Shown piece by piece: positions 1 through 64,000 of a stretch of DNA of 64,000 bases (its first letter is position 1; every line of letters begins with the position of its first letter). A model generated the notes under the pieces. It was not told the origin of the DNA. It worked only from the letters and a program-made list of their open reading frames with translations, and did no database searches. A program made the translations under genes and the position numbers. The DNA is from Pelagibacterium limicola. Lineage in GTDB: Bacteria; Pseudomonadota; Alphaproteobacteria; Rhizobiales; Devosiaceae. The stretch spans positions 186,001-250,000 of the forward strand of contig NZ_JADQDB010000003.1 of the NCBI RefSeq assembly GCF_015694405.1, given 5' to 3'.

Positions 1-1083
1 GCCGCCATTGTTCCGTATCAGGCGGATGAGAGCCTGGCCGAACGTCGTCTTGCCCGAGCCGGACTCGCCGACAAGCCCCAGCGTCTCATGACGCTGAAGC
101 CTGATATCGAGATTGTCGACGGCGAGCAGTTCGAAATAATCAGGCTTGAAGAAGCCGCCGCGCTTCAGGGTAAAGGCCACCTTGACGCCCTTGCCTTCCA
201 GAACGACCGGCTCGTCACCCTTAATCGGGTTGGCAACGCCCCTAGGCTCGGAGGCGAGAAGATGTTGCGTATAAGGATGCCGCGGGATGGAGAATAGGGC
301 TTCAGTCTCGTTATGCTCCTGAACCGTGCCATTCTGCATCACATAGACGTATTCGGAGAACTGCCGGACAATGGTCAAGTCGTGGGTGATGAGGATCACC
401 GCCATTCCGTACTTGTCCTTCAACCCCTTTATGAGATGGAGAATCTGCGCCTGAACCGTCACATCGAGCGCCGTTGTCGGCTCATCGGCGATCAGCACGT
501 CGGGGCGGTTGGCGAGCGCCATGGCGATCATCACGCGCTGGCGCTGTCCGCCTGAGAGCTGGTGAGGATATTGCTTGAGTCGGGCCTCCGGTTCGGGAAT
601 CTGCACCTCTTCGAGCAGCTGCTTGGCGCGCTCCATGGCCTCCTTGCGGGACATCTTGTTGTGCAGGTGCAGGATTTCGCAGATCTGCTGGCCGACGGTG
701 TAAACCGGATTGAGCGAGCTCATCGGCTCCTGGAAGATCATGGCAACGTCGTTGCCGCGCAGCTTGCGCATGTCGTCTTCCTTCATGGAGACGATGTCCT
801 TGCCGGCGAGCATAATCTTCGTCCCGGGAAGGATGGTGGCGCGCTTGGTGAGCAGCCGCATGATGGTCCGCGCGGTCACGGATTTGCCCGATCCGGATTC
901 GCCGACAAGCGCGATGGTCTCGCCCTTGTGGAGTTGAAAGGAGACGTCGCGCACCGCGTTCACCGTGCCGCCTTCGACCTTGAAGTCGACCGCGACATTG
1001 CGGGCATCGAGGATCAGCTCCCGACCATGTTTGCCAAGGTCGTAACGTTCGGGGGGAGCGAGATTCGGTTGCGTTCCGGTCAT
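1..1083 (-). CDS. Opp/Dpp-type ABC transporter fused double ATPase (partial, AgpD-like position)
   Basis: This is the energy-coupling ATPase of the transporter encoded by the next three genes. The 361 residues in the window hold a complete first nucleotide-binding domain, with Walker A GESGSGKS, signature LSGGQRQRV and Walker [13 protein letters not shown] linker and the start of a second domain follow, and the reading frame leaves the window inside that domain's Walker A (GESGSGKTT), so the gene is a fused two-domain ATPase of the OppD-OppF kind. The ATG at 1083 lies 13 bases after the permease stop, so the gene is the last visible member of the operon. The 3' half is outside the window, so nothing can be said about what follows. 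Family assignment is secure. The sugar specificity is inferred from the binding protein and the divergent MelR-like regulator. Confidence 0.9.
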
Positions 1084-1096
1084 CTTCTCTTCTCCC

Positions 1097-2275
1097 TCAA
1101 TACGGATCGACGGCATCGCGCAGGCCGTCGCCCAGCGCGTTGAAGGCAAAGACGGTAATGAGCACGAAAACCACTGGCGAGAGTATCCAGGGATACGAGC
1201 CGATCACCGAGAAGGTGCCCGTATCTTGCAGCATCAGCCCCCAGGAGATAAGCGGCGGCTTGACGGCGAAGCCGAGGAAACCGAGGAAGCTTTCCAGTAA
1301 CACGACCGTCGGGATTGCTATCGTTACCGCGACGATGATGTGGCTCAAGACGTTGGGCAGAATGTGCCGCGTGATGATGCGAGCATCCCCCGACCCCACG
1401 GCAATTGCGGCGCGCACATATTCGATACGCGCCAACGCAAGGGTTTTCGAACGCACCTCGCGCGAGAGCTGCGCCCAGCCGAGTGCCGCCATGACCCCAA
1501 TCACGAAGGCGATGAACACATTGGATGGCGCCGTCACCGGGATCAGAGAGGTGAGCGCGAGATAGAGCGGCAACTGCGGGAAGGCCAGAACGAACTCAAC
1601 GAACCGCTGCAGCCAGGTATCGAGATGCCCGCCCAAATAGCCGGACGTAATGCCAACAAGCGTGCCGACGGTCGTCGTTATGGTCACCACGGCCAAGGCG
1701 ATCATGAGCGAGATGCGGGCGCCGTGGATGCCGCGCGAGAGAATGTCGCGGCCGAACTTGTCGGTACCCAGGAAATGCACGGGACGACCGTCCCTGGTCC
1801 CGAGAAAATGGATGTCGGCCGGGATCACCCAGAAAATCATGTACGGGTTGCCCTTTACGAAAAAGCCCATCGGGGTGGGATCGTCGAGGACCGGGCCGGT
1901 CAGAGGCTGGAAGGTAATGGGGTCGAACTCACCCGTTTCCCCGATCGGGTAGACGTGGGGAATGAGCGTGAAGTTGCCCTCGGGATCGGTAAAGCTGATC
2001 CTGTCGGGGGGCGCGAACGGGATATTGGTTGCCCTGGGATCCATCGGCGCGAAGAAATCGGCGAAGATGGTCATGGTGAAAAGGATGAGGACCAATACCA
2101 AGCCGATCATTCCCATGACGGAACGGCGGAAGCGGCGCCAGACGAGGGTGTAATAGCCTTCATTGCCGTAGCGCGAGCGCGAGGGAGGCGCAGGCTCGGT
2201 GGCGGGAGTCGGCTTGACGCCGCCGCCCGGTTCGACGGGCAAAGGGATCGCGGGAGGGTTGCGGACGTCGGTCAT
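1097..2275 (-). CDS. ABC transporter permease, DppC/OppC type (AgpC-like)
   Basis: Inner-membrane permease of 392 residues, one of the two channel subunits of the transporter. It has an N-terminal cytoplasmic tail and a first membrane helix near residues 55-75 (MIGLVLVLILFTMTIFADFF). A long periplasmic insert of roughly 100 residues follows. The C-terminal BPD_transp_1 domain carries the EAA-type loop (GSGDARIITRHILPNV). The long insert between helices 1 and 2 is larger than in peptide DppC proteins and recurs in the second transporter of this window (20222-21397), so it seems typical of the sugar-associated branch. Its ATG overlaps the stop of the upstream permease (ATGA), which implies translational coupling. 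Substrate class is inferred, not shown. Confidence 0.9.
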   Translation of the reverse strand: MTDVRNPPAIPLPVEPGGGVKPTPATEPAPPSRSRYGNEGYYTLVWRRFRRSVMGMIGLVLVLILFTMTIFADFFAPMDPRATNIPFAPPDRISFTDPEGNFTLIPHVYPIGETGEFDPITFQPLTGPVLDDPTPMGFFVKGNPYMIFWVIPADIHFLGTRDGRPVHFLGTDKFGRDILSRGIHGARISLMIALAVVTITTTVGTLVGITSGYLGGHLDTWLQRFVEFVLAFPQLPLYLALTSLIPVTAPSNVFIAFVIGVMAALGWAQLSREVRSKTLALARIEYVRAAIAVGSGDARIITRHILPNVLSHIIVAVTIAIPTVVLLESFLGFLGFAVKPPLISWGLMLQDTGTFSVIGSYPWILSPVVFVLITVFAFNALGDGLRDAVDPY

Positions 2276-3285
2276 TCACGTGCCTCCCCGCCAAGCCGGA
2301 TGCGCGGATCGAGAACGGCGAGCAGAATATCGGCAATGATATTGCCGATGATGAGGGTGGTCGCAAGGACGAGCATGAAGGATGCGGTGACCCAGACATC
2401 GCCGATGCCCATCGAACCGACGATGGCCGGTCCGACTGTCGCCAGGCCAAAGACAATGGCGACTTCGATCTCACCGGTCAGCATGTAGGGCAGCACGACG
2501 CCCTGATAGGCAACCAGCGGATGCAGCGCATTGGGTACCGCGTGGCGCATAACGACGGCGCCTTCCGACAGCCCCTTGGCGCGCGCGGTTTCCACGTATT
2601 GCGCGTTCAGCACATCGAGCAGATTGCCGCGCATGACGCGCATGTTGTAGGCGAGACCGCCAAGCGTTGCGATGAAGATCACCGGCCAGACGTGCTGAAG
2701 GAGGTTGACGAACTTGGCCCAACTCCAGGGCGCGCCGCCATATTGGGCCGAGAAGAACATGCCGACTTCCGATACATTCAACTGGAAGACCAGCACATAA
2801 AGAATGATGATTGCGAGCAGGAACCGCGGGACGGTCATCCCGAGAAACGAGATGAAACCCAGAAACGTATCCGTCCAGCTATACTGGCGGGTCGCCGCAA
2901 TGATGCCGAGGGTTATTCCGAAAATCGAAGCCAGGATGTGGCAGGTCAGCGCGAGCGCGATGGTCGGCGGCAGGCGTTCGGCGATCACATTGCCAACGGG
3001 CTTGTTATAGTAAAGGGAGTGGCCAAAATCGAACCGGGTCACGATCCCGGTGATCCAGCGGACATAGCGTACGACCATCGGATCATTGAGACCATGGGCC
3101 TCGCGGTAGGCCTGTGCCTGCGCTTCCGCCTGCTCGGCCGAGGCGCCGCCCTGGTTCATCAGCATCGAGCGGATATAGTCGGCATAGTCGCCGGGCTTGG
3201 CTTCGATGATGGCGAAGGTGACCATCGAGAGCAGCAGCAGGATGGGGATCGCCCCCAATATCCGCAATGTGAGGAACCTGATCAT
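2272..3285 (-). CDS. ABC transporter permease, DppB/OppB type (AgpB-like)
   Basis: Inner-membrane permease of 337 residues, partner of the DppC-type subunit encoded directly downstream with a four-base overlap. It has the usual OppB layout: an N-terminal helix (LRILGAIPILLLLSMVTFAII), a periplasmic segment containing the DPMVVRYVRWI region, then a five-helix BPD_transp_1 domain with the EAA loop YVETARAKGLSEGAVVMRHAVPNAL. The C-terminus ends in the family-typical LDPRIRLG. It lies 71 bases downstream of the binding-protein gene, and that gap holds a strong hairpin (3308-3333) that may reduce permease expression relative to binding protein. Confidence 0.92.
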   Translation of the reverse strand: MIRFLTLRILGAIPILLLLSMVTFAIIEAKPGDYADYIRSMLMNQGGASAEQAEAQAQAYREAHGLNDPMVVRYVRWITGIVTRFDFGHSLYYNKPVGNVIAERLPPTIALALTCHILASIFGITLGIIAATRQYSWTDTFLGFISFLGMTVPRFLLAIIILYVLVFQLNVSEVGMFFSAQYGGAPWSWAKFVNLLQHVWPVIFIATLGGLAYNMRVMRGNLLDVLNAQYVETARAKGLSEGAVVMRHAVPNALHPLVAYQGVVLPYMLTGEIEVAIVFGLATVGPAIVGSMGIGDVWVTASFMLVLATTLIIGNIIADILLAVLDPRIRLGGEARE

Positions 3286-3307
3286 GGCGCCGAATCCTTT
3301 CCGGGAT

Positions 3308-3333
3308 GGGCAGGGGGCACGTGCCTCCTGCCC
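3308..3333 (-). other. Strong intercistronic hairpin after the binding-protein gene
   Basis: A near-perfect inverted repeat lies between the binding-protein gene (ends 3357) and the permease start (3285). The arms are GGGCAGGGGGCAC (3308-3320) and GTGCCTCCTGCCC (3321-3333), with one G-U type mismatch. No T-run follows in the direction of transcription, so it is more likely an mRNA-stabilising or attenuating stem than a full terminator. Such stems are common after ABC binding-protein genes, which need more product than the permeases. Confidence 0.6.
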
Positions 3334-3356
3334 GCGTTTGCTTGCCTAGTCCGATG

Positions 3357-5441
3357 TCAGGACGCCGGGCCCGATCCGCCGGGCTCGCCGGGCAGCGTCT
3401 GCGGATGCAATTCGTTGCTCGACTGCGCATCGGCCGGCACATACACACGTTCGCGGATGATGTTGTCTTCCGCCCAGTTGTACATGAAGATCGGTGCACC
3501 CGCCGGGATGTTGGCAAAACGCTTGTTGATGATCAGCGCACCCGGATACTGGGTCAGCCCAACCGAATAGACATTTTCAGTGAAAAGCCGCTGATACTCC
3601 TTCATCAACTCCGCACGCTCTTCAAGATCGGGCGTTCTGATGAAGGCATTGACGATGTCGACCATCTCCTGCTCGAAATCGAGCAGTTCCATCGTGCCAT
3701 CCGAGCCAGCGCGGTGGAAGTTGTGCAGCCGCGGACCCGTGGGGGCAAGCTGCACGGTGTTCTGCACCACCGTCACGACTTCGGACACTTCGCGCCAGAT
3801 GTGCCAGTCGAACCGACCTGACTGCCGCGCCGCTTCGCGGGCGTTGCCGTCCTGGAACTGAACGATGGCGCGGATGCCGATGTTCTCCATCATGGCGGAT
3901 ACGCCTTCGGCCAGGCTACGGTCGGTCTCGTAGTCGGTATTGGTCAGGATGGCGATTTCGATATCCTGTCCATTGGCCATGTCGGCGGGGAAGTTACGGA
4001 TGCCATTGCCATCGGTATCTTCGAGCCCCAGCCCATCGAGCAGTGCGTTGGCCGCGTCGAGGTTGAAGCCGTAATAGACGGTGGAGTCGGCATCGTAATA
4101 GGTCGTTCCTGCGAGCAGGCCGCCAGGATAGATGGCCGTGAACGGACCACGCACCAACGCTTCGCCCAGCCGCTGCCGGTCGAGCGCGATGCTGACCGCC
4201 TTGCGGAAATCGGTCATGCGGTTGAGTTCGCGCACCGCTTGCTGCCGCTCGTCAGGATCGCCCCAGCCGGTGGCGGAGAGATTCATGTGCAGCGAATAGG
4301 CGATGGTCCGCGGACCGAACTGTAGCCGGGCCGGAGCGCTCTCGTCGGCGGAGCGGCGCAGGGCTTCGACATAGCTTTCGGGCTGTTCGAGGTTCGAGAA
4401 GTCACCAGAGCCGGCAACGGCCTGAACATCTCGGTCTGCCCAGGTGGACAGGCGGTAATAGACCTCGTCGAGATAGGGAAGCTGGTTCCCTTCCTCATCC
4501 ACCTTCCAGTAGTAGGGATTCCGCCGCAACACGATGATATCGTCGGGGCGGTATTCCACCGGCACCCATGCGCCCATGACCGGGAAGTTCATGAACTCCG
4601 GCGGGAAGGCGTTGACGTACTGGTCGTAGGTGTTGTCGGAGTAGTCCGGATGGTGGGGCCGCAGGATATGTGCAGGGCCGGGGCAGAATGTGCCATAGGC
4701 CATCTGGTAGAGATACTGGGTCGGGAACGGTTCGGCGAAGGTCCACTTGATCGTGTAGTCGTCCAGGGCCTCCAGCGTCGTGCCTTCGCCGAAGCTCTCA
4801 GGCGTTGCGCCGCCAAGCGGGCTGACGTTCGGGTTGAGAACGTGATCGGTCCAGTAGAACATCACATCGTCGGAGGTGAATGGATGACCGTCCGACCACT
4901 TGGCGCCTTCTATGAGGTGCATGGTCAACTCGCGACCGTCTTCGGACCATTCCCAGCTCTTGGCCAGATTGGGCATCGGCTCGAGCTCATCGGCGCGGAT
5001 CGTGAACAACGGACCGGTGCGGGTCAGACATTCGTACATGCCGATGTCGATGCCGCCCCAGCCCTGGACCTGACCGGCAAAATAGTTCCAGCCTTCGGGG
5101 CGTCCGCCAATGACGTGGCGCATGACATCGCCATAGACGCCGATGCCGTCAGGCATGTTGGCGGCCTTGTAGACCATCGGTTCGGCCGGCAACCTTTCCT
5201 CGACCGGCGGCAGGCGGCCTGCGTTGACGAAGTTCTCCGTTACCCAGCCGGGCTCGGAATACGAGTCAAGCGCGCGGTACTCCAGAATGTCGGAAATGCC
5301 GACGAAAATCGGCTCGCTCTGGGCAGCGAATTCGGGTGGCGGCGGTGGGGACATCGGCTCGACAGACTGGGCGCAAACCGCGGTCGCGGATATGCCCAGC
5401 AACAAGCCTGCCCCGCCAAGGGCGTAAAGCTTCCTGCGCAT
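3357..5441 (-). CDS. ABC transporter substrate-binding protein, SBP family 5 (AgpA-like)
   Basis: Periplasmic solute-binding protein of 694 residues, family 5 (DppA/OppA fold). I place the start at the ATG at 5441 because a good GGAGGAA site precedes it and a Sec signal peptide follows (MRRKLYALGGAGLLLGISAT, cleavage near VCAQ). A longer in-frame extension upstream has no such support. The mature protein shows family-5 landmarks such as LAKSWEWSEDGRELTMHL, a WSDGHPFTSDDV motif and FRKAVSIALDRQRL. It is longer than peptide-binding relatives (about 500-540 residues), like the Sinorhizobium AgpA alpha-galactoside binder. The mature N-terminus (GRLPPVEERLP) resembles that of the second binding protein in this window. 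Alpha-galactoside binding is inferred from this and from the MelR-like regulator. Confidence 0.88.
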   Translation of the reverse strand: MRRKLYALGGAGLLLGISATAVCAQSVEPMSPPPPPEFAAQSEPIFVGISDILEYRALDSYSEPGWVTENFVNAGRLPPVEERLPAEPMVYKAANMPDGIGVYGDVMRHVIGGRPEGWNYFAGQVQGWGGIDIGMYECLTRTGPLFTIRADELEPMPNLAKSWEWSEDGRELTMHLIEGAKWSDGHPFTSDDVMFYWTDHVLNPNVSPLGGATPESFGEGTTLEALDDYTIKWTFAEPFPTQYLYQMAYGTFCPGPAHILRPHHPDYSDNTYDQYVNAFPPEFMNFPVMGAWVPVEYRPDDIIVLRRNPYYWKVDEEGNQLPYLDEVYYRLSTWADRDVQAVAGSGDFSNLEQPESYVEALRRSADESAPARLQFGPRTIAYSLHMNLSATGWGDPDERQQAVRELNRMTDFRKAVSIALDRQRLGEALVRGPFTAIYPGGLLAGTTYYDADSTVYYGFNLDAANALLDGLGLEDTDGNGIRNFPADMANGQDIEIAILTNTDYETDRSLAEGVSAMMENIGIRAIVQFQDGNAREAARQSGRFDWHIWREVSEVVTVVQNTVQLAPTGPRLHNFHRAGSDGTMELLDFEQEMVDIVNAFIRTPDLEERAELMKEYQRLFTENVYSVGLTQYPGALIINKRFANIPAGAPIFMYNWAEDNIIRERVYVPADAQSSNELHPQTLPGEPGGSGPAS

Positions 5442-5587
5442 GGTTCCTCCCATGATATTAAGATCGCGCTCGGGAGGCGGGCCTCCTACCCAGCCTCGAC
5501 GCGACGCATTGATCGTATCTCTTGCAATTGGCCGTACAATCCGCTTTTCTAAACACTTATTCCGGGTTTTAAAGAAACCGATATTCC

Positions 5588-6505
5588 ATGAGCGATCTCT
5601 CTCCTGCCCCCGGTCCCGCACCTCGACCCGACCGCAAGTTCTACGCCAACACCCGTGCGTTCGGACGATTCGGCGTGCGATGGTTCGCCCCGCTTTTGAT
5701 GTCCAGCGAACACTGGCACGGCCATATCGAGTTCAACTGGCTTACGGGCGGGAGTATGGAATACCTGTTCGACGGTCGGCCGGTGAGAATCCCGGCCAAT
5801 CGCCTCGCCATGTTCTGGGCCGGCATTCCGCACCAGACTGTCGGAATCGATACGGGGCCGGCGCAGGACTCGCGACAGTGCAACATCTATCTGCCGCTCG
5901 ATGCTTTTCTATACATGCCCAATCTCGGTGATCTGACCGAAACGATGATGGCGGGTGGCGTGGCGCTGCTCCCTGAGGATGCCGCCGATACCGCCCTTTT
6001 GCAGCGCTGGTACGCCGATTACCGCAGCGGTAAGCCAGAGCGGGCGGACGTACTGAAATCCGAGATCGCAAATATGCTCCGGCGAAGCGCCATGATCGGC
6101 TGGGACGTTCTGCTTCCGCCCTGGATCGAACGCCTTTCGCCCGGTACGCGTGCGGCCTCGCCCCTGCGCTATGTGGTGGCCATGGTGCGCCACATCATGG
6201 AGAATCTGTCCGAGCCTCTCGGGGCGCGGGACGTGGCCCGCGTGGTCGGCCTGCACCCGAACTATGCGCTGAACCTCTTCACCTCGGTGATGGGGATTGC
6301 GATGCAGAAATTCGTCATCCGCATGCGGCTGATCCGAGCGCGCTCCCTCCTATTCGAAGGCAACCTGTCGATCGCGAATGTCGCCTTCGAATCCGGCTTC
6401 TGCTCGCAGAGCCAGTTCTACGAGCACTTCCGGTCTGCCTATGGCATGACGCCCCGTGAGATGCAGAAGCGGCTCGTGATGTCCGAGCAGCCCCAACTTG
6501 CGTAA
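5588..6505 (+). CDS. AraC-family transcriptional regulator, MelR/AgpT-like
   Basis: DNA-binding regulator of 305 residues, transcribed divergently from the ABC transporter it probably activates. The N-terminal cupin-like sugar-sensing half contains SSEHWHGHIEFNWLTGGSMEYLFDG and FWAGIPHQTVG (each cited in part). From memory this resembles the HWHG-x-VE-x-N and FWACTPHQ segments of Escherichia coli MelR, the melibiose activator. The C-terminal AraC double helix-turn-helix runs from about residue 205 to 295 (RDVARVVGLHPNYALNLF and IANVAFESGFCSQSQFYEHF). The resemblance to MelR, together with an Opp-type sugar transporter, recalls agpT of Sinorhizobium. The likely ligand is a galactoside such as melibiose or raffinose (inference). 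No alpha-galactosidase gene is visible in the window. Confidence 0.88.
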   Translation: MSDLSPAPGPAPRPDRKFYANTRAFGRFGVRWFAPLLMSSEHWHGHIEFNWLTGGSMEYLFDGRPVRIPANRLAMFWAGIPHQTVGIDTGPAQDSRQCNIYLPLDAFLYMPNLGDLTETMMAGGVALLPEDAADTALLQRWYADYRSGKPERADVLKSEIANMLRRSAMIGWDVLLPPWIERLSPGTRAASPLRYVVAMVRHIMENLSEPLGARDVARVVGLHPNYALNLFTSVMGIAMQKFVIRMRLIRARSLLFEGNLSIANVAFESGFCSQSQFYEHFRSAYGMTPREMQKRLVMSEQPQLA

Positions 6506-6562
6506 GCGCTCGCTAGTTCTTCAAGCAGACTCCCTCCAGCCCGGCGTTCCGGCGTTGGGTGT

Positions 6563-6576
6563 TTGATTTCCGTCAA
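6563..6576. promoter_or_regulatory. FNR/FixK box 1 (TTGAT-N4-GTCAA)
   Basis: The sequence TTGATTTCCGTCAA matches the FNR/FixK consensus TTGAT-N4-ATCAA at nine of ten conserved positions. Its centre is 6569.5, so a class II promoter (centre at -41.5) would start transcription near 6611. A plausible -10 element lies at 6597-6604 (GATACTGT). The first downstream gene begins at 6790, which would leave an untranslated leader of about 180 bases. A FixK-type regulator is encoded at 10686-11354. Confidence 0.65.
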
Positions 6577-6789
6577 CGCGAACACCCGCGGTTCCCGATA
6601 CTGTATCCCTAGCCTGACGCAAGCAGCGACCGCTTCTGTCTAGCGCCGGGCGTCGTTCCGCTGTGCCTCCCTCACCTACAGGTAGAACCCAAGGGGCAAG
6701 CTAACATTTGATAATCGAGCTGCGGCCGAGGTTTTGGCCGCCGCACCGTTCAACGCGTATTTTCCTGGCATGGGATACAGGAGGCCGAT

Positions 6790-6975
6790 ATGGGCCGATT
6801 TAATCGCGAATGGCATCTGCTGCACAGGATGCCCAAGAACCCAACTATCGAGCAGCGGATGCGCTGGCATCTCCAGCACGCTGCCAATTGCGACTGCCGG
6901 CCGATCCCGCAGCGCCTTCTCGACGAGATGGCTCGGCGCGGTTATCCACCGGCAACAGCGCGCAGCCTCAAATAA
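6790..6975 (+). CDS. Small conserved-looking protein of unknown function (61 aa)
   Basis: A 61-residue protein with a strong ribosome-binding site (AGGAGG, five bases before the ATG). It is basic and rich in Arg, His and Pro, with two closely spaced cysteines (NCDCRP) near residue 34. There is no signal peptide or membrane helix. I do not recognise a named family, although similar short open reading frames occur in rhizobial genomes as far as I recall. It lies downstream of FNR/FixK box 1 and upstream of box 2, so expression under low oxygen is plausible. The two cysteines could bind metal, but a single CxC is weak evidence. A longer overlapping frame (6734-7057) lacks a ribosome-binding site and I discarded it. 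Confidence 0.65.
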   Translation: MGRFNREWHLLHRMPKNPTIEQRMRWHLQHAANCDCRPIPQRLLDEMARRGYPPATARSLK

Positions 6976-7018
6976 TGGCTTGCTCCTTCCATGCGATCAC
7001 TGTCGCTTGTCCCCGGGT

Positions 7019-7032
7019 TTGATCGAAGTCAA
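7019..7032. promoter_or_regulatory. FNR/FixK box 2 (TTGAT-N4-GTCAA)
   Basis: The sequence TTGATCGAAGTCAA has the same half-sites as box 1 (TTGAT and GTCAA). Its centre is 7025.5, so a class II start would fall near 7067, and a -10-like TAAAGA sits at 7055-7060, exactly where expected. The ATG of the next gene is at 7087. The spacing fits a FixK- or FNR-activated promoter for the gene pair 7087-10203. Confidence 0.75.
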
Positions 7033-7086
7033 CGCCACTAATCGGCTTTCTCCATAAAGAAATTGTATCACTTTTGGAGACCGCTC

Positions 7087-7470
7087 ATGGACCGCAATCG
7101 CCCACATTTCTTCAAGATCAGGCTCGAACTGGCGCGCGAAACGCACAGTCCTTCGGGAGACGCCCGCACTGGCTACGAATTCGTTGCACCGCTCGACGAT
7201 GAGGGACGGATTTGGGGCGACTTATGGGAAGACGAGCCCGCGAGCTGCATGGTGCGGTTCTTTACGCCCGGCCAGCAGGACCGCAAGGGCATGCTTGAGC
7301 GGGACGAGAACGGCGAATGGTATTTCGATTACGACGAATCCCGTTCCAGCGACGACGAGCATGGATACCGGTTCGGGGACGAAAGGTTCATCATCGGCGA
7401 ATATGTGTCGATCGCGGATGCGGGGGACCAAATGCATACCTACCGCGTTACGCAGGTAGAAAAGCCCTGA
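7087..7470 (+). CDS. Hypothetical acidic protein, putative FixK-regulon member (127 aa)
   Basis: An uncharacterised soluble protein of 127 residues. I chose the ATG at 7087 because a GGAG site lies seven bases upstream and the FNR/FixK promoter ends near 7067; an alternative upstream start at 7063 would fall before the predicted transcription start. The protein is acidic and rich in Asp, Glu, Tyr and Trp, with beta-strand-like segments (MVRFFTPGQQDRKGML, FIIGEYVSI, HTYRVTQVEK). There is no signal peptide. It is followed after 51 bases by the Pat-type acetyltransferase gene and is probably cotranscribed with it. Function is unknown. The context suggests a role during oxygen limitation. Confidence 0.75.
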   Translation: MDRNRPHFFKIRLELARETHSPSGDARTGYEFVAPLDDEGRIWGDLWEDEPASCMVRFFTPGQQDRKGMLERDENGEWYFDYDESRSSDDEHGYRFGDERFIIGEYVSIADAGDQMHTYRVTQVEKP

Positions 7471-7521
7471 CGCCCAGCGTCGTCACCCAGCAATTCTTCG
7501 CCGATCCGTAGTGCAGTTCCG

Positions 7522-10203
7522 ATGACCATCCGTAATCTCGACAAAGCGTTTCATCCCACATCGATTGCCATCATCGGCGCTTCGGAACGTCCCGGCTCCG
7601 TAGGCGAAAAAGTGCTGGCGAACGTCCTCGCTGCCGGGTTCGAGGGGCCGGTTTGGCCGGTCAATCTCAAATACGACACTTTAAAGGGGATAGCTTGCTA
7701 TCGCGATGTCGGCCAATTGCCAGGCGCGCCCGACCTGGCCATCATCGCCACTCCAGCGGCGACCGTTCCCAGCCTGATCGCGCAATTGGGCGCACGTGGC
7801 ACGCGGGCGGTCGTTGTGCTGAGCGCGGGCATCACCGATAGCAACGGCCTTCGGCAGAAAATGCTCGATGCGGCCCGTCCCCATACGCTACGCATTTTTG
7901 GTCCCAATACCATCGGCCTCGTCTTGCCGAGCCAGAAGGTTGATGCGAGTTTCGCGCACCTTTTCCCCTTGCCCGGTCGGCTCGCCCTGCTGAGTCAATC
8001 CGGCGCCATTGCAACGACGTTGATCGATTGGGCGCGTGCGCGGGGAATCGGATTTTCCCACGTGATCTCGATGGGCGATATGGCGGATGTCGATTTCGGC
8101 GATTGTCTGGACATGCTGGCGCGCGATCGGGAAGCCAGCGCGGTCCTGATGTATCTCGAAACAGTCACCAATGCGCGCAAATTCATGTCGGCCGCACGCG
8201 CTCTGTCGCGGATCAAGCCGGTCGTCGCGGTGAAGTCGGGGCGGCACGCACAATCTGCCAAGGCTGCTGCCACGCATACCGGCGCGCTTGCAGGTGAAGA
8301 CGGGGTATTCGATGCAGCGCTGGAGCGGGCAGGTATCGTTAGGGTCGATACGCTCGAAAATCTCTTTGCTGCCGCGCAGGTTTTGACGCGGGTTCCTGCC
8401 CGCGCCAAAGCTCGCACTGCCATTGTAACCAATGGCGGCGGCGCGGGTGTCCTTGCGCTCGATGCGCTGCTCGATCACGGCGGCAATCTCGCTGAGCTGT
8501 CGCCGGATACCCTGGGCATGCTCGACAAGCTGCTTCCCGATGCGTGGTCTCACGCCAACCCGGTCGACATCCTCGGCGACGCACCCCCCGAACGCTACGC
8601 GCAGGTCCTCAGAACTGTGGCGCGCGACCCGGGAGTCGATACGGTTCTTGCGTTAAGTTGTCCTACGGGTCTCGCGTCGACGGCTGACAGTGCCAACGTC
8701 ATCGCCGGTATGGCAAACAACGGGATGGTCGAGGGCAAGCCGCTCATCACGTCCTGGCTCGGCGACTTTACCGGCGCTCCGGCGCGCGCGATCCTCGATG
8801 CGGCGGGTATTGCGAGCTTTGAAACGCCTGCCCAGGCCGTCAATGCAATCAGCTACCTCGAACGGCGCACGGAAGTCGGAGCCGCCTTGTTGCGCGTCCC
8901 CGAGGTAGGGAGCGAAGACGTACGTGTGGACGATCCAGCGTTGGCTGAGATCCTCGCGCAGGCGCGGCGAGAGGGCCGCACGATGTTGCTGGAGGACGAG
9001 GCCAAGCAGTTCCTCTCCCGCTTCGGCCTTGCGGTGCCGCGATCGCAATTTGCGGAAACCGCAGACTCAGTCGGCGAGAAGGCCGACTGCCTGCTGTCGG
9101 AAGTCGACACTGTGGTCGTAAAGCTCGTTTCCAAAGCGATCTCACACAAATCCGACATCGGAGGCGTGGTTTTGGGTCTCCGCACGCGTGAGGATTGTAT
9201 CGCTGCGGCAAATTCAATCAGTGAGCGACTGTCCCAGGCGCATCCGGGCCTGGTCCCGGACGGCTTCCTGATTCAGGAGATGGTTTCGATCCCCCACGCC
9301 CGTGAGGTGCTGATCGGAACGCATACCGATCCCATTTTCGGCCCGGCCATTCTTTTCGGAGCAGGCGGGATCGCCGCCGAGACCGTCGGTGATACGGCAA
9401 TGGCCCTGCCCCCACTGGACGACAAGCTGGCGGGCGACCTCATTGGAAAGACACGCATTTCCCGCGTCCTCGGGGCGTACCGGAACGTGCCTGGCGCAAA
9501 CCGGACAGCATTGATCGAAGCCTTGATCGAGGTTTCACGCCTCGTGGCAACATTTCCCGAAATCGAGAGCATGGACATCAATCCCCTGCTCGTCGGCACG
9601 GAGCGTGCGGTCGCGCTGGACGCACGTATCGTGATCAGGGCGGACTTCGACCACGAAAAGGCGGCGGATCGACTCTCCCTCAAGCCCTACCCTTCTGGCT
9701 GGGATATCCGTTTCGACGCGCAGGACGGAGACAGCTACGACATCAGGCCGATCCGCCCCACCGACGTGAGCCTCTTTCCCACGTTTTTCCAGAAGGTTAC
9801 GATGGAAGACATCCGGATGCGTTTCCATGTGGCCAAGCGCGACTGGCCGCAAGATACGCTCGTGAGGCTGACGCAGATCGACTATGATAGGGAAATGGCC
9901 TTTGTTGCCATCGACACGGCGACCGGCGATTTAGCGGGCGTCTCCCGGCTCTATAGCGACCCCGATCGCGAAGAGGCCGAGTACGCCATATTCGTCCGCT
10001 CCGACCTGCAAGGCTACGGCCTGGGGCGGGCGCTGCTCGACCATTTGCTGACTTACGCACGCGCAGACGGTATCGGAACGGTGTTGGGCGATGTCTACGC
10101 CGGAAATTCCAAAATGCTGGAACTCTGCAGGGAACTGGGGTTCAGGATGGCCTCCAGACCAGATGATGGGGGCGTGCATCGCGTGTCGATCAGGCTGCGC
10201 TGA
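7522..10203 (+). CDS. pat: Pat-type protein lysine acetyltransferase (acyl-CoA synthetase NDP-forming-like plus GNAT)
   Basis: An 893-residue protein that should acetylate lysines of metabolic enzymes using acetyl-CoA. Members of the family inactivate acetyl-CoA synthetase and other acyl-CoA ligases. Domains in order: CoA-binding Rossmann domain (about 8-130, IIGASERPGSVGEKVL), succinyl-CoA-ligase-like flavodoxin domains (about 145-450, including LLSQSGAIATTLIDWA), ATP-grasp domain (about 475-690, VVVKLVSKAISHKSDIGG) and a C-terminal GNAT domain (about 730-893) with the acetyl-CoA loop near LQGYGLGRALLDHLL. This is the architecture of enterobacterial PatZ/YfiQ and Rhodopseudomonas Pat. It lies 51 bases after the 127-residue gene, downstream of FNR/FixK box 2, and its 3' end overlaps the convergent gene at 10190 by 14 bases. 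Confidence 0.9.
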   Translation: MTIRNLDKAFHPTSIAIIGASERPGSVGEKVLANVLAAGFEGPVWPVNLKYDTLKGIACYRDVGQLPGAPDLAIIATPAATVPSLIAQLGARGTRAVVVLSAGITDSNGLRQKMLDAARPHTLRIFGPNTIGLVLPSQKVDASFAHLFPLPGRLALLSQSGAIATTLIDWARARGIGFSHVISMGDMADVDFGDCLDMLARDREASAVLMYLETVTNARKFMSAARALSRIKPVVAVKSGRHAQSAKAAATHTGALAGEDGVFDAALERAGIVRVDTLENLFAAAQVLTRVPARAKARTAIVTNGGGAGVLALDALLDHGGNLAELSPDTLGMLDKLLPDAWSHANPVDILGDAPPERYAQVLRTVARDPGVDTVLALSCPTGLASTADSANVIAGMANNGMVEGKPLITSWLGDFTGAPARAILDAAGIASFETPAQAVNAISYLERRTEVGAALLRVPEVGSEDVRVDDPALAEILAQARREGRTMLLEDEAKQFLSRFGLAVPRSQFAETADSVGEKADCLLSEVDTVVVKLVSKAISHKSDIGGVVLGLRTREDCIAAANSISERLSQAHPGLVPDGFLIQEMVSIPHAREVLIGTHTDPIFGPAILFGAGGIAAETVGDTAMALPPLDDKLAGDLIGKTRISRVLGAYRNVPGANRTALIEALIEVSRLVATFPEIESMDINPLLVGTERAVALDARIVIRADFDHEKAADRLSLKPYPSGWDIRFDAQDGDSYDIRPIRPTDVSLFPTFFQKVTMEDIRMRFHVAKRDWPQDTLVRLTQIDYDREMAFVAIDTATGDLAGVSRLYSDPDREEAEYAIFVRSDLQGYGLGRALLDHLLTYARADGIGTVLGDVYAGNSKMLELCRELGFRMASRPDDGGVHRVSIRLR

Positions 10204-10675
10204 GCTCCGCGATATCGTGTACTTCGACCGACCGGACACCGGGATCGCTGAGAATAGTATCTATGATCGCGTGCAGGATCGATCTCAGCCCGTAGATCAA
10301 GAGTACGAAATGTCCCTGCGAAAGATCCTGAGCAATCTTTTCGGCGGTGGGTTGGGAAGCCCACGCGAAAATGTCGGCGAGGCAGTTCGCTGTGAACGAC
10401 GGGGCCGTCCCTCCTTCCGGATGGCGCGACCCTTCCCAGACACCGCCCAACCGGAAAACGGCAGGTCGCCCTTTGGTGTCGGCTGGCAGCACTGCGTCAG
10501 GCCCGGCGAGTACGGCCATGTCCGCCAGATCGATGCCTCTCTCCTCTATCCGGGAAAAACCGGCAAGCAGCGCGGCGAGATCGGCAAATGCGCAGACAGC
10601 AACGCGATGCGTCCATTGACCTCGTAGGTCGGCGCTCGATGTCCCCCCATCGCGTTTTCGGGAAACTGAGGTCAT
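10190..10675 (-). CDS. Uncharacterised protein encoded downstream of fixK (161 aa)
   Basis: A 161-residue protein I do not recognise. I prefer the ATG at 10675, which has an AGGG site eight bases upstream and lies just after the fixK stop; an upstream in-frame ATG at 10714 would overlap fixK by 29 bases. The C-terminal third (VLLIYGLRSILHAIIDTILSD and PGVRSVEVHDIAEL) looks like an amphipathic helix followed by a strand, and there is no signal peptide. The gene is in the same direction as fixK and ten bases away, so the two are almost certainly cotranscribed. It could modulate FixK or the sensor kinase, as FixT does for FixL in Sinorhizobium, but I see no sequence similarity to FixT and the idea is speculative. 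Confidence 0.75.
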   Translation of the reverse strand: MTSVSRKRDGGTSSADLRGQWTHRVAVCAFADLAALLAGFSRIEERGIDLADMAVLAGPDAVLPADTKGRPAVFRLGGVWEGSRHPEGGTAPSFTANCLADIFAWASQPTAEKIAQDLSQGHFVLLIYGLRSILHAIIDTILSDPGVRSVEVHDIAELSAA

Positions 10676-10685
10676 TTGCACCGCC

Positions 10686-11354
10686 CTAATGAAGTCCGAC
10701 GTCGCAGTCGCCAATCCGTCTCAGGCGCTGCATGTCGTTGATGGCGACAACGCCGCTACGCGGCAGGCTGATAATGCCCATCGAACGGAGCTTGGAGATA
10801 TTGCGGCTTACCGTTTCGATGGTCAGTCCGAGGTAATCGGCGATGTCGAGACGGGTCATCGGCACGCCAACCACATCGGCCGCAGTTGAACGACGGCGAT
10901 CGGCGAGCGCGCACAGGAAGTTGGCAACCTTTTCGATAGCGGATTTGCGGCACAAGACTATGGAAAGGTTTTGCGCGGCGCTGATTTCCCGTGCGGCCAT
11001 CTCGAGCATCTTCTCGCCGAGATCAGCGCGCTCGCGCACCATGCGCATCAGGTCGCCTTTTGGAATCACGCGAACACGGGAGAAGACGACAGCGTCGCAG
11101 TCGTAACTATAGGTATCCCCTTGTCCGAGGCCAATAACGTCCCCGGGAAACGCGAAGGAAATGATCTGGCGCCGTCCGTCCTGGAACAGTTTGTAGACGC
11201 GGATGACACCCTCGATCACTTCATAGAGGTGATCGGCGTCATCACCTTCGAAAAGGAGCGGCTCGTGAGGACGTACGGTGCGTATGGCCGGATCGCGCGA
11301 GGGCATCGGCGCCGAAGCGTAGGCAGTATTCTCAATAGCAAGTGCAGAAAGCAT
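10686..11354 (-). CDS. fixK: FixK-type Crp/Fnr family transcriptional regulator
   Basis: A 222-residue regulator of the Crp/Fnr superfamily. The N-terminal cyclic-nucleotide-binding-like barrel covers about residues 25-125, and the C-terminal helix-turn-helix covers about 160-200. The recognition helix LTIETVSRNISKL carries the E-x-x-S-R residues that read TTGAT half-sites in FNR and FixK. The N-terminus lacks the cysteine cluster that holds the [4Fe-4S] centre of FNR and FnrN, and the four cysteines present (about 86, 135, 148, 217) do not match that spacing, so this is a FixK-type, not an oxygen-sensing, member. I chose the ATG at 11354 because GGGGAG precedes it. It is divergent from the response regulator, with tandem GTTACA repeats in between. 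Confidence 0.88.
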   Translation of the reverse strand: MLSALAIENTAYASAPMPSRDPAIRTVRPHEPLLFEGDDADHLYEVIEGVIRVYKLFQDGRRQIISFAFPGDVIGLGQGDTYSYDCDAVVFSRVRVIPKGDLMRMVRERADLGEKMLEMAAREISAAQNLSIVLCRKSAIEKVANFLCALADRRRSTAADVVGVPMTRLDIADYLGLTIETVSRNISKLRSMGIISLPRSGVVAINDMQRLRRIGDCDVGLH

Positions 11355-11429
11355 TCGATGTCTCCCCGGGAGGCTTAAATCGCGTTGGGGAGACAATGGC
11401 TGCTGGCGGTAACGCGCTTGCGCCCGCCA

Positions 11430-11455
11430 TGTAACGAAATGTAACAATGTGTAAT
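11430..11455 (-). promoter_or_regulatory. K-box-like tandem repeats (GTTACA-N4-GTTACA) between fixK and fxkR
   Basis: Three direct repeats with a 10-base period lie at 11430-11435 (TGTAAC), 11440-11445 (TGTAAC) and 11450-11455 (TGTAAT). Read on the fixK strand they give ATTACA-N4-GTTACA-N4-GTTACA. As I recall, the K-box bound by FxkR upstream of fixK in Rhizobium etli is GTTACA-N4-GTTACA. Ten-base direct repeats are typical of OmpR/PhoB-type regulators. The site is 76-101 bases before the fixK ATG and 37-62 bases before the preferred fxkR ATG, so it could control both genes. Confidence 0.75.
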
Positions 11456-11491
11456 TATGGACTGGTGAGTGATTCAAGCTTCAGGAACGGC

Positions 11492-12220
11492 ATGATCGAT
11501 CGGGCAGGAGCCCACATCCTGATCGTCGACGACGACCCGATGGTACGGCGTATGCTGCGCCGATGCCTCGAGGATGAAGGTTATCAGATATCGGAGGCAA
11601 CCGATGGTGATGGGGTGCGTGAGTACTTGTCGCAACCGCTCGACCTCATCACTTTGGATCTCAATCTGGGGAGCGCCGACGGCCTTACGGTCGCCCGCGA
11701 GATCCGGCAGCATTCGGAAGTCCCCATCATCATGATCACCGGCAAAGGCGACATGATCGACCGTATCGTGGGACTCGAAGTCGGCGCCGACGACTATATC
11801 GCCAAGCCCTTTCACGTGCGCGAAGTTCTGGCGCGCGTGCGCTCGGTGTTGCGCCGCTCGACGGCTCGGGCTCCCAAGCCTGACACGGCGACTCCGCAGC
11901 CGGAATCCGGTCTCGCCTTCAACGGCTATTTTCTCGATCCAGAAAGGCGGACACTGACTGGGCCCGATGGGCCTGTCGCGCTGACCACCGGGGAGTTCGA
12001 TCTTCTGGCACTTTTTGCCTCCAACCCCAACCGCGTGCTCAATCGTGACCAGATCATGGACAAGCTCAAGGGGTATGAGTGGGCACCACTCGACCGCAGC
12101 ATCGATAACCAGATCGCCCGGCTGCGGAAAAAAATCGAGGTCGATCCCAAGAATCCCACACTGCTCAAAACAGTGAGAGGTGCGGGCTACACGTTTGCAC
12201 CGGAGCGCTCTAGCCGCTGA
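11492..12220 (+). CDS. fxkR: OmpR/PhoB-family response regulator, FxkR-like
   Basis: A 242-residue two-component response regulator. The receiver domain (about 7-120) has the acidic pocket (VDDD, residues 12-15), phospho-acceptor Asp56 (LITLDLNLG), conserved Thr83 (MITGK) and Lys105 (IAKPF). The C-terminal winged-helix DNA-binding domain (about 140-240) has the family features LTTGEFDLLALFASNPNRVL and KTVRGAGYTF. I chose the ATG at 11492, preceded by AGGAA; an earlier in-frame ATG at 11447 lies inside the tandem GTTACA repeats. Divergent from fixK and convergent with the FixL-like kinase, with an 11-base tail overlap. This arrangement and the repeats match FxkR, which replaces FixJ in the hFixL pathway. 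Confidence 0.87.
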   Translation: MIDRAGAHILIVDDDPMVRRMLRRCLEDEGYQISEATDGDGVREYLSQPLDLITLDLNLGSADGLTVAREIRQHSEVPIIMITGKGDMIDRIVGLEVGADDYIAKPFHVREVLARVRSVLRRSTARAPKPDTATPQPESGLAFNGYFLDPERRTLTGPDGPVALTTGEFDLLALFASNPNRVLNRDQIMDKLKGYEWAPLDRSIDNQIARLRKKIEVDPKNPTLLKTVRGAGYTFAPERSSR

Positions 12221-13751
12221 ACGCCTCGGCGATTGCCTCGGCGAGATCTACCAAACGGTAGGGCTTGCGGAGCACTTTCAGTCGCGCTGCGGCGAGTGTT
12301 TCCGATCGGGTCAATTCTTCAGCATAGCCCGAGGTCAGAAGCACCTTGATATGGGCGAACGTCTCGCGCGCTTCCCTGGCCAGATCGTAACCCGACATGC
12401 CTCCGGGCATCACGAGATCGGTAAACATCAGTTCGATATCGGTGTTGGCCGCCAGGATATTCATCGCATCCTTGCCGTTTTCCGCTTCGACGACGCGATA
12501 GCCGAGTTCCTTGAGGCGCGAGACGGTAAGCTTGCGTACCCGCTCGTCATCCTCAACCACGAGAATCAGCTGGCCCTGGCCGTAGGCAGTGACCGAACGC
12601 GGTGTGTCTGCCGCCTCGGGGGCCTGGTCCTTGAAGCGGGGCAAATAGAGGTTGACGGTCGTCCCCTGCCCCTGTTCGCTGTAGATCGTCGCGTGTCCAC
12701 CCGATTGCTTGGCGAAGCCATAGATCATGGAAAGGCCGAGACCAGTGCCCTGCCCCTTTTCCTTGGTGGTAAAGAAGGGCTCGAAAGCTCGGTCCCGCAC
12801 CTCCTGGGGCATCCCAGTCCCGGTGTCGGCAACCGAAAGCCGGACATAATCCCCCGGTAAAAGTCCGGCGTCGGCGCCGTCTTCATCGACATGCACATTC
12901 GCCGATTCGATCGCGAGGCGGCCGCCTTCGGGCATTGCATCTCGAGCATTGAGCGCCAGGTTCACGATGGCGCTCTCGACCTGCGAAGGGTCCGCCCGCA
13001 CGGTCCAGAGATTGGGGCTCAGGGCATTGGAGAGCAGGATCGTCTCGCCCAGCGTGCGGTGGAGCATGTCGGTGAGATCGAGTACGAATGTGTTGAGATT
13101 GACTGGCTCGGGCTCGAGATGGCTGCGGCGGGCGAATGCGAGGAGGCGCGCGGTCAGTCGCGCACCGATCTCGGCAGCCTCGAGCGCATCGCCAGCGAGT
13201 TCACGCTGCTGATCGGTGGTGAGGCGTCCCTCCAGCATTTCGAGATTGCCGATGATCACGGTCAGCAAATTATTGAAATCGTGAGCGATTCCACCCGTCA
13301 ACTGGCCCATCGCTTCCATTTTCAGCACTTCACGCAGGGCCTGTTCCGTGGCCTTGTGTTCGGTCAGATCCCGTATGATGCCCGCAAAGTGTTGCTCCCC
13401 GTCGATTTCGAACTCGCTTACGGCAAGGTGGACAGGAAAGATCGTTCCGTCTTTTCGCCGCGCCTGCACCTCACGCCCGATTCCGATGATCTTTTTTCGA
13501 CCGGTGGTGCGGTAGGCGTTGAGATAGCCGTCATGCTCGGAATGGTAGGGCTCGGGCATCAGGAAATGAACGTTTTTCCCGATAAATTCGTCGTGCTCGT
13601 AGCCAAAAAGTCGCTCTGTGGCCGGGTTCACGGTCTTGATGAGTCCGCCCCTGTTGATCGTGATGATCGCATCGACCGCCGTATCGAGGATGGCGATGAG
13701 TTTTGCGGCTTGTCCGGCTAGCGCGGGGTCGTTCCTGAATCGCTCAATCAT
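12210..13751 (-). CDS. fixL: FixL-like hybrid histidine kinase with heme-PAS domain (hFixL)
   Basis: A 513-residue cytoplasmic hybrid sensor kinase with no membrane helix. The PAS domain (about 15-135) contains [23 protein letters not shown], cited in part, and [13 protein letters not shown]. Against Bradyrhizobium FixL from memory, the proximal heme ligand His200 corresponds to His73 and Arg220 to Arg93, while Arg206 and His214 are replaced by Ala79 and Lys87. The kinase core has phospho-acceptor His157 ([11 protein letters not shown]), an N-box ([14 protein letters not shown]) and G-boxes ([16 protein letters not shown]). A C-terminal receiver (about 390-510) has phospho-Asp in [10 protein letters not shown]. 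This is the hFixL layout known from Rhizobium etli. A GTG four codons upstream (13763) is an alternative start. The likely signal is oxygen. Confidence 0.88.
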
Positions 13752-13838
13752 GCAAATGGTCACGTCAATTTTGAAGCGGCGATGCTATCGCAGGTTGTCC
13801 CGGGGCGAAAGCTACGTCCCGGGTGATCGGCACGCTTT

Positions 13839-14822
13839 TTAGCGCGAAGGCGCGGGTCCGCTGGAATTACGCTCGACGATTTGCCCCGCAATCAGGATGC
13901 GCATGTGGACATCGGGCGAAATGCGCCCACCGATGCGATCGTCAAGGAGCCTGACGCTCGCCGCACCCATATGGGTGCCATGCAGATTTACGGTGGTCAG
14001 CGAGGGCGATATCTGCATCGCGCTTGAAAAATCGCCAAAGCCAACCACAGAAACATCCTCTGGGATTTTTATGCCCAAGCGCAGCAATTCGGAGATGACC
14101 GTTACGCCCAGCCCATCATGGGCACAGAACAGCGCGGTGGGCGCGACATCTCTGCTCACCATTTGCTCGTAGATGACTGCAAAACGTTCACCATCGGCAA
14201 AGCGAACTTCCTCGAAAACCACGTCGTTGCGTTTTTCCAGCACTTCGCGCATTCCGTAAAAGCGCTCGATCCGACCCCGATAGCCCGGCGTTCCGTGGAC
14301 GTAGACGATCGAGCGATGTCCAAGGTCGAGCAGGTAGTTGGCGACGGCGGACCCTGCTTCGTGGTCAGTACCCGACACCTGGTCCACGGGCTCGAGCGGG
14401 CCTAGCCAGCTCATGCGGACGATGGGCTTGCCCAGACCATAGGCGCGGTCGAGGCTGGTTTGCTCATGGGGGCCCACCATCAGCACGCCAGCACATCCAG
14501 CAATCAAAGCTTCGATTTCGTCCGGCAGATGCGTCCAACGCATCGCCACCCTGTAGCCGAGCCGCTGGCTTTCAGCCTGGACCCCGTTCTGGACGAGCAT
14601 ATGGAGCTCGCTGTTGATGAGGTCCATATCATGGAAAATGACACCCAGGGTCGGCATGTCGGGGCGCGGGGTCGGGCGCTCGTAGCCAAGTTCGCCGGCG
14701 ATCTCCAGCACGCGGCGACGCGTTTCTTCGCTGACGCCACTCTTTCCCGAGAGCGCACGCGACACCGCAAATTTCGATAGGCCAATCTGTCTGGCGATTG
14801 TCGAAAGCGTTACGCGCGCCAT
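13839..14822 (-). CDS. LacI-family transcriptional regulator
   Basis: A 327-residue repressor with an N-terminal LacI helix-turn-helix (VTLSTIARQIGLSKFAVSRAL, cited here as the first 21 residues' core) and hinge helix, followed by a periplasmic-binding-protein-like ligand domain. It is transcribed divergently from the sugar operon at 15093-26980 and is the obvious candidate to control it. The 270-base divergent region contains two copies of ACATAACGYTTT, one near each gene, which may be its operators. The inducer is unknown and is expected to be the transported oligosaccharide or a product of the GH42 or GHL6 enzymes. Family assignment is secure. Confidence 0.92.
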   Translation of the reverse strand: MARVTLSTIARQIGLSKFAVSRALSGKSGVSEETRRRVLEIAGELGYERPTPRPDMPTLGVIFHDMDLINSELHMLVQNGVQAESQRLGYRVAMRWTHLPDEIEALIAGCAGVLMVGPHEQTSLDRAYGLGKPIVRMSWLGPLEPVDQVSGTDHEAGSAVANYLLDLGHRSIVYVHGTPGYRGRIERFYGMREVLEKRNDVVFEEVRFADGERFAVIYEQMVSRDVAPTALFCAHDGLGVTVISELLRLGIKIPEDVSVVGFGDFSSAMQISPSLTTVNLHGTHMGAASVRLLDDRIGGRISPDVHMRILIAGQIVERNSSGPAPSR

Positions 14823-14882
14823 CTGGAACCTTTTGATTGCCTAGCCACTATAGCCTGATACCTAAATCCATTTGATAACGCA

Positions 14883-14894
14883 ACATAACGTTTT
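14883..14894 (+). promoter_or_regulatory. Candidate LacI-family operator element, copy 1 (ACATAACGTTTT)
   Basis: The 12-base element ACATAACGTTTT lies 61 bases upstream of the LacI-family gene start. A nearly identical element (ACATAACGCTTT) occurs exactly 120 bases away, upstream of the divergent binding-protein gene, in the same orientation. A partial copy, TGATAACG, lies at 14873-14880. Repeats placed near both divergent starts are suggestive of regulator sites, but they are not the palindromes usual for LacI proteins, so confidence is low. Confidence 0.35.
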
Positions 14895-15002
14895 TCTTTT
14901 AATCGCCGATCCTGTCGTGATTTCCTGTCGGTATCGGCAATTTGTTTGCGTCAATAATGCTGAACCAATCCCCTGCCTGTGCAAAAAGGCTCGATAATCC
15001 GA

Positions 15003-15014
15003 ACATAACGCTTT
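15003..15014 (+). promoter_or_regulatory. Candidate LacI-family operator element, copy 2 (ACATAACGCTTT)
   Basis: Second copy of the ACATAACGYTTT element, 79 bases before the binding-protein ATG at 15093. The region between the copies is AT-richer than its surroundings and should contain both divergent promoters, but I could not fix -35 and -10 hexamers convincingly. Confidence 0.35.
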
Positions 15015-15092
15015 ACCTAACAATTATCGCTATGCAAGCCTTCCTATTAGCTAACGGCAGGGAGGAACTGCCGGGCTGAGGAGGAGATCAAC

Positions 15093-17021
15093 ATGGTCAG
15101 AATGAGCCGTCGAGCCTTCGTTGCCGCAACGACCGCACTTGCGGGGACGATGGTTCTTCCCAATGTGTTGCGCGCCCAGGAATACCGGGAGAGCGCATTT
15201 TTCGAAGCCCAGGTCGCCAGTGGCGCCCTGCCGCCCGTCAATGAACGCCTGCCAGAAAACCCGCTGGTCATCACGCCGCTGCACCGCCCGGGACAGCAAG
15301 GTGGTACGTGGAACCATGCGCTGGTAGGCGGCGGATCGCTGTCCATGCTGGTGCGCTACCAGTCATACGAGCCGATGTTCCGGTTCTCGCCGGATTGGTC
15401 CGGGGTCATCCCCAATGTGGCGGAAAGCTACGAAGTCAGCGACGATTCAACCGTCTACACTTTCACCCTGCGCAAAGGAATGAAATGGTCCGACGGGCAC
15501 CCCTACACGACTGAGGACATACGGTTCTGGTATGAGGACGTGTTCCTCGACGAAGAGGTCACGATGGGTGGCCAGGCCTGGTGGTATGCCGGCGGCGCCG
15601 TGGGGGAACTCGAGATCGTCGACGAACAGGTGTTCCGCGTGCAGTTCCGTGCGCCGAACGGATTTTTCGTCCAGCAACTTGCATGGGCACAACAGGATCA
15701 CCTGACGCGTACGCCCGCACACTACCTCAAGCAGTTCCACCTTAAATACAATCCCGAAGCCAATGCGATCGCCGAGCAGCGCGGTCTGGCGAGCTGGATT
15801 CCGTTGTTCCAGACCGAATGCGGGCTGCATCAGGACAACGTGTTTTTCCAGAACTCAAATCGGCCCACGCTCGATGCGTGGAAACTTACCATCGCGCCGG
15901 GCCAGGATACCGAGCGCTCGGCGGCCGAGCGGAATCCTTATTATTTCAAGGTCGACACCGAGGGCACGCAACTGCCCTATTTCGACCGGATCAACTACCA
16001 GATGGTCGCCGACCCGGAAGTGCTGTTGCTCAAGGCGCTGCAAGGCGAGATCGACATGATGGACCAGTATATCGGCACCCCAGCCAACCGGCCGGTGCTG
16101 TTCGACGGCCAGGAAACGGGCGATTACAAATTCTATACGCTCAAGGAAACCGCCGCCAACACGATGGTCTTCCAGCTCAACTTCAATCATCCGGACCCGG
16201 TTCGGAATGCGCTGTTCAATACGCGCGACTTCCGCGTGGCGATGTCGGTGGCCATCGACCGGCAGGCCTTGATCGACACGGTATTCATCAGCCAGGGCTA
16301 TCCGGCCCAACCCTCGATCATCAACACCGATCCGCTCTACCACGAGCGCCTGTCGACACAGCATACCGAATACGACCCCGATCAGGCCAATGCGCTGCTC
16401 GACACCTTGGTGCCAAACCGCGACTCGGAAGGCTGGAGGCTCGATTCGGAAGGGCGGCGGTTGACCATCATCTTCGAGGTTGACCAAAGCCGCACGATCT
16501 TCCTCGACATGATGGAACTCGCGATCCCGATGTTCCAGGCGGTGGGTCTTGATGCGCAGCTGCGCACGATGGACCGCTCGCTCTGGGAAGAGCGGGTTCG
16601 CAACGGCCGCGAGTTCGATGCAACCGTGCACAGCTTCGGTGCCAATAGCGGCATCGCGGCCATGCTGGACGCACGCTATTTCGTACCGATCAACTCGAAC
16701 TCGCTCTACGCGCCAGGCTGGCAACAGTATTACAACAACCCCAGCCATCCCAACGCTATTGAGCCGCCGGCCGAGATCAAGGCACAGCAGGATCTCTACC
16801 GCACCCTGCTCGCAACCGGCGACCCGGAACAGCAGGCGGAGTTGATGACGAAGCTGCTCGATAACGCCGCCGACCAGTTTCTGGTCTTCGGCGTCAGCCA
16901 GCCGCCCGACGGCTACGGCATCGTCAAGAACAACATGGTCAACGTGATGGACACGATGCCCAATTCCTTCGGCTGGCCAACGCCAGGCCCTGCAAGGCCG
17001 GAACAGTTCTTCAAGGCCTGA
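15093..17021 (+). CDS. ABC transporter substrate-binding protein, SBP family 5 (sugar-utilisation operon)
   Basis: A periplasmic binding protein of 642 residues, first gene of the LacI-linked operon, with a good ribosome-binding site (GAGGAGG). Its signal peptide has a twin-arginine-like motif (MSRRAFVAATTALAG, cleavage near LRAQ), so export by Tat is likely. The mature N-terminus (SGALPPVNERLPENPLV) resembles that of the binding protein at 3357-5441, which suggests both belong to one sugar-associated branch of family 5. Core landmarks include YTFTLRKGMKWSDGHPYT and FRVAMSVAIDRQALID. It is followed by a strong hairpin and then the hydrolase gene. Ligand unknown. A galactoside or other plant oligosaccharide is inferred from the GH42 gene. 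Confidence 0.9.
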   Translation: MVRMSRRAFVAATTALAGTMVLPNVLRAQEYRESAFFEAQVASGALPPVNERLPENPLVITPLHRPGQQGGTWNHALVGGGSLSMLVRYQSYEPMFRFSPDWSGVIPNVAESYEVSDDSTVYTFTLRKGMKWSDGHPYTTEDIRFWYEDVFLDEEVTMGGQAWWYAGGAVGELEIVDEQVFRVQFRAPNGFFVQQLAWAQQDHLTRTPAHYLKQFHLKYNPEANAIAEQRGLASWIPLFQTECGLHQDNVFFQNSNRPTLDAWKLTIAPGQDTERSAAERNPYYFKVDTEGTQLPYFDRINYQMVADPEVLLLKALQGEIDMMDQYIGTPANRPVLFDGQETGDYKFYTLKETAANTMVFQLNFNHPDPVRNALFNTRDFRVAMSVAIDRQALIDTVFISQGYPAQPSIINTDPLYHERLSTQHTEYDPDQANALLDTLVPNRDSEGWRLDSEGRRLTIIFEVDQSRTIFLDMMELAIPMFQAVGLDAQLRTMDRSLWEERVRNGREFDATVHSFGANSGIAAMLDARYFVPINSNSLYAPGWQQYYNNPSHPNAIEPPAEIKAQQDLYRTLLATGDPEQQAELMTKLLDNAADQFLVFGVSQPPDGYGIVKNNMVNVMDTMPNSFGWPTPGPARPEQFFKA

Positions 17022-17043
17022 TACCGCCTTCCTCCCAAGGCTT

Positions 17044-17074
17044 GCCGCCGGCCCCTTGAAAAAGGGTCGGCGGC
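17044..17074 (+). other. Strong intercistronic hairpin with GAAA tetraloop after the binding-protein gene
   Basis: Between the binding-protein stop (17021) and the next ATG (17105) lies an inverted repeat with outer arms GCCGCCG (17044-17050) and CGGCGGC (17068-17074). Inner pairing CCCTT/AAGGG closes a GAAA tetraloop. No T-run follows. It probably stabilises the upstream mRNA or lowers downstream expression, as at 3308-3333 in the other transporter locus. Confidence 0.6.
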
Positions 17075-17104
17075 GAGAACGACAGTTCATAGCCAGAGAC
17101 AAAA

Positions 17105-19213
17105 ATGCTCGATTCCGCGACCGCCGCCACACCCAATCTCAGAACTGCCGAGTGGTACAAGTCCGCCACGCGGTGGACCCAGCTGACGCTCGCCGAGGAC
17201 GATCCGGTGCGGTTCGATCCGGCATTCTGGATCGATGTCTTCAAACGCACGCAGTCGAACGCGGCATGCATCAGCGCGGGCGGCTATGTCGCCTATTATC
17301 CAAGCAAGGTGCCGCTGCACTATGTGAGCAAACATCTCGAAGATTGCGACCCCTTCGGCGCCTTGGTGGACGGCGCTCGGCAGCTGGGCATGCACGTGAT
17401 GGCGCGTATCGACCCTCACGCGATCCATCAGGATGCAGCCGACGCGCATCCAGAATGGATCGCCGTGGACAAGGAGGGCCGTCCGCGACGCCACTGGGCT
17501 TACCCGGACGTTTGGGTGACGTGCGCCTATGGAGATTACAACGCGAAATTCATGCCGCAGATCGTCGAGGAACTCACGCGGGACTACGACATCGACGCCA
17601 TTTTTGCCAATCGCTGGCAGGGACACGGCGTGTGTTACTGCGAGAGTTGCAAGAGCCGGTTCAAGGCGACCTCAGGCCATGACCTGCCGGTTGTCGCCGA
17701 TGCTGAAGATCCGGTCTGGCTGGCATGGACAGCTTGGCGGCGGACAGTGCTGAGCAGGCTCGTCGTCGATTGGGACGGCCGCATGAAGGCCATAAAGCCC
17801 AATACCAGCTTCATTCCCAATATGGGCAGCGTATCCTTGACGGAATTCGATCTCTCGCTGATCGAAAAGCACTGCCCCTTCCTGGTGGTGGACGATCAAG
17901 GCCGGCGCGGCACCGAGCCCATTTGGATGTCGGGACGCAACGGGAAGCGGATGCGAGCGACGTTCCGCGAGCGTCCGGCAATCCTTATCACCTCCATCGG
18001 CCCTGAAGAGGAGCATCGCTGGAAGGACGCCGTAACAACCGGCCCCGAAATCCAGGCATGGATAATCGATGGGACCGCGCATGGCCTGTTGCCCTGGTTC
18101 ACCAAGTTCAATGGCGTCGTGCCCGACACCCGCTGGATCAAACCGGTGGCCGACGCCTTTGCGCTGCACGCCGCGCTCGAAGGCGCGCTGGCAGGGATGA
18201 CCCCGGTTGCCGAAATCGCCGTCCTCGATCCAGCCACCACGCTGCGCCATCATAGCTATGAAACGCGCAAGACCGCTGAGGCAGATGATTACGGTTTCTA
18301 TCACGCGCTGGTCGAAGCGGGCCTGCCCTTCGAGATGCTCTCGGATCAGGCGATGACCGACGCGCTACTCGACCGTTTCAAGGTCGTTATCCTTGCCAAT
18401 TCGACCTGCCTCGACGACGACCAGGTCAGGATGCTCGAAGCCTATGTGGCGCGCGGCGGTTCGATTGTGGCCGCGCATGAGACCGGCACGCGCTATGCGG
18501 ATAATACACCCCGAAAGGGGCTGGCACTCGGCGGATTGCTGGGAGCCATTCTCACATCTCCCGCGCGCGGGCCGGTCAAGAACACCTATGTCGCCTTTTC
18601 GGGCAAGCATCCGATCACCCAGGGATTCGATGGTGCAGCGAGAATCATAGGGGGGACACATCTGCTAGCGGTGGAGCCGGCCGCAGATGCCATCGTCCCC
18701 CTGCTCTACGTTCCCGATTTCCCCGATTTGCCCATGGAGGAGGTTTATCCGCGCGAGGAGCCTCGTGGCGCGGCTGTCATCGCGCGTGAACATTCCGGCG
18801 GCGGACGTACCGTTTTCATTCCCTGGAATATCGGTTCGGTCTTCTGGGAAGTGCTGGCGGCCGATCATGGCAGGCTTATTGCCAATGCCGTACGCTGGGC
18901 GCTCGGCAAGCGGCCGAGTGTCGAGGTCCAAGGCGATGCGGTGCTGGATGTTGCAGTGCGGGAGGGAGAGACCGGTATGGCGATCAGCCTCGTCAATCTT
19001 TCCAACCCGATGATGATGAAGGGGCCGATCCGAAGGATTACGCCGGTAGGTGAACAGCGGATATCTGTCGAGATACCGGCTGGCCGCCGCTTCGGCTCGG
19101 CACAATTGTTGATTGCCGGACAGGCGGCGCAGGCGAATATCTTCAACGGCCGGGTCGATATCCGCGTGCCGGGTATCGAGCTGATCGAGGTCGTTCATGT
19201 CGAATGGGCATGA
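17105..19213 (+). CDS. Putative glycoside hydrolase, GHL6-like barrel with beta-galactosidase trimerisation-type domain
   Basis: A 702-residue cytoplasmic protein without a signal peptide. The first 350 residues look like a TIM-barrel hydrolase of the hypothetical glycosyl hydrolase 6 type (GMHVMARIDPHAI, YDIDAIFANRWQG). They include a cysteine-rich loop CYCESC (177-182) typical of such proteins. The middle part (about 395-600) resembles the glutamine-amidotransferase-like trimerisation domain of GH42 enzymes (RFKVVILANSTCLDDDQVRMLEAYVARGG, cited in part, then SIVAAHETG). It sits between the binding protein and permeases of the operon, so it should act on an imported oligosaccharide. Substrate and catalytic residues are not established, and the GHL6 label is by pattern recognition only. 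Confidence 0.72.
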   Translation: MLDSATAATPNLRTAEWYKSATRWTQLTLAEDDPVRFDPAFWIDVFKRTQSNAACISAGGYVAYYPSKVPLHYVSKHLEDCDPFGALVDGARQLGMHVMARIDPHAIHQDAADAHPEWIAVDKEGRPRRHWAYPDVWVTCAYGDYNAKFMPQIVEELTRDYDIDAIFANRWQGHGVCYCESCKSRFKATSGHDLPVVADAEDPVWLAWTAWRRTVLSRLVVDWDGRMKAIKPNTSFIPNMGSVSLTEFDLSLIEKHCPFLVVDDQGRRGTEPIWMSGRNGKRMRATFRERPAILITSIGPEEEHRWKDAVTTGPEIQAWIIDGTAHGLLPWFTKFNGVVPDTRWIKPVADAFALHAALEGALAGMTPVAEIAVLDPATTLRHHSYETRKTAEADDYGFYHALVEAGLPFEMLSDQAMTDALLDRFKVVILANSTCLDDDQVRMLEAYVARGGSIVAAHETGTRYADNTPRKGLALGGLLGAILTSPARGPVKNTYVAFSGKHPITQGFDGAARIIGGTHLLAVEPAADAIVPLLYVPDFPDLPMEEVYPREEPRGAAVIAREHSGGGRTVFIPWNIGSVFWEVLAADHGRLIANAVRWALGKRPSVEVQGDAVLDVAVREGETGMAISLVNLSNPMMMKGPIRRITPVGEQRISVEIPAGRRFGSAQLLIAGQAAQANIFNGRVDIRVPGIELIEVVHVEWA

Positions 19214-19235
19214 CGCCGGTTAGAGGAGGCTGGCG

Positions 19236-20222
19236 ATGCTACGCTATGTGATCAAGCGCGTTCTCTACATGATCCCGACATTGTTCGGGATTTCGCTGAT
19301 CGCGTTCCTCATCATCCAGCTTCCGCCGGGCGACTACGTCACCTCCATGGTCGCCTCGATGCAGGATTCCGGGCGGGCGATCGATCCTGCGGAAATCGCC
19401 AGATTGCGGACGCTCTACGGGTTCGACGACCCATTCTATGTCCAATACTGGAAGTGGATGTCGGGTATTCTCTTCCGGGGTGATTTCGGCCACTCATTCG
19501 AATGGAACCGTCCCGTCGCCGACTTGATCTGGGAACGCATGGGCTCGACGCTGGGGCTATCACTGGCTGCGTTGCTATTCGTGTGGGCGGTGGCGCTGCC
19601 CATCGGCATCTACTCCGCCGTCCGCCGCCACTCTGTCGGCGACTATTTCTTCACGTTCCTCGGTTTCATCGGGCTCGCAATCCCCAACTTCATCCTGGCG
19701 TTGACGCTGATGTACGTGTCCTACCGCTATCTCGGCCAGTCGGTGGGCGGATTGTTCTCTCCCCAATATGTCGATGCCCCCTGGAGTTGGGACAAGTTCG
19801 TCGATCTGCTGGCCCACGTTTGGATCCCCATTGTCGTCATCGGCACGGCAGGGACGGCGGGCCTCATTCGCATCCTGCGCGCCAATCTGTCCGACGAGCT
19901 TAACAAGCCCTACGTCATCACCGCCAAGGCCAAGGGGCTACCCGAGCACAAGGTGGTGCTCAAATATCCGGTCCGCATTGCGCTCAATCCTTTTGTTTCG
20001 GCAATCGGCTGGGTGCTTCCCGAGTTGATCTCGGGGGTGACGATCACCGCGATCGTGCTCAATCTGCCTACTGCGGGGCCATTGCTTTTGCGCGCACTGG
20101 TGAGCCAGGACATGTACCTCGCGGGCAGCTTCATTCTGCTGATGGGCGTCCTCACGCTGATCGGGATGCTGGTTTCCGACATCCTGCTGGCCCTGCTAGA
20201 CCCCAGAATCCGGTACCGCTGA
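19236..20222 (+). CDS. ABC transporter permease, DppB/OppB type
   Basis: A 328-residue inner-membrane permease with the OppB layout: first helix near residues 9-29 (VLYMIPTLFGISLIAFLII), then a periplasmic segment, then a BPD_transp_1 domain with EAA loop PYVITAKAKGLPEHKVVLKY. It ends in LLALLDPRIRYR. An AGGAGG site precedes the ATG. Its stop overlaps the next start by one base (TGATG), so the two permeases are translationally coupled. It pairs with the following DppC-type gene and the fused ATPase to import the ligand of the binding protein at 15093-17021. Confidence 0.92.
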   Translation: MLRYVIKRVLYMIPTLFGISLIAFLIIQLPPGDYVTSMVASMQDSGRAIDPAEIARLRTLYGFDDPFYVQYWKWMSGILFRGDFGHSFEWNRPVADLIWERMGSTLGLSLAALLFVWAVALPIGIYSAVRRHSVGDYFFTFLGFIGLAIPNFILALTLMYVSYRYLGQSVGGLFSPQYVDAPWSWDKFVDLLAHVWIPIVVIGTAGTAGLIRILRANLSDELNKPYVITAKAKGLPEHKVVLKYPVRIALNPFVSAIGWVLPELISGVTITAIVLNLPTAGPLLLRALVSQDMYLAGSFILLMGVLTLIGMLVSDILLALLDPRIRYR

Positions 20223-21397
20223 TGCGCACGCACGCCGACCTCACGAGCCCCATCGAAACCGGCCCCGCGATCAGCCCGCTAAAGCCGGGCCTGACGATGG
20301 GATCTTTGGAAGCCGCTGGTCAATGGACCCTCATCTGGCACAAGTTTGTACGCAACAAACTGGCTGTCGCCTCAGGCATCCTGATCGTCATCTTCTTTCT
20401 GATCGGCCTGTTCGCCGAATTCCTCGCTCCGGGCCTGCCGGGAACGTCCCGGCCCCAATATACCTATGCTCCACCCCAGACCATCGGGCTGTTCATCGAG
20501 GATGCGGCCGGAAACCGGACATTTCAGCCGCATGTAAAGGGCTACTCGATCGAGATCGACCCTGTGGCGCTACGCCGGACTTTCGTTGTGGACGACGAAG
20601 CAATCGTGCCCATCGCCTTTTTCGTCGGCGGCGCGTCATACAGGATGTGGGGGCTATTCGAAATGGATCTGCACCTCATCGGCCCGGTGAACCCCAGCGA
20701 TCCTATGTATCTCCTGGGCACCGACCGGTTGGGGCGCGACCTGTTGAGCCGGCTGATCTACGGAACGCGGGTATCGATGTCGATCGGGCTCATCGGCGTA
20801 ATCTTCAGCCTTTGCCTGGGCGTGACTCTCGGAAGCCTCGCGGGGTTCTATGGGGGCTGGGTCGATAGCGCGGTGCAACGCACCATCGAAGTCATCTCGT
20901 CGATGCCCACCATCCCGCTCTGGCTTGGGTTGGCAGCGGCAATCCCGCTCGCATGGAGCCCATTGCAGGTCTATTTCGTCATCACCTTGATCGTTTCGCT
21001 GTTCGGATGGACAGGGCTGGCGCGGGAGGTGCGCGGGCGCTTCTATGCCTTGCGGGGGGAGGATTTCGTTACCGCAGCCCGGCTCGACGGATCGAGCGAG
21101 CGGCGTCTGATCTTCTGTCATATCCTGCCTTCGCTCACAAGCCACATTCTTGCCGTTGTCACGCTCGCCGTGCCCACGATGATCGTCGCCGAGACTGCAC
21201 TGAGTTTTCTCGGCATCGGATTAAAGGCACCCGTGGTGAGTTGGGGCGTTTTGCTGCAGGAGGCGCAAAACGTCCGCACTATCGCGACGGCGCCATGGTT
21301 GCTGGCCTGGCCGGCCGGGGCCGTGATCGTCGTGGTCTTGGCCTATAACTTCCTTGGGGACGGGATGCGCGATGCAGCCGACCCCTACGAGTCGTGA
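20222..21397 (+). CDS. ABC transporter permease, DppC/OppC type
   Basis: A 391-residue inner-membrane permease. Helix 1 (VASGILIVIFFLIGLFAEF) is followed by a long periplasmic insert of about 100 residues (including AAGNRTFQPHVKGYSIEIDP), then the BPD_transp_1 domain with EAA loop DGSSERRLIFCHILPSLTSH. The insert, the FFVGG motif and the LLGTDRLGRDLLSRL motif parallel the DppC-type protein at 1097-2275, so the two transporters appear to be paralogous. The start codon overlaps the previous stop. The next gene starts ten bases after its stop. Confidence 0.91.
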   Translation: MRTHADLTSPIETGPAISPLKPGLTMGSLEAAGQWTLIWHKFVRNKLAVASGILIVIFFLIGLFAEFLAPGLPGTSRPQYTYAPPQTIGLFIEDAAGNRTFQPHVKGYSIEIDPVALRRTFVVDDEAIVPIAFFVGGASYRMWGLFEMDLHLIGPVNPSDPMYLLGTDRLGRDLLSRLIYGTRVSMSIGLIGVIFSLCLGVTLGSLAGFYGGWVDSAVQRTIEVISSMPTIPLWLGLAAAIPLAWSPLQVYFVITLIVSLFGWTGLAREVRGRFYALRGEDFVTAARLDGSSERRLIFCHILPSLTSHILAVVTLAVPTMIVAETALSFLGIGLKAPVVSWGVLLQEAQNVRTIATAPWLLAWPAGAVIVVVLAYNFLGDGMRDAADPYES

Positions 21398-21407
21398 AGG
21401 GGCCGGC

Positions 21408-23108
<1,701 letters not shown>

Positions 23109-23122
23109 AGGATTTTCTCCCC

Positions 23123-23890
23123 GTGCCCCGCTTTTCCGTAAATCTTTCGTTCTTCTACACCGACCGCCCCTTCCTTGACCGTTTCGCGGCGGCGGCCAGG
23201 GACGGGTTTATGGCGGTGGAGTATGTCGAGCCCTACCAGGAAGACGCGGAAACGATAGCCGCGCGTCTTGCCGAAAACAGGCTCGAACAAGCGCTGTTCA
23301 ACCTGCCGCCGGGCGACTGGGCAGGTGGAGAGCGCGGCATCGGCTGCCTGCCTGACCGGGTGGAAGAATTCCGGGCGGGCGTCGATACCGCCATTCGCTA
23401 TGCGCGAGCACTGGGCTGCAAGAAGATCAATTGTCTTGCGGGAATAGCGCCCAAGGGCATCGAAACGAGTGTTCTCGAACGCACGCTGATCGAAAACCTC
23501 AGATACGCGGCGCCACGTCTGGCGGATGCCGGTATGAAGCTGCTGCTCGAGCCGATCAATCTGCGCGATATTCCCGGCTTTTTCCTCTCGCATACCGACC
23601 ATGCCGAGGCGATCCTCGAAGCTGTCGGTTCTGACAATCTCTATCTCCAGTATGACGTCTACCACACGCAAGTGATGCAGGGTGACCTCATCGCCACTCT
23701 GGAACGCCTGTTCTCACGGATCGCGCATGTCCAGATCGCCGATAATCCCGGCCGGCATGAACCTGGAACCGGCGAGATCAACTACGCCAATGTTTTCGCT
23801 GCCCTCGACCGGCTCGGTTATGACGGATGGGTCGGTTGCGAATACAAGCCAACCCCTGCCGGGCTCGGCTGGATGCAGCCCTATATCTAG
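23123..23890 (+). CDS. hyi: Hydroxypyruvate isomerase family protein
   Basis: A 255-residue TIM-barrel isomerase that starts with GTG at 23123, 14 bases after the ATPase stop. It closely follows Escherichia coli Hyi as I recall it: an N-terminal RFSVNLSFFYTD, LFNLPPGDWAGGERGI, a DTAIRYARALGCKKINCLAG segment (cited in part) and metal-ligand residues in LLEPINLRDIPGFF and YDVYHTQVMQGDL. Hyi interconverts hydroxypyruvate and tartronate semialdehyde; the next gene encodes tartronate semialdehyde reductase, so the pair would feed glycerate. Related TIM-barrel isomerases act on keto-sugars, so another substrate is possible in this glycoside operon. Confidence 0.85.
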   Translation: MPRFSVNLSFFYTDRPFLDRFAAAARDGFMAVEYVEPYQEDAETIAARLAENRLEQALFNLPPGDWAGGERGIGCLPDRVEEFRAGVDTAIRYARALGCKKINCLAGIAPKGIETSVLERTLIENLRYAAPRLADAGMKLLLEPINLRDIPGFFLSHTDHAEAILEAVGSDNLYLQYDVYHTQVMQGDLIATLERLFSRIAHVQIADNPGRHEPGTGEINYANVFAALDRLGYDGWVGCEYKPTPAGLGWMQPYI

Positions 23891-23902
23891 GAGGAAGTCG
23901 CC

Positions 23903-24778
23903 ATGAATGTCGGATTTATAGGACTCGGGGTCATGGGCCGCCCAATGGCCGGGCACCTGATCGACAAGGGACACACCGTTTACCTCCACCGTGTCAAACC
24001 GGTATCGCAATTCCTGGTGGATAAGGGCGGCGTCGCTGCGCTGTCGGCGCAAGAGGTTGCGGAAAAGTCCGATGTCGTCATCCTCATGGTCCCCGATACG
24101 CCGGATGTCGAGGCGGTGCTGTTCGGGGAACATGGCGTATCCGCAGGACTTTCTGCCGGAAAGCTCGTCATCGACATGAGTTCGATTTCGCCGGTCGCTA
24201 CCAAGGAGTTTGCAGCCCGTATCAAGGCGTTGGGATGTGCCTATCTCGATGCGCCGGTCTCTGGCGGCGAGGTTGGTGCCAAGAACGCGGCGCTGACCAT
24301 CATGGCCGGCGGAGCCAAAAGCGATTTCGAGCGCGCACGGCCGCTGTTCGAAGCAATGGGCAAGAGCATCACGCTCGTCGGTGATGTCGGGGCGGGACAA
24401 ATCGCAAAGGTCGCCAATCAGATCATCGTGGGGCTGACGATCCAGGCCGTGGCCGAAGCGCTCACATTTGCGCGGAAGGCCGGAGCCGATCCAGCGCGCG
24501 TACGCGAAGCCCTGATGGGTGGTTTTGCCTCCTCGCGTATCCTCGAAGTGCACGGGCAACGCATGGTCGACGGCACCTACGATCCCGGCTTTCGCATTCA
24601 CCTGCATCGTAAGGATTTGAGCCTTGCCGTCGATGCTGCAAAGGCTCTCGACCTGAGCCTGCCCACTACGGCGGCGACCCAGCAGCTTATGAATGCGGCC
24701 ATCGCGATGGGCGATGGCGATCTGGACCATTCCGGCCTGATCCGAACCTTGGAGGCACTCGCCGGCCTGAGACGCTAA
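23903..24778 (+). CDS. glxR: 2-hydroxy-3-oxopropionate reductase (tartronate semialdehyde reductase)
   Basis: A 291-residue NAD(P)-dependent beta-hydroxyacid dehydrogenase. It has an N-terminal Rossmann motif (VGFIGLGVMGRPMAGHL), the substrate motif DAPVSGGEVGAKNAAL, and the catalytic Lys in GQIAKVANQII. A C-terminal helical domain contains FRIHLHRKDLSLAVDAAK. It should reduce tartronate semialdehyde to D-glycerate. A perfect AGGAGG site precedes the ATG, and the gene is 12 bases after hyi. The pairing with hyi is as in glyoxylate pathways, but glyoxylate carboligase is absent here, so the semialdehyde would have to come from hydroxypyruvate or another source. Confidence 0.87.
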   Translation: MNVGFIGLGVMGRPMAGHLIDKGHTVYLHRVKPVSQFLVDKGGVAALSAQEVAEKSDVVILMVPDTPDVEAVLFGEHGVSAGLSAGKLVIDMSSISPVATKEFAARIKALGCAYLDAPVSGGEVGAKNAALTIMAGGAKSDFERARPLFEAMGKSITLVGDVGAGQIAKVANQIIVGLTIQAVAEALTFARKAGADPARVREALMGGFASSRILEVHGQRMVDGTYDPGFRIHLHRKDLSLAVDAAKALDLSLPTTAATQQLMNAAIAMGDGDLDHSGLIRTLEALAGLRR

Positions 24779-24850
24779 TCCATCACGTTGCATTCATTAA
24801 CGGCGGTCATCCGACCGCCGGACGATACCGCTTTGTCCAAAGGACCTCCG

Positions 24851-26980
24851 ATGCCGACCGACAAGATTCCGCAGATTCCCTTCGGGGCCGTGTATTTCCG
24901 CAAGTCGAACCCGCCGCGCGAGGACTGGGATCGCGACTATACGACCGCCGCAGAAGATGGGCTCAACGTATTCAGGCATTGGTTCATGTGGGGCGCTATC
25001 GAACGCCGTCCCGGCCATTACGACTGGGACGATTATGACCGGCAGATGGACCTCGCGGCAAAGAACGGGCTCAAGACGATCATTGCGGAGTTGATTCACG
25101 CGGTACCGGACTGGGCCGTGCGCCAGTTTGCCCACGCGCGACAAGTGCGCGCCGATGGCACGCCGTTGCGCGCCGACATGGGGGTTTCGGCGGCTGTTGG
25201 CGGGTTCGCTCACAATGGCGGCGGCGCAGGGGCGCTGACACTCAACTGCCCTGAGGTGTGCGAGGCGGCGGGCAACTTCCTTTCCGCGCTCGCGAGCCGA
25301 TACAAGGGACACGACGCGCTACTGGGCTATGACGTCTGGAATGAGTGCAACTATTCCGCAGACGTCGACTATTCGGAGCACACCAAGGTCGTCTATCGCG
25401 CGTGGCTCAAAGCCAAGTATGGCGACCTCGAAGCGCTGGCACGCGCGTGGTATCGCTATTCCTATGCCGAATGGGACGATATCGAACCACCCTCACAGAT
25501 CGCCCCCTACCCCGAAAACCTCGATTGGCTGGCCTTCAAGCGGGACGATTATTACCGTCAGATGCAGTGGCGGATCGACACGATCCGGGCGGTCGATACC
25601 GATTGCCTGATCGCCGCCCACGGCATTGCCGGTGCAATTCCCAACATGGTCGCCAACGGGTGCGACGACTGGCTCGCAGCATCAAAGGTCGAAGTCTACG
25701 GCATGACCTGGATTCCGGCCCGCAAGGGGGACCAGCAATGGCGCAATTTCTATGGCGCGGACATCACACGGGCGGCTGCGCGCGGTAAGCCGTTCTGGCA
25801 TGCCGAACGGCAGGGCGGGCCTTTATGGTTGCAACCGCAGGTCGTCGGCCGCGACAAGGACGACGGGCGCATCGCCACGCCGGAGGATATTTGCGTCTGG
25901 ACCATGACCTCCTTTGCCGCCGGCGCGACTGGTGTGTTGAACCTGCGCTGGCGGCCGCTCCTCGACGGGCCGCTGTTCGGCGCCTTCGGATCTTATGGCA
26001 TGGATGGCTCGCGCACGCCGCGCTCCGACATGGCTTCAGACATTGCCCGCTGGGCGAATGCGCCCGAGCAAAAGCCGCTGTTTGCCGCACGTCCGGTAAA
26101 AGGAGAAATCGGGATTCTCGTTATTCCCGAAGCTCAGGCCTGGGATTATCTGCTCAATCACAACCACGAACCCGAGACCTACGCACACGCCATGTGGGGT
26201 GCTTATCGGGGCTTTTTCGACAACGGGTTCCAGCCCGATTGGGTGCATATCGAGGACATCGAGGGTTATGACACCCTCTATGCCCCGTACCCGATCATGC
26301 TCACGGGCGAGAATGCCAAGCGGATATCCGACTGGGTCGAGCGGGGAGGAACGCTGATTTCCGAGGCGTGCCCCGGTTATTTCGGAGACCGCGGAAAGGT
26401 CGGCACTGTTCAGCCAAACCATGGGCTGGATCGGGTTTTCGGCGTGCGAGAGGCAGACGTCGAGTTCATGCCGGACATCGGAGACCGGATCGCGTTCGAT
26501 CTCGACGGCGAGCCGGTGGCCGGCGGCGGATTTTTGCAAACCTACGCGCTGGCCGGGGGGCGCGAGCGAGGGCGATTCAACGATGGACGTCTTGCCGCCG
26601 TTGAGCACGGCTTCGGAAACGGCCGCACGCTGCTAATCGGAACGCATCCTTCCATCGCCTATTTCCGCACTTCGAGTTCGGAAAATCGCACATATTTCGA
26701 TGCTCTAGCCTCTTGGGCCGGAAAGGCACGGCACGTGCGGCTCGACAACGTACGTTTGCAGGCACGCCTTCACCGTGGAGAGGACGCGGCCTATCTCTGG
26801 CTCATCAATCCCAGTCGCAGCGCGGAAACAACAAGCGTCACGCTTGGCGCATCGGGCACGCCGGCGCTGTTCGGCGAGGTTCATTGGAAGAGCGACGGAA
26901 CGGTGTTGGGCGAGGGCAAAATGGCTCTGCCGCCGCGTAGCGCGGTTGCCATCAAACTCGAGAACGCGCCGGATAGATAG
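24851..26980 (+). CDS. Beta-galactosidase, glycoside hydrolase family 42
   Basis: A 709-residue cytoplasmic enzyme, last gene of the operon. The TIM barrel (about 10-375) has the acid/base Asn-Glu pair in YDVWNECN (Glu165) and the nucleophile in FWHAERQGG (Glu319). The middle domain (about 390-590) is the trimerisation domain (WVERGGTLISEACPGYFGD), and a small C-terminal beta domain follows. I chose the ATG at 24851 with AAAGGA upstream; a longer frame from 24788 lacks a ribosome-binding site. It should release galactose from short beta-galactosides brought in by the transporter. The exact glycan (arabinogalactan-, galactan- or lactose-type) cannot be told from sequence. Confidence 0.88.
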   Translation: MPTDKIPQIPFGAVYFRKSNPPREDWDRDYTTAAEDGLNVFRHWFMWGAIERRPGHYDWDDYDRQMDLAAKNGLKTIIAELIHAVPDWAVRQFAHARQVRADGTPLRADMGVSAAVGGFAHNGGGAGALTLNCPEVCEAAGNFLSALASRYKGHDALLGYDVWNECNYSADVDYSEHTKVVYRAWLKAKYGDLEALARAWYRYSYAEWDDIEPPSQIAPYPENLDWLAFKRDDYYRQMQWRIDTIRAVDTDCLIAAHGIAGAIPNMVANGCDDWLAASKVEVYGMTWIPARKGDQQWRNFYGADITRAAARGKPFWHAERQGGPLWLQPQVVGRDKDDGRIATPEDICVWTMTSFAAGATGVLNLRWRPLLDGPLFGAFGSYGMDGSRTPRSDMASDIARWANAPEQKPLFAARPVKGEIGILVIPEAQAWDYLLNHNHEPETYAHAMWGAYRGFFDNGFQPDWVHIEDIEGYDTLYAPYPIMLTGENAKRISDWVERGGTLISEACPGYFGDRGKVGTVQPNHGLDRVFGVREADVEFMPDIGDRIAFDLDGEPVAGGGFLQTYALAGGRERGRFNDGRLAAVEHGFGNGRTLLIGTHPSIAYFRTSSSENRTYFDALASWAGKARHVRLDNVRLQARLHRGEDAAYLWLINPSRSAETTSVTLGASGTPALFGEVHWKSDGTVLGEGKMALPPRSAVAIKLENAPDR

Positions 26981-27010
26981 CGCCACGCTTCTGAGGACGA
27001 CTTGCGTCGG

Positions 27011-27034
27011 GCCGGACGAAAACAATCGTCCGGC
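27011..27034. terminator. Hairpin between convergent GH42 and ThuA-like genes
   Basis: A perfect 9-base inverted repeat, GCCGGACGA (27011-27019) and TCGTCCGGC (27026-27034), with a six-base AAACAA loop, lies 31 bases after the GH42 stop and 38 bases beyond the 3' end of the converging gene. There is no T-run on either side, so termination would be weak or factor-assisted. Confidence 0.5.
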
Positions 27035-27071
27035 CGGACTCTCGGATAGACAGCCCTTGGCCGAGGGGACC

Positions 27072-27716
27072 TTAACCCCGCGCCGCCCAGTTCAGGCCAC
27101 GCCTGAGAATGGTCTTCATCTCCGGCACCGCGAATTCGCTCGCCACATGCCCCAGGGAGGAAAAGAACACCCTGCCCTTCCCGTAGCGCCGCTTCCAGAC
27201 CACTGGCATCGTGACGCCATCGATCCATTCGGCGTGTTCACCGGTAAAGGTCGTGGTGGCCAGTACCTCGTTGGAGGGGTCGACGTGCATGTAGTACTGT
27301 TCCGACCGATATGGAAAGCGTGAGATGCCTTCCATGATCGGATCTTCCGGCTCGGTCACATCGACGTGGTAATCGATTACATTTCCCGGATGCGCCACCC
27401 ACTGGCCACCGCACATGAACTGGTACTCGGGCTCCTGCCGGAAAGCGTCGCCCATACCGCCGTGATATCCGCCGATGCCCGACCCGTTGCGGACAGCATC
27501 CAGGAGATTGGCAAGTTCTTCCTTTTGAATGGGAAGCATGGTCAGGATTGGTACGATCAGGTCGAAAGCGCCCAGGTTCTCGTCCGCAAATGCCGCGGTC
27601 CCCTGGCGCACGCTCACGTCGAAACCATCCTCGGCGAGAAAATCGCGAACGATGGCAGCGCCCTGTTCAGGCTCGTGACCATCCCAGCCGCCCCAAGCGA
27701 CAAGTGCCTTGCGCAT
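27072..27716 (-). CDS. ThuA-like family protein (glutamine-amidotransferase-like fold)
   Basis: A 214-residue protein of the ThuA-like family (trehalose utilisation, flavodoxin/GATase-like fold). It starts at the ATG at 27716, preceded by an excellent GGAGGAGGAA site; an upstream extension to 27815 is unsupported. Landmarks are ALVAWGGWDGHEPEQGA, GGYHGGMGDAFR, and the C-terminal VVWKRRYGKGRVFFSSLGH (cited in part). ThuA proteins work in 3-keto-disaccharide catabolism in Sinorhizobium. Here there is no thuB partner. The gene converges on the glycoside operon, so it may be a separate part of the same sugar-processing capacity. Precise activity is unknown. Confidence 0.85.
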   Translation of the reverse strand: MRKALVAWGGWDGHEPEQGAAIVRDFLAEDGFDVSVRQGTAAFADENLGAFDLIVPILTMLPIQKEELANLLDAVRNGSGIGGYHGGMGDAFRQEPEYQFMCGGQWVAHPGNVIDYHVDVTEPEDPIMEGISRFPYRSEQYYMHVDPSNEVLATTTFTGEHAEWIDGVTMPVVWKRRYGKGRVFFSSLGHVASEFAVPEMKTILRRGLNWAARG

Positions 27717-27753
27717 ATTGTATTCCTCCTCCCGGGTGCGTATGCCCCGTCCT

Positions 27754-28515
27754 CTATGTCCGGAGCCTGTAGCCGGTCCTGAATATCCATGCAACGATGA
27801 TGAGCGCGACGGCAAGGAAAGCCAGTGTCATGGCAAGGCTTATGCCGATATGGACATCCGACGCATCGTAGAATGCCCAACGGAATCCGCTCACGAGATA
27901 GACCACGGGGTTGAACAGCGAGATCGTCTGCCACAGCGGAGGGAGCATGGTGATCGAATAGAACGTCCCGCCCAGGAACGCCAGGGGCGTCACGATGAGC
28001 AGAGGGAACAGCTGGAGCTTCTCAAACCCGTCTGCCCATATGCCGATGATGAAGCCCAGCAGCGAGAACGTCACGGCAGTCAGGATGAGGAAAACCAGCA
28101 TCCAGACCGGATGCGCGATGTTGAGATCGACAAACAATGCCGCCGTTGCGAGCATGATCAAGGCGAGGATCACCGACTTGGTCGCTGCAGCGCCAACAAA
28201 GGCGATCACGGTCTCGACGTGCGAGATGGGTGCCGAAAGGATTTCATAAATCGTGCCCGCGAATTTCGGAAAATAGATGCCGAACGATGCGTTGGAGATC
28301 GATTGCTGCAAGAGTGCGAGCATGATGAGGCCCGGCACGATGAATGCGCCGTAGCTGACGCCTTCAACCGCCTCGATGCGCGACCCGATGGCGGCGCCGA
28401 AGACGACGAAATAAAGCGAGGTCGAGACGACCGGCGAAATGATCGACTGAAGGATAGTCCGCCACCAGCGTGCCATTTCGAAAGTATAGATTGCCTTGAT
28501 TGCGTAGAAATTCAT
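27754..28515 (-). CDS. ABC-2 type transporter permease
   Basis: A 253-residue membrane protein with six predicted helices (for example [14 protein letters not shown]-like, [34 protein letters not shown]) and the ABC-2 signature region [22 protein letters not shown], cited in part. It resembles the YadH family. Its start overlaps the upstream ATPase stop by four bases (ATGA). The two genes encode a complete export-type ABC transporter with unknown substrate, perhaps a lipid, drug or polysaccharide component. Confidence 0.9.
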
Positions 28516-29459
28516 GCCCGGTCCCTCAGCAAACCGATGAAGATGTCCTCGAGCGAACTCTGGGACGTGCTCAAATCCTTGACGCTCAACCCTTCGGCGC
28601 TCACCGCTGCCATGAGGGTGGCGATGCCTGTCCGGTCGGCCTGGCTGTCATAAGTATGAATGAGTTCGGTTCCATCACCGTTCAGGCGCAGTCCGATTGC
28701 CGTGAGTGTCGCGGGAAGCGTCGCGATCGGCTCCTGGAGCTGAATGGTAAGGTCCTTCTTGCCGAGCTTGGTCATCAACTCGGTTTTTTCCTCCACCAGT
28801 ATGATCTCGCCTTTGGAAATCACGCCGATCCGGTCGGCCATCTCCTCGGCTTCCTCGATATAGTGGGTTGTCAAAATGATGGTAACACCGCGCTCGCGGA
28901 GTTCGCGCACCACCCGCCACATGTCACGGCGCAGTTCGACGTCGACCCCGGCCGTAGGTTCATCGAGAAACAGGATTTCAGGCTCGTGGCTAAGTGCCTT
29001 CGCGATCAGAACGCGGCGTTTCATGCCGCCTGAGAGGGTAATCAGCTTCTCGTTGCGCTTGTCCCAAAGCGAGAGGTCCTTCAAGATTTTCTCGATGACC
29101 GCATCGTTGCGCGGCTTGCCGAACAGGCCGCGCGTGAACGAGACCGTTGCCCAGACGGTTTCGAATCGATCGCCGGTCAATTCCTGCGGCACAAGCCCAA
29201 TCAGCGCACGGGACTTGCGGAAGTCGGCGACGACATCGTGGCCGCCGACCAGAATCTGTCCCGAAGTCGGATTGACGAGACCGCAGACGGTGCCGATGAG
29301 AGTGGTCTTGCCCGCGCCGTTGGGGCCCAGGAGCGCGAAGATTTCGCCCTTGCGGATATCGAGGCTCACATTCTTGAGCGCCTCGAACCCTGTATCGTAT
29401 GTCTTGGATAAATTGGATATCGAAACCGCAGCTTCTGCGGCCTGCACGTGCATGTTCAT
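28512..29459 (-). CDS. ABC-2 type transporter ATP-binding protein
   Basis: A 315-residue exporter ATPase (YadG-like). It has Walker [11 protein letters not shown], signature [12 protein letters not shown], Walker [14 protein letters not shown] and switch His in [11 protein letters not shown]. The C-terminal extension (about 225-310) is typical of ABC-2 ATPases. The ATG at 29459 has GGAGGG upstream; a second ATG lies two codons later. It is cotranscribed with the permease at 27754-28515. The substrate cannot be told from context. Confidence 0.9.
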
Positions 29460-29528
29460 TCTTGTCCGCCCTCCGGCCTTGGCAGCCTATATAGGCCGAT
29501 ACGACGAATTGCCTAGACCGATGCCGAC

Positions 29529-29557
29529 AAAAAAAAGGCCCGCCGAAGCGGGCCCTT
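29529..29557 (-). terminator. Intrinsic terminator of the rplM-rpsI operon
   Basis: Stem arms GGCCCGC (29537-29543) and GCGGGCC (29548-29554) enclose a four-base loop. Read on the minus strand, the stem is followed by an uninterrupted run of eight T (29536 down to 29529). It lies about 30 bases after the rpsI stop codon and is the clearest factor-independent terminator in the window. Confidence 0.9.
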
Positions 29558-29584
29558 TCGAAATTCTGTGGTTCGTCCAGTCGC

Positions 29585-30067
29585 TTAGCGCTTGGAGAAC
29601 TGGAAGGAACGCCGGGCCTTGGCACGGCCGTACTTCTTGCGCTCGACCACGCGGCTGTCGCGGGTAAGGAAGCCGCCCTTCTTGAGCACGCCACGCAGTT
29701 CAGGCTCGTAGTGCGTGAGCGCCTGCGAGATGCCGTGACGGACGGCACCGGCCTGACCCGAGAGGCCGCCGCCGGCGACCGTAGCGACGACATCGTACTG
29801 GTCAACGCGTTCAACGGCGACGATGGGCTGCTGCAGGATCATCTGGAGCACCGGACGGGCGAAGTAGGCAGTGAATTCCTTGCCGTTGACGGTGATTTTG
29901 CCCGAACCGGGCTTGACCCAAACGCGGGCAACGGCATCCTTGCGCTTGCCGGTGGCATAGGCACGGCCCTGGGCGTCGATCTTCTGGACGCGCACAGGCG
30001 CTTCCGAAGTGACGGTCTGCGTGGCGGCGCCGAGATCTTCGAGGGTGTTGATGGTGGTCTCGGACAT
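29585..30067 (-). CDS. rpsI: 30S ribosomal protein S9
   Basis: A 160-residue small-subunit protein S9. The first 30 residues are an alphaproteobacterial-type N-terminal extension; the conserved S9 core begins at [19 protein letters not shown] and ends with the characteristic C-terminal tail [25 protein letters not shown] (cited in pieces), whose last residues reach the P-site tRNA. It starts one base after the rplM stop (30069), as in most bacteria, and is followed by a strong terminator. Confidence 0.98.
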
Positions 30068-30068
30068 A

Positions 30069-30533
30069 TTACTTCACCCTCACATTCTTGGTGTTGAGCG
30101 CGGCAACGTCGAGCGTCTCGGGCTTCTGGGCTTCATGGGGATGCTCGGAACCAGCATAAACACGGAGGTTCTTGAGCTGAGCGCGGGTCAGCGGGCCGCC
30201 GGGCATCATGCGGCGAACGGCGTTCTCGACGACGCGCTCGGGGAAACGGCCCTCGAGCATCTCACGCATGGTGCGATCCTTGATGCCGCCGGGGTAACCG
30301 GTGTGCCAGTAGAAGCGCTTGTCATCGAGCTTCTTGCCGGTGAACTTCACCTTGTCGGCATTGATGACGATGACGTTGTCGCCCATGTCCTGGTTTGGGG
30401 TGAAGGTGGGCAGGTGCTTGCCGCGCAGGCGGGTCGCGATGACCGCGGCGAGACGGCCAACGATGAGGCCCTCCGCGTCGATCAGAACCCACTTCTTTTC
30501 GATCTCGCCAGCCTTGGCGGAGTAGGTCTTCAT
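30069..30533 (-). CDS. rplM: 50S ribosomal protein L13
   Basis: A 154-residue large-subunit protein L13, first gene of the rplM-rpsI operon. Recognisable segments are [38 protein letters not shown] and [12 protein letters not shown]. The length and the ATG at 30533 agree with the family. The two-gene operon is conserved in bacteria. A candidate promoter lies about 100 bases upstream. Confidence 0.98.
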
Positions 30534-30631
30534 TGTTCTTATTCCTTGGGTCGCTCTTTACGGAACAAGCGGCCGGAGCCGGCAGCTTTCCCGGGACATC
30601 TCAATTGCGAAACGCCCTTTTCGCGGCGCGT

Positions 30632-30658
30632 CTTACAGACGTTGCACGCAGGCGTCAA
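30632..30658 (-). promoter_or_regulatory. Candidate promoter for rplM-rpsI
   Basis: On the minus strand TTGACG (30658-30653) is followed, after 15 bases, by TGTAAG (30637-30632). The -35-like element is good; the -10 is partial and the spacer short. Its position about 100 bases before the rplM ATG is sensible for a ribosomal protein operon, but it remains a guess. Confidence 0.35.
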
Positions 30659-30715
30659 GCATGATTAATTCATCTTTGTTTTTCAACTAGTTATCATTCC
30701 GGTATTATAATACCG

Positions 30716-31768
30716 CTAAAGAACTCTTTTAAGATCAGCAAGATAGGCAATCACCATACCGATCAGCATGAAGGCCAGCGCCTGGTGGCCCAGGGCGAGC
30801 GGGATATTGACGACCGTCAGGAGCGTTGCGATGCCCAGAACCACCTGCAGAGCGGTAACCAGGGCGATACGCGGGAACCAGCCGTTCACGCCCCCGAATC
30901 CAGGCGATTTGCGCCCGAACCACCACATGAGCGCAACATAAGCGGTTATGAGATAAGCAAGCACGCGGTGATTGAACTGCACCGTCATCACGTTCTCGAA
31001 AAAATTGGCCCAGAGCGGCTGCATGGCAAACATGCCTGCGGGGATCAACTGCCCATCCATAAGCGGCCAGGTATTGTGTGACGATCCTGCATCGAGCCCG
31101 GCGACGAAGGCGCCCGCGCCGATCTGCACGAAGAGCGCGACCAGCAGACCCCATAGCGCCAATGTCCAACCGGGGGAAGGTTTGGTGCCCGTGATGGGTG
31201 GCTCGAGGCTGCGCGCCACCCAGATCAGGGCAAGCCAAAGAACGCACGCGGCCGAAAGGTGCGCGGCGAGACGGTATTGGGAAACCGAGGTCAACTCGCT
31301 CAGTCCTGACGAAACCATCCACCAGCCGAGAAAACCCTGAAACCCACCCAACACGAAAAGACCGGCCAAGGGCCAGATCAGCGCCTTCGGGAGGCGCTTT
31401 TGCACGAGGAAGATCACGAACGGAATGGCGAAGGCAAAACCGATCATGCGCCCGAGGAAGCGGTGAAGCCATTCCCACCAGAAAATGAGCTTGAACTCCT
31501 CTACGCCCATCCAGCCGGCGAATTCCTGCTGATACTGGGGGATTTGCCTGTAAGCCTCAAATTCGGCTTGCCAGTCTGCATCCGAGAGGGGCGGGATGAT
31601 CCCCGAGACAGGCCGCCAGCTGGTGATCGACAAGCCGGATTCCGTAAGGCGCGTTGCGCCGCCCACGAGCACCATAAGCAGCACCATCGCGGCCAGAACA
31701 TAGAGCCAGATCCTTACGGGGCGAATACGATCCTGGGCCTCGACGAAATTAGAAGCAGCGGCTGTCAC
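30716..31768 (-). CDS. ctaA: Heme A synthase (COX15/CtaA type)
   Basis: A 350-residue inner-membrane enzyme that oxidises heme O to heme A for aa3-type cytochrome oxidases. Eight membrane helices are expected. The conserved heme-binding histidines appear in EWLHRFLGRMIG, RLAAHLSAACVL, QFNHRVLAYLI and LGHQALAFML. The N-terminal GGATRLTESGLSITSWRPVSG is a strong family signature. It is a stand-alone gene here. Its product implies an aerobic respiratory chain with an aa3 oxidase. A 16-base palindrome (30700-30715) touches the stop codon. Confidence 0.95.
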   Translation of the reverse strand: MTAAASNFVEAQDRIRPVRIWLYVLAAMVLLMVLVGGATRLTESGLSITSWRPVSGIIPPLSDADWQAEFEAYRQIPQYQQEFAGWMGVEEFKLIFWWEWLHRFLGRMIGFAFAIPFVIFLVQKRLPKALIWPLAGLFVLGGFQGFLGWWMVSSGLSELTSVSQYRLAAHLSAACVLWLALIWVARSLEPPITGTKPSPGWTLALWGLLVALFVQIGAGAFVAGLDAGSSHNTWPLMDGQLIPAGMFAMQPLWANFFENVMTVQFNHRVLAYLITAYVALMWWFGRKSPGFGGVNGWFPRIALVTALQVVLGIATLLTVVNIPLALGHQALAFMLIGMVIAYLADLKRVL

Positions 31769-31860
31769 GGCATAACCGGGGTTTGTGGATGAATGCCAAT
31801 CTGCTAACGAGAGCAGCGCTCGAACACAATAACCCCAATCGCCGCAGGCCTCGACCCCAA

Positions 31861-32067
31861 GTGACCCAGCGTCAACGCAAAGCTATCGGAACCGTCCTTA
31901 CCGTGCTGTCGCTCGTCATATGGGCGACCATCGGCATGTGGGTTTACGATTGGTTCCTTGAGGACGCCTCACCAATCTGGCACCTCGTCTTCTTTGTCGG
32001 CTTCGGTCTCGCATGGGTGTTCCCCGCAAGAGCAATCATCCTCTGGATGGCCAAGCCGGACGCCTAG
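31861..32067 (+). CDS. DUF2842 family small membrane protein
   Basis: A small integral membrane protein. Two helices are evident (GTVLTVLSLVIWATIGMWVY and WHLVFFVGFGLAWVFPARAI), with WVFP and IILWM motifs typical of the alphaproteobacterial DUF2842 family. I prefer the GTG start at 31861 (68 residues, VTQRQRKAIG), where family similarity begins. An upstream in-frame ATG at 31789 would give 92 residues with a basic, low-complexity leader. It is divergent from ctaA with a short gap, and its 3' end overlaps the convergent deacetylase gene by four bases. Function unknown. Confidence 0.72.
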   Translation: MTQRQRKAIGTVLTVLSLVIWATIGMWVYDWFLEDASPIWHLVFFVGFGLAWVFPARAIILWMAKPDA

Positions 32068-33101
32068 CCTCCCGGCCCCTTGTCGCGCTTGGCGATTTGG
32101 GTGAACAGCGCGCCGGTCAGGAACACATCGATATAACGCGGATCCTGGAAATTGCCGTTGAGCGAGATGCGCGGCAGAGTGGTGGTGTTTTCCGCATGGT
32201 CGGGATAGAGACCGCCGGGAATCGTCGTCACAGCCGATTCAAACCCGGCCTCGCGGGCCAGCCGGTATTCACGTGCTCCCGCCGCCTGCCGACTGCCGAT
32301 CGGGTACGAAAAGTGGCGAGGCCGTACGCCGAACCTTTCTGCGAGGATATCGGCGGAGGCTGTCATTTCCGTGCGCGCTTCATCTTCAGCGAGCTTTGAA
32401 AGTTCGTAATGATGCACGGTGTGAGCACCGATGGTGCAGAGCGGCTCATTGGCGAACGTTCGCAACTCGTCCCAATCCATGATCAGCGCGCGGCAGTGGG
32501 CAGGAAGATCGACGCCGTGGGCATCGGCGAGAGCGGTGATTTCCTCGACTCGCTGGCTCTCGGGGATTGTCCGGTAGTACCAGTAGAGTTCCTCATACAG
32601 CGCGTTTTTTTGCTCGACCGTCGCCGTGTCCACCTTTCGATCTCCCAAGGAAACGACGAGGTTGGCAGCAATGATGTCCTCAAGCGCCTGCCACCACACC
32701 TCCCCCACCCCATCCACCAACGCAGTCGGGACGAAGAGCGTGAAGGGAGCATTGTGCCTGCGCAGCACAGGCAAAGCATGGGTCAGGTTGTCCCGATAGG
32801 CGTCGTCAAAGGTGAAAACGACGAACGGCCTGTGCCGCGCGCCCGAACGCAGTCGCGCGAGAGCTTCGTCCATCGTGACGATGTCGAAGCCGGCTGCCCG
32901 CGCCTTGACGATTACAGCTTCCAGGAAATCAGGTCTCACCTGCAGGATCGCGTTGGGCGAGAAAGCGGCAGGCGGCTCAGGCAAAACCCTGTGAAGGGTA
33001 AAGATCACTCCCCGGCATGCGGAAAACCGCCGGAGCAGCGGCGAGAGGTGCAGGAGCGAGAGCACCTCGAAGGCGGCCTTAAATGCCCGGTATCGCGACA
33101 C
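32064..33101 (-). CDS. Polysaccharide deacetylase family protein (NodB homology domain)
   Basis: A 345-residue carbohydrate esterase 4-type protein. The NodB core begins at PFVVFTFDDAYRDNL, which holds the catalytic TFDD motif, and the metal-binding His-x3-His is in GAHTVHHYELS. A second conserved region is HFSYPIGSRQAAG. There is no clear signal peptide. It follows the Wzz-like gene after 25 bases and is in the same direction, so it probably trims acetyl groups of the exopolysaccharide or its precursor made by this locus. The substrate is inferred from context. Confidence 0.88.
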   Translation of the reverse strand: MSRYRAFKAAFEVLSLLHLSPLLRRFSACRGVIFTLHRVLPEPPAAFSPNAILQVRPDFLEAVIVKARAAGFDIVTMDEALARLRSGARHRPFVVFTFDDAYRDNLTHALPVLRRHNAPFTLFVPTALVDGVGEVWWQALEDIIAANLVVSLGDRKVDTATVEQKNALYEELYWYYRTIPESQRVEEITALADAHGVDLPAHCRALIMDWDELRTFANEPLCTIGAHTVHHYELSKLAEDEARTEMTASADILAERFGVRPRHFSYPIGSRQAAGAREYRLAREAGFESAVTTIPGGLYPDHAENTTTLPRISLNGNFQDPRYIDVFLTGALFTQIAKRDKGPGG

Positions 33102-33126
33102 GGCTTCCTCCCGGATATGCTAATGC

Positions 33127-35190
33127 TCAAGCGACTTCGGACTGCGTGGAACCGCTCGTCGCCATAAGGACCTGAGAAAAGCCCAGCGCATCGATCTCTT
33201 TGCGCGTGCTCTCCGCATTGGCGCCCTCGGCCGCGATCAGCACACAAGTGCTCTCCGACCCGGCAAATAACGGCAATGCCGATGTCATGCCAACCTTACC
33301 GGTCACCACAACCACCGCTTCGTAAATGTCATCCAGCGCATCGACCAGTGTCGCCGCCCGTTCGGTGTTGCGCTGCAAGGCGGCACCCTGTCCCCATGGC
33401 ACGAAGGCGAACCGCTGTTCGACACCGCGATGGACGACATCGCCGAAATCGGCCTCCTCGGCGCAAAGATCAGTGAGACCGAGCTCTATTCCCTGCTGGC
33501 GGCTGGCAGCATCTATTTCGGCGACGGAGTGTCCATTGTCGATCAGGCGCGCGCTGAGCCGTTCTGCGAAGGACATGCTCTCCTTCCAGCTGTCCAGGGA
33601 AGCAATGACCACGCGACGGACGGTGCCGGCCAGTACGGTGGCGACCAGCGACTCCAGTTCAACTTCGGTGCGGCTGGGTGGGGCGCCGGTTATCCGGATC
33701 GGTTCGGGTTCCGCCTCTGGTTCGGTTTCAGGAGCAGGCTCCAATTCCGGAGGAAGCGGCTCTGCAAGCGGAGGCGTCTCGAAAGCATCTTCAGCGCGGG
33801 GATTCGGCCCAGGGCGTTCAACGAGCGCACGCCCGGAAAGCAATTCGCGAAAGATGATCGTGCCCACTTGCAGCGTCACCGAAACGAAGGCCAGGGCGAT
33901 GAGAATCAGCGAGGTCTTGGGCGACACAGGTGAAACCGATGGAGCTGCCTGGCTGACGATGCGCACGTCCGGCAACACAGCGGTCGCATCGGTGCGCGCT
34001 AGCGCCTCCGAATGGCGGATCAGATAGGCATTGAGGAGATCCCGCTGGGCCGCGGCTTCCCGTTCGAGTTCGGCGAGCGTCACGCCTTCGCGGGTTGCCG
34101 ATCCCGCCGCCACTTTCGCGCGAGCAAGCTCGTCTTCGAGCGATCGCACCAAATCTGCTTCAATCTGCGCCTGGCGTTCGAGAGCTTCTGCAACACGGCG
34201 GCCCTCGGCAGTAATCTGGCTGTTGATCTCGCCGATTTGGGCGTCCAGCGCGCGAATAGTCGGATGGTTGGAGAGCAGGGTGGACGATCGCTGCGCCCGC
34301 TCCCCCTGCAAACGCGCCATCTCGTTACTCAGCTGCTGAACCACCGGAGAGGCCTGTACTTCTGTCACGCCACTGACCGACTGCCCCGACTGAAGCAATG
34401 AGCGGATGAGTTGCGCGCGGGTTTCTGCAGCGCTGCGTCGCTCGGCAGCGGCGGTGATCTGGGCAGTATAGTTGGAAAGCTGCTGATCGACGATGCTGGT
34501 GTTGTTGGCCCCCATGAAGAGATCATTCTGAACGCGGAACTCCGCCACGCGCCGCTCGGCCTCGGCGACGCGGGCGCGCAGCCCGTCGATTTCCTGTTCG
34601 AGCCAGGCCGTGGCTTCGCGCGTGTCGGAGATCTGCTGCCCCGCCCGACGGTTGACGTGGACGGTCGCAAACGTGTTGGCAACGCGTGCTGCGAGTTCGG
34701 GATCCTGAGATCGGAACGCGACGGAAACGAGCCGGGAATTGCGCTCCTGGGCGACCGTCAGATTGTCGTTGACCGCGTTGATGATTCCCTGCTCGCTCGG
34801 CCTCCCGCGGAGCCCGAAAAGCGACAGGATTCCCCCACTCGCTGCAAACTCTGGAACGTCGCGCAAGCCAGTCTCCTCGATCACGGCGACAATCGTGTCG
34901 CGCGATTTGATGAGCTCAATCTGGCTGGCGACGGTCGCCTCGTCGACAATGGCTGCGGAACCGAGGGGGTCGTTGGTCGCCCGCGTGAATGCGTTGGAAC
35001 GCGGCTCGATCAAAAGCCCCGCCGACGACTCGTAGAGCCGCGGCACGAACAACAAGACGGCAAATGTCGCGGCGCACAAGATCAGCGTGACGAGCATGAC
35101 CCGCACCACGCGCCTGAGCACCGCGGCGACCACGATCCCGATGTCGATACTGGCGTCCCGCTGGTCGGCCGGAGGCGCGGCAATACTCAT
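33127..35190 (-). CDS. Wzz/GumC-like polysaccharide co-polymerase with degenerate BY-kinase-like domain
   Basis: A 687-residue inner-membrane protein controlling chain length or export of exopolysaccharide. A first membrane helix (about 32-52, VMLVTLILCAATFAVLLFVP) is followed by the Wzz domain (LIEPRSNAFTRA) and a long periplasmic coiled coil (about 180-400, rich in Ala, Arg, Glu). A second membrane helix lies near 430-450. The cytoplasmic tail has an acidic Pro/Glu stretch, then about 180 residues that look like a tyrosine autokinase fold. The Walker A is replaced by ASLDSWKESMS and the Walker B aspartates are missing, so it is unlikely to bind ATP. It is divergent from the Wza-like gene. 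Confidence 0.87.
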   Translation of the reverse strand: MSIAAPPADQRDASIDIGIVVAAVLRRVVRVMLVTLILCAATFAVLLFVPRLYESSAGLLIEPRSNAFTRATNDPLGSAAIVDEATVASQIELIKSRDTIVAVIEETGLRDVPEFAASGGILSLFGLRGRPSEQGIINAVNDNLTVAQERNSRLVSVAFRSQDPELAARVANTFATVHVNRRAGQQISDTREATAWLEQEIDGLRARVAEAERRVAEFRVQNDLFMGANNTSIVDQQLSNYTAQITAAAERRSAAETRAQLIRSLLQSGQSVSGVTEVQASPVVQQLSNEMARLQGERAQRSSTLLSNHPTIRALDAQIGEINSQITAEGRRVAEALERQAQIEADLVRSLEDELARAKVAAGSATREGVTLAELEREAAAQRDLLNAYLIRHSEALARTDATAVLPDVRIVSQAAPSVSPVSPKTSLILIALAFVSVTLQVGTIIFRELLSGRALVERPGPNPRAEDAFETPPLAEPLPPELEPAPETEPEAEPEPIRITGAPPSRTEVELESLVATVLAGTVRRVVIASLDSWKESMSFAERLSARLIDNGHSVAEIDAASRQQGIELGLTDLCAEEADFGDVVHRGVEQRFAFVPWGQGAALQRNTERAATLVDALDDIYEAVVVVTGKVGMTSALPLFAGSESTCVLIAAEGANAESTRKEIDALGFSQVLMATSGSTQSEVA

Positions 35191-35330
35191 AACTGGGCCC
35201 CTGAGTGAAGCCCCTTTATGGGCGCTGCATGGTAAGCATTCGGTTAAAATCCGGGCCCGCCGTCAGCCGATAAGGAGATTCTTAACTATAACATGGGACT
35301 CCTGTCCGCATTATCTGAACGGGTTGTGCC

Positions 35331-35882
35331 ATGCGTATTGCCAGATGGTTCCTGCTGCTGTTGCCGCTGCTTGCGGCAGCGTGTGCGCATGGACGACCGG
35401 CGACCTACCTTGTCGAGCAAACAGGCCCCTATGCGCTCGACAGCGGGGATGTGTTGCGTGTGACTGTCTATGGCGAACAGGACCTGACCAATACTTACCG
35501 GATCGACGATGCCGGCGCGATCGCGATGCCTCTGGTTGGGACGGTGGCGGCCCGCGGCAAAACCACCGAAATGGTGGCCCGCGGCATTACCGGGGCACTT
35601 GCAAACGGCTTCATGCGGAGCCCAAACGTTGCCGTGGAAGTTGCTGAATACAGGCCTTATTTCATCCAGGGCGCTGTCCGTAACTCTGGCCAGTTTACCT
35701 ATGTCTACGGCATGACGGTGCGGGCGGCGATCAGTACGGCCGGTGGCCATACTGAAACGGCAAATCGCGACAGCGCCGTCGTCTATCGCCGGCAGGGCCA
35801 TGAAATGGTCAAAGGTACGGTCGGGCTGGACTTCCCAATCCTCCCCGGAGATACCATCGTCATCTCCCAGCGCTGGCTTTGA
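35331..35882 (+). CDS. Polysaccharide export outer-membrane lipoprotein (Wza-like)
   Basis: A 183-residue periplasmic/outer-membrane lipoprotein. It has a lipoprotein signal (LLLLPLLAAACAHG, Cys18 as lipidation site), a Poly_export domain (GPYALDSGDVLRVTVYGEQDL and PLVGTVAARGKT), then a SLBB-like segment (YFIQGAVRNSGQFTYVYGMT). It is shorter than Escherichia coli Wza (about 380 residues), as is common for rhizobial export proteins. It starts the plus-strand half of the exopolysaccharide locus and overlaps the next gene region closely. It should form the outer-membrane part of the export channel with the Wzz-like protein. Confidence 0.9.
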   Translation: MRIARWFLLLLPLLAAACAHGRPATYLVEQTGPYALDSGDVLRVTVYGEQDLTNTYRIDDAGAIAMPLVGTVAARGKTTEMVARGITGALANGFMRSPNVAVEVAEYRPYFIQGAVRNSGQFTYVYGMTVRAAISTAGGHTETANRDSAVVYRRQGHEMVKGTVGLDFPILPGDTIVISQRWL

Positions 35883-35887
35883 GGCCA

Positions 35888-36991
35888 ATGCGCATTTTAC
35901 AGATCATGCGTGCGCCGGTTGGCGGGCTTTTCCGGCATGTGGCCGATCTCACCGAGGCGCTTGCCGGCATGGGGCATGAGGTTGGGGTGGTCGTGGACAG
36001 CCTCGCCGGCGATGCGCAGACCGAGGCTCGCCTAGCGGCACTGAGCGCATTCGCAACGTTCGGCATTCACCGCATGCCGATGCCGCGCGTTCTCGGCGTC
36101 CAGGACGTCATCACACCCTTACGCATCCGCAAGCTCGCCCGGGATCTCGGCGTCACGATCCTTCACGGGCATGGTGCCAAGGGCGGGTTCGGAGCGAGGC
36201 TTGCGCGGGTCGGCAACAGCAGGGTCTCGGCCCTCTATACGCCGCATGGCGGGGTGTTGCATTTCGATACCCGAAGCGCATCGGGGGCCGTTTTCATGGC
36301 CATCGAACGTTCTCTGCTTGGAGCGACCGATGCCATCATATTCGAGAGTGCTTACGGGCAGCGGGTCTTTGCCGAAAAGATCGCCGCGCCCCGCTGCCGC
36401 AACGCCGTGATACACAATGGTCTGCGCAAGGCCGAATTCGAGATGGTGACCCCCGCTGCGGACGCTGCCGATTTCGTTTTTGTGGGAGAGCTGCGGCTAC
36501 TCAAGGGCATCGATCTGCTCGTCGCCGCACTGGCTCAGCTCGACCGCCCCGCGACGCTGGTCATGGCGGGCGCTGGGCCTGATGAAGATCATCTCAGGGC
36601 GCTGATCGCACAACATGGTCTGGCCGACCGCGTATCTCTTGCCGGGGTCCAGCCCGCTCGATCGATGTTTGCCGCTGGCAAGTGTGTGGTTGTTCCCTCG
36701 CGAGCAGAATCGCTGCCCTACATCGTGCTTGAGGCCGCCGCCGCCGGGCGCCCTCTCATTGCCACCGATGTCGGCGGGATAGCTGAAATCTTCGGCCCGA
36801 CGTCCCCTGCCCTGATCGCCCCTGACGCGACGGACGCGCTCCGCTATGCCATGCAATCTTGGCTCGACAGCCCGGCGAAAATGGAAACCGATGCCGGTCT
36901 GCGCCGCGCTCACATCGCCGAGCACTTTTCGGTCGAGCGAATGGCGACGGACATCGCCACGCTCTATGCGGCGCTCGCAAAGCACGAGTAG
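35888..36991 (+). CDS. Glycosyltransferase family 4 protein
   Basis: A 367-residue GT-B fold glycosyltransferase for exopolysaccharide repeat-unit assembly at the inner membrane. The acceptor domain begins MRILQIMRAPVGGLFRHVADL, cited in part, with HGHGAKGGFGARLARV. The GT4 donor domain contains FVGELRLLKGIDLLVAAL, the GAGPDE motif and the signature PSRAESLPYIVLEAAAAG with EAAAAGRPLIATDVGGI. I prefer the ATG at 35888, four bases after GAGG; an in-frame TTG at 35879 is an alternative. It follows the Wza-like gene at once. Sugar specificity is unknown. Confidence 0.9.
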   Translation: MRILQIMRAPVGGLFRHVADLTEALAGMGHEVGVVVDSLAGDAQTEARLAALSAFATFGIHRMPMPRVLGVQDVITPLRIRKLARDLGVTILHGHGAKGGFGARLARVGNSRVSALYTPHGGVLHFDTRSASGAVFMAIERSLLGATDAIIFESAYGQRVFAEKIAAPRCRNAVIHNGLRKAEFEMVTPAADAADFVFVGELRLLKGIDLLVAALAQLDRPATLVMAGAGPDEDHLRALIAQHGLADRVSLAGVQPARSMFAAGKCVVVPSRAESLPYIVLEAAAAGRPLIATDVGGIAEIFGPTSPALIAPDATDALRYAMQSWLDSPAKMETDAGLRRAHIAEHFSVERMATDIATLYAALAKHE

Positions 36992-37078
36992 CCGAGGATT
37001 AGCCGGCGCTTTTCACCGAGTTTTCATACCTCGCGCGCCATTATTCCCGGCCAAAAGTCCTAGAAGCAGGCGTTCCCT

Positions 37079-38596
37079 ATGTTCCGGGTCGATCCCAAGC
37101 AAGCCGTTATCAACCATCTCAATAACGGCAGCACAAAAACTGCCGGTCAGCTCTCTCCCGAAGCGGAAGCGATTGCCTCGCGTCCGGTCGAGGCGGGCTA
37201 TTCCCATACGGTTATTTCCGGCTTTGCACAGATCGCCGAAGCCGCCATTCTTGCGGTGATCGGACTTGTCCTGTTCGGGACATATGTCGGAGGGACGACG
37301 CCAGAGTTTTACATCCCGCTCATCCTGGGCGCGGTCTTTCTCGCCAACGTCGCGTTTAACCTTTCGCGAACCCACCGGATGCCGGCCTATCGTACGATGG
37401 CAAAGCAGCTCCTGCGGGTGCTGGGCGGCTGGACGGTCGTCTTCTTCGTTCTCATGGTCGGGCTGTTCCTGTTCAAAGCCAGCGATATGGTTTCGCGGGT
37501 CTGGTTGATCGGATGGTACGTCGCCGGTGCAGCGGGTCTGGTGGCCTTCCGCCTGGCCCTCCGTCATTTGGTGATGCGTTGGTCTGCGTCGGGGCAACTT
37601 AAGCGGCGTACCGTCATCGTCGGTGGCGGCGAGGCCGCGGCCGCTTTGATCGAGGCGATCAACAACAGCGCCAGCGGCGACATCGAGCTCGTGGGGCTGT
37701 TCGACGATCGCGAAGGCGAACGTTCGCCCAACGAAATCAAGGGGCTGCGCAAGCTGGGTCGGGTGCCCGATCTCGTCGAGTTCTCACGCCGCGCCAAAAT
37801 TGACCTCGTCATCGTCTCGATGCCGCTTTCGGCCGAAGCGCGCGTCCTCGAGATGCTGCGCCAGCTCTGGGTTCTTCCCGTCGATATCCGCCTCTCGGCG
37901 CATATGAGCAAGCTGCGCTTTACCGACAAGACCTATTCCTATGTCGGTGATCTACCGGTCTTCGACATGGCCGATCGGCCGATTTCGGACTGGAACCTCG
38001 TTTTTAAATGGGTGTTCGACAAGGCAGTGGCGCTCATGGCGCTCGTCCTCCTGTCCCCCTTGATGGTCGGAACGGCAATCGCGATCAAGCTGACGAGCAA
38101 AGGGCCGGTTTTCTTCCGCCAGAAGCGTCACGGGTTCAACAACGAGCTGATCGAGATCTTCAAGTTCCGTTCGATGTACACTGACATGTCGGATGCAAAG
38201 GCTTCAAAACTGGTGACGCGCGACGACCCGCGCGTGACCGCGGTGGGACGTTTCATCCGCAAGACCTCCATCGATGAATTGCCGCAGCTTTTCAACGTGC
38301 TGCGGGGTGAGCTTTCCATCGTTGGCCCGCGTCCCCATGCGCTTGAAGCCAAGGCGGCCAATACGCTCTACCACGAGGCCGTTGACGGCTACTTCGCCCG
38401 TCACAAGGTCAAGCCAGGCATCACCGGCTGGGCGCAGATCAATGGCTGGCGCGGGGAAACCGATACGGTCGAAAAGATCATGCAGCGCGTGGATCACGAT
38501 CTCTACTACATCGAGAACTGGTCGGTGCTGCTCGATCTTTACATTCTCATCATGACACCGGTATCGCTCGTCACCAAAAGCGAGAATGCATTTTGA
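37079..38596 (+). CDS. Undecaprenyl-phosphate sugar-1-phosphate transferase (WcaJ/ExoY-like)
   Basis: A 505-residue inner-membrane enzyme that starts repeat-unit synthesis by moving glucose- or galactose-1-phosphate onto undecaprenyl phosphate. The N-terminal half has four membrane helices (about 50-155) and a CoA-binding-like Rossmann region (RTVIVGGGEAAAALIEAI). The C-terminal catalytic domain (about 310-500) has KWVFDKAVALMALVLLSPLM, FFRQKRHGFN, KFRSMYTDMSD and SIDELPQLFNVLRGELSIVGPRPH (each cited in part). This five-helix layout is that of WcaJ-type enzymes. Its stop overlaps the following TTG start by four bases. Confidence 0.92.
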   Translation: MFRVDPKQAVINHLNNGSTKTAGQLSPEAEAIASRPVEAGYSHTVISGFAQIAEAAILAVIGLVLFGTYVGGTTPEFYIPLILGAVFLANVAFNLSRTHRMPAYRTMAKQLLRVLGGWTVVFFVLMVGLFLFKASDMVSRVWLIGWYVAGAAGLVAFRLALRHLVMRWSASGQLKRRTVIVGGGEAAAALIEAINNSASGDIELVGLFDDREGERSPNEIKGLRKLGRVPDLVEFSRRAKIDLVIVSMPLSAEARVLEMLRQLWVLPVDIRLSAHMSKLRFTDKTYSYVGDLPVFDMADRPISDWNLVFKWVFDKAVALMALVLLSPLMVGTAIAIKLTSKGPVFFRQKRHGFNNELIEIFKFRSMYTDMSDAKASKLVTRDDPRVTAVGRFIRKTSIDELPQLFNVLRGELSIVGPRPHALEAKAANTLYHEAVDGYFARHKVKPGITGWAQINGWRGETDTVEKIMQRVDHDLYYIENWSVLLDLYILIMTPVSLVTKSENAF

Positions 38597-39867
38597 CAAC
38601 GGCAATCCCGGCCGGGGAAACCGATACCCGCGCTTTGGGACGGGCATTCCTTTCGGCCCGGATGCAGGGGCTGCTCAAGGTTCTGGTCACCGTCTGGATT
38701 TTTTCCGGCGCGTTCGTCCTCATTGAGCCTTCTCCTTACGAGGTAACCTTTCTCGCTGCGTTCGCCGTCGCGCTGGCCGGGGGCCTGAAGCTGCACCGCG
38801 ATACGCTGCCACTGCTGGCCCTCATCCTGCTTTTTGCGCCCTTTGCGATGATCGCGGTGTTCCAGGTCCGTTTCATGGACGTCTCGGATGCCCTGCTCTT
38901 CACGCTGGTCACCATCTTCCTGATGATTACCAGTTACTTCGCCGCCAATTTCGTGGCGCAGTCGCCCTTCTCCAATATGCGGCTGATCGGCAATGCCTAT
39001 ATCACGGCTGCCCTCATCGCTTCGGTGGTCGGAACACTGGCTTATCTCGGCCTCCTGCCCGGCGAAGGCGTGTTCCTGCTCTATGGCCGGGCCAAGGCGT
39101 TCTTCAAGGATCCTAACGTCTTCGGGCCTTTTCTCATTCTCCCTGCGATGTTCCTCCTGCAGCGGGCCCTGCTCGGCACCCCCAGGCGAGCCTTGATCGG
39201 GGGAGCACTTTACATGGTGTTGTTCGTTGGGGTGTTCGTCTCGTTCTCGCGCGGGGCGTGGGGCCATTTCGCCGCGTCTTCGGCGATGGTGTTCTTCCTG
39301 TGCTTTTTTCTCGAAGCGCGTGCGCAGGACAAGGTGCGGATGCTGCTCCTGGCCGTCGGGGGCGTGATGGTGTTCGCCGCCGCTCTCATGGTTCTGCTCA
39401 GCATCGATTCGGTCGCCGAACTGTTCGTCCATCGCTTCTCGCTCACCCAGAGCTACGACACTGGCGAAACCGGGCGATTTGGTCGGATCGGCTACGCGCT
39501 CGACCTTGCACTGTCCAATCCCTGGGGCATCGGACCGCTGGAGTTTTCTTTCCTCAAGATCGTCGAGCTTCCCCACAACACGTATATCAACGTCATCCAC
39601 GCCTATGGCTGGGGCGGCGCCCTAGCTTACTTCAGTCTCGTGGTCTGGACGGCGTGGCGAAGTGTCTCGACCCTCTCACGGCGTTCGCCCAATCGCCTGC
39701 TCCTGATCCCGGTCTTTTCGACCGCGATACCGCTGTTCATGTTGGCCGGGATCATCGATACCGACCACTGGCGGCACTGGTTCCTGGTCGTCGGGCTCGT
39801 TTGGGGCATTACAGCCGGCTACGACACGATCACCGCTGACCAACGGCAGGGGCGCCCGCTGATATAG
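38593..39867 (+). CDS. O-antigen ligase/polymerase family membrane protein (Wzy-like)
   Basis: A 424-residue polytopic membrane protein with about ten helices, starting from TTG at 38593 inside the previous stop. It has the Wzy_C signature region KAFFKDPNVFGPFLILPAMF and FVSFSRGAWGHFAA, and a large periplasmic loop with ETGRFGRIGYAL and HNTYINVIHAYGWGGAL. It should polymerise, or ligate, the exopolysaccharide repeat unit in the periplasm. It is the last gene of the plus-strand polysaccharide operon. No Wzx flippase is visible in this window. Confidence 0.88.
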   Translation: MTTAIPAGETDTRALGRAFLSARMQGLLKVLVTVWIFSGAFVLIEPSPYEVTFLAAFAVALAGGLKLHRDTLPLLALILLFAPFAMIAVFQVRFMDVSDALLFTLVTIFLMITSYFAANFVAQSPFSNMRLIGNAYITAALIASVVGTLAYLGLLPGEGVFLLYGRAKAFFKDPNVFGPFLILPAMFLLQRALLGTPRRALIGGALYMVLFVGVFVSFSRGAWGHFAASSAMVFFLCFFLEARAQDKVRMLLLAVGGVMVFAAALMVLLSIDSVAELFVHRFSLTQSYDTGETGRFGRIGYALDLALSNPWGIGPLEFSFLKIVELPHNTYINVIHAYGWGGALAYFSLVVWTAWRSVSTLSRRSPNRLLLIPVFSTAIPLFMLAGIIDTDHWRHWFLVVGLVWGITAGYDTITADQRQGRPLI

Positions 39868-39874
39868 CAGCGGT

Positions 39875-40045
39875 TCAGGCCGTAATTCTGCGAATGAGCC
39901 AGAGAATGCCAACGACGGCTGCGGCGGCGACCAATATCCAGAACAGTACGAACAGAGCCACCGCGCCCAGTATTGCGCCGAGCGCATCCCAAAAGCCCAG
40001 GGTTCCGATCAGCAGCGCAAGCAGGAGAATGAAAATGATGGGCAT
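39875..40045 (-). CDS. Small hydrophobic membrane protein (56 aa)
   Basis: A 56-residue protein made almost entirely of two hydrophobic helices (PIIFILLLALLIGTLGF and LFVLFWILVAAAAVVGILWL) with a basic end (IRRITA). I place the start at the ATG at 40045, preceded by a purine-rich GGAG region. The remainder of a longer frame to 40222 crosses the tRNA gene and is not credible. Similar tiny membrane proteins of unknown role are common in this order. It converges on the polysaccharide operon with a seven-base gap. Confidence 0.65.
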   Translation of the reverse strand: MPIIFILLLALLIGTLGFWDALGAILGAVALFVLFWILVAAAAVVGILWLIRRITA

Positions 40046-40179
40046 GCCCCCGATACTCCTCTGTGAGTGTCCGTTACGGAACGGGGAACTGCCGCAGCGA
40101 GTTCCCGTTTCAGCCATCCCCATTAATCGCAATTGCGCTCTTGAACTCCTCGCCGCGATTATATAGGTGAAGTGCCAGT

Positions 40180-40256
40180 CGGGGCGTAGCGCAGCCTGGT
40201 AGCGCATTTGTCTGGGGGACAAAGGGTCGTCGGTTCAAATCCGGCCGCTCCGACCA
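40180..40256 (+). tRNA. tRNA-Pro (anticodon GGG)
   Basis: A complete 77-base tRNA with encoded CCA. The acceptor stem pairs CGGGGCG with CGCTCCG (one G-U pair), the D arm is GCGCAGCCTGGTAGCGC, the anticodon stem TTTGT/ACAAA encloses the loop CTGGGGG (anticodon GGG, proline), and the T arm contains GGTTCAAATCC. A terminator-like hairpin follows at once. No duplicated 3' end that would mark an integration site was noticed downstream. Confidence 0.97.
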
Positions 40257-40260
40257 TTCA

Positions 40261-40287
40261 AACCCCACGGGGATCCGTGGGGTTTTG
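40261..40287 (+). terminator. Intrinsic terminator of tRNA-Pro
   Basis: A perfect stem, CCCCACGG (40263-40270) and CCGTGGGG (40275-40282), with a GGAT loop, is followed by TTTTGT. It begins seven bases after the tRNA CCA end. Confidence 0.85.
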
Positions 40288-40457
40288 TCGTTTCTGGCAA
40301 CAGCTTTCATCTTGGCCACCTTTCCCCTCCGGCTGCTCGAACAGGGCTCCTCCGCCTGCACTTGGCCTCCTCATCCGCTCCTGCCTGTCGCAACCAATCC
40401 CGGGATTCTGCATTTTCTGTGCAACGGGGGGTTTCTTACTGGTCACAGGAGAACCCA

Positions 40458-40955
40458 ATGAATACCTTTGTAAAGCTCTTTGCTTCGGCAGCTCTTCTCG
40501 CTTCTTCTTCAACCGCCGTGCTCGCGCAGGCCGATGCCGGTGTAGGCGTGTCTGGTGACGTCGATGTGGAAGTCGGTGTCGGCGGCGAAGCCGGCACAAA
40601 CGCGTCGGGAAATGCCAAGGCATCCGGCCATGGCGAAACCAACTACGGCTCGATCATCTCAAGCCTGCGCACGTCCGGCGTGACCGCGGCCGACATCGAG
40701 GGCCTCGATGCGACTGCCAGCATCCGGATCATCGCCCTTTCCGATATCCGGGGCAACGCAGCCGCAAATGCCTCCGCTTTGGATGCAGCTCTCGGTTCGC
40801 TTGAAACCTCAATCGCCGACATTCGCGCCGCGCTGGGTGCCAGCGCAGCAATTTCGGCTGCACTCGAGGCTGAAGGTTACACGGTTGACGACGTCGTGGC
40901 GGTAACCGTCGAGGGTGGCGCCAGCGTCACCATCATCGTGGACGACGCGGCCTGA
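40458..40955 (+). CDS. Secreted protein of unknown function, Ala/Gly/Asp-rich (165 aa)
   Basis: A 165-residue exported protein. The ATG at 40458 has AGGAGA upstream and opens a clear Sec signal peptide (FVKLFASAALLASSSTAVLAQ, cleavage after AQ). The mature N-terminus is a low-complexity Gly/Val/Asp stretch (GVGVSGDVDVEVGVGGEAG). The rest is Ala-rich and probably helical, with repeated ALDAALGSLETSIADIRAALG-like segments, and ends in VTVEGGASVTIIVDDAA. I know no family for it. It is a single gene, followed by a perfect GC-rich hairpin at 40974-40996. Confidence 0.78.
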   Translation: MNTFVKLFASAALLASSSTAVLAQADAGVGVSGDVDVEVGVGGEAGTNASGNAKASGHGETNYGSIISSLRTSGVTAADIEGLDATASIRIIALSDIRGNAAANASALDAALGSLETSIADIRAALGASAAISAALEAEGYTVDDVVAVTVEGGASVTIIVDDAA

Positions 40956-40973
40956 TCGGCGTCTTGATAACAC

Positions 40974-40996
40974 GGGGCGCTCCACCGGAGCGCCCC
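40974..40996 (+). terminator. GC-rich hairpin after the secreted-protein gene
   Basis: A perfect 10-base inverted repeat, GGGGCGCTCC (40974-40983) and GGAGCGCCCC (40987-40996), with an ACC loop, sits 18 bases after the stop codon. There is no T-run, so termination may be imperfect. Confidence 0.55.
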
Positions 40997-41103
40997 CGAC
41001 ATCCGCTAGTCCGAATACTGGGCCGCACTCACAAAATCCAGTTGCGACTTTCCAATGAGATGCCATCTTTAGGCTCGGTAAGCCGGAATGCGAGGAGGAA
41101 GCA

Positions 41104-41577
41104 ATGCGGCGGATATATACCATCGGACTGGGTGTTGCCGTGGCGTTGGCCGCGAGTTCCATTAACGCCCAGGAAGATCTTCAATGGATCGGACATTCGG
41201 ACGAATACGGCGCTTCGCTGGTGTATGGCGTTCCGGAAACGGGTTTTGCACCGCTTGCCTTTTATTGCGAGCGTGGAAACAGCGAAGTGATTTTCTCCTA
41301 CGAGTTTGAACCGATTGACGCGCGGGACGGCGTCGAAGTCATCGTGCTGCTTCAGGCCGGTGACCTTGAGGTACCTATCGAAACCACCGGCCTGCGGCTC
41401 GAGATGGACGATCTCTTCATCCTCGAGGGCATGTCCGTGCTCGACGAGCGGCTGGCGGACCTCCTGACATCCCGGGGCACGCTTTACGTGTTCGTCGAGG
41501 ATGGCACCGCGGAGTATCCCCTCGATTGGGCCCGGGAGGCGGCCGAGGGAATGCTTTCGACCTGCGCGAATTTCTGA
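41104..41577 (+). CDS. Secreted protein of unknown function (157 aa)
   Basis: A 157-residue exported protein with a GAGGAA ribosome-binding site. The Sec signal is MRRIYTIGLGVAVALAASSI with cleavage after NAQ. The mature part is acidic and beta-rich (APLAFYCERGNSEVIFSYEF, VEVIVLLQAGDLEVPIETTG), with two cysteines (in FYCERG and at the C-terminal STCANF) that could form a disulfide. The pattern is like small periplasmic proteins of unknown function in Hyphomicrobiales. It appears to be a single gene. Confidence 0.78.
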   Translation: MRRIYTIGLGVAVALAASSINAQEDLQWIGHSDEYGASLVYGVPETGFAPLAFYCERGNSEVIFSYEFEPIDARDGVEVIVLLQAGDLEVPIETTGLRLEMDDLFILEGMSVLDERLADLLTSRGTLYVFVEDGTAEYPLDWAREAAEGMLSTCANF

Positions 41578-41646
41578 CACGAGGAACCTTGCCTTCCACA
41601 TACGCCGCCTTGATAAGAGTGCGGAAAGCGCTGGGGGTACGGGTTG

Positions 41647-42624
41647 ATGTCGGACTGGAACGGGGTGCGGGCGGCGCTTGCGCTGTGGGATGGGCTCGAG
41701 GGCGGGCTGCCGGTGCTCGTCAATCTCTCCGAAAACCACACGTTCCGGGTGGACTGCCCCGATGGGACCAGGGCGATCCTCCGCGTCCATCGGCCCCACT
41801 ATCATTCGCGCCTCGCCATAGAAAGCGAGCTCGCCTGGATGCAGGCTCTGCGCACCGAAGCAGGACTGTTCACGCCCCGGCCCATACCGGGCCGCAATGG
41901 ACTCCTTGTCCAGCAGGCGCCATTCGACGGTCCGGACGACATTCGTCACATGGTGCTGTTCCACTTTGAAGCGGGGGAGGAGCCGGTCGTAGATGACGAT
42001 CTTTCGCCGATCTTTACCCAACTCGGCGCGCTTGCCGCGCAATGCCACGCCCATGTGGAACGCTGGCAGCCGCCGACGCCCTTCGAACGGCAGGTGTGGA
42101 CCGCGGAAGCCGTCCTCGATCCTGACGCGATATGGGGGGATTGGCGTGTGGCGCCGGGGGTAGAGGGCGCCGTCCGTTCCCATATCGACAGGCTGGACAT
42201 GGCGTTACGGGAAAAGCTCGCCGCCTATGGCCGCGCCCCGGATCGGTTCGGGTTAATCCATGCCGACATGCGGCTGGCCAATCTGCTCGTCGAGGACGGC
42301 ACGACACGCCTTATCGACTTCGACGACTGCGGCTTTTGCTGGTTCGGCTACGATTTTGCCGCAGCAATCTCATTCTTCGAGGACGCCGAGACGGTCCCTG
42401 CCCTGCGTTCGGCCTGGCTGGAAGGCTATCGCCGCTATCGCGCTTTTTCCGCCCAACACGAAGCGATGCTTGACACGCTCGTCATGCTCCGCCGCATGGC
42501 CCTGCTCGCCTGGAGCGGCTCCCATGCGGAAACCGAGCTCGCCCGCAGCATCCATGGCACATATGCGCACGGCACGGCGGAATTGGCGGAGCGGTATCTG
42601 AGCACGGGCTCAATCGACCGGTGA
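41647..42624 (+). CDS. APH-family phosphotransferase (kinase-like fold)
   Basis: A 325-residue cytoplasmic kinase-like protein of the aminoglycoside phosphotransferase / homoserine kinase II superfamily. It has the catalytic loop LIHADMRLANLLVEDG (H-x-D-x4-N) and the metal-binding segment RLIDFDDCGFCW. The N-terminal lobe contains ENHTFRVD and AILRVHRP (putative ATP-binding Lys region, here Arg-Val-His). I chose the ATG at 41647; an in-frame TTG one codon earlier is possible. The substrate is unknown, and sugars, amino acids or stress-related protein targets are all seen in the family. It converges on the MerR gene. Confidence 0.82.
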   Translation: MSDWNGVRAALALWDGLEGGLPVLVNLSENHTFRVDCPDGTRAILRVHRPHYHSRLAIESELAWMQALRTEAGLFTPRPIPGRNGLLVQQAPFDGPDDIRHMVLFHFEAGEEPVVDDDLSPIFTQLGALAAQCHAHVERWQPPTPFERQVWTAEAVLDPDAIWGDWRVAPGVEGAVRSHIDRLDMALREKLAAYGRAPDRFGLIHADMRLANLLVEDGTTRLIDFDDCGFCWFGYDFAAAISFFEDAETVPALRSAWLEGYRRYRAFSAQHEAMLDTLVMLRRMALLAWSGSHAETELARSIHGTYAHGTAELAERYLSTGSIDR

Positions 42625-42651
42625 GGTCCTGCGTGCGTGCCGGAAGGAGGC

Positions 42652-43134
42652 TCAACCTTCCCGCGCGCGCCGGAGGGTGTCGCGGCATTCGATGAGCGAT
42701 TCTAGAACCTGGGTGAGTTGGTCGCGCTGATCGACGGTCAGCCCTGGCGTTACGGCCACAGTGTCGTCGATGACGTCGGAATCGACAAATTCGATCTGCT
42801 CGACCCCTCCGACAGAGATCTCCGGCTCCGCGTCGGGGCGAGGGCCTAAAGGGCGAATGATGCCGGTTTCCCCGATGGCGACAACGTGACGGGCGCCCTG
42901 CTCCTTGAGGATGCGCTGCACACCCTTGATGGTGAAGCCCTGATCATAGAGCAGATGGCGGATGCCTTTGAGAAGCTGAACGTCATCGGGGCGATAATAG
43001 CGTCGCCCGCCGCCGCGCTTGAGCGGCTTGATCTGGCTGAACCGCGTTTCCCAGAAACGCAGCACATGCTGAGGTAGGTCGAGTTCGTCCGCCGCTTCGG
43101 AAATGGTCCGGAAGGCGTCTGGCGATTTGTCCAA
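42652..43134 (-). CDS. MerR-family transcriptional regulator
   Basis: A 160-residue regulator with an N-terminal MerR winged helix ([22 protein letters not shown], cited in part, then [14 protein letters not shown]). The C-terminal part is acidic and has no metal-binding cysteines, so it is not a metal sensor. Position directly after ihfA, in the order plsX-fabH-ihfA-merR, is conserved in alphaproteobacteria. It may regulate the lipid genes or be cotranscribed for other reasons. Its effector is unknown. Confidence 0.9.
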
Positions 43135-43160
43135 CGCAGTGCCCCGGTTTCAAAAAACCT

Positions 43161-43472
43161 TTATTTTGCTGAACGAACCATAGATTTGTTGATCTTGGTT
43201 TTCAAGACATTGGATGGTTTGAACACAAGAACCTGACGGGGCAGGATGGGCACTTCCTCGCCAGTCTTTGGATTCCGGCCCAAGCGCTCATTTTTTGAGC
43301 GAACCTGAAACGATCCGAACGACGACAGTTTGACATTGTCACCAGACGCGAGTGCGTCGGAAATGACCTGGAGAACCCGCTCGACAAGTTCGGACGATTC
43401 TGTGCGCGATAGTCCAACGGTCTGATATACGGCTTCGGCCAAGTCGGCTCGTGTTACGGTCTTACCGGACAT
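43161..43472 (-). CDS. ihfA: Integration host factor subunit alpha
   Basis: A 103-residue DNA-bending protein, alpha subunit of IHF. It starts at the ATG at 43472 (GAGGGG upstream); an upstream extension to 43511 is not supported. The family core is [20 protein letters not shown] and the DNA-bending arm is [20 protein letters not shown], with the intercalating Pro in GRNPKTG. It is located 78 bases after fabH and 26 bases before the MerR gene. Confidence 0.95.
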
Positions 43473-43550
43473 AGCTATCCCCTCACCCGCAGGACGGAAG
43501 CAATCCCACAATTCAAATACTTAACGAGGAAATGGGGACCGGGTCAACGT

Positions 43551-44528
43551 CTACCAGCGAATGAGGGCGGCGCCCCATGTGAACCCGCCTCCCATAGCCT
43601 CGATCATCACGAGGTCTCCCGACTTGATCCGGCCATCCTCGGACGCCACCCAAAGCGCGAGCGGAACTGACGCCGCTGACGTGTTTGCGTGGCGATCGAC
43701 GGTGACGATGGTCTTTTCCTCTGGAATGCCGAGCTTCTTGCCGGCACCATCGATAATGCGCTTGTTGGCCTGATGGGGGACGAACCAGTCGAGATCCGCA
43801 GTGGTCTTTCCGGTTTTTTCAAGCACGTCCTCGATGACGTCGGAGATCATGCCCACTGCGTGCTTGAAGACCTCCTTGCCCTCCATGCGAAGGTGTCCAA
43901 TCGTTCCGGTGGCGGAAACGCCGCCATCGACATAAAGCTTGTCCCAATGCGAGCCGTCTGTCCGCAGACTCGAAACGAGCACGCCGTTTTCCGGGGCATC
44001 GTCGGGGACTTCCCGGGCTTCGAGAATCATCGCTCCGGCACCGTCGCCGAAAAGGACACAGGTGGTACGGTCGTTCCAATCGAGCAGGCGAGACGCCGTC
44101 TCGGCACCAACCACTAGCGCGCGCTTGGCCATTTTTCCTTTGAGATAGCCGTCGGCCGTGGCAACGGCAAAGACGAAACCCGAACATACGGCCTGGACGT
44201 CGAATGCAACGCCGTGCGTGATTCCCAACTTGTGCTGAAGCAGTGCGGCGGTCGCCGGGAAGGTGCGATCCGGCGTTGTCGTTCCGACGACGATCAGATC
44301 GATGTCGGCGGGGGTCAATCCCGCGTTGTCGAGCGCGATGCGCGAAGCGTGGAGCGCAAGATCGGAGGTCATCTCGCCTTCGGCGGCAACATGGCGCTCC
44401 CGGATACCGGTGCGCTGCACGATCCACTCATCGGACGTGTCGACGGTCTTTGAAAGCTCGTCGTTCGTGATCACGCGCTCGGGAAGGTAGCCGCCTACGC
44501 CGCGGACTACGGATTGGATCTTGCTCAC
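43551..44528 (-). CDS. fabH: 3-oxoacyl-ACP synthase III (KAS III)
   Basis: A 325-residue condensing enzyme that starts fatty acid synthesis from acetyl-CoA and malonyl-ACP. The catalytic triad is visible: Cys115 in [11 protein letters not shown], His in [13 protein letters not shown] and Asn in [15 protein letters not shown]. The C-terminal [13 protein letters not shown] is typical. Its start overlaps the plsX stop by four bases, so the two are translationally coupled. Length matches the family. Confidence 0.97.
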
Positions 44529-45592
44529 GCTGTCGGTGCCTCCGATTCTTCTTGCCGATCCGGGATGGCGCCCGGTTTCATGCGTTCGAGCCCTTCGCCG
44601 ATCTTTTCGATCAGATCGTTGCGTGCCATGTCGTAGGCAAGGCCGAGCGCACTCTTGTAGCCAATTTCGTCGGTACCACCATGACTCTTGATGACGACGC
44701 CATTAAGGCCAAGGAAAACGCCGCCGTTGACGGTTCGCGGGTCCATCTTGCTCCTTAGCGCCGAGAGCGCCTGATAGGCCAGCATCGCGCCGAGTCGGGA
44801 TAGAAAACTGCCCTTGAGGGCATTCCGCAGGTAGGTCGCGACCTGGCGGGCGGTACCCTCCGCCGTTTTCAAGGCAATATTGCCAGTGAAACCCTCGGTG
44901 ACGACGACGTCCACCGTCCCCTTTCCCAGATCGTCGCCCTCGACGAACCCGTGGTAAGTGAATCCCGCACCACTTTTTTCGGTGAGGCTCTTGGCGGCGT
45001 CCTTGACCCACTCGTTGCCCTTGGCCTCCTCGACACCGACATTGAGCAGACCGACCGTGGGCGTTTCCATATCGAAGAGCGCGCGGGCCATTGCCGCGCC
45101 AAGGATCGAAAAATCCACGAGCTGCTCGGCATCCGCGCCGATCGTGGCGCCGACATCAAGCACGATGATATCCGAGCGCAGGGTGGGCCAGATGGCGGCG
45201 ATTGCCGGGCGGGAAATCCCCTGCATGGGGCGCAGGCAGAAGGTTGCCATAGCCATCAGCGCGCCAGTGTTGCCCCCTGAAATGGCCACTTTCGCCTCGC
45301 CGTTCTTCACCGCCTCGATGGCCGCCCACATGGAAGAGGAGCCCCGTCCCTTGCGCAAGGCCTGGCTGGGCTTATCGTCCATCGTGATGACGGTTTCGGA
45401 ATGCCGGATTTCGGAAACCTGTGCGAGATCGGTGAACTCTGAAAGCAACGGCTCGAGTACGTCCTGGCGGCCGTGAAAGATGAACCTCGCATCGGGGTGC
45501 TCGCGCAGCAGCAGCCTGGCCCCTTCGATCGGCGCACGGGGTGCATTGTCTCCGCCCATGGCGTCAACGGAGATCGTTATTGTCCCACTCAT
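44525..45592 (-). CDS. plsX: Phosphate acyltransferase PlsX
   Basis: A 355-residue enzyme that makes acyl-phosphate from acyl-ACP for phospholipid synthesis. The start is the ATG at 45592 ([20 protein letters not shown], with the family motif [10 protein letters not shown]); a 33-residue upstream extension is unsupported. Other signatures are [16 protein letters not shown] and [17 protein letters not shown]. It is translated just ahead of fabH, and 99 bases after the DUF177 gene. Confidence 0.96.
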
Positions 45593-45691
45593 CGTCTGCC
45601 TGTTCGTCTGCCCATATTCACGCCAGGGCGCCCCACCCGGGGGCCACCTTACCCGACGAAATCCCGCACGCAAGCGGATTGAACCCTGCAA

Positions 45692-46231
45692 TCATTCCTT
45701 TTTCAGGGCCTTCAAAGCCGCAAAAGGAGAAAGCTCGGCCGGATCGTCTCCGGCCTTTTCGGCCGGCAGGCTCACGCCGGGCAAGCGTGGATAGAGGTCG
45801 ATCACCAGCGCAAATACCTCGGTAATGAGATCGGCAAGGTCGATCTCCTCGCCGTCGAAATAATCCGGGAAGTCGTCGTCCTCGAGGTTGACGAACACCT
45901 CGGCGCCAGCGCCATGCTCCACTGTCTCGTCGCGGTTGGGAAGGTAAACGCGATCCACGGTCTCCCGGATTGCCTGATGTACAGGCTCGCCGGTCACGAC
46001 GCACGGTTGGACCACGTCGCCCCACACCTCGCCCTGCGCGCGGATACCGCCCCGGAAGCGGGTGGCGGTGACCTTCGCACCGAAGGCCGGCAGCGCGTCG
46101 ACACGGAAGCGCTGCGCGAGAATTTCGCGCTGCTCTACATCGGTCGTCACGTCGACCACGCGGCCCGCCGCCGGAATCCGGTCCACGCGGACGCGGGCGT
46201 CGAGATCGATATCGTCGTTTTGCTGCTTCAC
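45692..46231 (-). CDS. DUF177 (YceD) family protein
   Basis: A 179-residue protein of the YceD/DUF177 family, which in other bacteria is linked to 23S rRNA accumulation and sits upstream of rpmF-plsX. Family features are PCVVTGEPVHQAIRETVDRVYLP and the acidic segment LEDDDFPDYFDGEEIDLADLITE (cited in parts), followed by LALDLYPR-like ALVIDLYPRLPGV. Its start overlaps the chaperone stop by four bases. The rpmF gene is not here, as is common in alphaproteobacteria. Confidence 0.9.
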   Translation of the reverse strand: MKQQNDDIDLDARVRVDRIPAAGRVVDVTTDVEQREILAQRFRVDALPAFGAKVTATRFRGGIRAQGEVWGDVVQPCVVTGEPVHQAIRETVDRVYLPNRDETVEHGAGAEVFVNLEDDDFPDYFDGEEIDLADLITEVFALVIDLYPRLPGVSLPAEKAGDDPAELSPFAALKALKKE

Positions 46232-46755
46232 CTGGGTTCCCCGAACGTCACCTTCCCGGCCATGATATCCTCGATCGGCTGGGTGGACAGCATATTGTCA
46301 TTGAGCAGGATATAATCGACGAAAACGGCGAGAGCGGGATGGTCCCTGCCCTCGTGAAAATTGCGCGAGACGACGCCCTCGAGCGCGGCGCGGTCTCCCC
46401 CTTCAAGAGCGGCGGAAAGATTGGAGAGCATTCCGTAGAAGAGGCTGCCCATTTTCTCGATGCGCTTGGGTACCGAAAGATCGCCCACGCCCAGTTCGCG
46501 CAGGGAGCGGTCCATATCGTGGAAGAAGCAGTCGAAAACGCTTTGCGAGAATTCCGTGGTGGCCTTTTCCGAAGTCCGCAAGCGACGGAAAACCAGCGCA
46601 GCATGGAGCGAAATCATGTCGAAACGGCCGGTCAGCGTGTCCGGCACGCCCCATTCGGCATAGAAAAACTCACGCCGGGATTGCGCCACAATGGCGTTGT
46701 AGACGGCGTAAACCTGTTCGGAGAGCTTGGGTTTTCTGAAAAACTGAAGGATCAT
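46228..46755 (-). CDS. Ubiquinol-cytochrome c chaperone family protein (CBP3-like)
   Basis: A 175-residue protein of the Ubiq_cyt_C_chap family, related to the mitochondrial CBP3 assembly factor for cytochrome bc1. I chose the ATG at 46755 (MILQFFRKPKLSEQVYAVYN); the preceding 87 codons of the open frame have no family character. Signatures are EWGVPDTLTGRFDMISLHAAL and DCFFHDMDRSLRELGVGDLSV, cited in part, and KRIEKMGSLFYGML. It is the first gene of the operon running through DUF177 and is divergent from bamE. Confidence 0.92.
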   Translation of the reverse strand: MILQFFRKPKLSEQVYAVYNAIVAQSRREFFYAEWGVPDTLTGRFDMISLHAALVFRRLRTSEKATTEFSQSVFDCFFHDMDRSLRELGVGDLSVPKRIEKMGSLFYGMLSNLSAALEGGDRAALEGVVSRNFHEGRDHPALAVFVDYILLNDNMLSTQPIEDIMAGKVTFGEPR

Positions 46756-46909
46756 CACCTGAGTCTCAAAACGAGGAGAACTGGCTTCGCGGAAAGGAGA
46801 ATTCCGTTTGCTCGCTTGCCAGAACAGCCTTTGAAAAGCTAAACAACACCCTCGCCCCGGCACCCGCGTCGCGTGGCTATAGTCGAGAGCCAAGAGGAAA
46901 GTCAATTCC

Positions 46910-47365
46910 ATGACCCTGCGTTCCGCCCTTGTCCGCCTGTCTCCAATTGCCGCGGCACTGGCACTGGGACTTACCCTTTCGGCCTGTTCGGGCTCCGGGT
47001 TGGTCGCGACCCGCACGCAGGGCTATGTCATTCCCGCCGACGCCATCCAGCAGATTCGGCCCGGCTCCAGCGCCGATCTCGTCCGTATCGTTCTCGGCTC
47101 GCCCCAGACGACGAGCACGTTCGGCAACGAAACGGCCTGGTACTACGTGGAGACCAAGGTCAACCAGACCGCGTTCGGGTTGACGACGATCCAGGAGCGC
47201 ACGGTGCTGGCGGTCTATTTCGACCGCAACAATAAGGTGGTCGACCGCGCGGTCTATACACTTCAGGACGGACGCGTGTTTGCCATCGAGCAGCGCCGCA
47301 CGCCATCCTTCGGCGAAGACCGGACGTTTGTGCAGCAATTGCTGGGCTCTGTGACGAACTCCTAG
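46910..47365 (+). CDS. bamE: Outer membrane assembly lipoprotein BamE (SmpA/OmlA family)
   Basis: A 151-residue outer-membrane lipoprotein, small subunit of the BAM complex that inserts beta-barrel proteins. The lipobox is LTLSACSG (Cys26). The SmpA/OmlA fold includes IQQIRPGSSADLVRIVLGSPQTT and ETAWYYVETKVNQ (cited in part), then ERTVLAVYFDRNNKVV. The pattern RPGxSxxxVxxxLGSPxTxxxF is diagnostic. It is a single gene, divergent from the chaperone gene. Confidence 0.93.
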   Translation: MTLRSALVRLSPIAAALALGLTLSACSGSGLVATRTQGYVIPADAIQQIRPGSSADLVRIVLGSPQTTSTFGNETAWYYVETKVNQTAFGLTTIQERTVLAVYFDRNNKVVDRAVYTLQDGRVFAIEQRRTPSFGEDRTFVQQLLGSVTNS

Positions 47366-47379
47366 AACCTCCCTACCCG

Positions 47380-47404
47380 CGGGCCGGACTTCCGAGCCCG
47401 CGTC
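47380..47404. terminator. Hairpin between convergent bamE and MFS genes
   Basis: Arms CGCGGGCCGG (47380-47389) and CCGAGCCCGCG (47394-47404, one bulged A) close on an ACTT loop, 15 bases after bamE and 16 bases beyond the converging MFS stop. No T-run on either side. It probably acts as a shared barrier or weak terminator. Confidence 0.5.
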
Positions 47405-47419
47405 GATAACGGCTTGGGA

Positions 47420-48622
47420 TTATTCCGGAAACGCCTGAGCGACCCGCTCGGCGCGTCGGCGGCGTATATCAGTCCATGCGAGCAGGACCAATGCGGCGGC
47501 GACAATGGGCATGACCATCATATTGATCGCTTCCCATCCGAAGGTATTGAGCAAGACGCCGGCGCCGATCGAAGCCAGGGCCATGACGCCAAACACAAGC
47601 TGCTCGTTGAGCGCCTGAACCTTGGCGGCCTCCTCGGGGCGGTATGACTTGGTGAGCATCACCGTCGAGCCGATGAAGCCGAAGTTCCACCCCACACCTA
47701 GCAGCACCAGGCCGATATCGAAATGCAGCGTGGTCGTGCCCGAGAGGGCGGTAGCGGCGCTGGCGAGAATCAAGAGCAGCCCGATGCCGGCGGTCAGGTG
47801 GGTACCGATACGGTTGATGATCGAGCCCGTGATGAAGCTGGGGGCAAACATGGCCACGATGTGCCACTGGATGGCGTTGGCGGCCTCGCCGGTGGTGTGA
47901 CCGCAGATGAAGACCATGGCCAGCGGAGCGGCGACCATGACGAAGGTCATCAGCGCATAGCTCGCCATGCCGGTGAGCACAGGGACGAAGACGTCGGGCT
48001 CACGGATCAGCACTTTGAGCGGCCGTCCGGTTTCGCTTGCAGGGCGCTTGGGCTCACCCTTGGGCAGCCGGGTGAAGACGAGCAGCGCAATAGAGACCGC
48101 ACAGACAGCGGCAAGGGCGAGAAAAGAGCCCGTATAGGGCGCATCGGCGACCGCTTCGCTGGTCATTGACGCAAGGCGTGGGCCGAGGAATCCGGCAAGG
48201 ACGCCGCCGAACATCACCCAGGACACGGCACGGGCCTTGAGTTCGGGTGGAACGCTGTCGGCCACCGCGAAACGATATTGCTGGCCGAAGGCGCCGGCAG
48301 CGCCGATGAGCAGCATGGCGCCCGAGAAAATCAGGAAACTGTGCAGGTAAAGTCCGAATGCGGCCAGAAGCCCACCAGTGGCGGCAATAGAGGCTCCGAG
48401 CACAAAGCCCCTGGTGCGGCCCAGTCGGTGAAGAATGATCGCCGCCGGGCCCGCCATGAGTGCGACCCCGATGATCATCACCGTCGTCGGGATGGTGGCA
48501 AAGGCAGGATCGATAGCCAGCGATGCACCCGCGAGTGCGCCCACGGCCATTACCATGCCCTGTGCCGAACCTGCTATCGCCTGGGCGCCGGAAAGGAGAC
48601 CGATATTCCGGTAATGATTCAT
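47420..48622 (-). CDS. MFS transporter
   Basis: A 400-residue major facilitator protein with twelve predicted helices. The start is the ATG at 48622 (MNHYRNIGLLSGAQAIAGSA); the open frame extends 126 codons further but into nusB and intergenic DNA without family character. Motif-A-like residues occur in HRLGRTRGFVLG after helix 2. A 35-base perfect palindrome lies 21 bases before the start codon, so expression is probably gated by a repressor. The pattern suits drug or metabolite export. The substrate is unknown and no regulator gene is adjacent. Confidence 0.88.
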   Translation of the reverse strand: MNHYRNIGLLSGAQAIAGSAQGMVMAVGALAGASLAIDPAFATIPTTVMIIGVALMAGPAAIILHRLGRTRGFVLGASIAATGGLLAAFGLYLHSFLIFSGAMLLIGAAGAFGQQYRFAVADSVPPELKARAVSWVMFGGVLAGFLGPRLASMTSEAVADAPYTGSFLALAAVCAVSIALLVFTRLPKGEPKRPASETGRPLKVLIREPDVFVPVLTGMASYALMTFVMVAAPLAMVFICGHTTGEAANAIQWHIVAMFAPSFITGSIINRIGTHLTAGIGLLLILASAATALSGTTTLHFDIGLVLLGVGWNFGFIGSTVMLTKSYRPEEAAKVQALNEQLVFGVMALASIGAGVLLNTFGWEAINMMVMPIVAAALVLLAWTDIRRRRAERVAQAFPE

Positions 48623-48643
48623 GCGGGCTTTCCCGATTCTTTC

Positions 48644-48678
48644 ATGAACGATTGAACGAAAATCGTTCAATCGTTCAT
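48644..48678. promoter_or_regulatory. 35-bp perfect palindrome upstream of the MFS gene
   Basis: Left arm ATGAACGATTGAACGA (48644-48659), spacer AAA, right arm its exact reverse complement (48663-48678). Each arm itself contains a repeat of GAACGA, so the site reads as two nested operators. It lies 22-56 bases upstream of the MFS start codon, where a repressor would block transcription. Size and symmetry fit a TetR- or MarR-family operator. It could also form a stem in the mRNA leader if transcription begins upstream of it. Confidence 0.75.
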
Positions 48679-48777
48679 TTAATTTTTCGCCTTCCGGGGA
48701 CGACTCGGTGGGCGATGCAATCTGAAGGGATAACCATACACCCGGAAAGCGCTGAGGTGATAGGAAGGATGTGGACG

Positions 48778-49263
48778 TCAGGCTTTCGCCGGTCCCTCGT
48801 AGCCTTCCGAATGCTTTTGCGCCACGGCATCGAGCACGCCGTTGACCATGCCGGGGACTTCGTCGTCGTAAAATGCCAGGGCCACGTCGACATATTCGCG
48901 GATGACGACCCTGAAGGGGACGTCCTTGCGCTGGGTCAGCTCGAATACGGCTGCACGTAAGAGAGCACGCAGCGTGGCGTCGATGCGGGTCATCGGCCAC
49001 CCGCCCTGCAGTGCGGAATCGATGATGGGATCGAGCTTGAGCTGGTGCTGAACGACTCCGCGCACGATGTGGCGGAAATAATCGGCATCGGCAGGGAGAT
49101 ACTGCTCCCCTTCGACCTCGCGGCCGGCCCGGATGTTTTCAAACTGGCTAAGCGTGTCCTCAAGGGACTGCTGGCCAATATCCATCTGGTAAAGCGCCTG
49201 GACGGCGGCGAGACGGGCCGAGCCGCGCTGGTTGGCCTGTTTTATTTCGCGTGGGTCAACCAT
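48778..49263 (-). CDS. nusB: Transcription antitermination factor NusB
   Basis: A 161-residue all-helical RNA-binding protein acting with NusE in rRNA antitermination. Signatures are RGSARLAAVQALYQMDIG at the N-terminus and the C-terminal DVPFRVVIREYVDVALAFYDDEVPGMVNGVLD (cited in parts). It follows ribH after two bases, in the classic ribD-ribE-ribH-nusB order. Confidence 0.95.
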   Translation of the reverse strand: MVDPREIKQANQRGSARLAAVQALYQMDIGQQSLEDTLSQFENIRAGREVEGEQYLPADADYFRHIVRGVVQHQLKLDPIIDSALQGGWPMTRIDATLRALLRAAVFELTQRKDVPFRVVIREYVDVALAFYDDEVPGMVNGVLDAVAQKHSEGYEGPAKA

Positions 49264-49265
49264 CG

Positions 49266-49748
49266 TTAGCCTTCCAGGGTCTTTTTGAGCGCTACCATTG
49301 CCATGGCCGCGGTAGCAGCCCCGCCGCCCTTATCGAGGTCGGATTTCCGCGCACGGACCCATGCCTGTTCCTCGGTCTCGACGGTCAGGATCCCATTGCC
49401 GAGAGCAATGCCATCGGCCACCGAAAGGTCCATCAGCGCACGGGCACTTTCGTTCGAGACGATCTCGTAATGGGTGGTTTCCCCACGAATGACGCAACCG
49501 AGCGCGATATAGCCATCGTAGCGGGGCCCCTTGTGCTCGCTGGCCATTGCAATGGCAGCCGGAATCTCGAGTGCACCGGGGACTGTGACAACCTCCCAGG
49601 ATGCGCCAGCGGCCTGCAACGCACTGGTGGCACCTTCGAGCAGGGCGTCCGCGATATCGTCATAGAACCGCGCTTCGGCGATCAGGTAATGCTGACCGGA
49701 TGCGGAACCGGGTTTAACGGAAAAGGCGTCGCCGTGAGAGGCCATCAA
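49266..49748 (-). CDS. ribH: 6,7-dimethyl-8-ribityllumazine synthase
   Basis: A 160-residue enzyme of riboflavin synthesis that joins the ribityl-pyrimidine and dihydroxybutanone phosphate. Signatures are [36 protein letters not shown] and the catalytic His region in GETTHYE, plus [11 protein letters not shown]. Its start overlaps the ribE stop by four bases. Confidence 0.96.
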
Positions 49749-50353
49749 TTCATCCTTGTTTCGAGCAGGCGGGCGGCATAGCGCGCCATGAGATCGACTT
49801 CAAGGTTAACCGCATCACCAACATGGTAATCCGGCCAATTGGTCGCGGAGAGCGTGTGGGGGATGAGATGGACCGAGAAGCGGTTTTTTTCCACCCAATT
49901 GACCGTGAGCGAGGTGCCGTTGAGGGCTACCGAGCCTTTTTTTGCAATGAAGGGAGCGAGTTCGGCCGGGGCTTCAAAGACGAAGGTGGTCTGGTCACCG
50001 ATATCGGTCCGCTCGATGATGGTTGCCAGGCCATCGACGTGGCCCGACACAATATGACCGCCGAGTTCGTCGCCAACCTTCAGGGACCGCTCCAGGTTGA
50101 TGCGGCGGCCCACCTGCCAGCCCCCTACTCTCGTCACGTCGAGGGTCTCGCGCGCGGCGAAGACGTCGAACCAGTTGGTGCCGCCGCCAGTGCCTTTTTC
50201 GGTGACGGTGAGGCAGATGCCTTCGCACATGATCGAGGCGCCGAGATCGATGGTCGCGGGATCATAGGTCGTGCCGATGCGCAGGCGGCGCCCGTCGTTA
50301 CGGTCGTCGATTTCGAGGATTTTGCCGATGTCGGTGATGATGCCGGTGAACAT
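49745..50353 (-). CDS. ribE: Riboflavin synthase (alpha subunit)
   Basis: A 202-residue enzyme that dismutates two lumazines to riboflavin. The internal duplication of lumazine-binding domains is visible: [12 protein letters not shown] with [13 protein letters not shown] in the first half, and [14 protein letters not shown] with [14 protein letters not shown] in the second. It lies between ribD and ribH. No FMN riboswitch-like structure was recognised in this cluster. Confidence 0.96.
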
Positions 50354-50398
50354 GGGGGCCTGGGTTTGCTTTGTCCCTGCGAGGCGAAGATGGGAGGT

Positions 50399-51511
50399 TC
50401 AGCGATGCTGCTTCTTCTCGAACGTCGTCAGTCTATCGCACCCGAGCGCGCGGTGATCAACCGGGATGAAGCCCAGTTGAGCCAAACGGTCCGGCAAGGA
50501 TCGATGAACAGTGGCCGGGACGCCTTGGGGGCCGATTTCGATATCGCTTTCGAGCAGGTGGAAGCGGTCGACAAGGCCGGCGTCCAGCAGTGCGTCGTTG
50601 AGAGTTGCGCCACCTTCGACCAGCACGGTCGAAATGTCGCGCCGGGCCAATTCCTCGAGTCCTCTCAGGGGGTTGGGGCGGCCATTGTCAGACGGCGATT
50701 CAACGACGTCAAATTCCGATTCAACGCCTTCATGCGGTTGAGGAACTGATTCAAGAGTGCGTTTTTCTGTAATGAAAACAGTATCTTGTCCGGCGAGATT
50801 TGCGACGTGATTCATTTGCTTCCAGGAGAAAAGGAACACGCGCAAGGGCTTACGGTTTTCCAATCCCGGCAGCCGGACGGAGAGGCGCGGGCGGTCGAGG
50901 ATCGCGGTATTGCCCCCGACCATGACGGCGTCGGAGAGCGCGCGCTGCATGTGGGTCCAGCGTCGCGCGATTTCGCCGGTGATGGCGACGTTCGCCTTGT
51001 CGGAAAGGCCGACTTTGCCGTCGGCGGAAATGGCGAGCTTTGCCGTGACGAAGGGGCGGCGTCTCACGATGCGGGAGAAAAAGCCCTCGTGGAGTTCGAG
51101 GGAGGGAGCGTGATTTTCGGCGACCGCTACGTCCAGACCGGCCCCACGCAGTTTGGCGATGGATTGGCCCGCGGTGCGGGGATCGGGGTCGGAGGCGCCG
51201 ATGACGGCGCGCGAAATGCCCGAGGCGATCACGGCATCGACGCATGGGGGCGTCTTGCCCCAGTGATTGCAGGGTTCGAGCGTGACGTAGAGCGTCGCCC
51301 CCTTCGCCCTTTCGCCGGCCAATGCCAAGGCTTGGGGTTCGGCATGAGGACGGCCGCCGGATGCTGTGACGGCACGGCCGAGCATGACGCCATCGGGAGA
51401 GACGACTATGGCGCCGACCGTGGGGTTTTCGGCGGTCGTACCTCGATAGGGCATGGCGATGCGGGCAGCGGCATCGAGCCAGCGCAGGTCGTCCCCGCCG
51501 GGGGAGTTCAC
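50399..51511 (-). CDS. ribD: Bifunctional riboflavin biosynthesis deaminase/reductase RibD
   Basis: A 370-residue bifunctional enzyme. The N-terminal deaminase domain (about 1-150) has the zinc motif HAEPQAL and [11 protein letters not shown]. The C-terminal reductase domain (about 150-370) has [16 protein letters not shown] and [13 protein letters not shown] place the start at the GTG at 51511, whose TGA overlap with the nrdR stop (GTGA) and GAGGAGGAG upstream favour translational coupling. The open frame extends to 51952 but only as a shadow of nrdR. Confidence 0.94.
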
Positions 51512-51966
51512 CCCTCCTCCTCGTCCAGGGTCTTGAGGAACGACTGGAAATCGTCGGCCTTGGCGAAGTTCTTGTAGACCGAAGCAAAGCGGACGAATGC
51601 GACGTCGTCGAGTCCCTTGAGGCCCTCCATCACGTATTCGCCGATCTGGTCGGAGGTGATTTCGATATCGCCCAGGCTTTCGAGTTGGCGGACGACGCCG
51701 GAAATCATGCGCTCGACGATTTCGGGATCGACCTGGCGTTTGCGGAGAGCGGTGTAGACCGACCGCGAGAGTTTTTCGCGGTCGAATGGCACCTTGCGGC
51801 CCGACTTCTTGACGACGGTGAGGTCGCGCAGCTGAACGCGCTCGAAGGTCGTAAAGCGCCCGCCGCAGCCATTGCAGACTCGGCGGCGGCGGATGGCATT
51901 GGAATCCTCGGTCGGCCGGGAATCCTTGACCTGAGTATCGTCGTTTCCGCAATACGGGCAGCGCAT
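51508..51966 (-). CDS. nrdR: Transcriptional repressor NrdR
   Basis: A 152-residue ATP/dATP-responsive repressor of ribonucleotide reductase genes. The zinc ribbon has four cysteines (Cys3, Cys6, Cys31, Cys34 in CPYC and CNGC), followed by the ATP-cone domain ([20 protein letters not shown]). The start is the ATG at 51966, 13 bases after glyA; a longer frame into glyA is a shadow. The order glyA-nrdR-ribD is typical of alphaproteobacteria. Confidence 0.97.
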
Positions 51967-51979
51967 TGTCGAAAGAGTC

Positions 51980-53284
51980 CTAGGCCGGATAGATCGGGAA
52001 ACGGTCGGTAAGGGCCTTGACCTTCTGACGCACCGCAGCTTCGACGGCGGCATTGCCATCGTCGGAATTGGCCTCGCGCAGACCATCAAGAACCTCGACG
52101 ATATATTCGCCGATCTGGCGGTATTCCGCTTCCCCGAAACCACGGCTCGTCCCTGCCGGTGTGCCGAGGCGGATACCGGATGTGACAAAGGGCTTTTCGG
52201 GATCGAAGGGGATGCCGTTCTTGTTGCAGGTGATCCAGGCCCGGCCAAGTCCCTGCTCGGCGCGCTTGCCCGTAGCGTTCTTCTTACGCAGATCGACCAG
52301 CATCAGGTGGTTGTCGGTGCCGCCCGAGACGACATCGAGGCCGTTTTCGATGAGAACCGTGGCGAGCGCGCGGGCGTTGGCGACCACTTGAGCCGCATAT
52401 GTCTTGAACTCGGGCGTCAGCGCCTCGCCGAGCGCTACGGCCTTGGCGGCAATGACATGCATTAGCGGTCCGCCCTGCAGACCAGGGAAGACGGCGGAGT
52501 TGATCTTTTTGGCAATTTCCTCGTCATTGGCAAGGATCAGGCCGCCGCGCGGGCCGCGCAGGGATTTGTGGGTCGTGGTGGTTACGACATGGGCGTGCGG
52601 GATCGGGGACGGATGCACGCCGCCCGCGACGAGCCCGGCAATATGGGCCATGTCGACCATGAGATAGGCGCCAACGGCATCGGCAATTTCCCGGAACCGT
52701 TTCCAGTCCCAGATCCGCGAATAGGCCGTGCCCCCGGCAAGAATAAGCTTCGGCTTATGTTCGTGTGCCTTCCGCTCGATATCGTCCATATCGAGCAGGT
52801 GGTCGTCGCGGCGCACGCCGTAGGAAACGACGTTGAACCACTTGCCGCTCATATTGACCGGCGAGCCGTGGGTAAGGTGGCCGCCCGAATTGAGATCGAG
52901 GCCCATGAAGGTATCACCTGGCTGAAGCAGGGCGAGGAAGACGGCCTGGTTCATCTGCGAACCGGAATTGGGCTGGACGTTCGCGAAATTGGCGCCGAAG
53001 AGTTCCTTGGCGCGATCGATGGCAAGGTTTTCGACCACGTCGACATACTGACAACCGCCATAGTACCGCTTGCCGGGATAACCTTCGGCGTATTTGTTCG
53101 TCATCACCGAGCCTTGAGCCTCGAGGACCGCCTTCGAGACGATATTCTCGGAGGCGATCAGTTCGATCTCGTGCTGCTGGCGATCGCGTTCATCCGCGAT
53201 GGCCTGAGCCACGATGGGATCGTGATCGGCAATCGAACGGGTGAAGAAATCGGGAAAAAGCGGGGTTGACCCGGTGGCGCTCAT
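51980..53284 (-). CDS. glyA: Serine hydroxymethyltransferase
   Basis: A 434-residue PLP enzyme that interconverts serine and glycine with tetrahydrofolate. Signatures are [36 protein letters not shown], and the PLP-lysine segment [19 protein letters not shown] chose the ATG at 53284 with GAGGG upstream; ten further codons upstream are in frame. It heads the glyA-nrdR-ribD-ribE-ribH-nusB run. Confidence 0.97.
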
Positions 53285-53383
53285 TGGCGGACCCTCGACC
53301 TTTGAAGAGTGCAATAAAAGGCAAGCAAGCGCGCCCCGATTAGCACAGGCGTAGCGGCGATTCCAAGCAAAGATCGGAAGTGG

Positions 53384-53587
53384 TCAGGCTTTATCTCCGG
53401 CCTTCTCCAAACGGCGGCGGAGCTTTGCCAGCGCTACGGCCTTCATCTGCTCCTGTGATGTATGCACCGGTGCGATGATGACCACCTCGACGCCTGTCGT
53501 GGCATCGATGGCCGCCACGCGAACCTGGTTGCCCGCGGGGCGGAATTCAAAGAGGACTTCACGCGATCCATTAGGGGCAGGCGTCAT
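53384..53587 (-). CDS. Small conserved protein, DUF6898-like (67 aa)
   Basis: A 67-residue soluble protein with a predicted beta-beta-helix core (EVLFEFRPAGNQVRVAAIDATTGVEVVIIAPV, cited in parts) and a basic C-terminal helix (ALAKLRRRLEKAG). It begins 15 bases after the L,D-transpeptidase stop and so is probably cotranscribed. Small proteins like this sit next to glyA in many rhizobia; I recall the DUF6898 name but cannot check it. Function unknown. Confidence 0.78.
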   Translation of the reverse strand: MTPAPNGSREVLFEFRPAGNQVRVAAIDATTGVEVVIIAPVHTSQEQMKAVALAKLRRRLEKAGDKA

Positions 53588-53602
53588 GCCCTGCCCCCGT
53601 GA

Positions 53603-54874
53603 TCAGGCGATTTCGGGGAACTCGGTGCGGCCGACCTTGTCGAACTCGTAGACATCATCACGGAAGCTTACGACACCGTTGCGGTTGGCCCAAGCGGTAA
53701 AGTAAGTTGTGAAGATCGGCACCGGATTGCGTACAGAAACGTCGAGCCGTTCGCCAGAGGCGAAGGTAGAGTTGACGGCGATGATATCATAGCCGTTATC
53801 ACGCAGAATCCAGGCGACCAGTTCATCGACGTTGGAGACACGAACGCAACCTGACGAGTGGAAACGCTGATTCTCGGAGAACAGCCCACGGTCAGGGGTG
53901 TCGTGGAGATAAACCGTGTGGGGGTTATGGAAGTTGATCTTCACATGCCCCATGGAGTTCTCTGCGCCCGGATCCTGCCGCAGGGTGTAGTTCACGGCTT
54001 CATCTGTCGACCAGTTGATCTCGTGCGGCTGCTTTTCGTTGCCCCGCCCGTCGAAGATGCGAATGTTGTACTTGGTGAGGTATTCGGGATCCTCGTTCAT
54101 CAGGCGGATGATATCGCGCTGGATAATCGACTTTGGCACCGTCCAGAAGGGATTGAAATTGATCTCGTGGATACGGCTGCGCAGGATAGGCGTCTGCCGG
54201 TCGATACGGCCCACAACGGCGGTGTGGCGCTGACGGATCTGGTTGCTCTCGACCGCCTCGATGGTTGCCGCCGGAATGTTGACGTTCACATAGCGCTCGG
54301 TGAGCTTGCCTTCCAGCGCCCGAACGCGATCGAGATTGAGGCGGATCTGGCGCAGACGCTCGGACGTGGGAACGTTCATCGTCCAATAGGTGATCTCGTC
54401 GACCTTGCCGTTGATCTGCAACCCGTGGCGGGCCTGGAAGCCACGCACGGCGGCGTCGACCTTGGAATCAAACTCATTGCTGACGCCCGCCTCCTGGGAG
54501 AGGTCGCCAGTATAGATCAGATATTCGCGGAGATGGCGCACCTGGCTGCGGTTGTTACCAAGCACGAGGTTGTAGATGCTGGTGGGAGGCTCAGGCCAGC
54601 CGCCCCTCGCGGCCAGGCGCTCATAATATTCGGCGACCTGCTGGAGATTGTACTCGGTATCGAGCGAAACGATCGGGTCCGGTCCGCCGATGGCATCCAT
54701 AGCGATACGTGAATTGGCATCACGGTCGGTCTCGCGCAGGATACGATTGGTCGTAAAGACCTCCATAAGCCCGTCCTGCGCAATGGCAGGCATCGGAAAG
54801 GCGGCCGCCGCCGCAAAGCCGGCAATCGTCTTGAGCGCTGTGCGCCTGTCGGTTTTGGACGAAAAGTCACGCAT
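53603..54874 (-). CDS. L,D-transpeptidase (YkuD domain) with peptidoglycan-binding domain
   Basis: A periplasmic enzyme of about 423 residues forming 3-3 peptidoglycan cross-links or attaching proteins. The N-terminus is a twin-arginine signal (KTDRRTALKTIAGFAAAAAF, cleavage near AIAQ). A peptidoglycan-binding domain (AAVRGFQARHGLQINGKVDE) precedes the YkuD domain, with the catalytic motif HSSGCVRVSN (H-x2-G-C-x-R). I prefer the ATG at 54874; a GTG at 54958 gives a 28-residue longer frame. The MarR gene upstream resembles LdtR, which controls the ldtP transpeptidase in Liberibacter and Sinorhizobium, so this is probably the LdtP equivalent. Confidence 0.9.
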   Translation of the reverse strand: MRDFSSKTDRRTALKTIAGFAAAAAFPMPAIAQDGLMEVFTTNRILRETDRDANSRIAMDAIGGPDPIVSLDTEYNLQQVAEYYERLAARGGWPEPPTSIYNLVLGNNRSQVRHLREYLIYTGDLSQEAGVSNEFDSKVDAAVRGFQARHGLQINGKVDEITYWTMNVPTSERLRQIRLNLDRVRALEGKLTERYVNVNIPAATIEAVESNQIRQRHTAVVGRIDRQTPILRSRIHEINFNPFWTVPKSIIQRDIIRLMNEDPEYLTKYNIRIFDGRGNEKQPHEINWSTDEAVNYTLRQDPGAENSMGHVKINFHNPHTVYLHDTPDRGLFSENQRFHSSGCVRVSNVDELVAWILRDNGYDIIAVNSTFASGERLDVSVRNPVPIFTTYFTAWANRNGVVSFRDDVYEFDKVGRTEFPEIA

Positions 54875-55047
54875 TCGAATCGGAGCCCTGTCGCATCGGT
54901 TGGGTGCAATCGAGGAAATCTTGTGCACCAGGTTTGATCTGATCTCAACGCCACTCACCGCCCTGTGAACCGGATGCGGAACAGACGAACGGGAGAGAGG
55001 CCGACGGGTTCTATACCGCCTGTGATGCGGCTAAAACGGGTTTGCGG

Positions 55048-55083
55048 CGCAAATAAGAAACGCCGGCTCGATGGCCGGCGTTT
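55048..55083 (-). terminator. Terminator of the MarR-family gene
   Basis: A perfect 10-base inverted repeat, AAACGCCGGC (55058-55067) and GCCGGCGTTT (55074-55083), lies 45 bases after the MarR gene stop. In the minus direction it is followed by a T-rich stretch (TTTCTTATTTG). It separates this gene's transcript from the L,D-transpeptidase gene, which must then have its own promoter in 54959-55047. Confidence 0.7.
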
Positions 55084-55127
55084 GCTGCGAGAATGTGGCA
55101 AGGTTGCCACAGCGAGGCATCGCTCGC

Positions 55128-55637
55128 TCAGAGCTTGTAGAGGATCTGGTCGACCCAGAAGCGCTCAAGACGCGAAAGAGCGGTGTTGAGGCCGTTGAAA
55201 TCGGACTCGGCAAGCCCGCCCACCTTCTCAATCGACTTGAGGTGCCGCTCGTAAAGATCGTCGATCACCTCGGCCACTTCCTCCCCCTTGGGCGTCAGGC
55301 GGATACGAACCGAACGACGGTCGGTCTTGGACCGCTCCTGGTAGATATAGCCGGTCTCGACCAGCTTCTTGAGATTGTAGGAGACGTTCGAACCGAGATA
55401 GTAGCCCCTGGTCCGAAGCTCGCCCGCCGTCAGTTCGCTATCTCCGATGTTGAACATCAGGAGCGCCTGGACCGGATTGATGTCGTCCCAGCCCATGCGG
55501 TCGAACTCGTCCTTGATGAGATCGAGCAGGCGGCGGTGGAGCCGTTCAACGCGAGAAACCGCTTCGAGATAAAGCGGCTTCAAGCTGCGATGCTGTTCGG
55601 CCGTCTCTGCCTTTGCGGCGGAAAGATTGGTAGCCAT
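55128..55637 (-). CDS. ldtR: MarR-family transcriptional regulator, LdtR-like
   Basis: A 169-residue winged-helix regulator. The central part (VQALLMFNIGDSELTAGELRTRGYYLGSNVSYNLKKLVETGY, cited in pieces) matches LdtR of Candidatus Liberibacter and the related PetP proteins as I remember them. The wing contains RSKTDRRSVRIRLTPKGEEV. In those organisms LdtR activates an L,D-transpeptidase gene, and here one lies directly downstream. A short inverted repeat CACGG-TTTT-CCGTG at 55666-55679 precedes the start by 29 bases and could be an autoregulatory site. Confidence 0.88.
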   Translation of the reverse strand: MATNLSAAKAETAEQHRSLKPLYLEAVSRVERLHRRLLDLIKDEFDRMGWDDINPVQALLMFNIGDSELTAGELRTRGYYLGSNVSYNLKKLVETGYIYQERSKTDRRSVRIRLTPKGEEVAEVIDDLYERHLKSIEKVGGLAESDFNGLNTALSRLERFWVDQILYKL

Positions 55638-55821
55638 TTGTTCTGCCTCACTGTCAATTTATGCGCACGGTTTTCCGTGTCTGTGAGGCCAAACTATCGG
55701 CCTCGCCATAAGATCGGTTTAATAGACACGCTTAATGTTATCTTACGGGAAAACTTGGGGTTTTTTGGTTTTTGCTTTCTTACCCAAGGTGTGAAATTTG
55801 TAACCTTTACAAGCCGTCAAC

Positions 55822-55839
55822 GCGCCGGGAAACCGGCGC
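55822..55839. other. GNRA-type hairpin in the 298-base gap upstream of ldtR
   Basis: A perfect 7-base stem, GCGCCGG and CCGGCGC, encloses a GAAA loop (55822-55839). It lies 97 bases beyond the 3' end of the small membrane-protein gene at 55936, so it may be a terminator for that gene read on the minus strand, though no T-run follows. The rest of the gap is AT-rich and should hold the ldtR promoter. Confidence 0.4.
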
Positions 55840-55935
55840 AAGCCCGCAGGGTTCGGGCAGGTTTCGGCCAGTTGCGGGGCACGAAAATTGAAGCTCGCCC
55901 CAAGGCATCTGGAAGGCAAAGCCGTGCGGCTTGGC

Positions 55936-56325
55936 TTATTCGGCAGCGTGTCGGCGGGCCAGAAACCATCCCATGGCGATCAGGGCAATGGTTGCCAGCA
56001 AGGCACCAAGTTTGAAGATAAAGTCAAACAAAGTCAGGGCAACAGTGAGGTTGCCCGAGAGGTGGACGGCCAGTTCGATAAACAATGCGGCGGCAAGCAG
56101 GACCGCCCCCCATTGAACCTGGAGCCAGAGCCCGAGTGCGGCGAACAGGCGCGCCGCCGCGAGAGTCGCGAGCAAGGCGAACCCCGTGCCGCCCAAAGCA
56201 GCAATGGGGCTCGGAGCCCCGCCCCAGACGCCAAGCAGCCGGGCAGCATCGCTCAGACCCATGACGAGGCTGGCTATAGCGAGAACCCTCGCTGCAATCC
56301 CGACCGGTTCGGTTGTCAAATCCAT
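55936..56325 (-). CDS. Small integral membrane protein of unknown function (129 aa)
   Basis: A 129-residue protein with four predicted helices (VLAIASLVMGLSDAARLLGV, GGTGFALLATLAAARLFAAL, VLLAAALFIELAVHLSG and LGALLATIALIAMGWFLA). It resembles uncharacterised DUF-type membrane proteins but I cannot name a family. It follows another small membrane protein gene (56387-56788) in the same direction and may be cotranscribed with it under the XRE-linked promoter region. Confidence 0.72.
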   Translation of the reverse strand: MDLTTEPVGIAARVLAIASLVMGLSDAARLLGVWGGAPSPIAALGGTGFALLATLAAARLFAALGLWLQVQWGAVLLAAALFIELAVHLSGNLTVALTLFDFIFKLGALLATIALIAMGWFLARRHAAE

Positions 56326-56386
56326 TGGCAGAATCCCCCGAAGGGGATTCTGCTAACGTGAATGGGAGCGCGGGACAACCCTGCGA

Positions 56387-56788
56387 TCAACGCAGGCTTG
56401 TGGAGGCGAGCTTGAGGGACACGATTCCGAACACGAAGATCGTCAGAGCCGGCACGACAAGCTGCCCCACCGACGAAAGGCGAGAAAACTCCGCGATCAG
56501 CATGACAAGGCTCGCGGCGATCCAGCCCCAATCCCCTGCCATCTGCACACCGAACGCGACGCGACCGACGGAAGGCTGGCGCCCGCACCAGTAATTGAAC
56601 GCGGCCCAGGGCAGCAACGCGGCGCCCAGTATGAAAAACACGAGCGAAGGGACATTGCTTCCCAACAGATCCGGAATCATCGGAGCGAGTGCGATCATTC
56701 CGGCACCGAGTACGGCGCTGCCGACCGCATCGAGGACGTAGACATTGAGGAGTCCGCGCGCTGCGGAGACGTGGGAGGTGGTGGACAT
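56387..56788 (-). CDS. Small integral membrane protein of unknown function (133 aa)
   Basis: A 133-residue protein with four predicted helices (VYVLDAVGSAVLGAGMIALAP, VFFILGAALLPWAAFNYW, DWGWIAASLVMLIAEF and QLVVPALTIFVFGIVSL). The start at 56788 is preceded by GGAG. It looks like a DoxX- or SPW-like four-helix membrane protein, but no diagnostic motif is seen. It is divergent from the XRE-family regulator, and a palindromic operator lies between them, so it is a likely target. Confidence 0.75.
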   Translation of the reverse strand: MSTTSHVSAARGLLNVYVLDAVGSAVLGAGMIALAPMIPDLLGSNVPSLVFFILGAALLPWAAFNYWCGRQPSVGRVAFGVQMAGDWGWIAASLVMLIAEFSRLSSVGQLVVPALTIFVFGIVSLKLASTSLR

Positions 56789-56830
56789 TGGAAATACTCC
56801 GATTGTTGATATCGGGCAGTTGCGCATCTT

Positions 56831-56862
56831 GAGGTAATGGTTTCAATTACCTCTAAGGTAAT
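56831..56862. promoter_or_regulatory. Palindromic operator with a third half-site between divergent membrane-protein and XRE genes
   Basis: An 8-base inverted repeat, GAGGTAAT (56831-56838) and ATTACCTC (56846-56853), is spaced by seven bases. A further half-site AGGTAAT follows at 56856-56862. It lies 43-75 bases upstream of the gene at 56788 and 50-81 bases before the XRE gene start. This is a good candidate for the site bound by the XRE regulator. Confidence 0.65.
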
Positions 56863-56911
56863 GGAATGCGGCGCTTGCCCGGTCCATCAGAGAGTCGATG
56901 AGGAAACGGGC

Positions 56912-57640
56912 ATGTTCGGACCCATGTTGAAGCATTGGCGGCAGGTGCGGGGCATCAGCCAGATGGACCTTGCGCTGGAGGCGTCGGTATCCGCACGGCA
57001 CGTCTCGTTTCTCGAGACCGGCAGGGCGCGACCGAGTGTCGAGATGACGATTCGTTTGGCAGAGGCGCTTGCGATGCCGCTGCGGGAGCGGAACGCGCTG
57101 CTTGTCGCGGCGGGCTTTGCCCCGCGATATGGCGCGGGAGACTGGAGCAGCCCCGAACTTGCCGATGTGCGGGCAGCAGCGCGGCTTATTCTCGATACGC
57201 ACAGCCCCTACCCTGCCATGGTTTTCGATGGATGCTTCACGATGCTCGATGCCAATGACGGCGCATGGGGGCTGCTAGGCGAACCGGGCGACGTGCAGCC
57301 CAACCTCGTCGACCTCGTATTCACGCCCGGCCCGGTTCGGTCCGCGATCGGGAACTGGCCGGACATCGCCGCTTATTTCCTGCATCGCCTGCGACATGGT
57401 GCGCGGATTAATGGCCCGCACGCGCCGATCGCTCACAAGCTCAGGCAGGCGCTTGCGATGCCCGGGGTGCGGGAGCTGGAAGCAGGCCTGAGCAAAACCA
57501 GCTCCGGTATCCTTCTGCCGCTCATCTTCCTAACCCCGCAAGGCGAAACGCGGTGGTTTACGACGGTGACGCATTTCGGCGGAGCGCAAGACGCTCTGGC
57601 GGAAGAAATCACGATCGAAATGTTCCATCCGGTGCAATGA
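56912..57640 (+). CDS. XRE-family transcriptional regulator with MmyB-like ligand domain
   Basis: A 242-residue regulator. The N-terminal helix-turn-helix (about 5-60) is MLKHWRQVRGISQMDLAL followed by ASVSARHVSFLETGRARPS. The C-terminal MmyB-like (PAS-related) domain includes GDWSSPELADVRAAARLIL and PAMVFDGCFTMLDANDGAWGLL (cited in part). I chose the ATG at 56912 (GAGGAA upstream); an earlier in-frame ATG at 56837 lies within the palindromic operator. It is divergent from a small membrane-protein gene that it probably represses. MmyB-domain regulators are thought to bind fatty acids or similar ligands. Confidence 0.86.
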   Translation: MFGPMLKHWRQVRGISQMDLALEASVSARHVSFLETGRARPSVEMTIRLAEALAMPLRERNALLVAAGFAPRYGAGDWSSPELADVRAAARLILDTHSPYPAMVFDGCFTMLDANDGAWGLLGEPGDVQPNLVDLVFTPGPVRSAIGNWPDIAAYFLHRLRHGARINGPHAPIAHKLRQALAMPGVRELEAGLSKTSSGILLPLIFLTPQGETRWFTTVTHFGGAQDALAEEITIEMFHPVQ

Positions 57641-57713
57641 ACCATTTGCTGCTTTGCGCCCGCAAGCGTCGGTTGTTAAACAGTGCACAGTTCGAACCGG
57701 GTTGGGTAGCGGC

Positions 57714-58727
57714 ATGAGCGGCAAGTGGCAAAAGCATGATCTTGGATTTCTAGGCGGCCGGCGGTTGCGCCGCTCGCGCATGGCCGGATGGAGCCGCGAC
57801 CTGGTGCGTGAGAACGCGTTGACGCCAGCCGACCTGATCTGGCCGATTTTCGTCATCGAAGGGCAGAACGAGCGCCAACCCGTCAAGACGATGCCCCGCG
57901 TGTCGCGCCTGAGCATCGATCTGGCGGTCGAGGCGGCAAAAGCCGCCCGCGCCGAGGGCATTACGGCTCTGGCGCTGTTTCCTAACACCGACCCCGCGAA
58001 ACGGTCCGAGGGAGGCGAGGAAGCGCTCAACCGCGACAATCTCGTATGCCGAGCGCTTTCGGCCATCAAGGACGCGGTTCCCGAAATCGGGCTTATCGCC
58101 GACGTGGCGCTCGATCCCTATACGAGCCACGGGCATGACGGGGTAATGGCTGGCGAGGAAATCCTCAATGACGAAACCGTCGAGATTCTGACGCGGCAGG
58201 CGCTGGTGCAGGCGCGGTCGGGCGCAGACGTGGTTGCGCCATCGGACATGATGGACGGCAGGGTCGGGGCGATCCGGGCCGTGCTGGACGAAGAGGGCTT
58301 CGAGAAGACCATCATCCTCTCCTACGCCGCAAAATATGCGTCGGCCTTTTACGGCCCTTTCCGCGAAGCCGTCGGATCGGGGGCGCGGCTCAAGGGGTCC
58401 AAGCTGACCTACCAGATGGATCCGGCCAATGCCGAGGATGCACTGCGCGAGGTGGAGCAGGACCTGGCCGAAGGTGCGGACTGGGTAATGGTGAAGCCGG
58501 GGATGCCTTATCTCGACATCTGCCGGCTGGTGAAGGACAGTTTTGACGTGCCGGTCTTTGCCTATCAGGTGAGCGGGGAGTACGCGATGATCTCGATTGC
58601 TGCAGAAGCCGGCGCGGTCGACCGTGACGCGGCGATGGCCGAAAGCCTGATGGCATTCAAGCGAGCGGGATGCTCGGGGGTCCTCACCTATTTCGCACTG
58701 GATATGGCGCGGAAGCTGAATGGGTGA
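57714..58727 (+). CDS. hemB: Delta-aminolevulinic acid dehydratase (porphobilinogen synthase)
   Basis: A 337-residue enzyme of heme synthesis that condenses two 5-aminolevulinates. Active-site lysines are in SYAAKYASAFYGPFREA and ADWVMVKPGMPYLD. The metal segment reads DVALDPYTSHGHDGV, with aspartates instead of the cysteines of zinc enzymes, so this is the Mg-type HemB common in alphaproteobacteria. I chose the ATG at 57714. No FNR/FixK box was found in front of it. Confidence 0.95.
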   Translation: MSGKWQKHDLGFLGGRRLRRSRMAGWSRDLVRENALTPADLIWPIFVIEGQNERQPVKTMPRVSRLSIDLAVEAAKAARAEGITALALFPNTDPAKRSEGGEEALNRDNLVCRALSAIKDAVPEIGLIADVALDPYTSHGHDGVMAGEEILNDETVEILTRQALVQARSGADVVAPSDMMDGRVGAIRAVLDEEGFEKTIILSYAAKYASAFYGPFREAVGSGARLKGSKLTYQMDPANAEDALREVEQDLAEGADWVMVKPGMPYLDICRLVKDSFDVPVFAYQVSGEYAMISIAAEAGAVDRDAAMAESLMAFKRAGCSGVLTYFALDMARKLNG

Positions 58728-58823
58728 ATTATCGGCATTGATACCGCGAAGATAAAATTCGGCGCCCCCTTGCTATCACGGCTCAAAACCCCAATCTCTT
58801 GCCGCGACTGGGGAGCTAGAACC

Positions 58824-59348
58824 ATGGCCACTGATTTCTTCGGGCGTATTCTGCGCGACGACCTTCCGAACCCGGCGACGTCGCCGGAGCTGTTCGATTC
58901 CATCCTGTCGCGGCGGGTGTTTGCATTCATCATCGATTGTATCGTGATGATGATCCTTATCGCTGCGGTCTCGATTGCCGCTGCGGTGCTCGGCATATTG
59001 ACGCTAGGCCTCGCCTGGCTGGCCTTTCCGCTGATCGTGCCGGTCGTCTTCGTCGCCTACTACGCTGTGACGCTAGGATCTCCATCGCGGGCGACGCTCG
59101 GGATGCGGGCCATGGATATCGTTCTCACCCCGACGCGCGACGTTCCCCTCGACGGGTGGATGGCCATGCTGCATGTGGTCGCGTTCTGGGCGACCTGCTC
59201 GATTCTCACCCCTTTCATTCTTGCTGTGGGACTCATCACCAACCGGCGGCAGCTGCTGCACGATATTCTGCTCGGGGTGCTGATGGTCCGGCGCTCGCCC
59301 ATGGTCCGGCATTGGCGCACCTATCACGTAGAGGGACAGGGCGTTTAG
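58824..59348 (+). CDS. RDD family membrane protein
   Basis: A 174-residue membrane protein with an RDD domain. Helices include VFAFIIDCIVMMILIAAVSIAA and VVAFWATCSILTPFILAVGLI. The characteristic Arg in LSRRVFAF and the Asp in IIDCIVM, with the later GMRAMDIVLT segment, fit the family. RDD proteins may act in ion transport. The order hemB-RDD-bpt is common in alphaproteobacteria. The ATG at 58824 follows GGGGAG. Confidence 0.88.
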   Translation: MATDFFGRILRDDLPNPATSPELFDSILSRRVFAFIIDCIVMMILIAAVSIAAAVLGILTLGLAWLAFPLIVPVVFVAYYAVTLGSPSRATLGMRAMDIVLTPTRDVPLDGWMAMLHVVAFWATCSILTPFILAVGLITNRRQLLHDILLGVLMVRRSPMVRHWRTYHVEGQGV

Positions 59349-59443
59349 CTTTAGGTTTTGTGATAATCGGGCGCGTTGCGCGCCTTGCGTGGGACCATTA
59401 CAATGAGATCCTGCGCAAATGTGCGCTGAACGAGTGAAGCCGA

Positions 59444-60205
59444 ATGGACCAAACCCCCGAAAGCGCCCAGTTTTTTCTGACCGCGCCTTCGCCCTGCCCC
59501 TATCTCGACGGGCGGCAGGAGAGAAAACTGTTTACCCACCTTTCTGGCAGACGCGCGGGCGCGCTGCACCAGCTGCTTTCCGACCACGGGTTCCGGCGCA
59601 GCCAGAACCTCATCTATCGCCCAGCCTGCCTCGAATGCGACGCCTGCCAGTCGATCCGGGTATTGAGCACGCAATTCTCTCCGTCCGAGCGGCATCGCCG
59701 GGTTCTTAAACGTAACGCCGATGTTCGCGCCGAAGTGATCCCACCCGTTGCGACAGCAGAGCAGTACGGGTTGTTCCGGCGCTATCTCGATGCAAGGCAT
59801 GCCAATGGCGGCATGACCCAGATGAGCTACCTCGACTATGAATTCATGGTCGAAGATACACCTGTGCACTCCGAGCTCGTCGAATACCGGCTGAAGGAGG
59901 ACGGGCCGGATGGCGATCGGGACCAACTCATCGCCGCCGTTCTAACCGATGTGCTGCCCGATGGGCTTTCGATGGTCTACAGCTTTTATGATCCGGCCAT
60001 GCCCAAGCGAGGGCTCGGTAATTTCATGATTCTCGACCATATCGCCCGGCTTTCGCGCAGGGGGCAGGGATATCTCTATCTGGGCTATTGGGTGAAGAAC
60101 TCGCCCAAGATGGCATACAAGACTGATTTCGAGCCGCTCGAAGTGCAGCGCGGCTCGCGCGGATGGGTGCCGCTGGTGCTCGATACCGGATGGGGGAACG
60201 ACTAG
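59444..60205 (+). CDS. bpt: Aspartate/glutamate leucyltransferase (Bpt, ATE-like)
   Basis: A 253-residue aminoacyl-tRNA-protein transferase of the bacterial Bpt group. It attaches Leu to N-terminal Asp or Glu, marking proteins for ClpAP by the N-degron pathway. The N-terminal ATE_N region contains the paired cysteines RPACLECDACQSIRV, and the ATE_C domain contains YLDARHANGGM, SMVYSFYDPAMPKRGLGNFMI (cited in part) and YLYLGYWVKNSPKMAYK. Length and start agree with the family. Confidence 0.93.
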   Translation: MDQTPESAQFFLTAPSPCPYLDGRQERKLFTHLSGRRAGALHQLLSDHGFRRSQNLIYRPACLECDACQSIRVLSTQFSPSERHRRVLKRNADVRAEVIPPVATAEQYGLFRRYLDARHANGGMTQMSYLDYEFMVEDTPVHSELVEYRLKEDGPDGDRDQLIAAVLTDVLPDGLSMVYSFYDPAMPKRGLGNFMILDHIARLSRRGQGYLYLGYWVKNSPKMAYKTDFEPLEVQRGSRGWVPLVLDTGWGND

Positions 60206-60209
60206 GCCC

Positions 60210-61229
60210 GTGGCGTCCCAGCGGCCTACCCTCGCGAGCCTACTTGTCTCACGCCTTTATCTGGGTGGATGCGCGGCGCTATGCCTGATGGCAGTCGGCG
60301 CGGTGCTGGGGTTTGCTCATCCCGCCCTTGATCTTTTCAACCATATGCAGCCTGCGCTGTTTTTTGCCGCACTGGTAGCGATGCTGTTCTGCGGGATTTT
60401 CGTTCGGGCGGGCGCCATGCGGGCGATGGCGCTGAGCCTTGCAGCAACCGGATTGGTGGCCTCGGCGGTTGTGTACGTTCCGGAGTTCATTGCTGGTTTG
60501 ACGGTGCGCTTTGCGCCTGCTCCCCAGGAAAGCACGGTCTACACGCTGATGACGTTCAACGTCTTCGGACGGAACGAGGAACCCGACACGCTGGCGAGCT
60601 ACATCATCGGCACCGACACCGACATCGTGGCCTTGCAGGAATATAGCCCCGAGGTGCGGCGTGCGATCCATACCCGGCTTGCCGAGCACTATGAGCATTT
60701 CCAGTATTGTGCGGGCGGCCAGCGGGCATTTGTGGGGCTCTACAGCAAACTGCCATTCGAGCCCTTGATCGAGGACGTGTGTTCGGCCAGCGCCATCAAT
60801 ACCGAACGCACCGCGCGGATTGTCGTGCGCTTCGCCGCACCCAGCGGCGCACCCTTTGCGTTGGCGACCACGCATAACGACTGGCCGGCCCCCGTAACGC
60901 GGCAGGTCGAGCAATTCAACGCGCTCCGCGATGCGCTGGAAACAGTTGAAGGGCCGTTGCTGCTCGTGGGGGATTTCAACTCGACTCCATGGTCATATGC
61001 GCTGCGCCGGTTTGTGACCGAGGCCGGTTTTATCCGCCATACCTTCAACCTGCCGACCTTCCCCAAGCTCTGGTACTATTTCGGTGACTGGCGATGGACG
61101 CCGGCCATCCTGCCCATCGACCACGTGATGAGCCGAGGCGGGATTGCGGTCCATGAGCTCTATCGCGGCGACGCCAGCGGTTCCGATCACCTGCCGATTA
61201 TATTGCGGTTTTCGGTGGGAGGAGAGTGA
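60210..61229 (+). CDS. Endonuclease/exonuclease/phosphatase family protein
   Basis: A 339-residue membrane-anchored protein starting from GTG at 60210, four bases after bpt. Three N-terminal helices (about 15-105, such as GCAALCLMAVGAVLGFAH and QPALFFAALVAMLFCGIFV) precede an EEP domain with the motifs TLMTFNVFG, DIVALQEYS, GDFNSTPWS and the catalytic SDHLPIIL. The domain is predicted to face the periplasm. The substrate (lipid phosphate, DNA or other phosphoester) is not known. Such proteins are widespread in Hyphomicrobiales. Confidence 0.87.
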   Translation: MASQRPTLASLLVSRLYLGGCAALCLMAVGAVLGFAHPALDLFNHMQPALFFAALVAMLFCGIFVRAGAMRAMALSLAATGLVASAVVYVPEFIAGLTVRFAPAPQESTVYTLMTFNVFGRNEEPDTLASYIIGTDTDIVALQEYSPEVRRAIHTRLAEHYEHFQYCAGGQRAFVGLYSKLPFEPLIEDVCSASAINTERTARIVVRFAAPSGAPFALATTHNDWPAPVTRQVEQFNALRDALETVEGPLLLVGDFNSTPWSYALRRFVTEAGFIRHTFNLPTFPKLWYYFGDWRWTPAILPIDHVMSRGGIAVHELYRGDASGSDHLPIILRFSVGGE

Positions 61230-61315
61230 GCCCCCCTGCCCGGCCCTGTACCTGCACTCCAGGCTTTCAGTCTCAAACCGCTCTACCCGGAGCGATTTGC
61301 CCTTCAGGACATCCC

Positions 61316-63577
61316 CTACCCGACAAAGCGGTTATTGCGCGGGAACCCCGTCGGCACCTGACGGCCTGCTTGTGCGCGTTCACCGAGCCAGTCGCGCAGC
61401 TCTTCCATCGTTTTGGTATAGGTGCGCCCCGAACTGTCGGTCCATGTGAGCCCATCGGCAGACGAGAAGACCTTGGCATCCGAGATGCCACCATCCTTGT
61501 ATTTCTGCAGGCGCACGCCTTTGCCACGCGACATTTCGGGGAGTTGATCGCGGGGGAAGACGAGGAGTTTTCGGTTTTTCCCAACGACGGCGACGGTGTC
61601 ACCCTCGGCGGGCACGCACAAAACGGCTTCCTGCGCGCCGGAGACGTTGAGAATCTGCTTGCCCTTGCGGGTATTGGCGATCAGTTCCTCTTCCGCGACG
61701 ATGAAGCCATTGCCGATATCCGAGGCGAGAAGGCGCTTTGAGCCGGGACGATGGATGAAAAGCGTGACGATGTCCTGGCTTTCCTCGATATCGACCATGA
61801 TGCGCACCGGTTCGCCGTGGCCACGGCCTCCGGGGAGCTTGTCCGCACCGAGCGTATAGACCTTGCCGCCTGTGGTGAGCATGAGCAGTTTATCGGTGGT
61901 CTCGCAGGTGAGCGAGAGTTTGAGCCTGTCGTCGGACTTGAAGCTCTGGGCCGACATATCATTGTTGTGGCCTTTGAGCGCCCGAATCCATCCCTTTTCC
62001 GAAAGGATCACGGTGATGGGTTCGCGCTCGATCATCGCGGTTTCGATATCGGCGATATCGGCATGCGGCGCGGCAGCGAGTTCGGTACGGCGGGCGCCGA
62101 GCGGATGCGGCGTCCCATCGGGATTGGTCTTGGGATAGGCGGCCTTGAGCGCCTCGACCTGCTTGCGGATTTCACCCCAGAGACGCTTTTCCGAACCAAG
62201 CAGCGCTTCGAGGTGCTCCTTTTCCGCGGTGAGTTTTTCAAACTCCGTGCGGATTTCGATTTCCTCTAGCTTGCGCAAAGAGCGCAGGCGCATGTTGAGG
62301 ATGGCTTCTGCCTGAACATCGGTGAGGTTGAAGCGGGCGATCAGTTCGCCCTTGGCATCGTCCTCCTCGCGGATGATGCGGATGACCTCATCGAGATTAA
62401 TATAGGCGATGAGATAGCCGCCGAGGACCTCTAGGCGATGCTCGATCTGGCCGAGGCGGTAGCGCGAGCGGCGGACGAGGACTTCCTTGCGGTGCTCGAG
62501 CCAGGCCTTGAGCACTTCGGCGAGGCTCATCACGCGCGGGACCATGCCCTTGTCGAGCACGTTCATGTTGAGCGAGATGCGCTGTTCGAGCTCGGTGAGC
62601 TTGAACATGGATTCCATCAGAAGGGTCGGATCGACATTGCCGGCGCGGGGTTCAAGAACGAGGCGGATATCCTCGGCGCTCTCATCGCGCACATCCTTCA
62701 ATAGCGGCAGGCGGCGGGCCATGAGCAATTCGGCAATCTTTTCGACCAGCCGCGACTTCTGCACGCCATAGGGAATTTCTGTGATGACGATCTGATAGAC
62801 GCCCCTGCCCTTGTCCTCCTTGTGCCAGCGCGCGCGAACCCGGAAAGAGCCGCGGCCGGTCGCGTAGGCCTGTTCGGTGGCCGCAGGATCGTCGACCATG
62901 ATGCCACCGGTAGGGAAATCGGGGCCAGGCACGAAGCGCATGAGATCAGCGGCTGTGGCGTTGGGCTCCATCAGAAGATGGAGCGCCGCGTCGCAAAGCT
63001 CGGACACATTGTGCGGGGGGATGGATGTCGCCATGCCCACCGCGATGCCGCTCGACCCGTTGGCCAAGAGGTTGGGGAAATTCGAAGGCAGGACGATAGG
63101 TTCCTCGTCCTCGCCGTCATAGGTCTGGCGGAAATCGACGGCGTCCTCGGTGATGCCTTCGAGCAGACGCGCGGCAACCTCTGTCATCCGGCTTTCGGTG
63201 TAACGCATGGCTGCGGCGCCATCGCCATCGACCGAACCGAAATTGCCCTGCCCGTCCACCAGCGGATAGCGCACGGCAAAATCCTGCGCGAGGCGCACGA
63301 GCGCATCATAGACCGATTGGTCGCCGTGGGGATGGAACTTGCCGATCACGTCGCCCACGATGCGGGCGGATTTCTTGTAACCCTGCCCGGGGTCGAGCTT
63401 CAAAAGCCGCATGGCATGGAGAATGCGGCGGTGAACGGGCTTCAGCCCGTCCCGTGCATCGGGCAGCGCGCGTTGGGTGATCGTCGAGATCGCATAGGAA
63501 AGATAGCGCTCCTCAAGCGCTTCCTTGAGATCGACAATACGTTCTTCCCCGCCCGGCGGGTCCATCACTTCGGCCAT
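61316..63577 (-). CDS. parC: DNA topoisomerase IV subunit A
   Basis: A 753-residue type IIA topoisomerase subunit that decatenates chromosomes with ParE. The breakage-rejoining domain shows [17 protein letters not shown], the QRDR region [19 protein letters not shown] and the catalytic Tyr in [17 protein letters not shown]-terminal beta-pinwheel follows, with repeats such as [19 protein letters not shown]. At the position of Escherichia coli Ser80 there is Gln, and at Glu84 there is Asp. It is a single gene converging with the EEP gene. Confidence 0.95.
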
Positions 63578-63738
63578 CGGCCAACCTTCGTACAGGTTAT
63601 CGAATCAGTTGTTGAGTATACCCACCGAAGGCCATATCGCGCGCGCTGGATTGCGGATTTCAGCCGCTTCCAGCGTTTTACTTTACTAGCGCGGCTTCCA
63701 CCCTCATCATCAGCACATTCACTAGACGGAGCCGTCCC

Positions 63739-64000
63739 ATGCTTTCAGCAATGCTGTCGCGCTATCTCAAAACGCATTTTGTGGATGAGATAGTTTTTAT
63801 CCAGTCGAGCGGCATAACAAAGCCAATCTTCGATGGGCTGATCGCGGCGCGCGCGATACCGGGTGCGATCTATCGGCTTTGGACCGACGGTACGGCCTGG
63901 AGCCCAATCGGCGGCTGGGTCGGAGAGTGTCGTGATAAAGAACCGGCATCGGAATGGTTCAGTCCAGCAGCGATATGGTGGGCACGGCGGGCAAATGTTT
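63739..64000 (+). CDS. Hypothetical protein, truncated by the window edge
   Basis: An open frame of 87 codons from the ATG at 63739 runs to the window end without a stop. GGAG precedes the start by about eight bases. The visible part (KTHFVDEIVFIQSSGITKP, LWTDGTAWSPIGGWVGE) is Trp-rich and soluble. I do not recognise it. It is transcribed away from parC with a 161-base gap. It is real with moderate confidence, since the frame is open, has a ribosome-binding site and shows plausible composition. Confidence 0.55.
   Translation, partial: MLSAMLSRYLKTHFVDEIVFIQSSGITKPIFDGLIAARAIPGAIYRLWTDGTAWSPIGGWVGECRDKEPASEWFSPAAIWWARRANV

Follow-up and report, generated by a model that had tools for sequence, protein, structure and literature searches.

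The window, 64,000 nucleotides of the Pelagibacterium limicola genome (contig NZ_JADQDB010000003.1, positions 186,001 to 250,000), contains three adjacent genes at positions 10686 to 13763, which encode a FixK-type regulator, an OmpR-type response regulator and a PAS-kinase-receiver hybrid (Table 1). The named Pfam domains of the three proteins all scored above their cut-offs. The fixK ORF is open back to 11477, and the ATG at 11354, which follows GGGGAG, was the best start by leader and frame. For fxkR, the ATG at 11492 was judged better than an alternative start at 11447. The hfixL ORF is open back to a GTG at 13763 (ATG at 13751) and overlaps the end of fxkR by 11 nt. The initial annotation had begun the locus at 10190; this range covers the cascade and also takes in an extra ORF (10714 to 10190), which matched no Pfam or NCBIfam model and has a 39 to 41% identical counterpart beside fixK in two genus mates.

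Table 1. Features of the cascade locus and its left flank (window coordinates)
Feature	Position	Strand	Basis
Second FixK/Fnr box TTGATTTCCGTCAA, without a clear gene immediately 3'	6563..6576	+	exact motif match
FixK/Fnr box TTGATCGAAGTCAA, 54 bp upstream of the small-gene start (7087)	7019..7032	+	exact motif match
Small gene, candidate FixK target, possible first gene of an acs-GNAT operon	7087..7470	+	box upstream; relatives at cascade loci
acs-GNAT (acyl-CoA ligase + acetyltransferase), candidate FixK target	7522..10203	+	Pfam; neighbor of the cascade elsewhere
Possible gene 3' of fixK	10190..10714	-	similar ORF adjoining fixK in two related genomes of the genus
fixK (FixKf-type Crp/Fnr regulator, no N-terminal Fe-S cysteines)	10686..11354	-	PF00027 + PF13545, PDB, tree
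K-box GTTACATTTCGTTACA, predicted FxkR site for fixK, possibly also fxkR autoregulation	11430..11445	-	exact match to published consensus
Additional (third) ATTACA half-site, phased by 10 bp relative to the K-box (putative role)	11450..11455	-	1-mismatch K-box at 11440-11455
fxkR (OmpR-type response regulator)	11492..12220	+	PF00072 + PF00486 over cut-off; FxkR clade
hfixL (heme-PAS hybrid histidine kinase, C-terminal receiver)	12210..13751	-	PAS, HisKA, HATPase_c, Response_reg; FixL structures; trees
FixL-type heme-PAS domain of hFixL	13326..13700	-	aligned to 2cmn + 8js5; residue table; PAS tree

The initial annotation had read these genes as an hFixL-FxkR-FixK-type cascade, with a kinase PAS of the FixL heme group, an OmpR-type regulator in the place of FixJ and a FixK-type regulator without Fe-S cysteines, and the domains, trees and K-box bore out each of these points. 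The best structural match of the hFixL PAS domain was the FixL heme-PAS of PDB 2cmn (E = 6e-36), and it also aligned to 8js5. The proximal His and pocket Arg are functional heme-pocket residues of FixL-type PAS domains; in hFixL they are H77 and R97 (numbering of the GTG-started ORF), and both were invariant across eight aligned kinases. The PAS domain grouped with those of FixL and hFixL proteins: in the PAS-only tree, 41 domains with the heme signature, including those of the window hFixL, Sinorhizobium meliloti FixL and Bradyrhizobium japonicum FixL, were split from 12 without it by a branch of moderate support (SH-aLRT 85). The kinase thus withstood the refuting check set by the initial annotation, a PAS grouping outside the FixL heme-PAS clades. 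Generic hybrid kinases were intermixed with hFixLs in the tree of whole kinases. The Pfam matches describe a hybrid of HisKA-HATPase and a C-terminal receiver, and only about 20 residues lie N-terminal to the PAS domain, leaving little room for a membrane segment. The curated FixL equivalog model (NF041777, sensor protein FixL) was not passed by the window protein, the one hFixL scored (219.5 bits; cut-off, 850). hFixL is predicted to bind heme and to be inhibited as a kinase by O2.

FxkR fell inside a 47-row clade holding the R. leguminosarum and S. meliloti FxkR proteins, separated from 14 other rows with an SH-aLRT of 95. FixJ is another type of response regulator, and a classical FixLJ reading was rejected because the regulator is OmpR-type and a search of the genome with S. 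meliloti FixJ gave no match at E ≤ 1e-25. The K-box consensus described in PMC4999443 and PMC7888657 is GTTACA-N4-GTTACA, and the fixK/fxkR gap holds the sole exact copy in the 3.47-Mb genome. The reversed control pattern likewise occurs once, so that the evidence lies in the position of the K-box and not in its rarity. Its distance to the fixK ATG is 75 nt, compared with 85 in R. leguminosarum and 88 in S. meliloti, a promoter geometry that resembles the rhizobial one as presented in PMC7888657. A K-box with at most one mismatch was found in all 26 family loci with divergent fixK and fxkR (0.02% in shuffled gaps), and one with at most two mismatches in 21 of 24 loci not belonging to the family set (0.58% in shuffles). 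At 11 of these 24 loci the opposite-strand control reached two mismatches as well, probably an effect of the near-palindromic half-site; other spacers did so at a few. The K-box is oriented towards fixK. Of 95 sampled family genomes that lack the cluster, 15 also had exact copies, six of them directly beside other OmpR-type regulators; the motif is thus not exclusive to FxkR, and the K-box was rejected as sufficient proof of a cascade. With its published site conserved and in the expected place, FxkR is predicted to bind the K-box and activate fixK.

The best PDB match of FixK was B. japonicum FixK2 (4i2o; E = 1.7e-36). Its tree row is free of Cys over the first 60 residues, whereas the Fe-S FnrN also encoded by this genome has three. 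FixK clustered with the cascade FixKs on the FixKf/FnrN side, apart from classical FixK, with moderate support (SH-aLRT 85 and 83), long branches and an open fork. It did not pass the curated FixK model NF050806 (168.3 bits; cut-off, 300), which is named for Caulobacter FixK, that is, for the classical branch. FixK boxes numbered 47 genome-wide, against 12 for the reversed pattern; some of them lie upstream of ccoN, cydA/cydD, hemN and genes for Usp, flavodoxin-like, SCP2 and DUF2249 proteins. By a rough gene finder, 21 of the 47 are intragenic, and others precede unrelated-looking genes such as those of transporters. Within the window, TTGAT-N4-ATCAA sites with at most two mismatches showed no clear excess (24, with 18 expected), and in other family loci an exact FixK box preceded hemN in none of five cases and ccoN in one of four. 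FnrN could use the same boxes.

The proposal that target sites are packed together with the genes held for the K-box; the exact FixK boxes lie outside the range first noted, to its left. The surroundings had been described as sugar uptake and housekeeping genes; this was corrected for the left neighbor, acs-GNAT, which is a candidate regulon member. It adjoins the cascade in S. meliloti (L109) and has relatives at L259, L261, L271, L275, L284 and L286. Relatives of the small gene before it, which had no match in a Pfam search, lie at cascade loci L007, L076, L259 and L271. Exact FixK boxes precede the related neighbor in S. meliloti L109, L259 and L007, and not in the other loci examined. The small gene and acs-GNAT are candidate members of the FixK regulon. 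The lack of fixNOQP genes in the window was not contradicted by the regions scanned; elsewhere, the genome encodes ccoN (643 bits; cut-off, 583), cydA/cydD, hemN and nirK. A TsoY-family protein was named by NCBIfam and had no Pfam match.

The genome had been called apparently non-symbiotic, and this was supported: the best nifH match reached 27.5 bits (cut-off, 394), and nodA gave no match. For nifH and nodA, 57 genomes carrying the cascade or an FxkR-like regulator were checked, chosen because their loci had been retrieved and not as a random sample; three had nifH over the cut-off. Agrobacterium tumefaciens is named among the carriers in PMC4999443, so non-symbiotic occurrence was already known.

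Among the closest known systems is that of R. leguminosarum 3841 (pRL9), and by the literature R. etli has the same cascade. Like the window, pRL9 encodes a hybrid heme-PAS kinase, an OmpR-type FxkR and a FixK without an N-terminal cysteine cluster, with a K-box before fixK and FixK boxes before oxidase genes; the proteins are 54% (FxkR), 49% (hFixL) and 38 to 39% (FixK) identical. In pRL9, hfixL follows fixK9a and fxkR lies with fixK9b, whereas in the window hfixL is convergent with fxkR; the pRL9 hFixL also has an additional N-terminal part. A further difference is that searches for nifH and nodA were negative in the genome studied here. The S. meliloti locus (pSymA-type plasmid) shares the divergent fixK/fxkR pair, the exact K-box and an acs-GNAT neighbor with a FixK box; unlike in the window, hfixL follows fixK. 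FixLJ is also present there, of which the FixJ search in this genome gave no match. A plasmid locus of Terrarubrum flagellatum from forest soil (L007) has the window's convergent hFixL and regulator, divergent fixK and small neighbor gene, but its FixK lies with classical FixK on a long branch, its K-box has two mismatches, and ccoN, ccoO and ccoP of a cbb3 oxidase are nearby. The classical FixL-FixJ-FixK system shares a heme-PAS sensor and a FixK output with the window and differs in its response regulator and in a FixK from another tree branch.

Taken together, the locus very probably encodes an hFixL-FxkR-FixKf oxygen cascade that a non-nodulating bacterium uses for microaerobic respiration. 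From the sequences, we infer the following route. O2 on the PAS heme would hold hFixL off; when O2 drops, hFixL would autophosphorylate and pass the phosphate to FxkR, and its own receiver might act as a phosphate sink or gate. Phosphorylated FxkR on the K-box would switch on fixK and may repress or tune the divergent fxkR. FixK would in turn act on TTGA-N6-TCAA boxes, putatively common to FixK and FnrN, before high-affinity oxidase, heme-synthesis and stress genes. The boxes before terminal-oxidase and heme genes support the general microaerobic role suggested initially.

A survey across the family, which the initial annotation had called for, found the kinase-regulator pair in 26 of 121 sampled genomes, with hFixL and FxkR constantly convergent; in G018, one of 27 family loci, fixK lies at a distance of 4 kb. 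Of the 25 family loci L075 to L099, 17 have nirK, pseudoazurin, cco or hemN in their flanks. From these 25 loci, 10 were kept in the regulator and whole-kinase trees, 11 in the FixK tree and 7 in the PAS tree; L040, a duplicate of L100, was left out, and proteins with an internal stop, such as the L097 kinase of G118, whose stop lies inside the matched region, were not extracted. The FxkR clade spans 17 coded families including that of the window, plus Terrarubrum, and more than one order; four of the families are from other orders (f22, f38, f75 and f107), and f4 is probably Rhizobiaceae. After RpoB correction, the distances of hFixL, FxkR and FixK remained correlated (partial r = 0.85, 0.81 and 0.73; 0 of 1,000 permutations as high). 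RpoB matches were obtained for 25 of 30 genomes, 24 of which were used (G647, with no extracted kinase, was left out; the RpoB of G119 is partial).

These data also bear on other explanations. The same cascade might sense NO, CO or the heme redox state instead of O2 and tune denitrification; heme-PAS domains can bind NO, and nirK flanks the cascade at 12 of the 25 family loci (L075 to L099). We consider this unlikely, since the pocket His and Arg match O2-sensing FixL, FixK boxes precede oxidase and heme genes, and nirK of this genome is on a different contig (L106). It is very unlikely that the genes are neighbors outside a single pathway, with FxkR served by another kinase and the K-box merely an autoregulatory OmpR-type site. 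K-box-like sites do adjoin other OmpR-type regulators, and hFixL copies of R. sullae and R. etli 8C-3 have no FxkR or FixK within 8 kb. In f156 (L275, L282, L284 and L285) and f177 (L280), the kinase next to an FxkR-clade regulator lacks the full heme signature, and no FixK relative scored above the threshold. The correlated divergence of the three proteins, the constant convergent layout in the family and a K-box pointing to fixK argue against such a separation.

Recent acquisition of the cascade from a symbiotic rhizobium is more improbable still. The trees of the module disagree with that of RpoB: the version carried by G018, a member of the same family, clusters in the rhizobial half (its FxkR is 46% identical to that of the window), and f38, from another order, is also in that half of the FxkR clade. 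However, within the half that lacks the named rhizobia, the window FxkR clusters with proteins of its own family (SH-aLRT 98), and the same two genus mates come out nearest whether hFixL, FxkR, FixK or RpoB is compared.

The hFixL-FxkR-FixKf cascade is of an already known type; what is new here is its distribution beyond Rhizobiaceae. According to the 2016 analysis (PMC4999443), it arose in the ancestor that Rhizobiaceae have in common; of the genomes studied there, those of R. etli, R. leguminosarum and S. meliloti have orthologs. Our data lean towards an old alphaproteobacterial circuit that moves horizontally and serves microaerobic respiration and denitrification, common to many non-symbiotic families, of which symbiotic rhizobia use one branch and from which, in f156 and f177, the FxkR-clade regulator has parted from heme sensor and FixK. 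The suggestion that the cascade may predate symbiosis fits this distribution, which favors such an origin; horizontal movement of the module keeps it short of proof. If the cascade works as predicted, the legume-nodule switch would be one of the uses to which a general circuit for low oxygen is put, and this circuit could be studied in free-living bacteria. With relatives spread over many other bacterial families, the circuit seems to have respiration at low oxygen as its basic function. An exchange of sensors on a constant FxkR-FixK output was dropped as a reading: the underlying residue table took the last 540 residues per kinase, so that f172 and f186 looked signature-less, and their full sequences carry the heme signature in an N-terminal PAS. 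The full signature is missing only from the kinases of f156 (four loci) and f177. The patterns used in a survey of named contigs hit generic kinase motifs; the 80 loci kept among the matches listed were mostly generic hybrids by titles and scores, and only L179 was used, as a tree row.

Domains of all three cascade proteins of the window (C5:186001-250000 of a 3.47-Mb genome, 99.6% complete) were backed by Pfam. The NCBIfam FixK and FixL equivalog models matched the window proteins below their cut-offs, and the best match of the window FixK among solved structures was B. japonicum FixK2. The initial annotation had identified these genes as an hFixL-FxkR-FixK cascade (heme-PAS hybrid kinase, OmpR-type regulator and FixK-type regulator), and this was borne out by the domains, the PAS match, the K-box and the trees. 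Judged by sequence, these genes make up a complete cascade of a known kind, with predicted functions throughout. An open reading frame after fixK showed no domain match in Pfam or NCBIfam; its counterparts, 39 to 41% identical, sat at the equivalent position in two other genomes of the genus.

Positions of genes and sites (window positions unless a genome or locus is named)
Feature	Position	Orientation or context
Three cascade genes	10686-13763	
FixK-type Crp/Fnr gene		minus strand
OmpR-type response regulator gene		divergent from Crp/Fnr gene
PAS-HisKA-HATPase-receiver kinase gene		convergent with OmpR-type regulator gene
ORF after fixK	10190-10714	minus strand
K-box	11445..11430	
Third half-site with K-box	11430-11455	10-bp phase
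FixK box, ccoN	81 bp upstream	DUF2249 gene divergent
FixK box, cydA	17 bp upstream	cydD divergent
FixK box, hemN	59 bp upstream	
FixK box, SCP2-domain gene (L308 2382-2956)	93 bp upstream	
FixK boxes, Usp, flavodoxin-like and DUF4342 genes	upstream	
FixK-type box, TsoY-family gene (L296 2581-3864)	49 bp upstream	
K-boxes in cluster-less genomes	G044:C261:363, G012:C24:7151, G027:C202:3331, G003:C142:14707, G057:C1:3982555, G047:C47:103362	beside other OmpR-type regulators
Kinases with two PAS domains	f186 (L267 5434-7356), f172 (L270 5068-7503)	
hFixL copies, R. sullae and R. etli 8C-3	L008 8001-9515; L009 8001-9527	megaplasmids
S. meliloti 1021 FxkR	L013 8001-8701	
Cluster with FixJ relative	G067:C11:205356-211600 (L083)	

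The FxkR site is GTTACA-N4-GTTACA (K-box) in the accessible parts of PMC4999443 and PMC7888657. The K-box of the window was the sole exact copy in the genome, and its end lay 75 nt upstream of the fixK ATG; the corresponding distances were 85 nt in R. leguminosarum (fixK9a) and 88 nt in S. meliloti. One copy of the reversed control pattern was likewise present in the genome; therefore, the position of the K-box counts, not its rarity. Where fixK and fxkR diverge within the family (26 loci, the window and L075-L099), the K-box was exact in 16 and had one mismatch in 10, which mononucleotide shuffles equaled in 0.02%. In these loci, spacers of 3, 5, and 6 and the opposite strand all gave at least three mismatches, and the reversed half-site control reached one mismatch in 1/26 and two in 3/26. 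A K-box with up to two mismatches was found in 21 of the other 24 loci (shuffles, 0.58%), frequently in the form of GTCACA or GATACA repeats. There, the opposite-strand control also reached two mismatches in 11/24, which the near-palindromic half-site probably explains; four cases with up to two mismatches came from other spacers. Exact K-boxes were present in 30 of 121 family genomes, comprising 15/26 with the cluster and 15/95 without it; in six cluster-less genomes, they lay directly beside other OmpR-type regulators, 42 to 50% identical to that of the window. Separately, a third half-site (at least 4/6 matches, one side) was observed in 9/26 family loci, against about 2 expected by our own estimate.

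The kinase was examined through its PAS domain, which matched FixL heme-PAS structures in a solved-structure search (2cmn, E 6e-36); for the whole kinase, the best structure was a kinase core (5idj), not a PAS. The signature HDGYLNAY...KIIGIGR retained the FixL proximal His and pocket Arg (H200 and R220 in Bradyrhizobium), and both residues were invariant across eight aligned kinases. In a PAS-only tree of 53 rows, one branch (SH-aLRT 85) separated 41 signature-bearing rows, including S. meliloti and B. japonicum FixL, from 12 rows without the signature; the support is moderate because the nonheme rows are long-branched. The window PAS thus groups within the FixL heme-PAS clades, as initially proposed. 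The whole-kinase tree placed the window in an own-family group (support 99; two of its 13 rows are orphan Rhizobium copies), but generic hybrid kinases fell among the hFixLs, and therefore no hFixL clade is defined by that tree alone. The signature was found in FxkR-locus kinases of families f1, f4, f22, f38, f75, f107, f159, f168, f172, f173, f174, f178, f186, and f193. It was incomplete in those of f156 (L275, L282, L284, and L285) and f177 (L280), and the fetched stretches of these five loci held no FixK relative over the threshold. At these loci, an FxkR-clade regulator adjoins the hybrid kinase, and they appear to represent a related system with other partners. In the f186 and f172 kinases, the signature lies in an N-terminal PAS, and a second PAS precedes the kinase core. 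The Rhizobium sullae and R. etli 8C-3 copies are 69 to 70% identical to the window hFixL, with neither an FxkR or FixK hit nor an exact K-box within 8 kb.

The window FixK has no N-terminal cysteines. In the FixK tree, it grouped with the cascade FixKs and the FnrN of its own genome (85), apart from S. meliloti FixK and B. japonicum FixK2 (83), with moderate support, some long branches, and the Terrarubrum FixK on the classical side. This placement is the FixKf position in the accessible part of PMC4999443. The FnrN, with three N-terminal Cys, adjoins hemN (L105).

The kinase and regulator genes were adjacent and convergent in 26 of the 121 family genomes sampled (27 loci), including 3/13 genomes of the window's genus. 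Besides the window, fixK was divergent from fxkR in 25 of 26 family loci (L075-L100), the exception being G018, with fixK 4 kb away; the G118 kinase match has one internal stop. Genes for nirK, pseudoazurin, cco, or hemN occurred in the fetched flanks of 17/25 loci (L075-L099). The trees were quick, with SH-aLRT only, and the FxkR outgroup was our choice of 14 other rows. The FxkR clade (47 rows, SH-aLRT 95) comprised one half (90) with R. leguminosarum, S. meliloti, f4, f38, f159, f168, f193, and G018, and another (85) with the rest of the window family, Terrarubrum, f22, f75, f107, f156, f172, f173, f174, f177, f180, and f186; f178 had one member in each. Families f22, f38, f75, and f107 come from other orders; f4 is probably Rhizobiaceae, as suggested by an f4 regulator almost identical to the R. 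leguminosarum one. The S. meliloti 1021 FxkR was in two pieces by tblastn and in one piece in most other strains listed. In 24 genomes with all four proteins including RpoB, the regulator, kinase, and FixK showed correlated pairwise distances (r of 0.85 to 0.92), whereas their correlations with RpoB were lower (0.62 to 0.72). After RpoB correction, the cascade correlations were 0.73 to 0.85, with 0/1000 permutations as high. Transfers have occurred, since G018, a genome of the window family, carries a version from the opposite half, and f38, which belongs to a different order, falls in the rhizobial half. The three genes appear to be one module, transferred at times.

The FixK box TTGA-N6-TCAA occurred 47 times in the genome, versus 12 for the reversed pattern, and 26/47 were intergenic by a rough gene finder. 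Predicted targets included ccoN, cydA, and hemN. SCP2-domain proteins act in oxygen-independent ubiquinone synthesis, a role that would fit a FixK regulon. Boxes also preceded genes with no obvious fit, encoding a benzoate transporter, a solute-binding protein, an MFS transporter, and an ArsR-type regulator. The TsoY-family gene was assigned by NF047644 (503 bits). In the window, a box lay 54 bp upstream of a small gene followed by acs-GNAT. In S. meliloti, acs-GNAT adjoins hfixL and has its box at 55 bp. For the small gene, exact boxes lay at roughly 63 bp in L259 and 137 bp in Terrarubrum, and the remaining six acs-GNAT loci examined had none. In family loci, exact boxes were found upstream of 1/4 ccoN genes and 0/5 hemN genes examined and in 4/5 nirK upstream regions; 25 family loci combined held 32 boxes versus 3 for the control. 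In rhizobia, FnrN shares FixK sites according to the accessible part of PMC7888657, and FnrN may likewise share the predicted boxes of the window genome.

The literature base was PMC4999443, PMC7888657, and PMC7769827 in their accessible parts, with Zamorano-Sanchez 2012 and Reyes-Gonzalez 2016 cited via these. The accessible part of PMC4999443 places the cascade origin in the ancestor of Rhizobiaceae. No description of the cascade in the window's supposed family was found in titles and abstract starts, most subscription journals being outside coverage. Distribution and sites give good support to the general microaerobic role proposed in the initial annotation and point to a circuit of which rhizobia would hold one branch; the annotation's proposal that the cascade may predate symbiosis is favoured, short of proof. 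The nonsymbiotic nature of the host agreed with the markers tested: the best nifH match in the window genome was 27.5 bits (cut-off, 394), and nodA had no match. Of 57 genomes scanned (26 family and 31 others), nifH exceeded the cut-off in 3, none in the family, and nodA gave one partial 34-bit match (G332; cut-off, 22 bits). FixJ had no match in the window genome at E<=1e-25 and some match in 29/42 genomes scanned, the closest in the family being G067 (62%) and G110 (56%). In G067, the hFixL-FxkR-FixK cluster lies a few kilobases from the FixJ relative and a second FixK-like gene; this genome may carry both oxygen cascades side by side.
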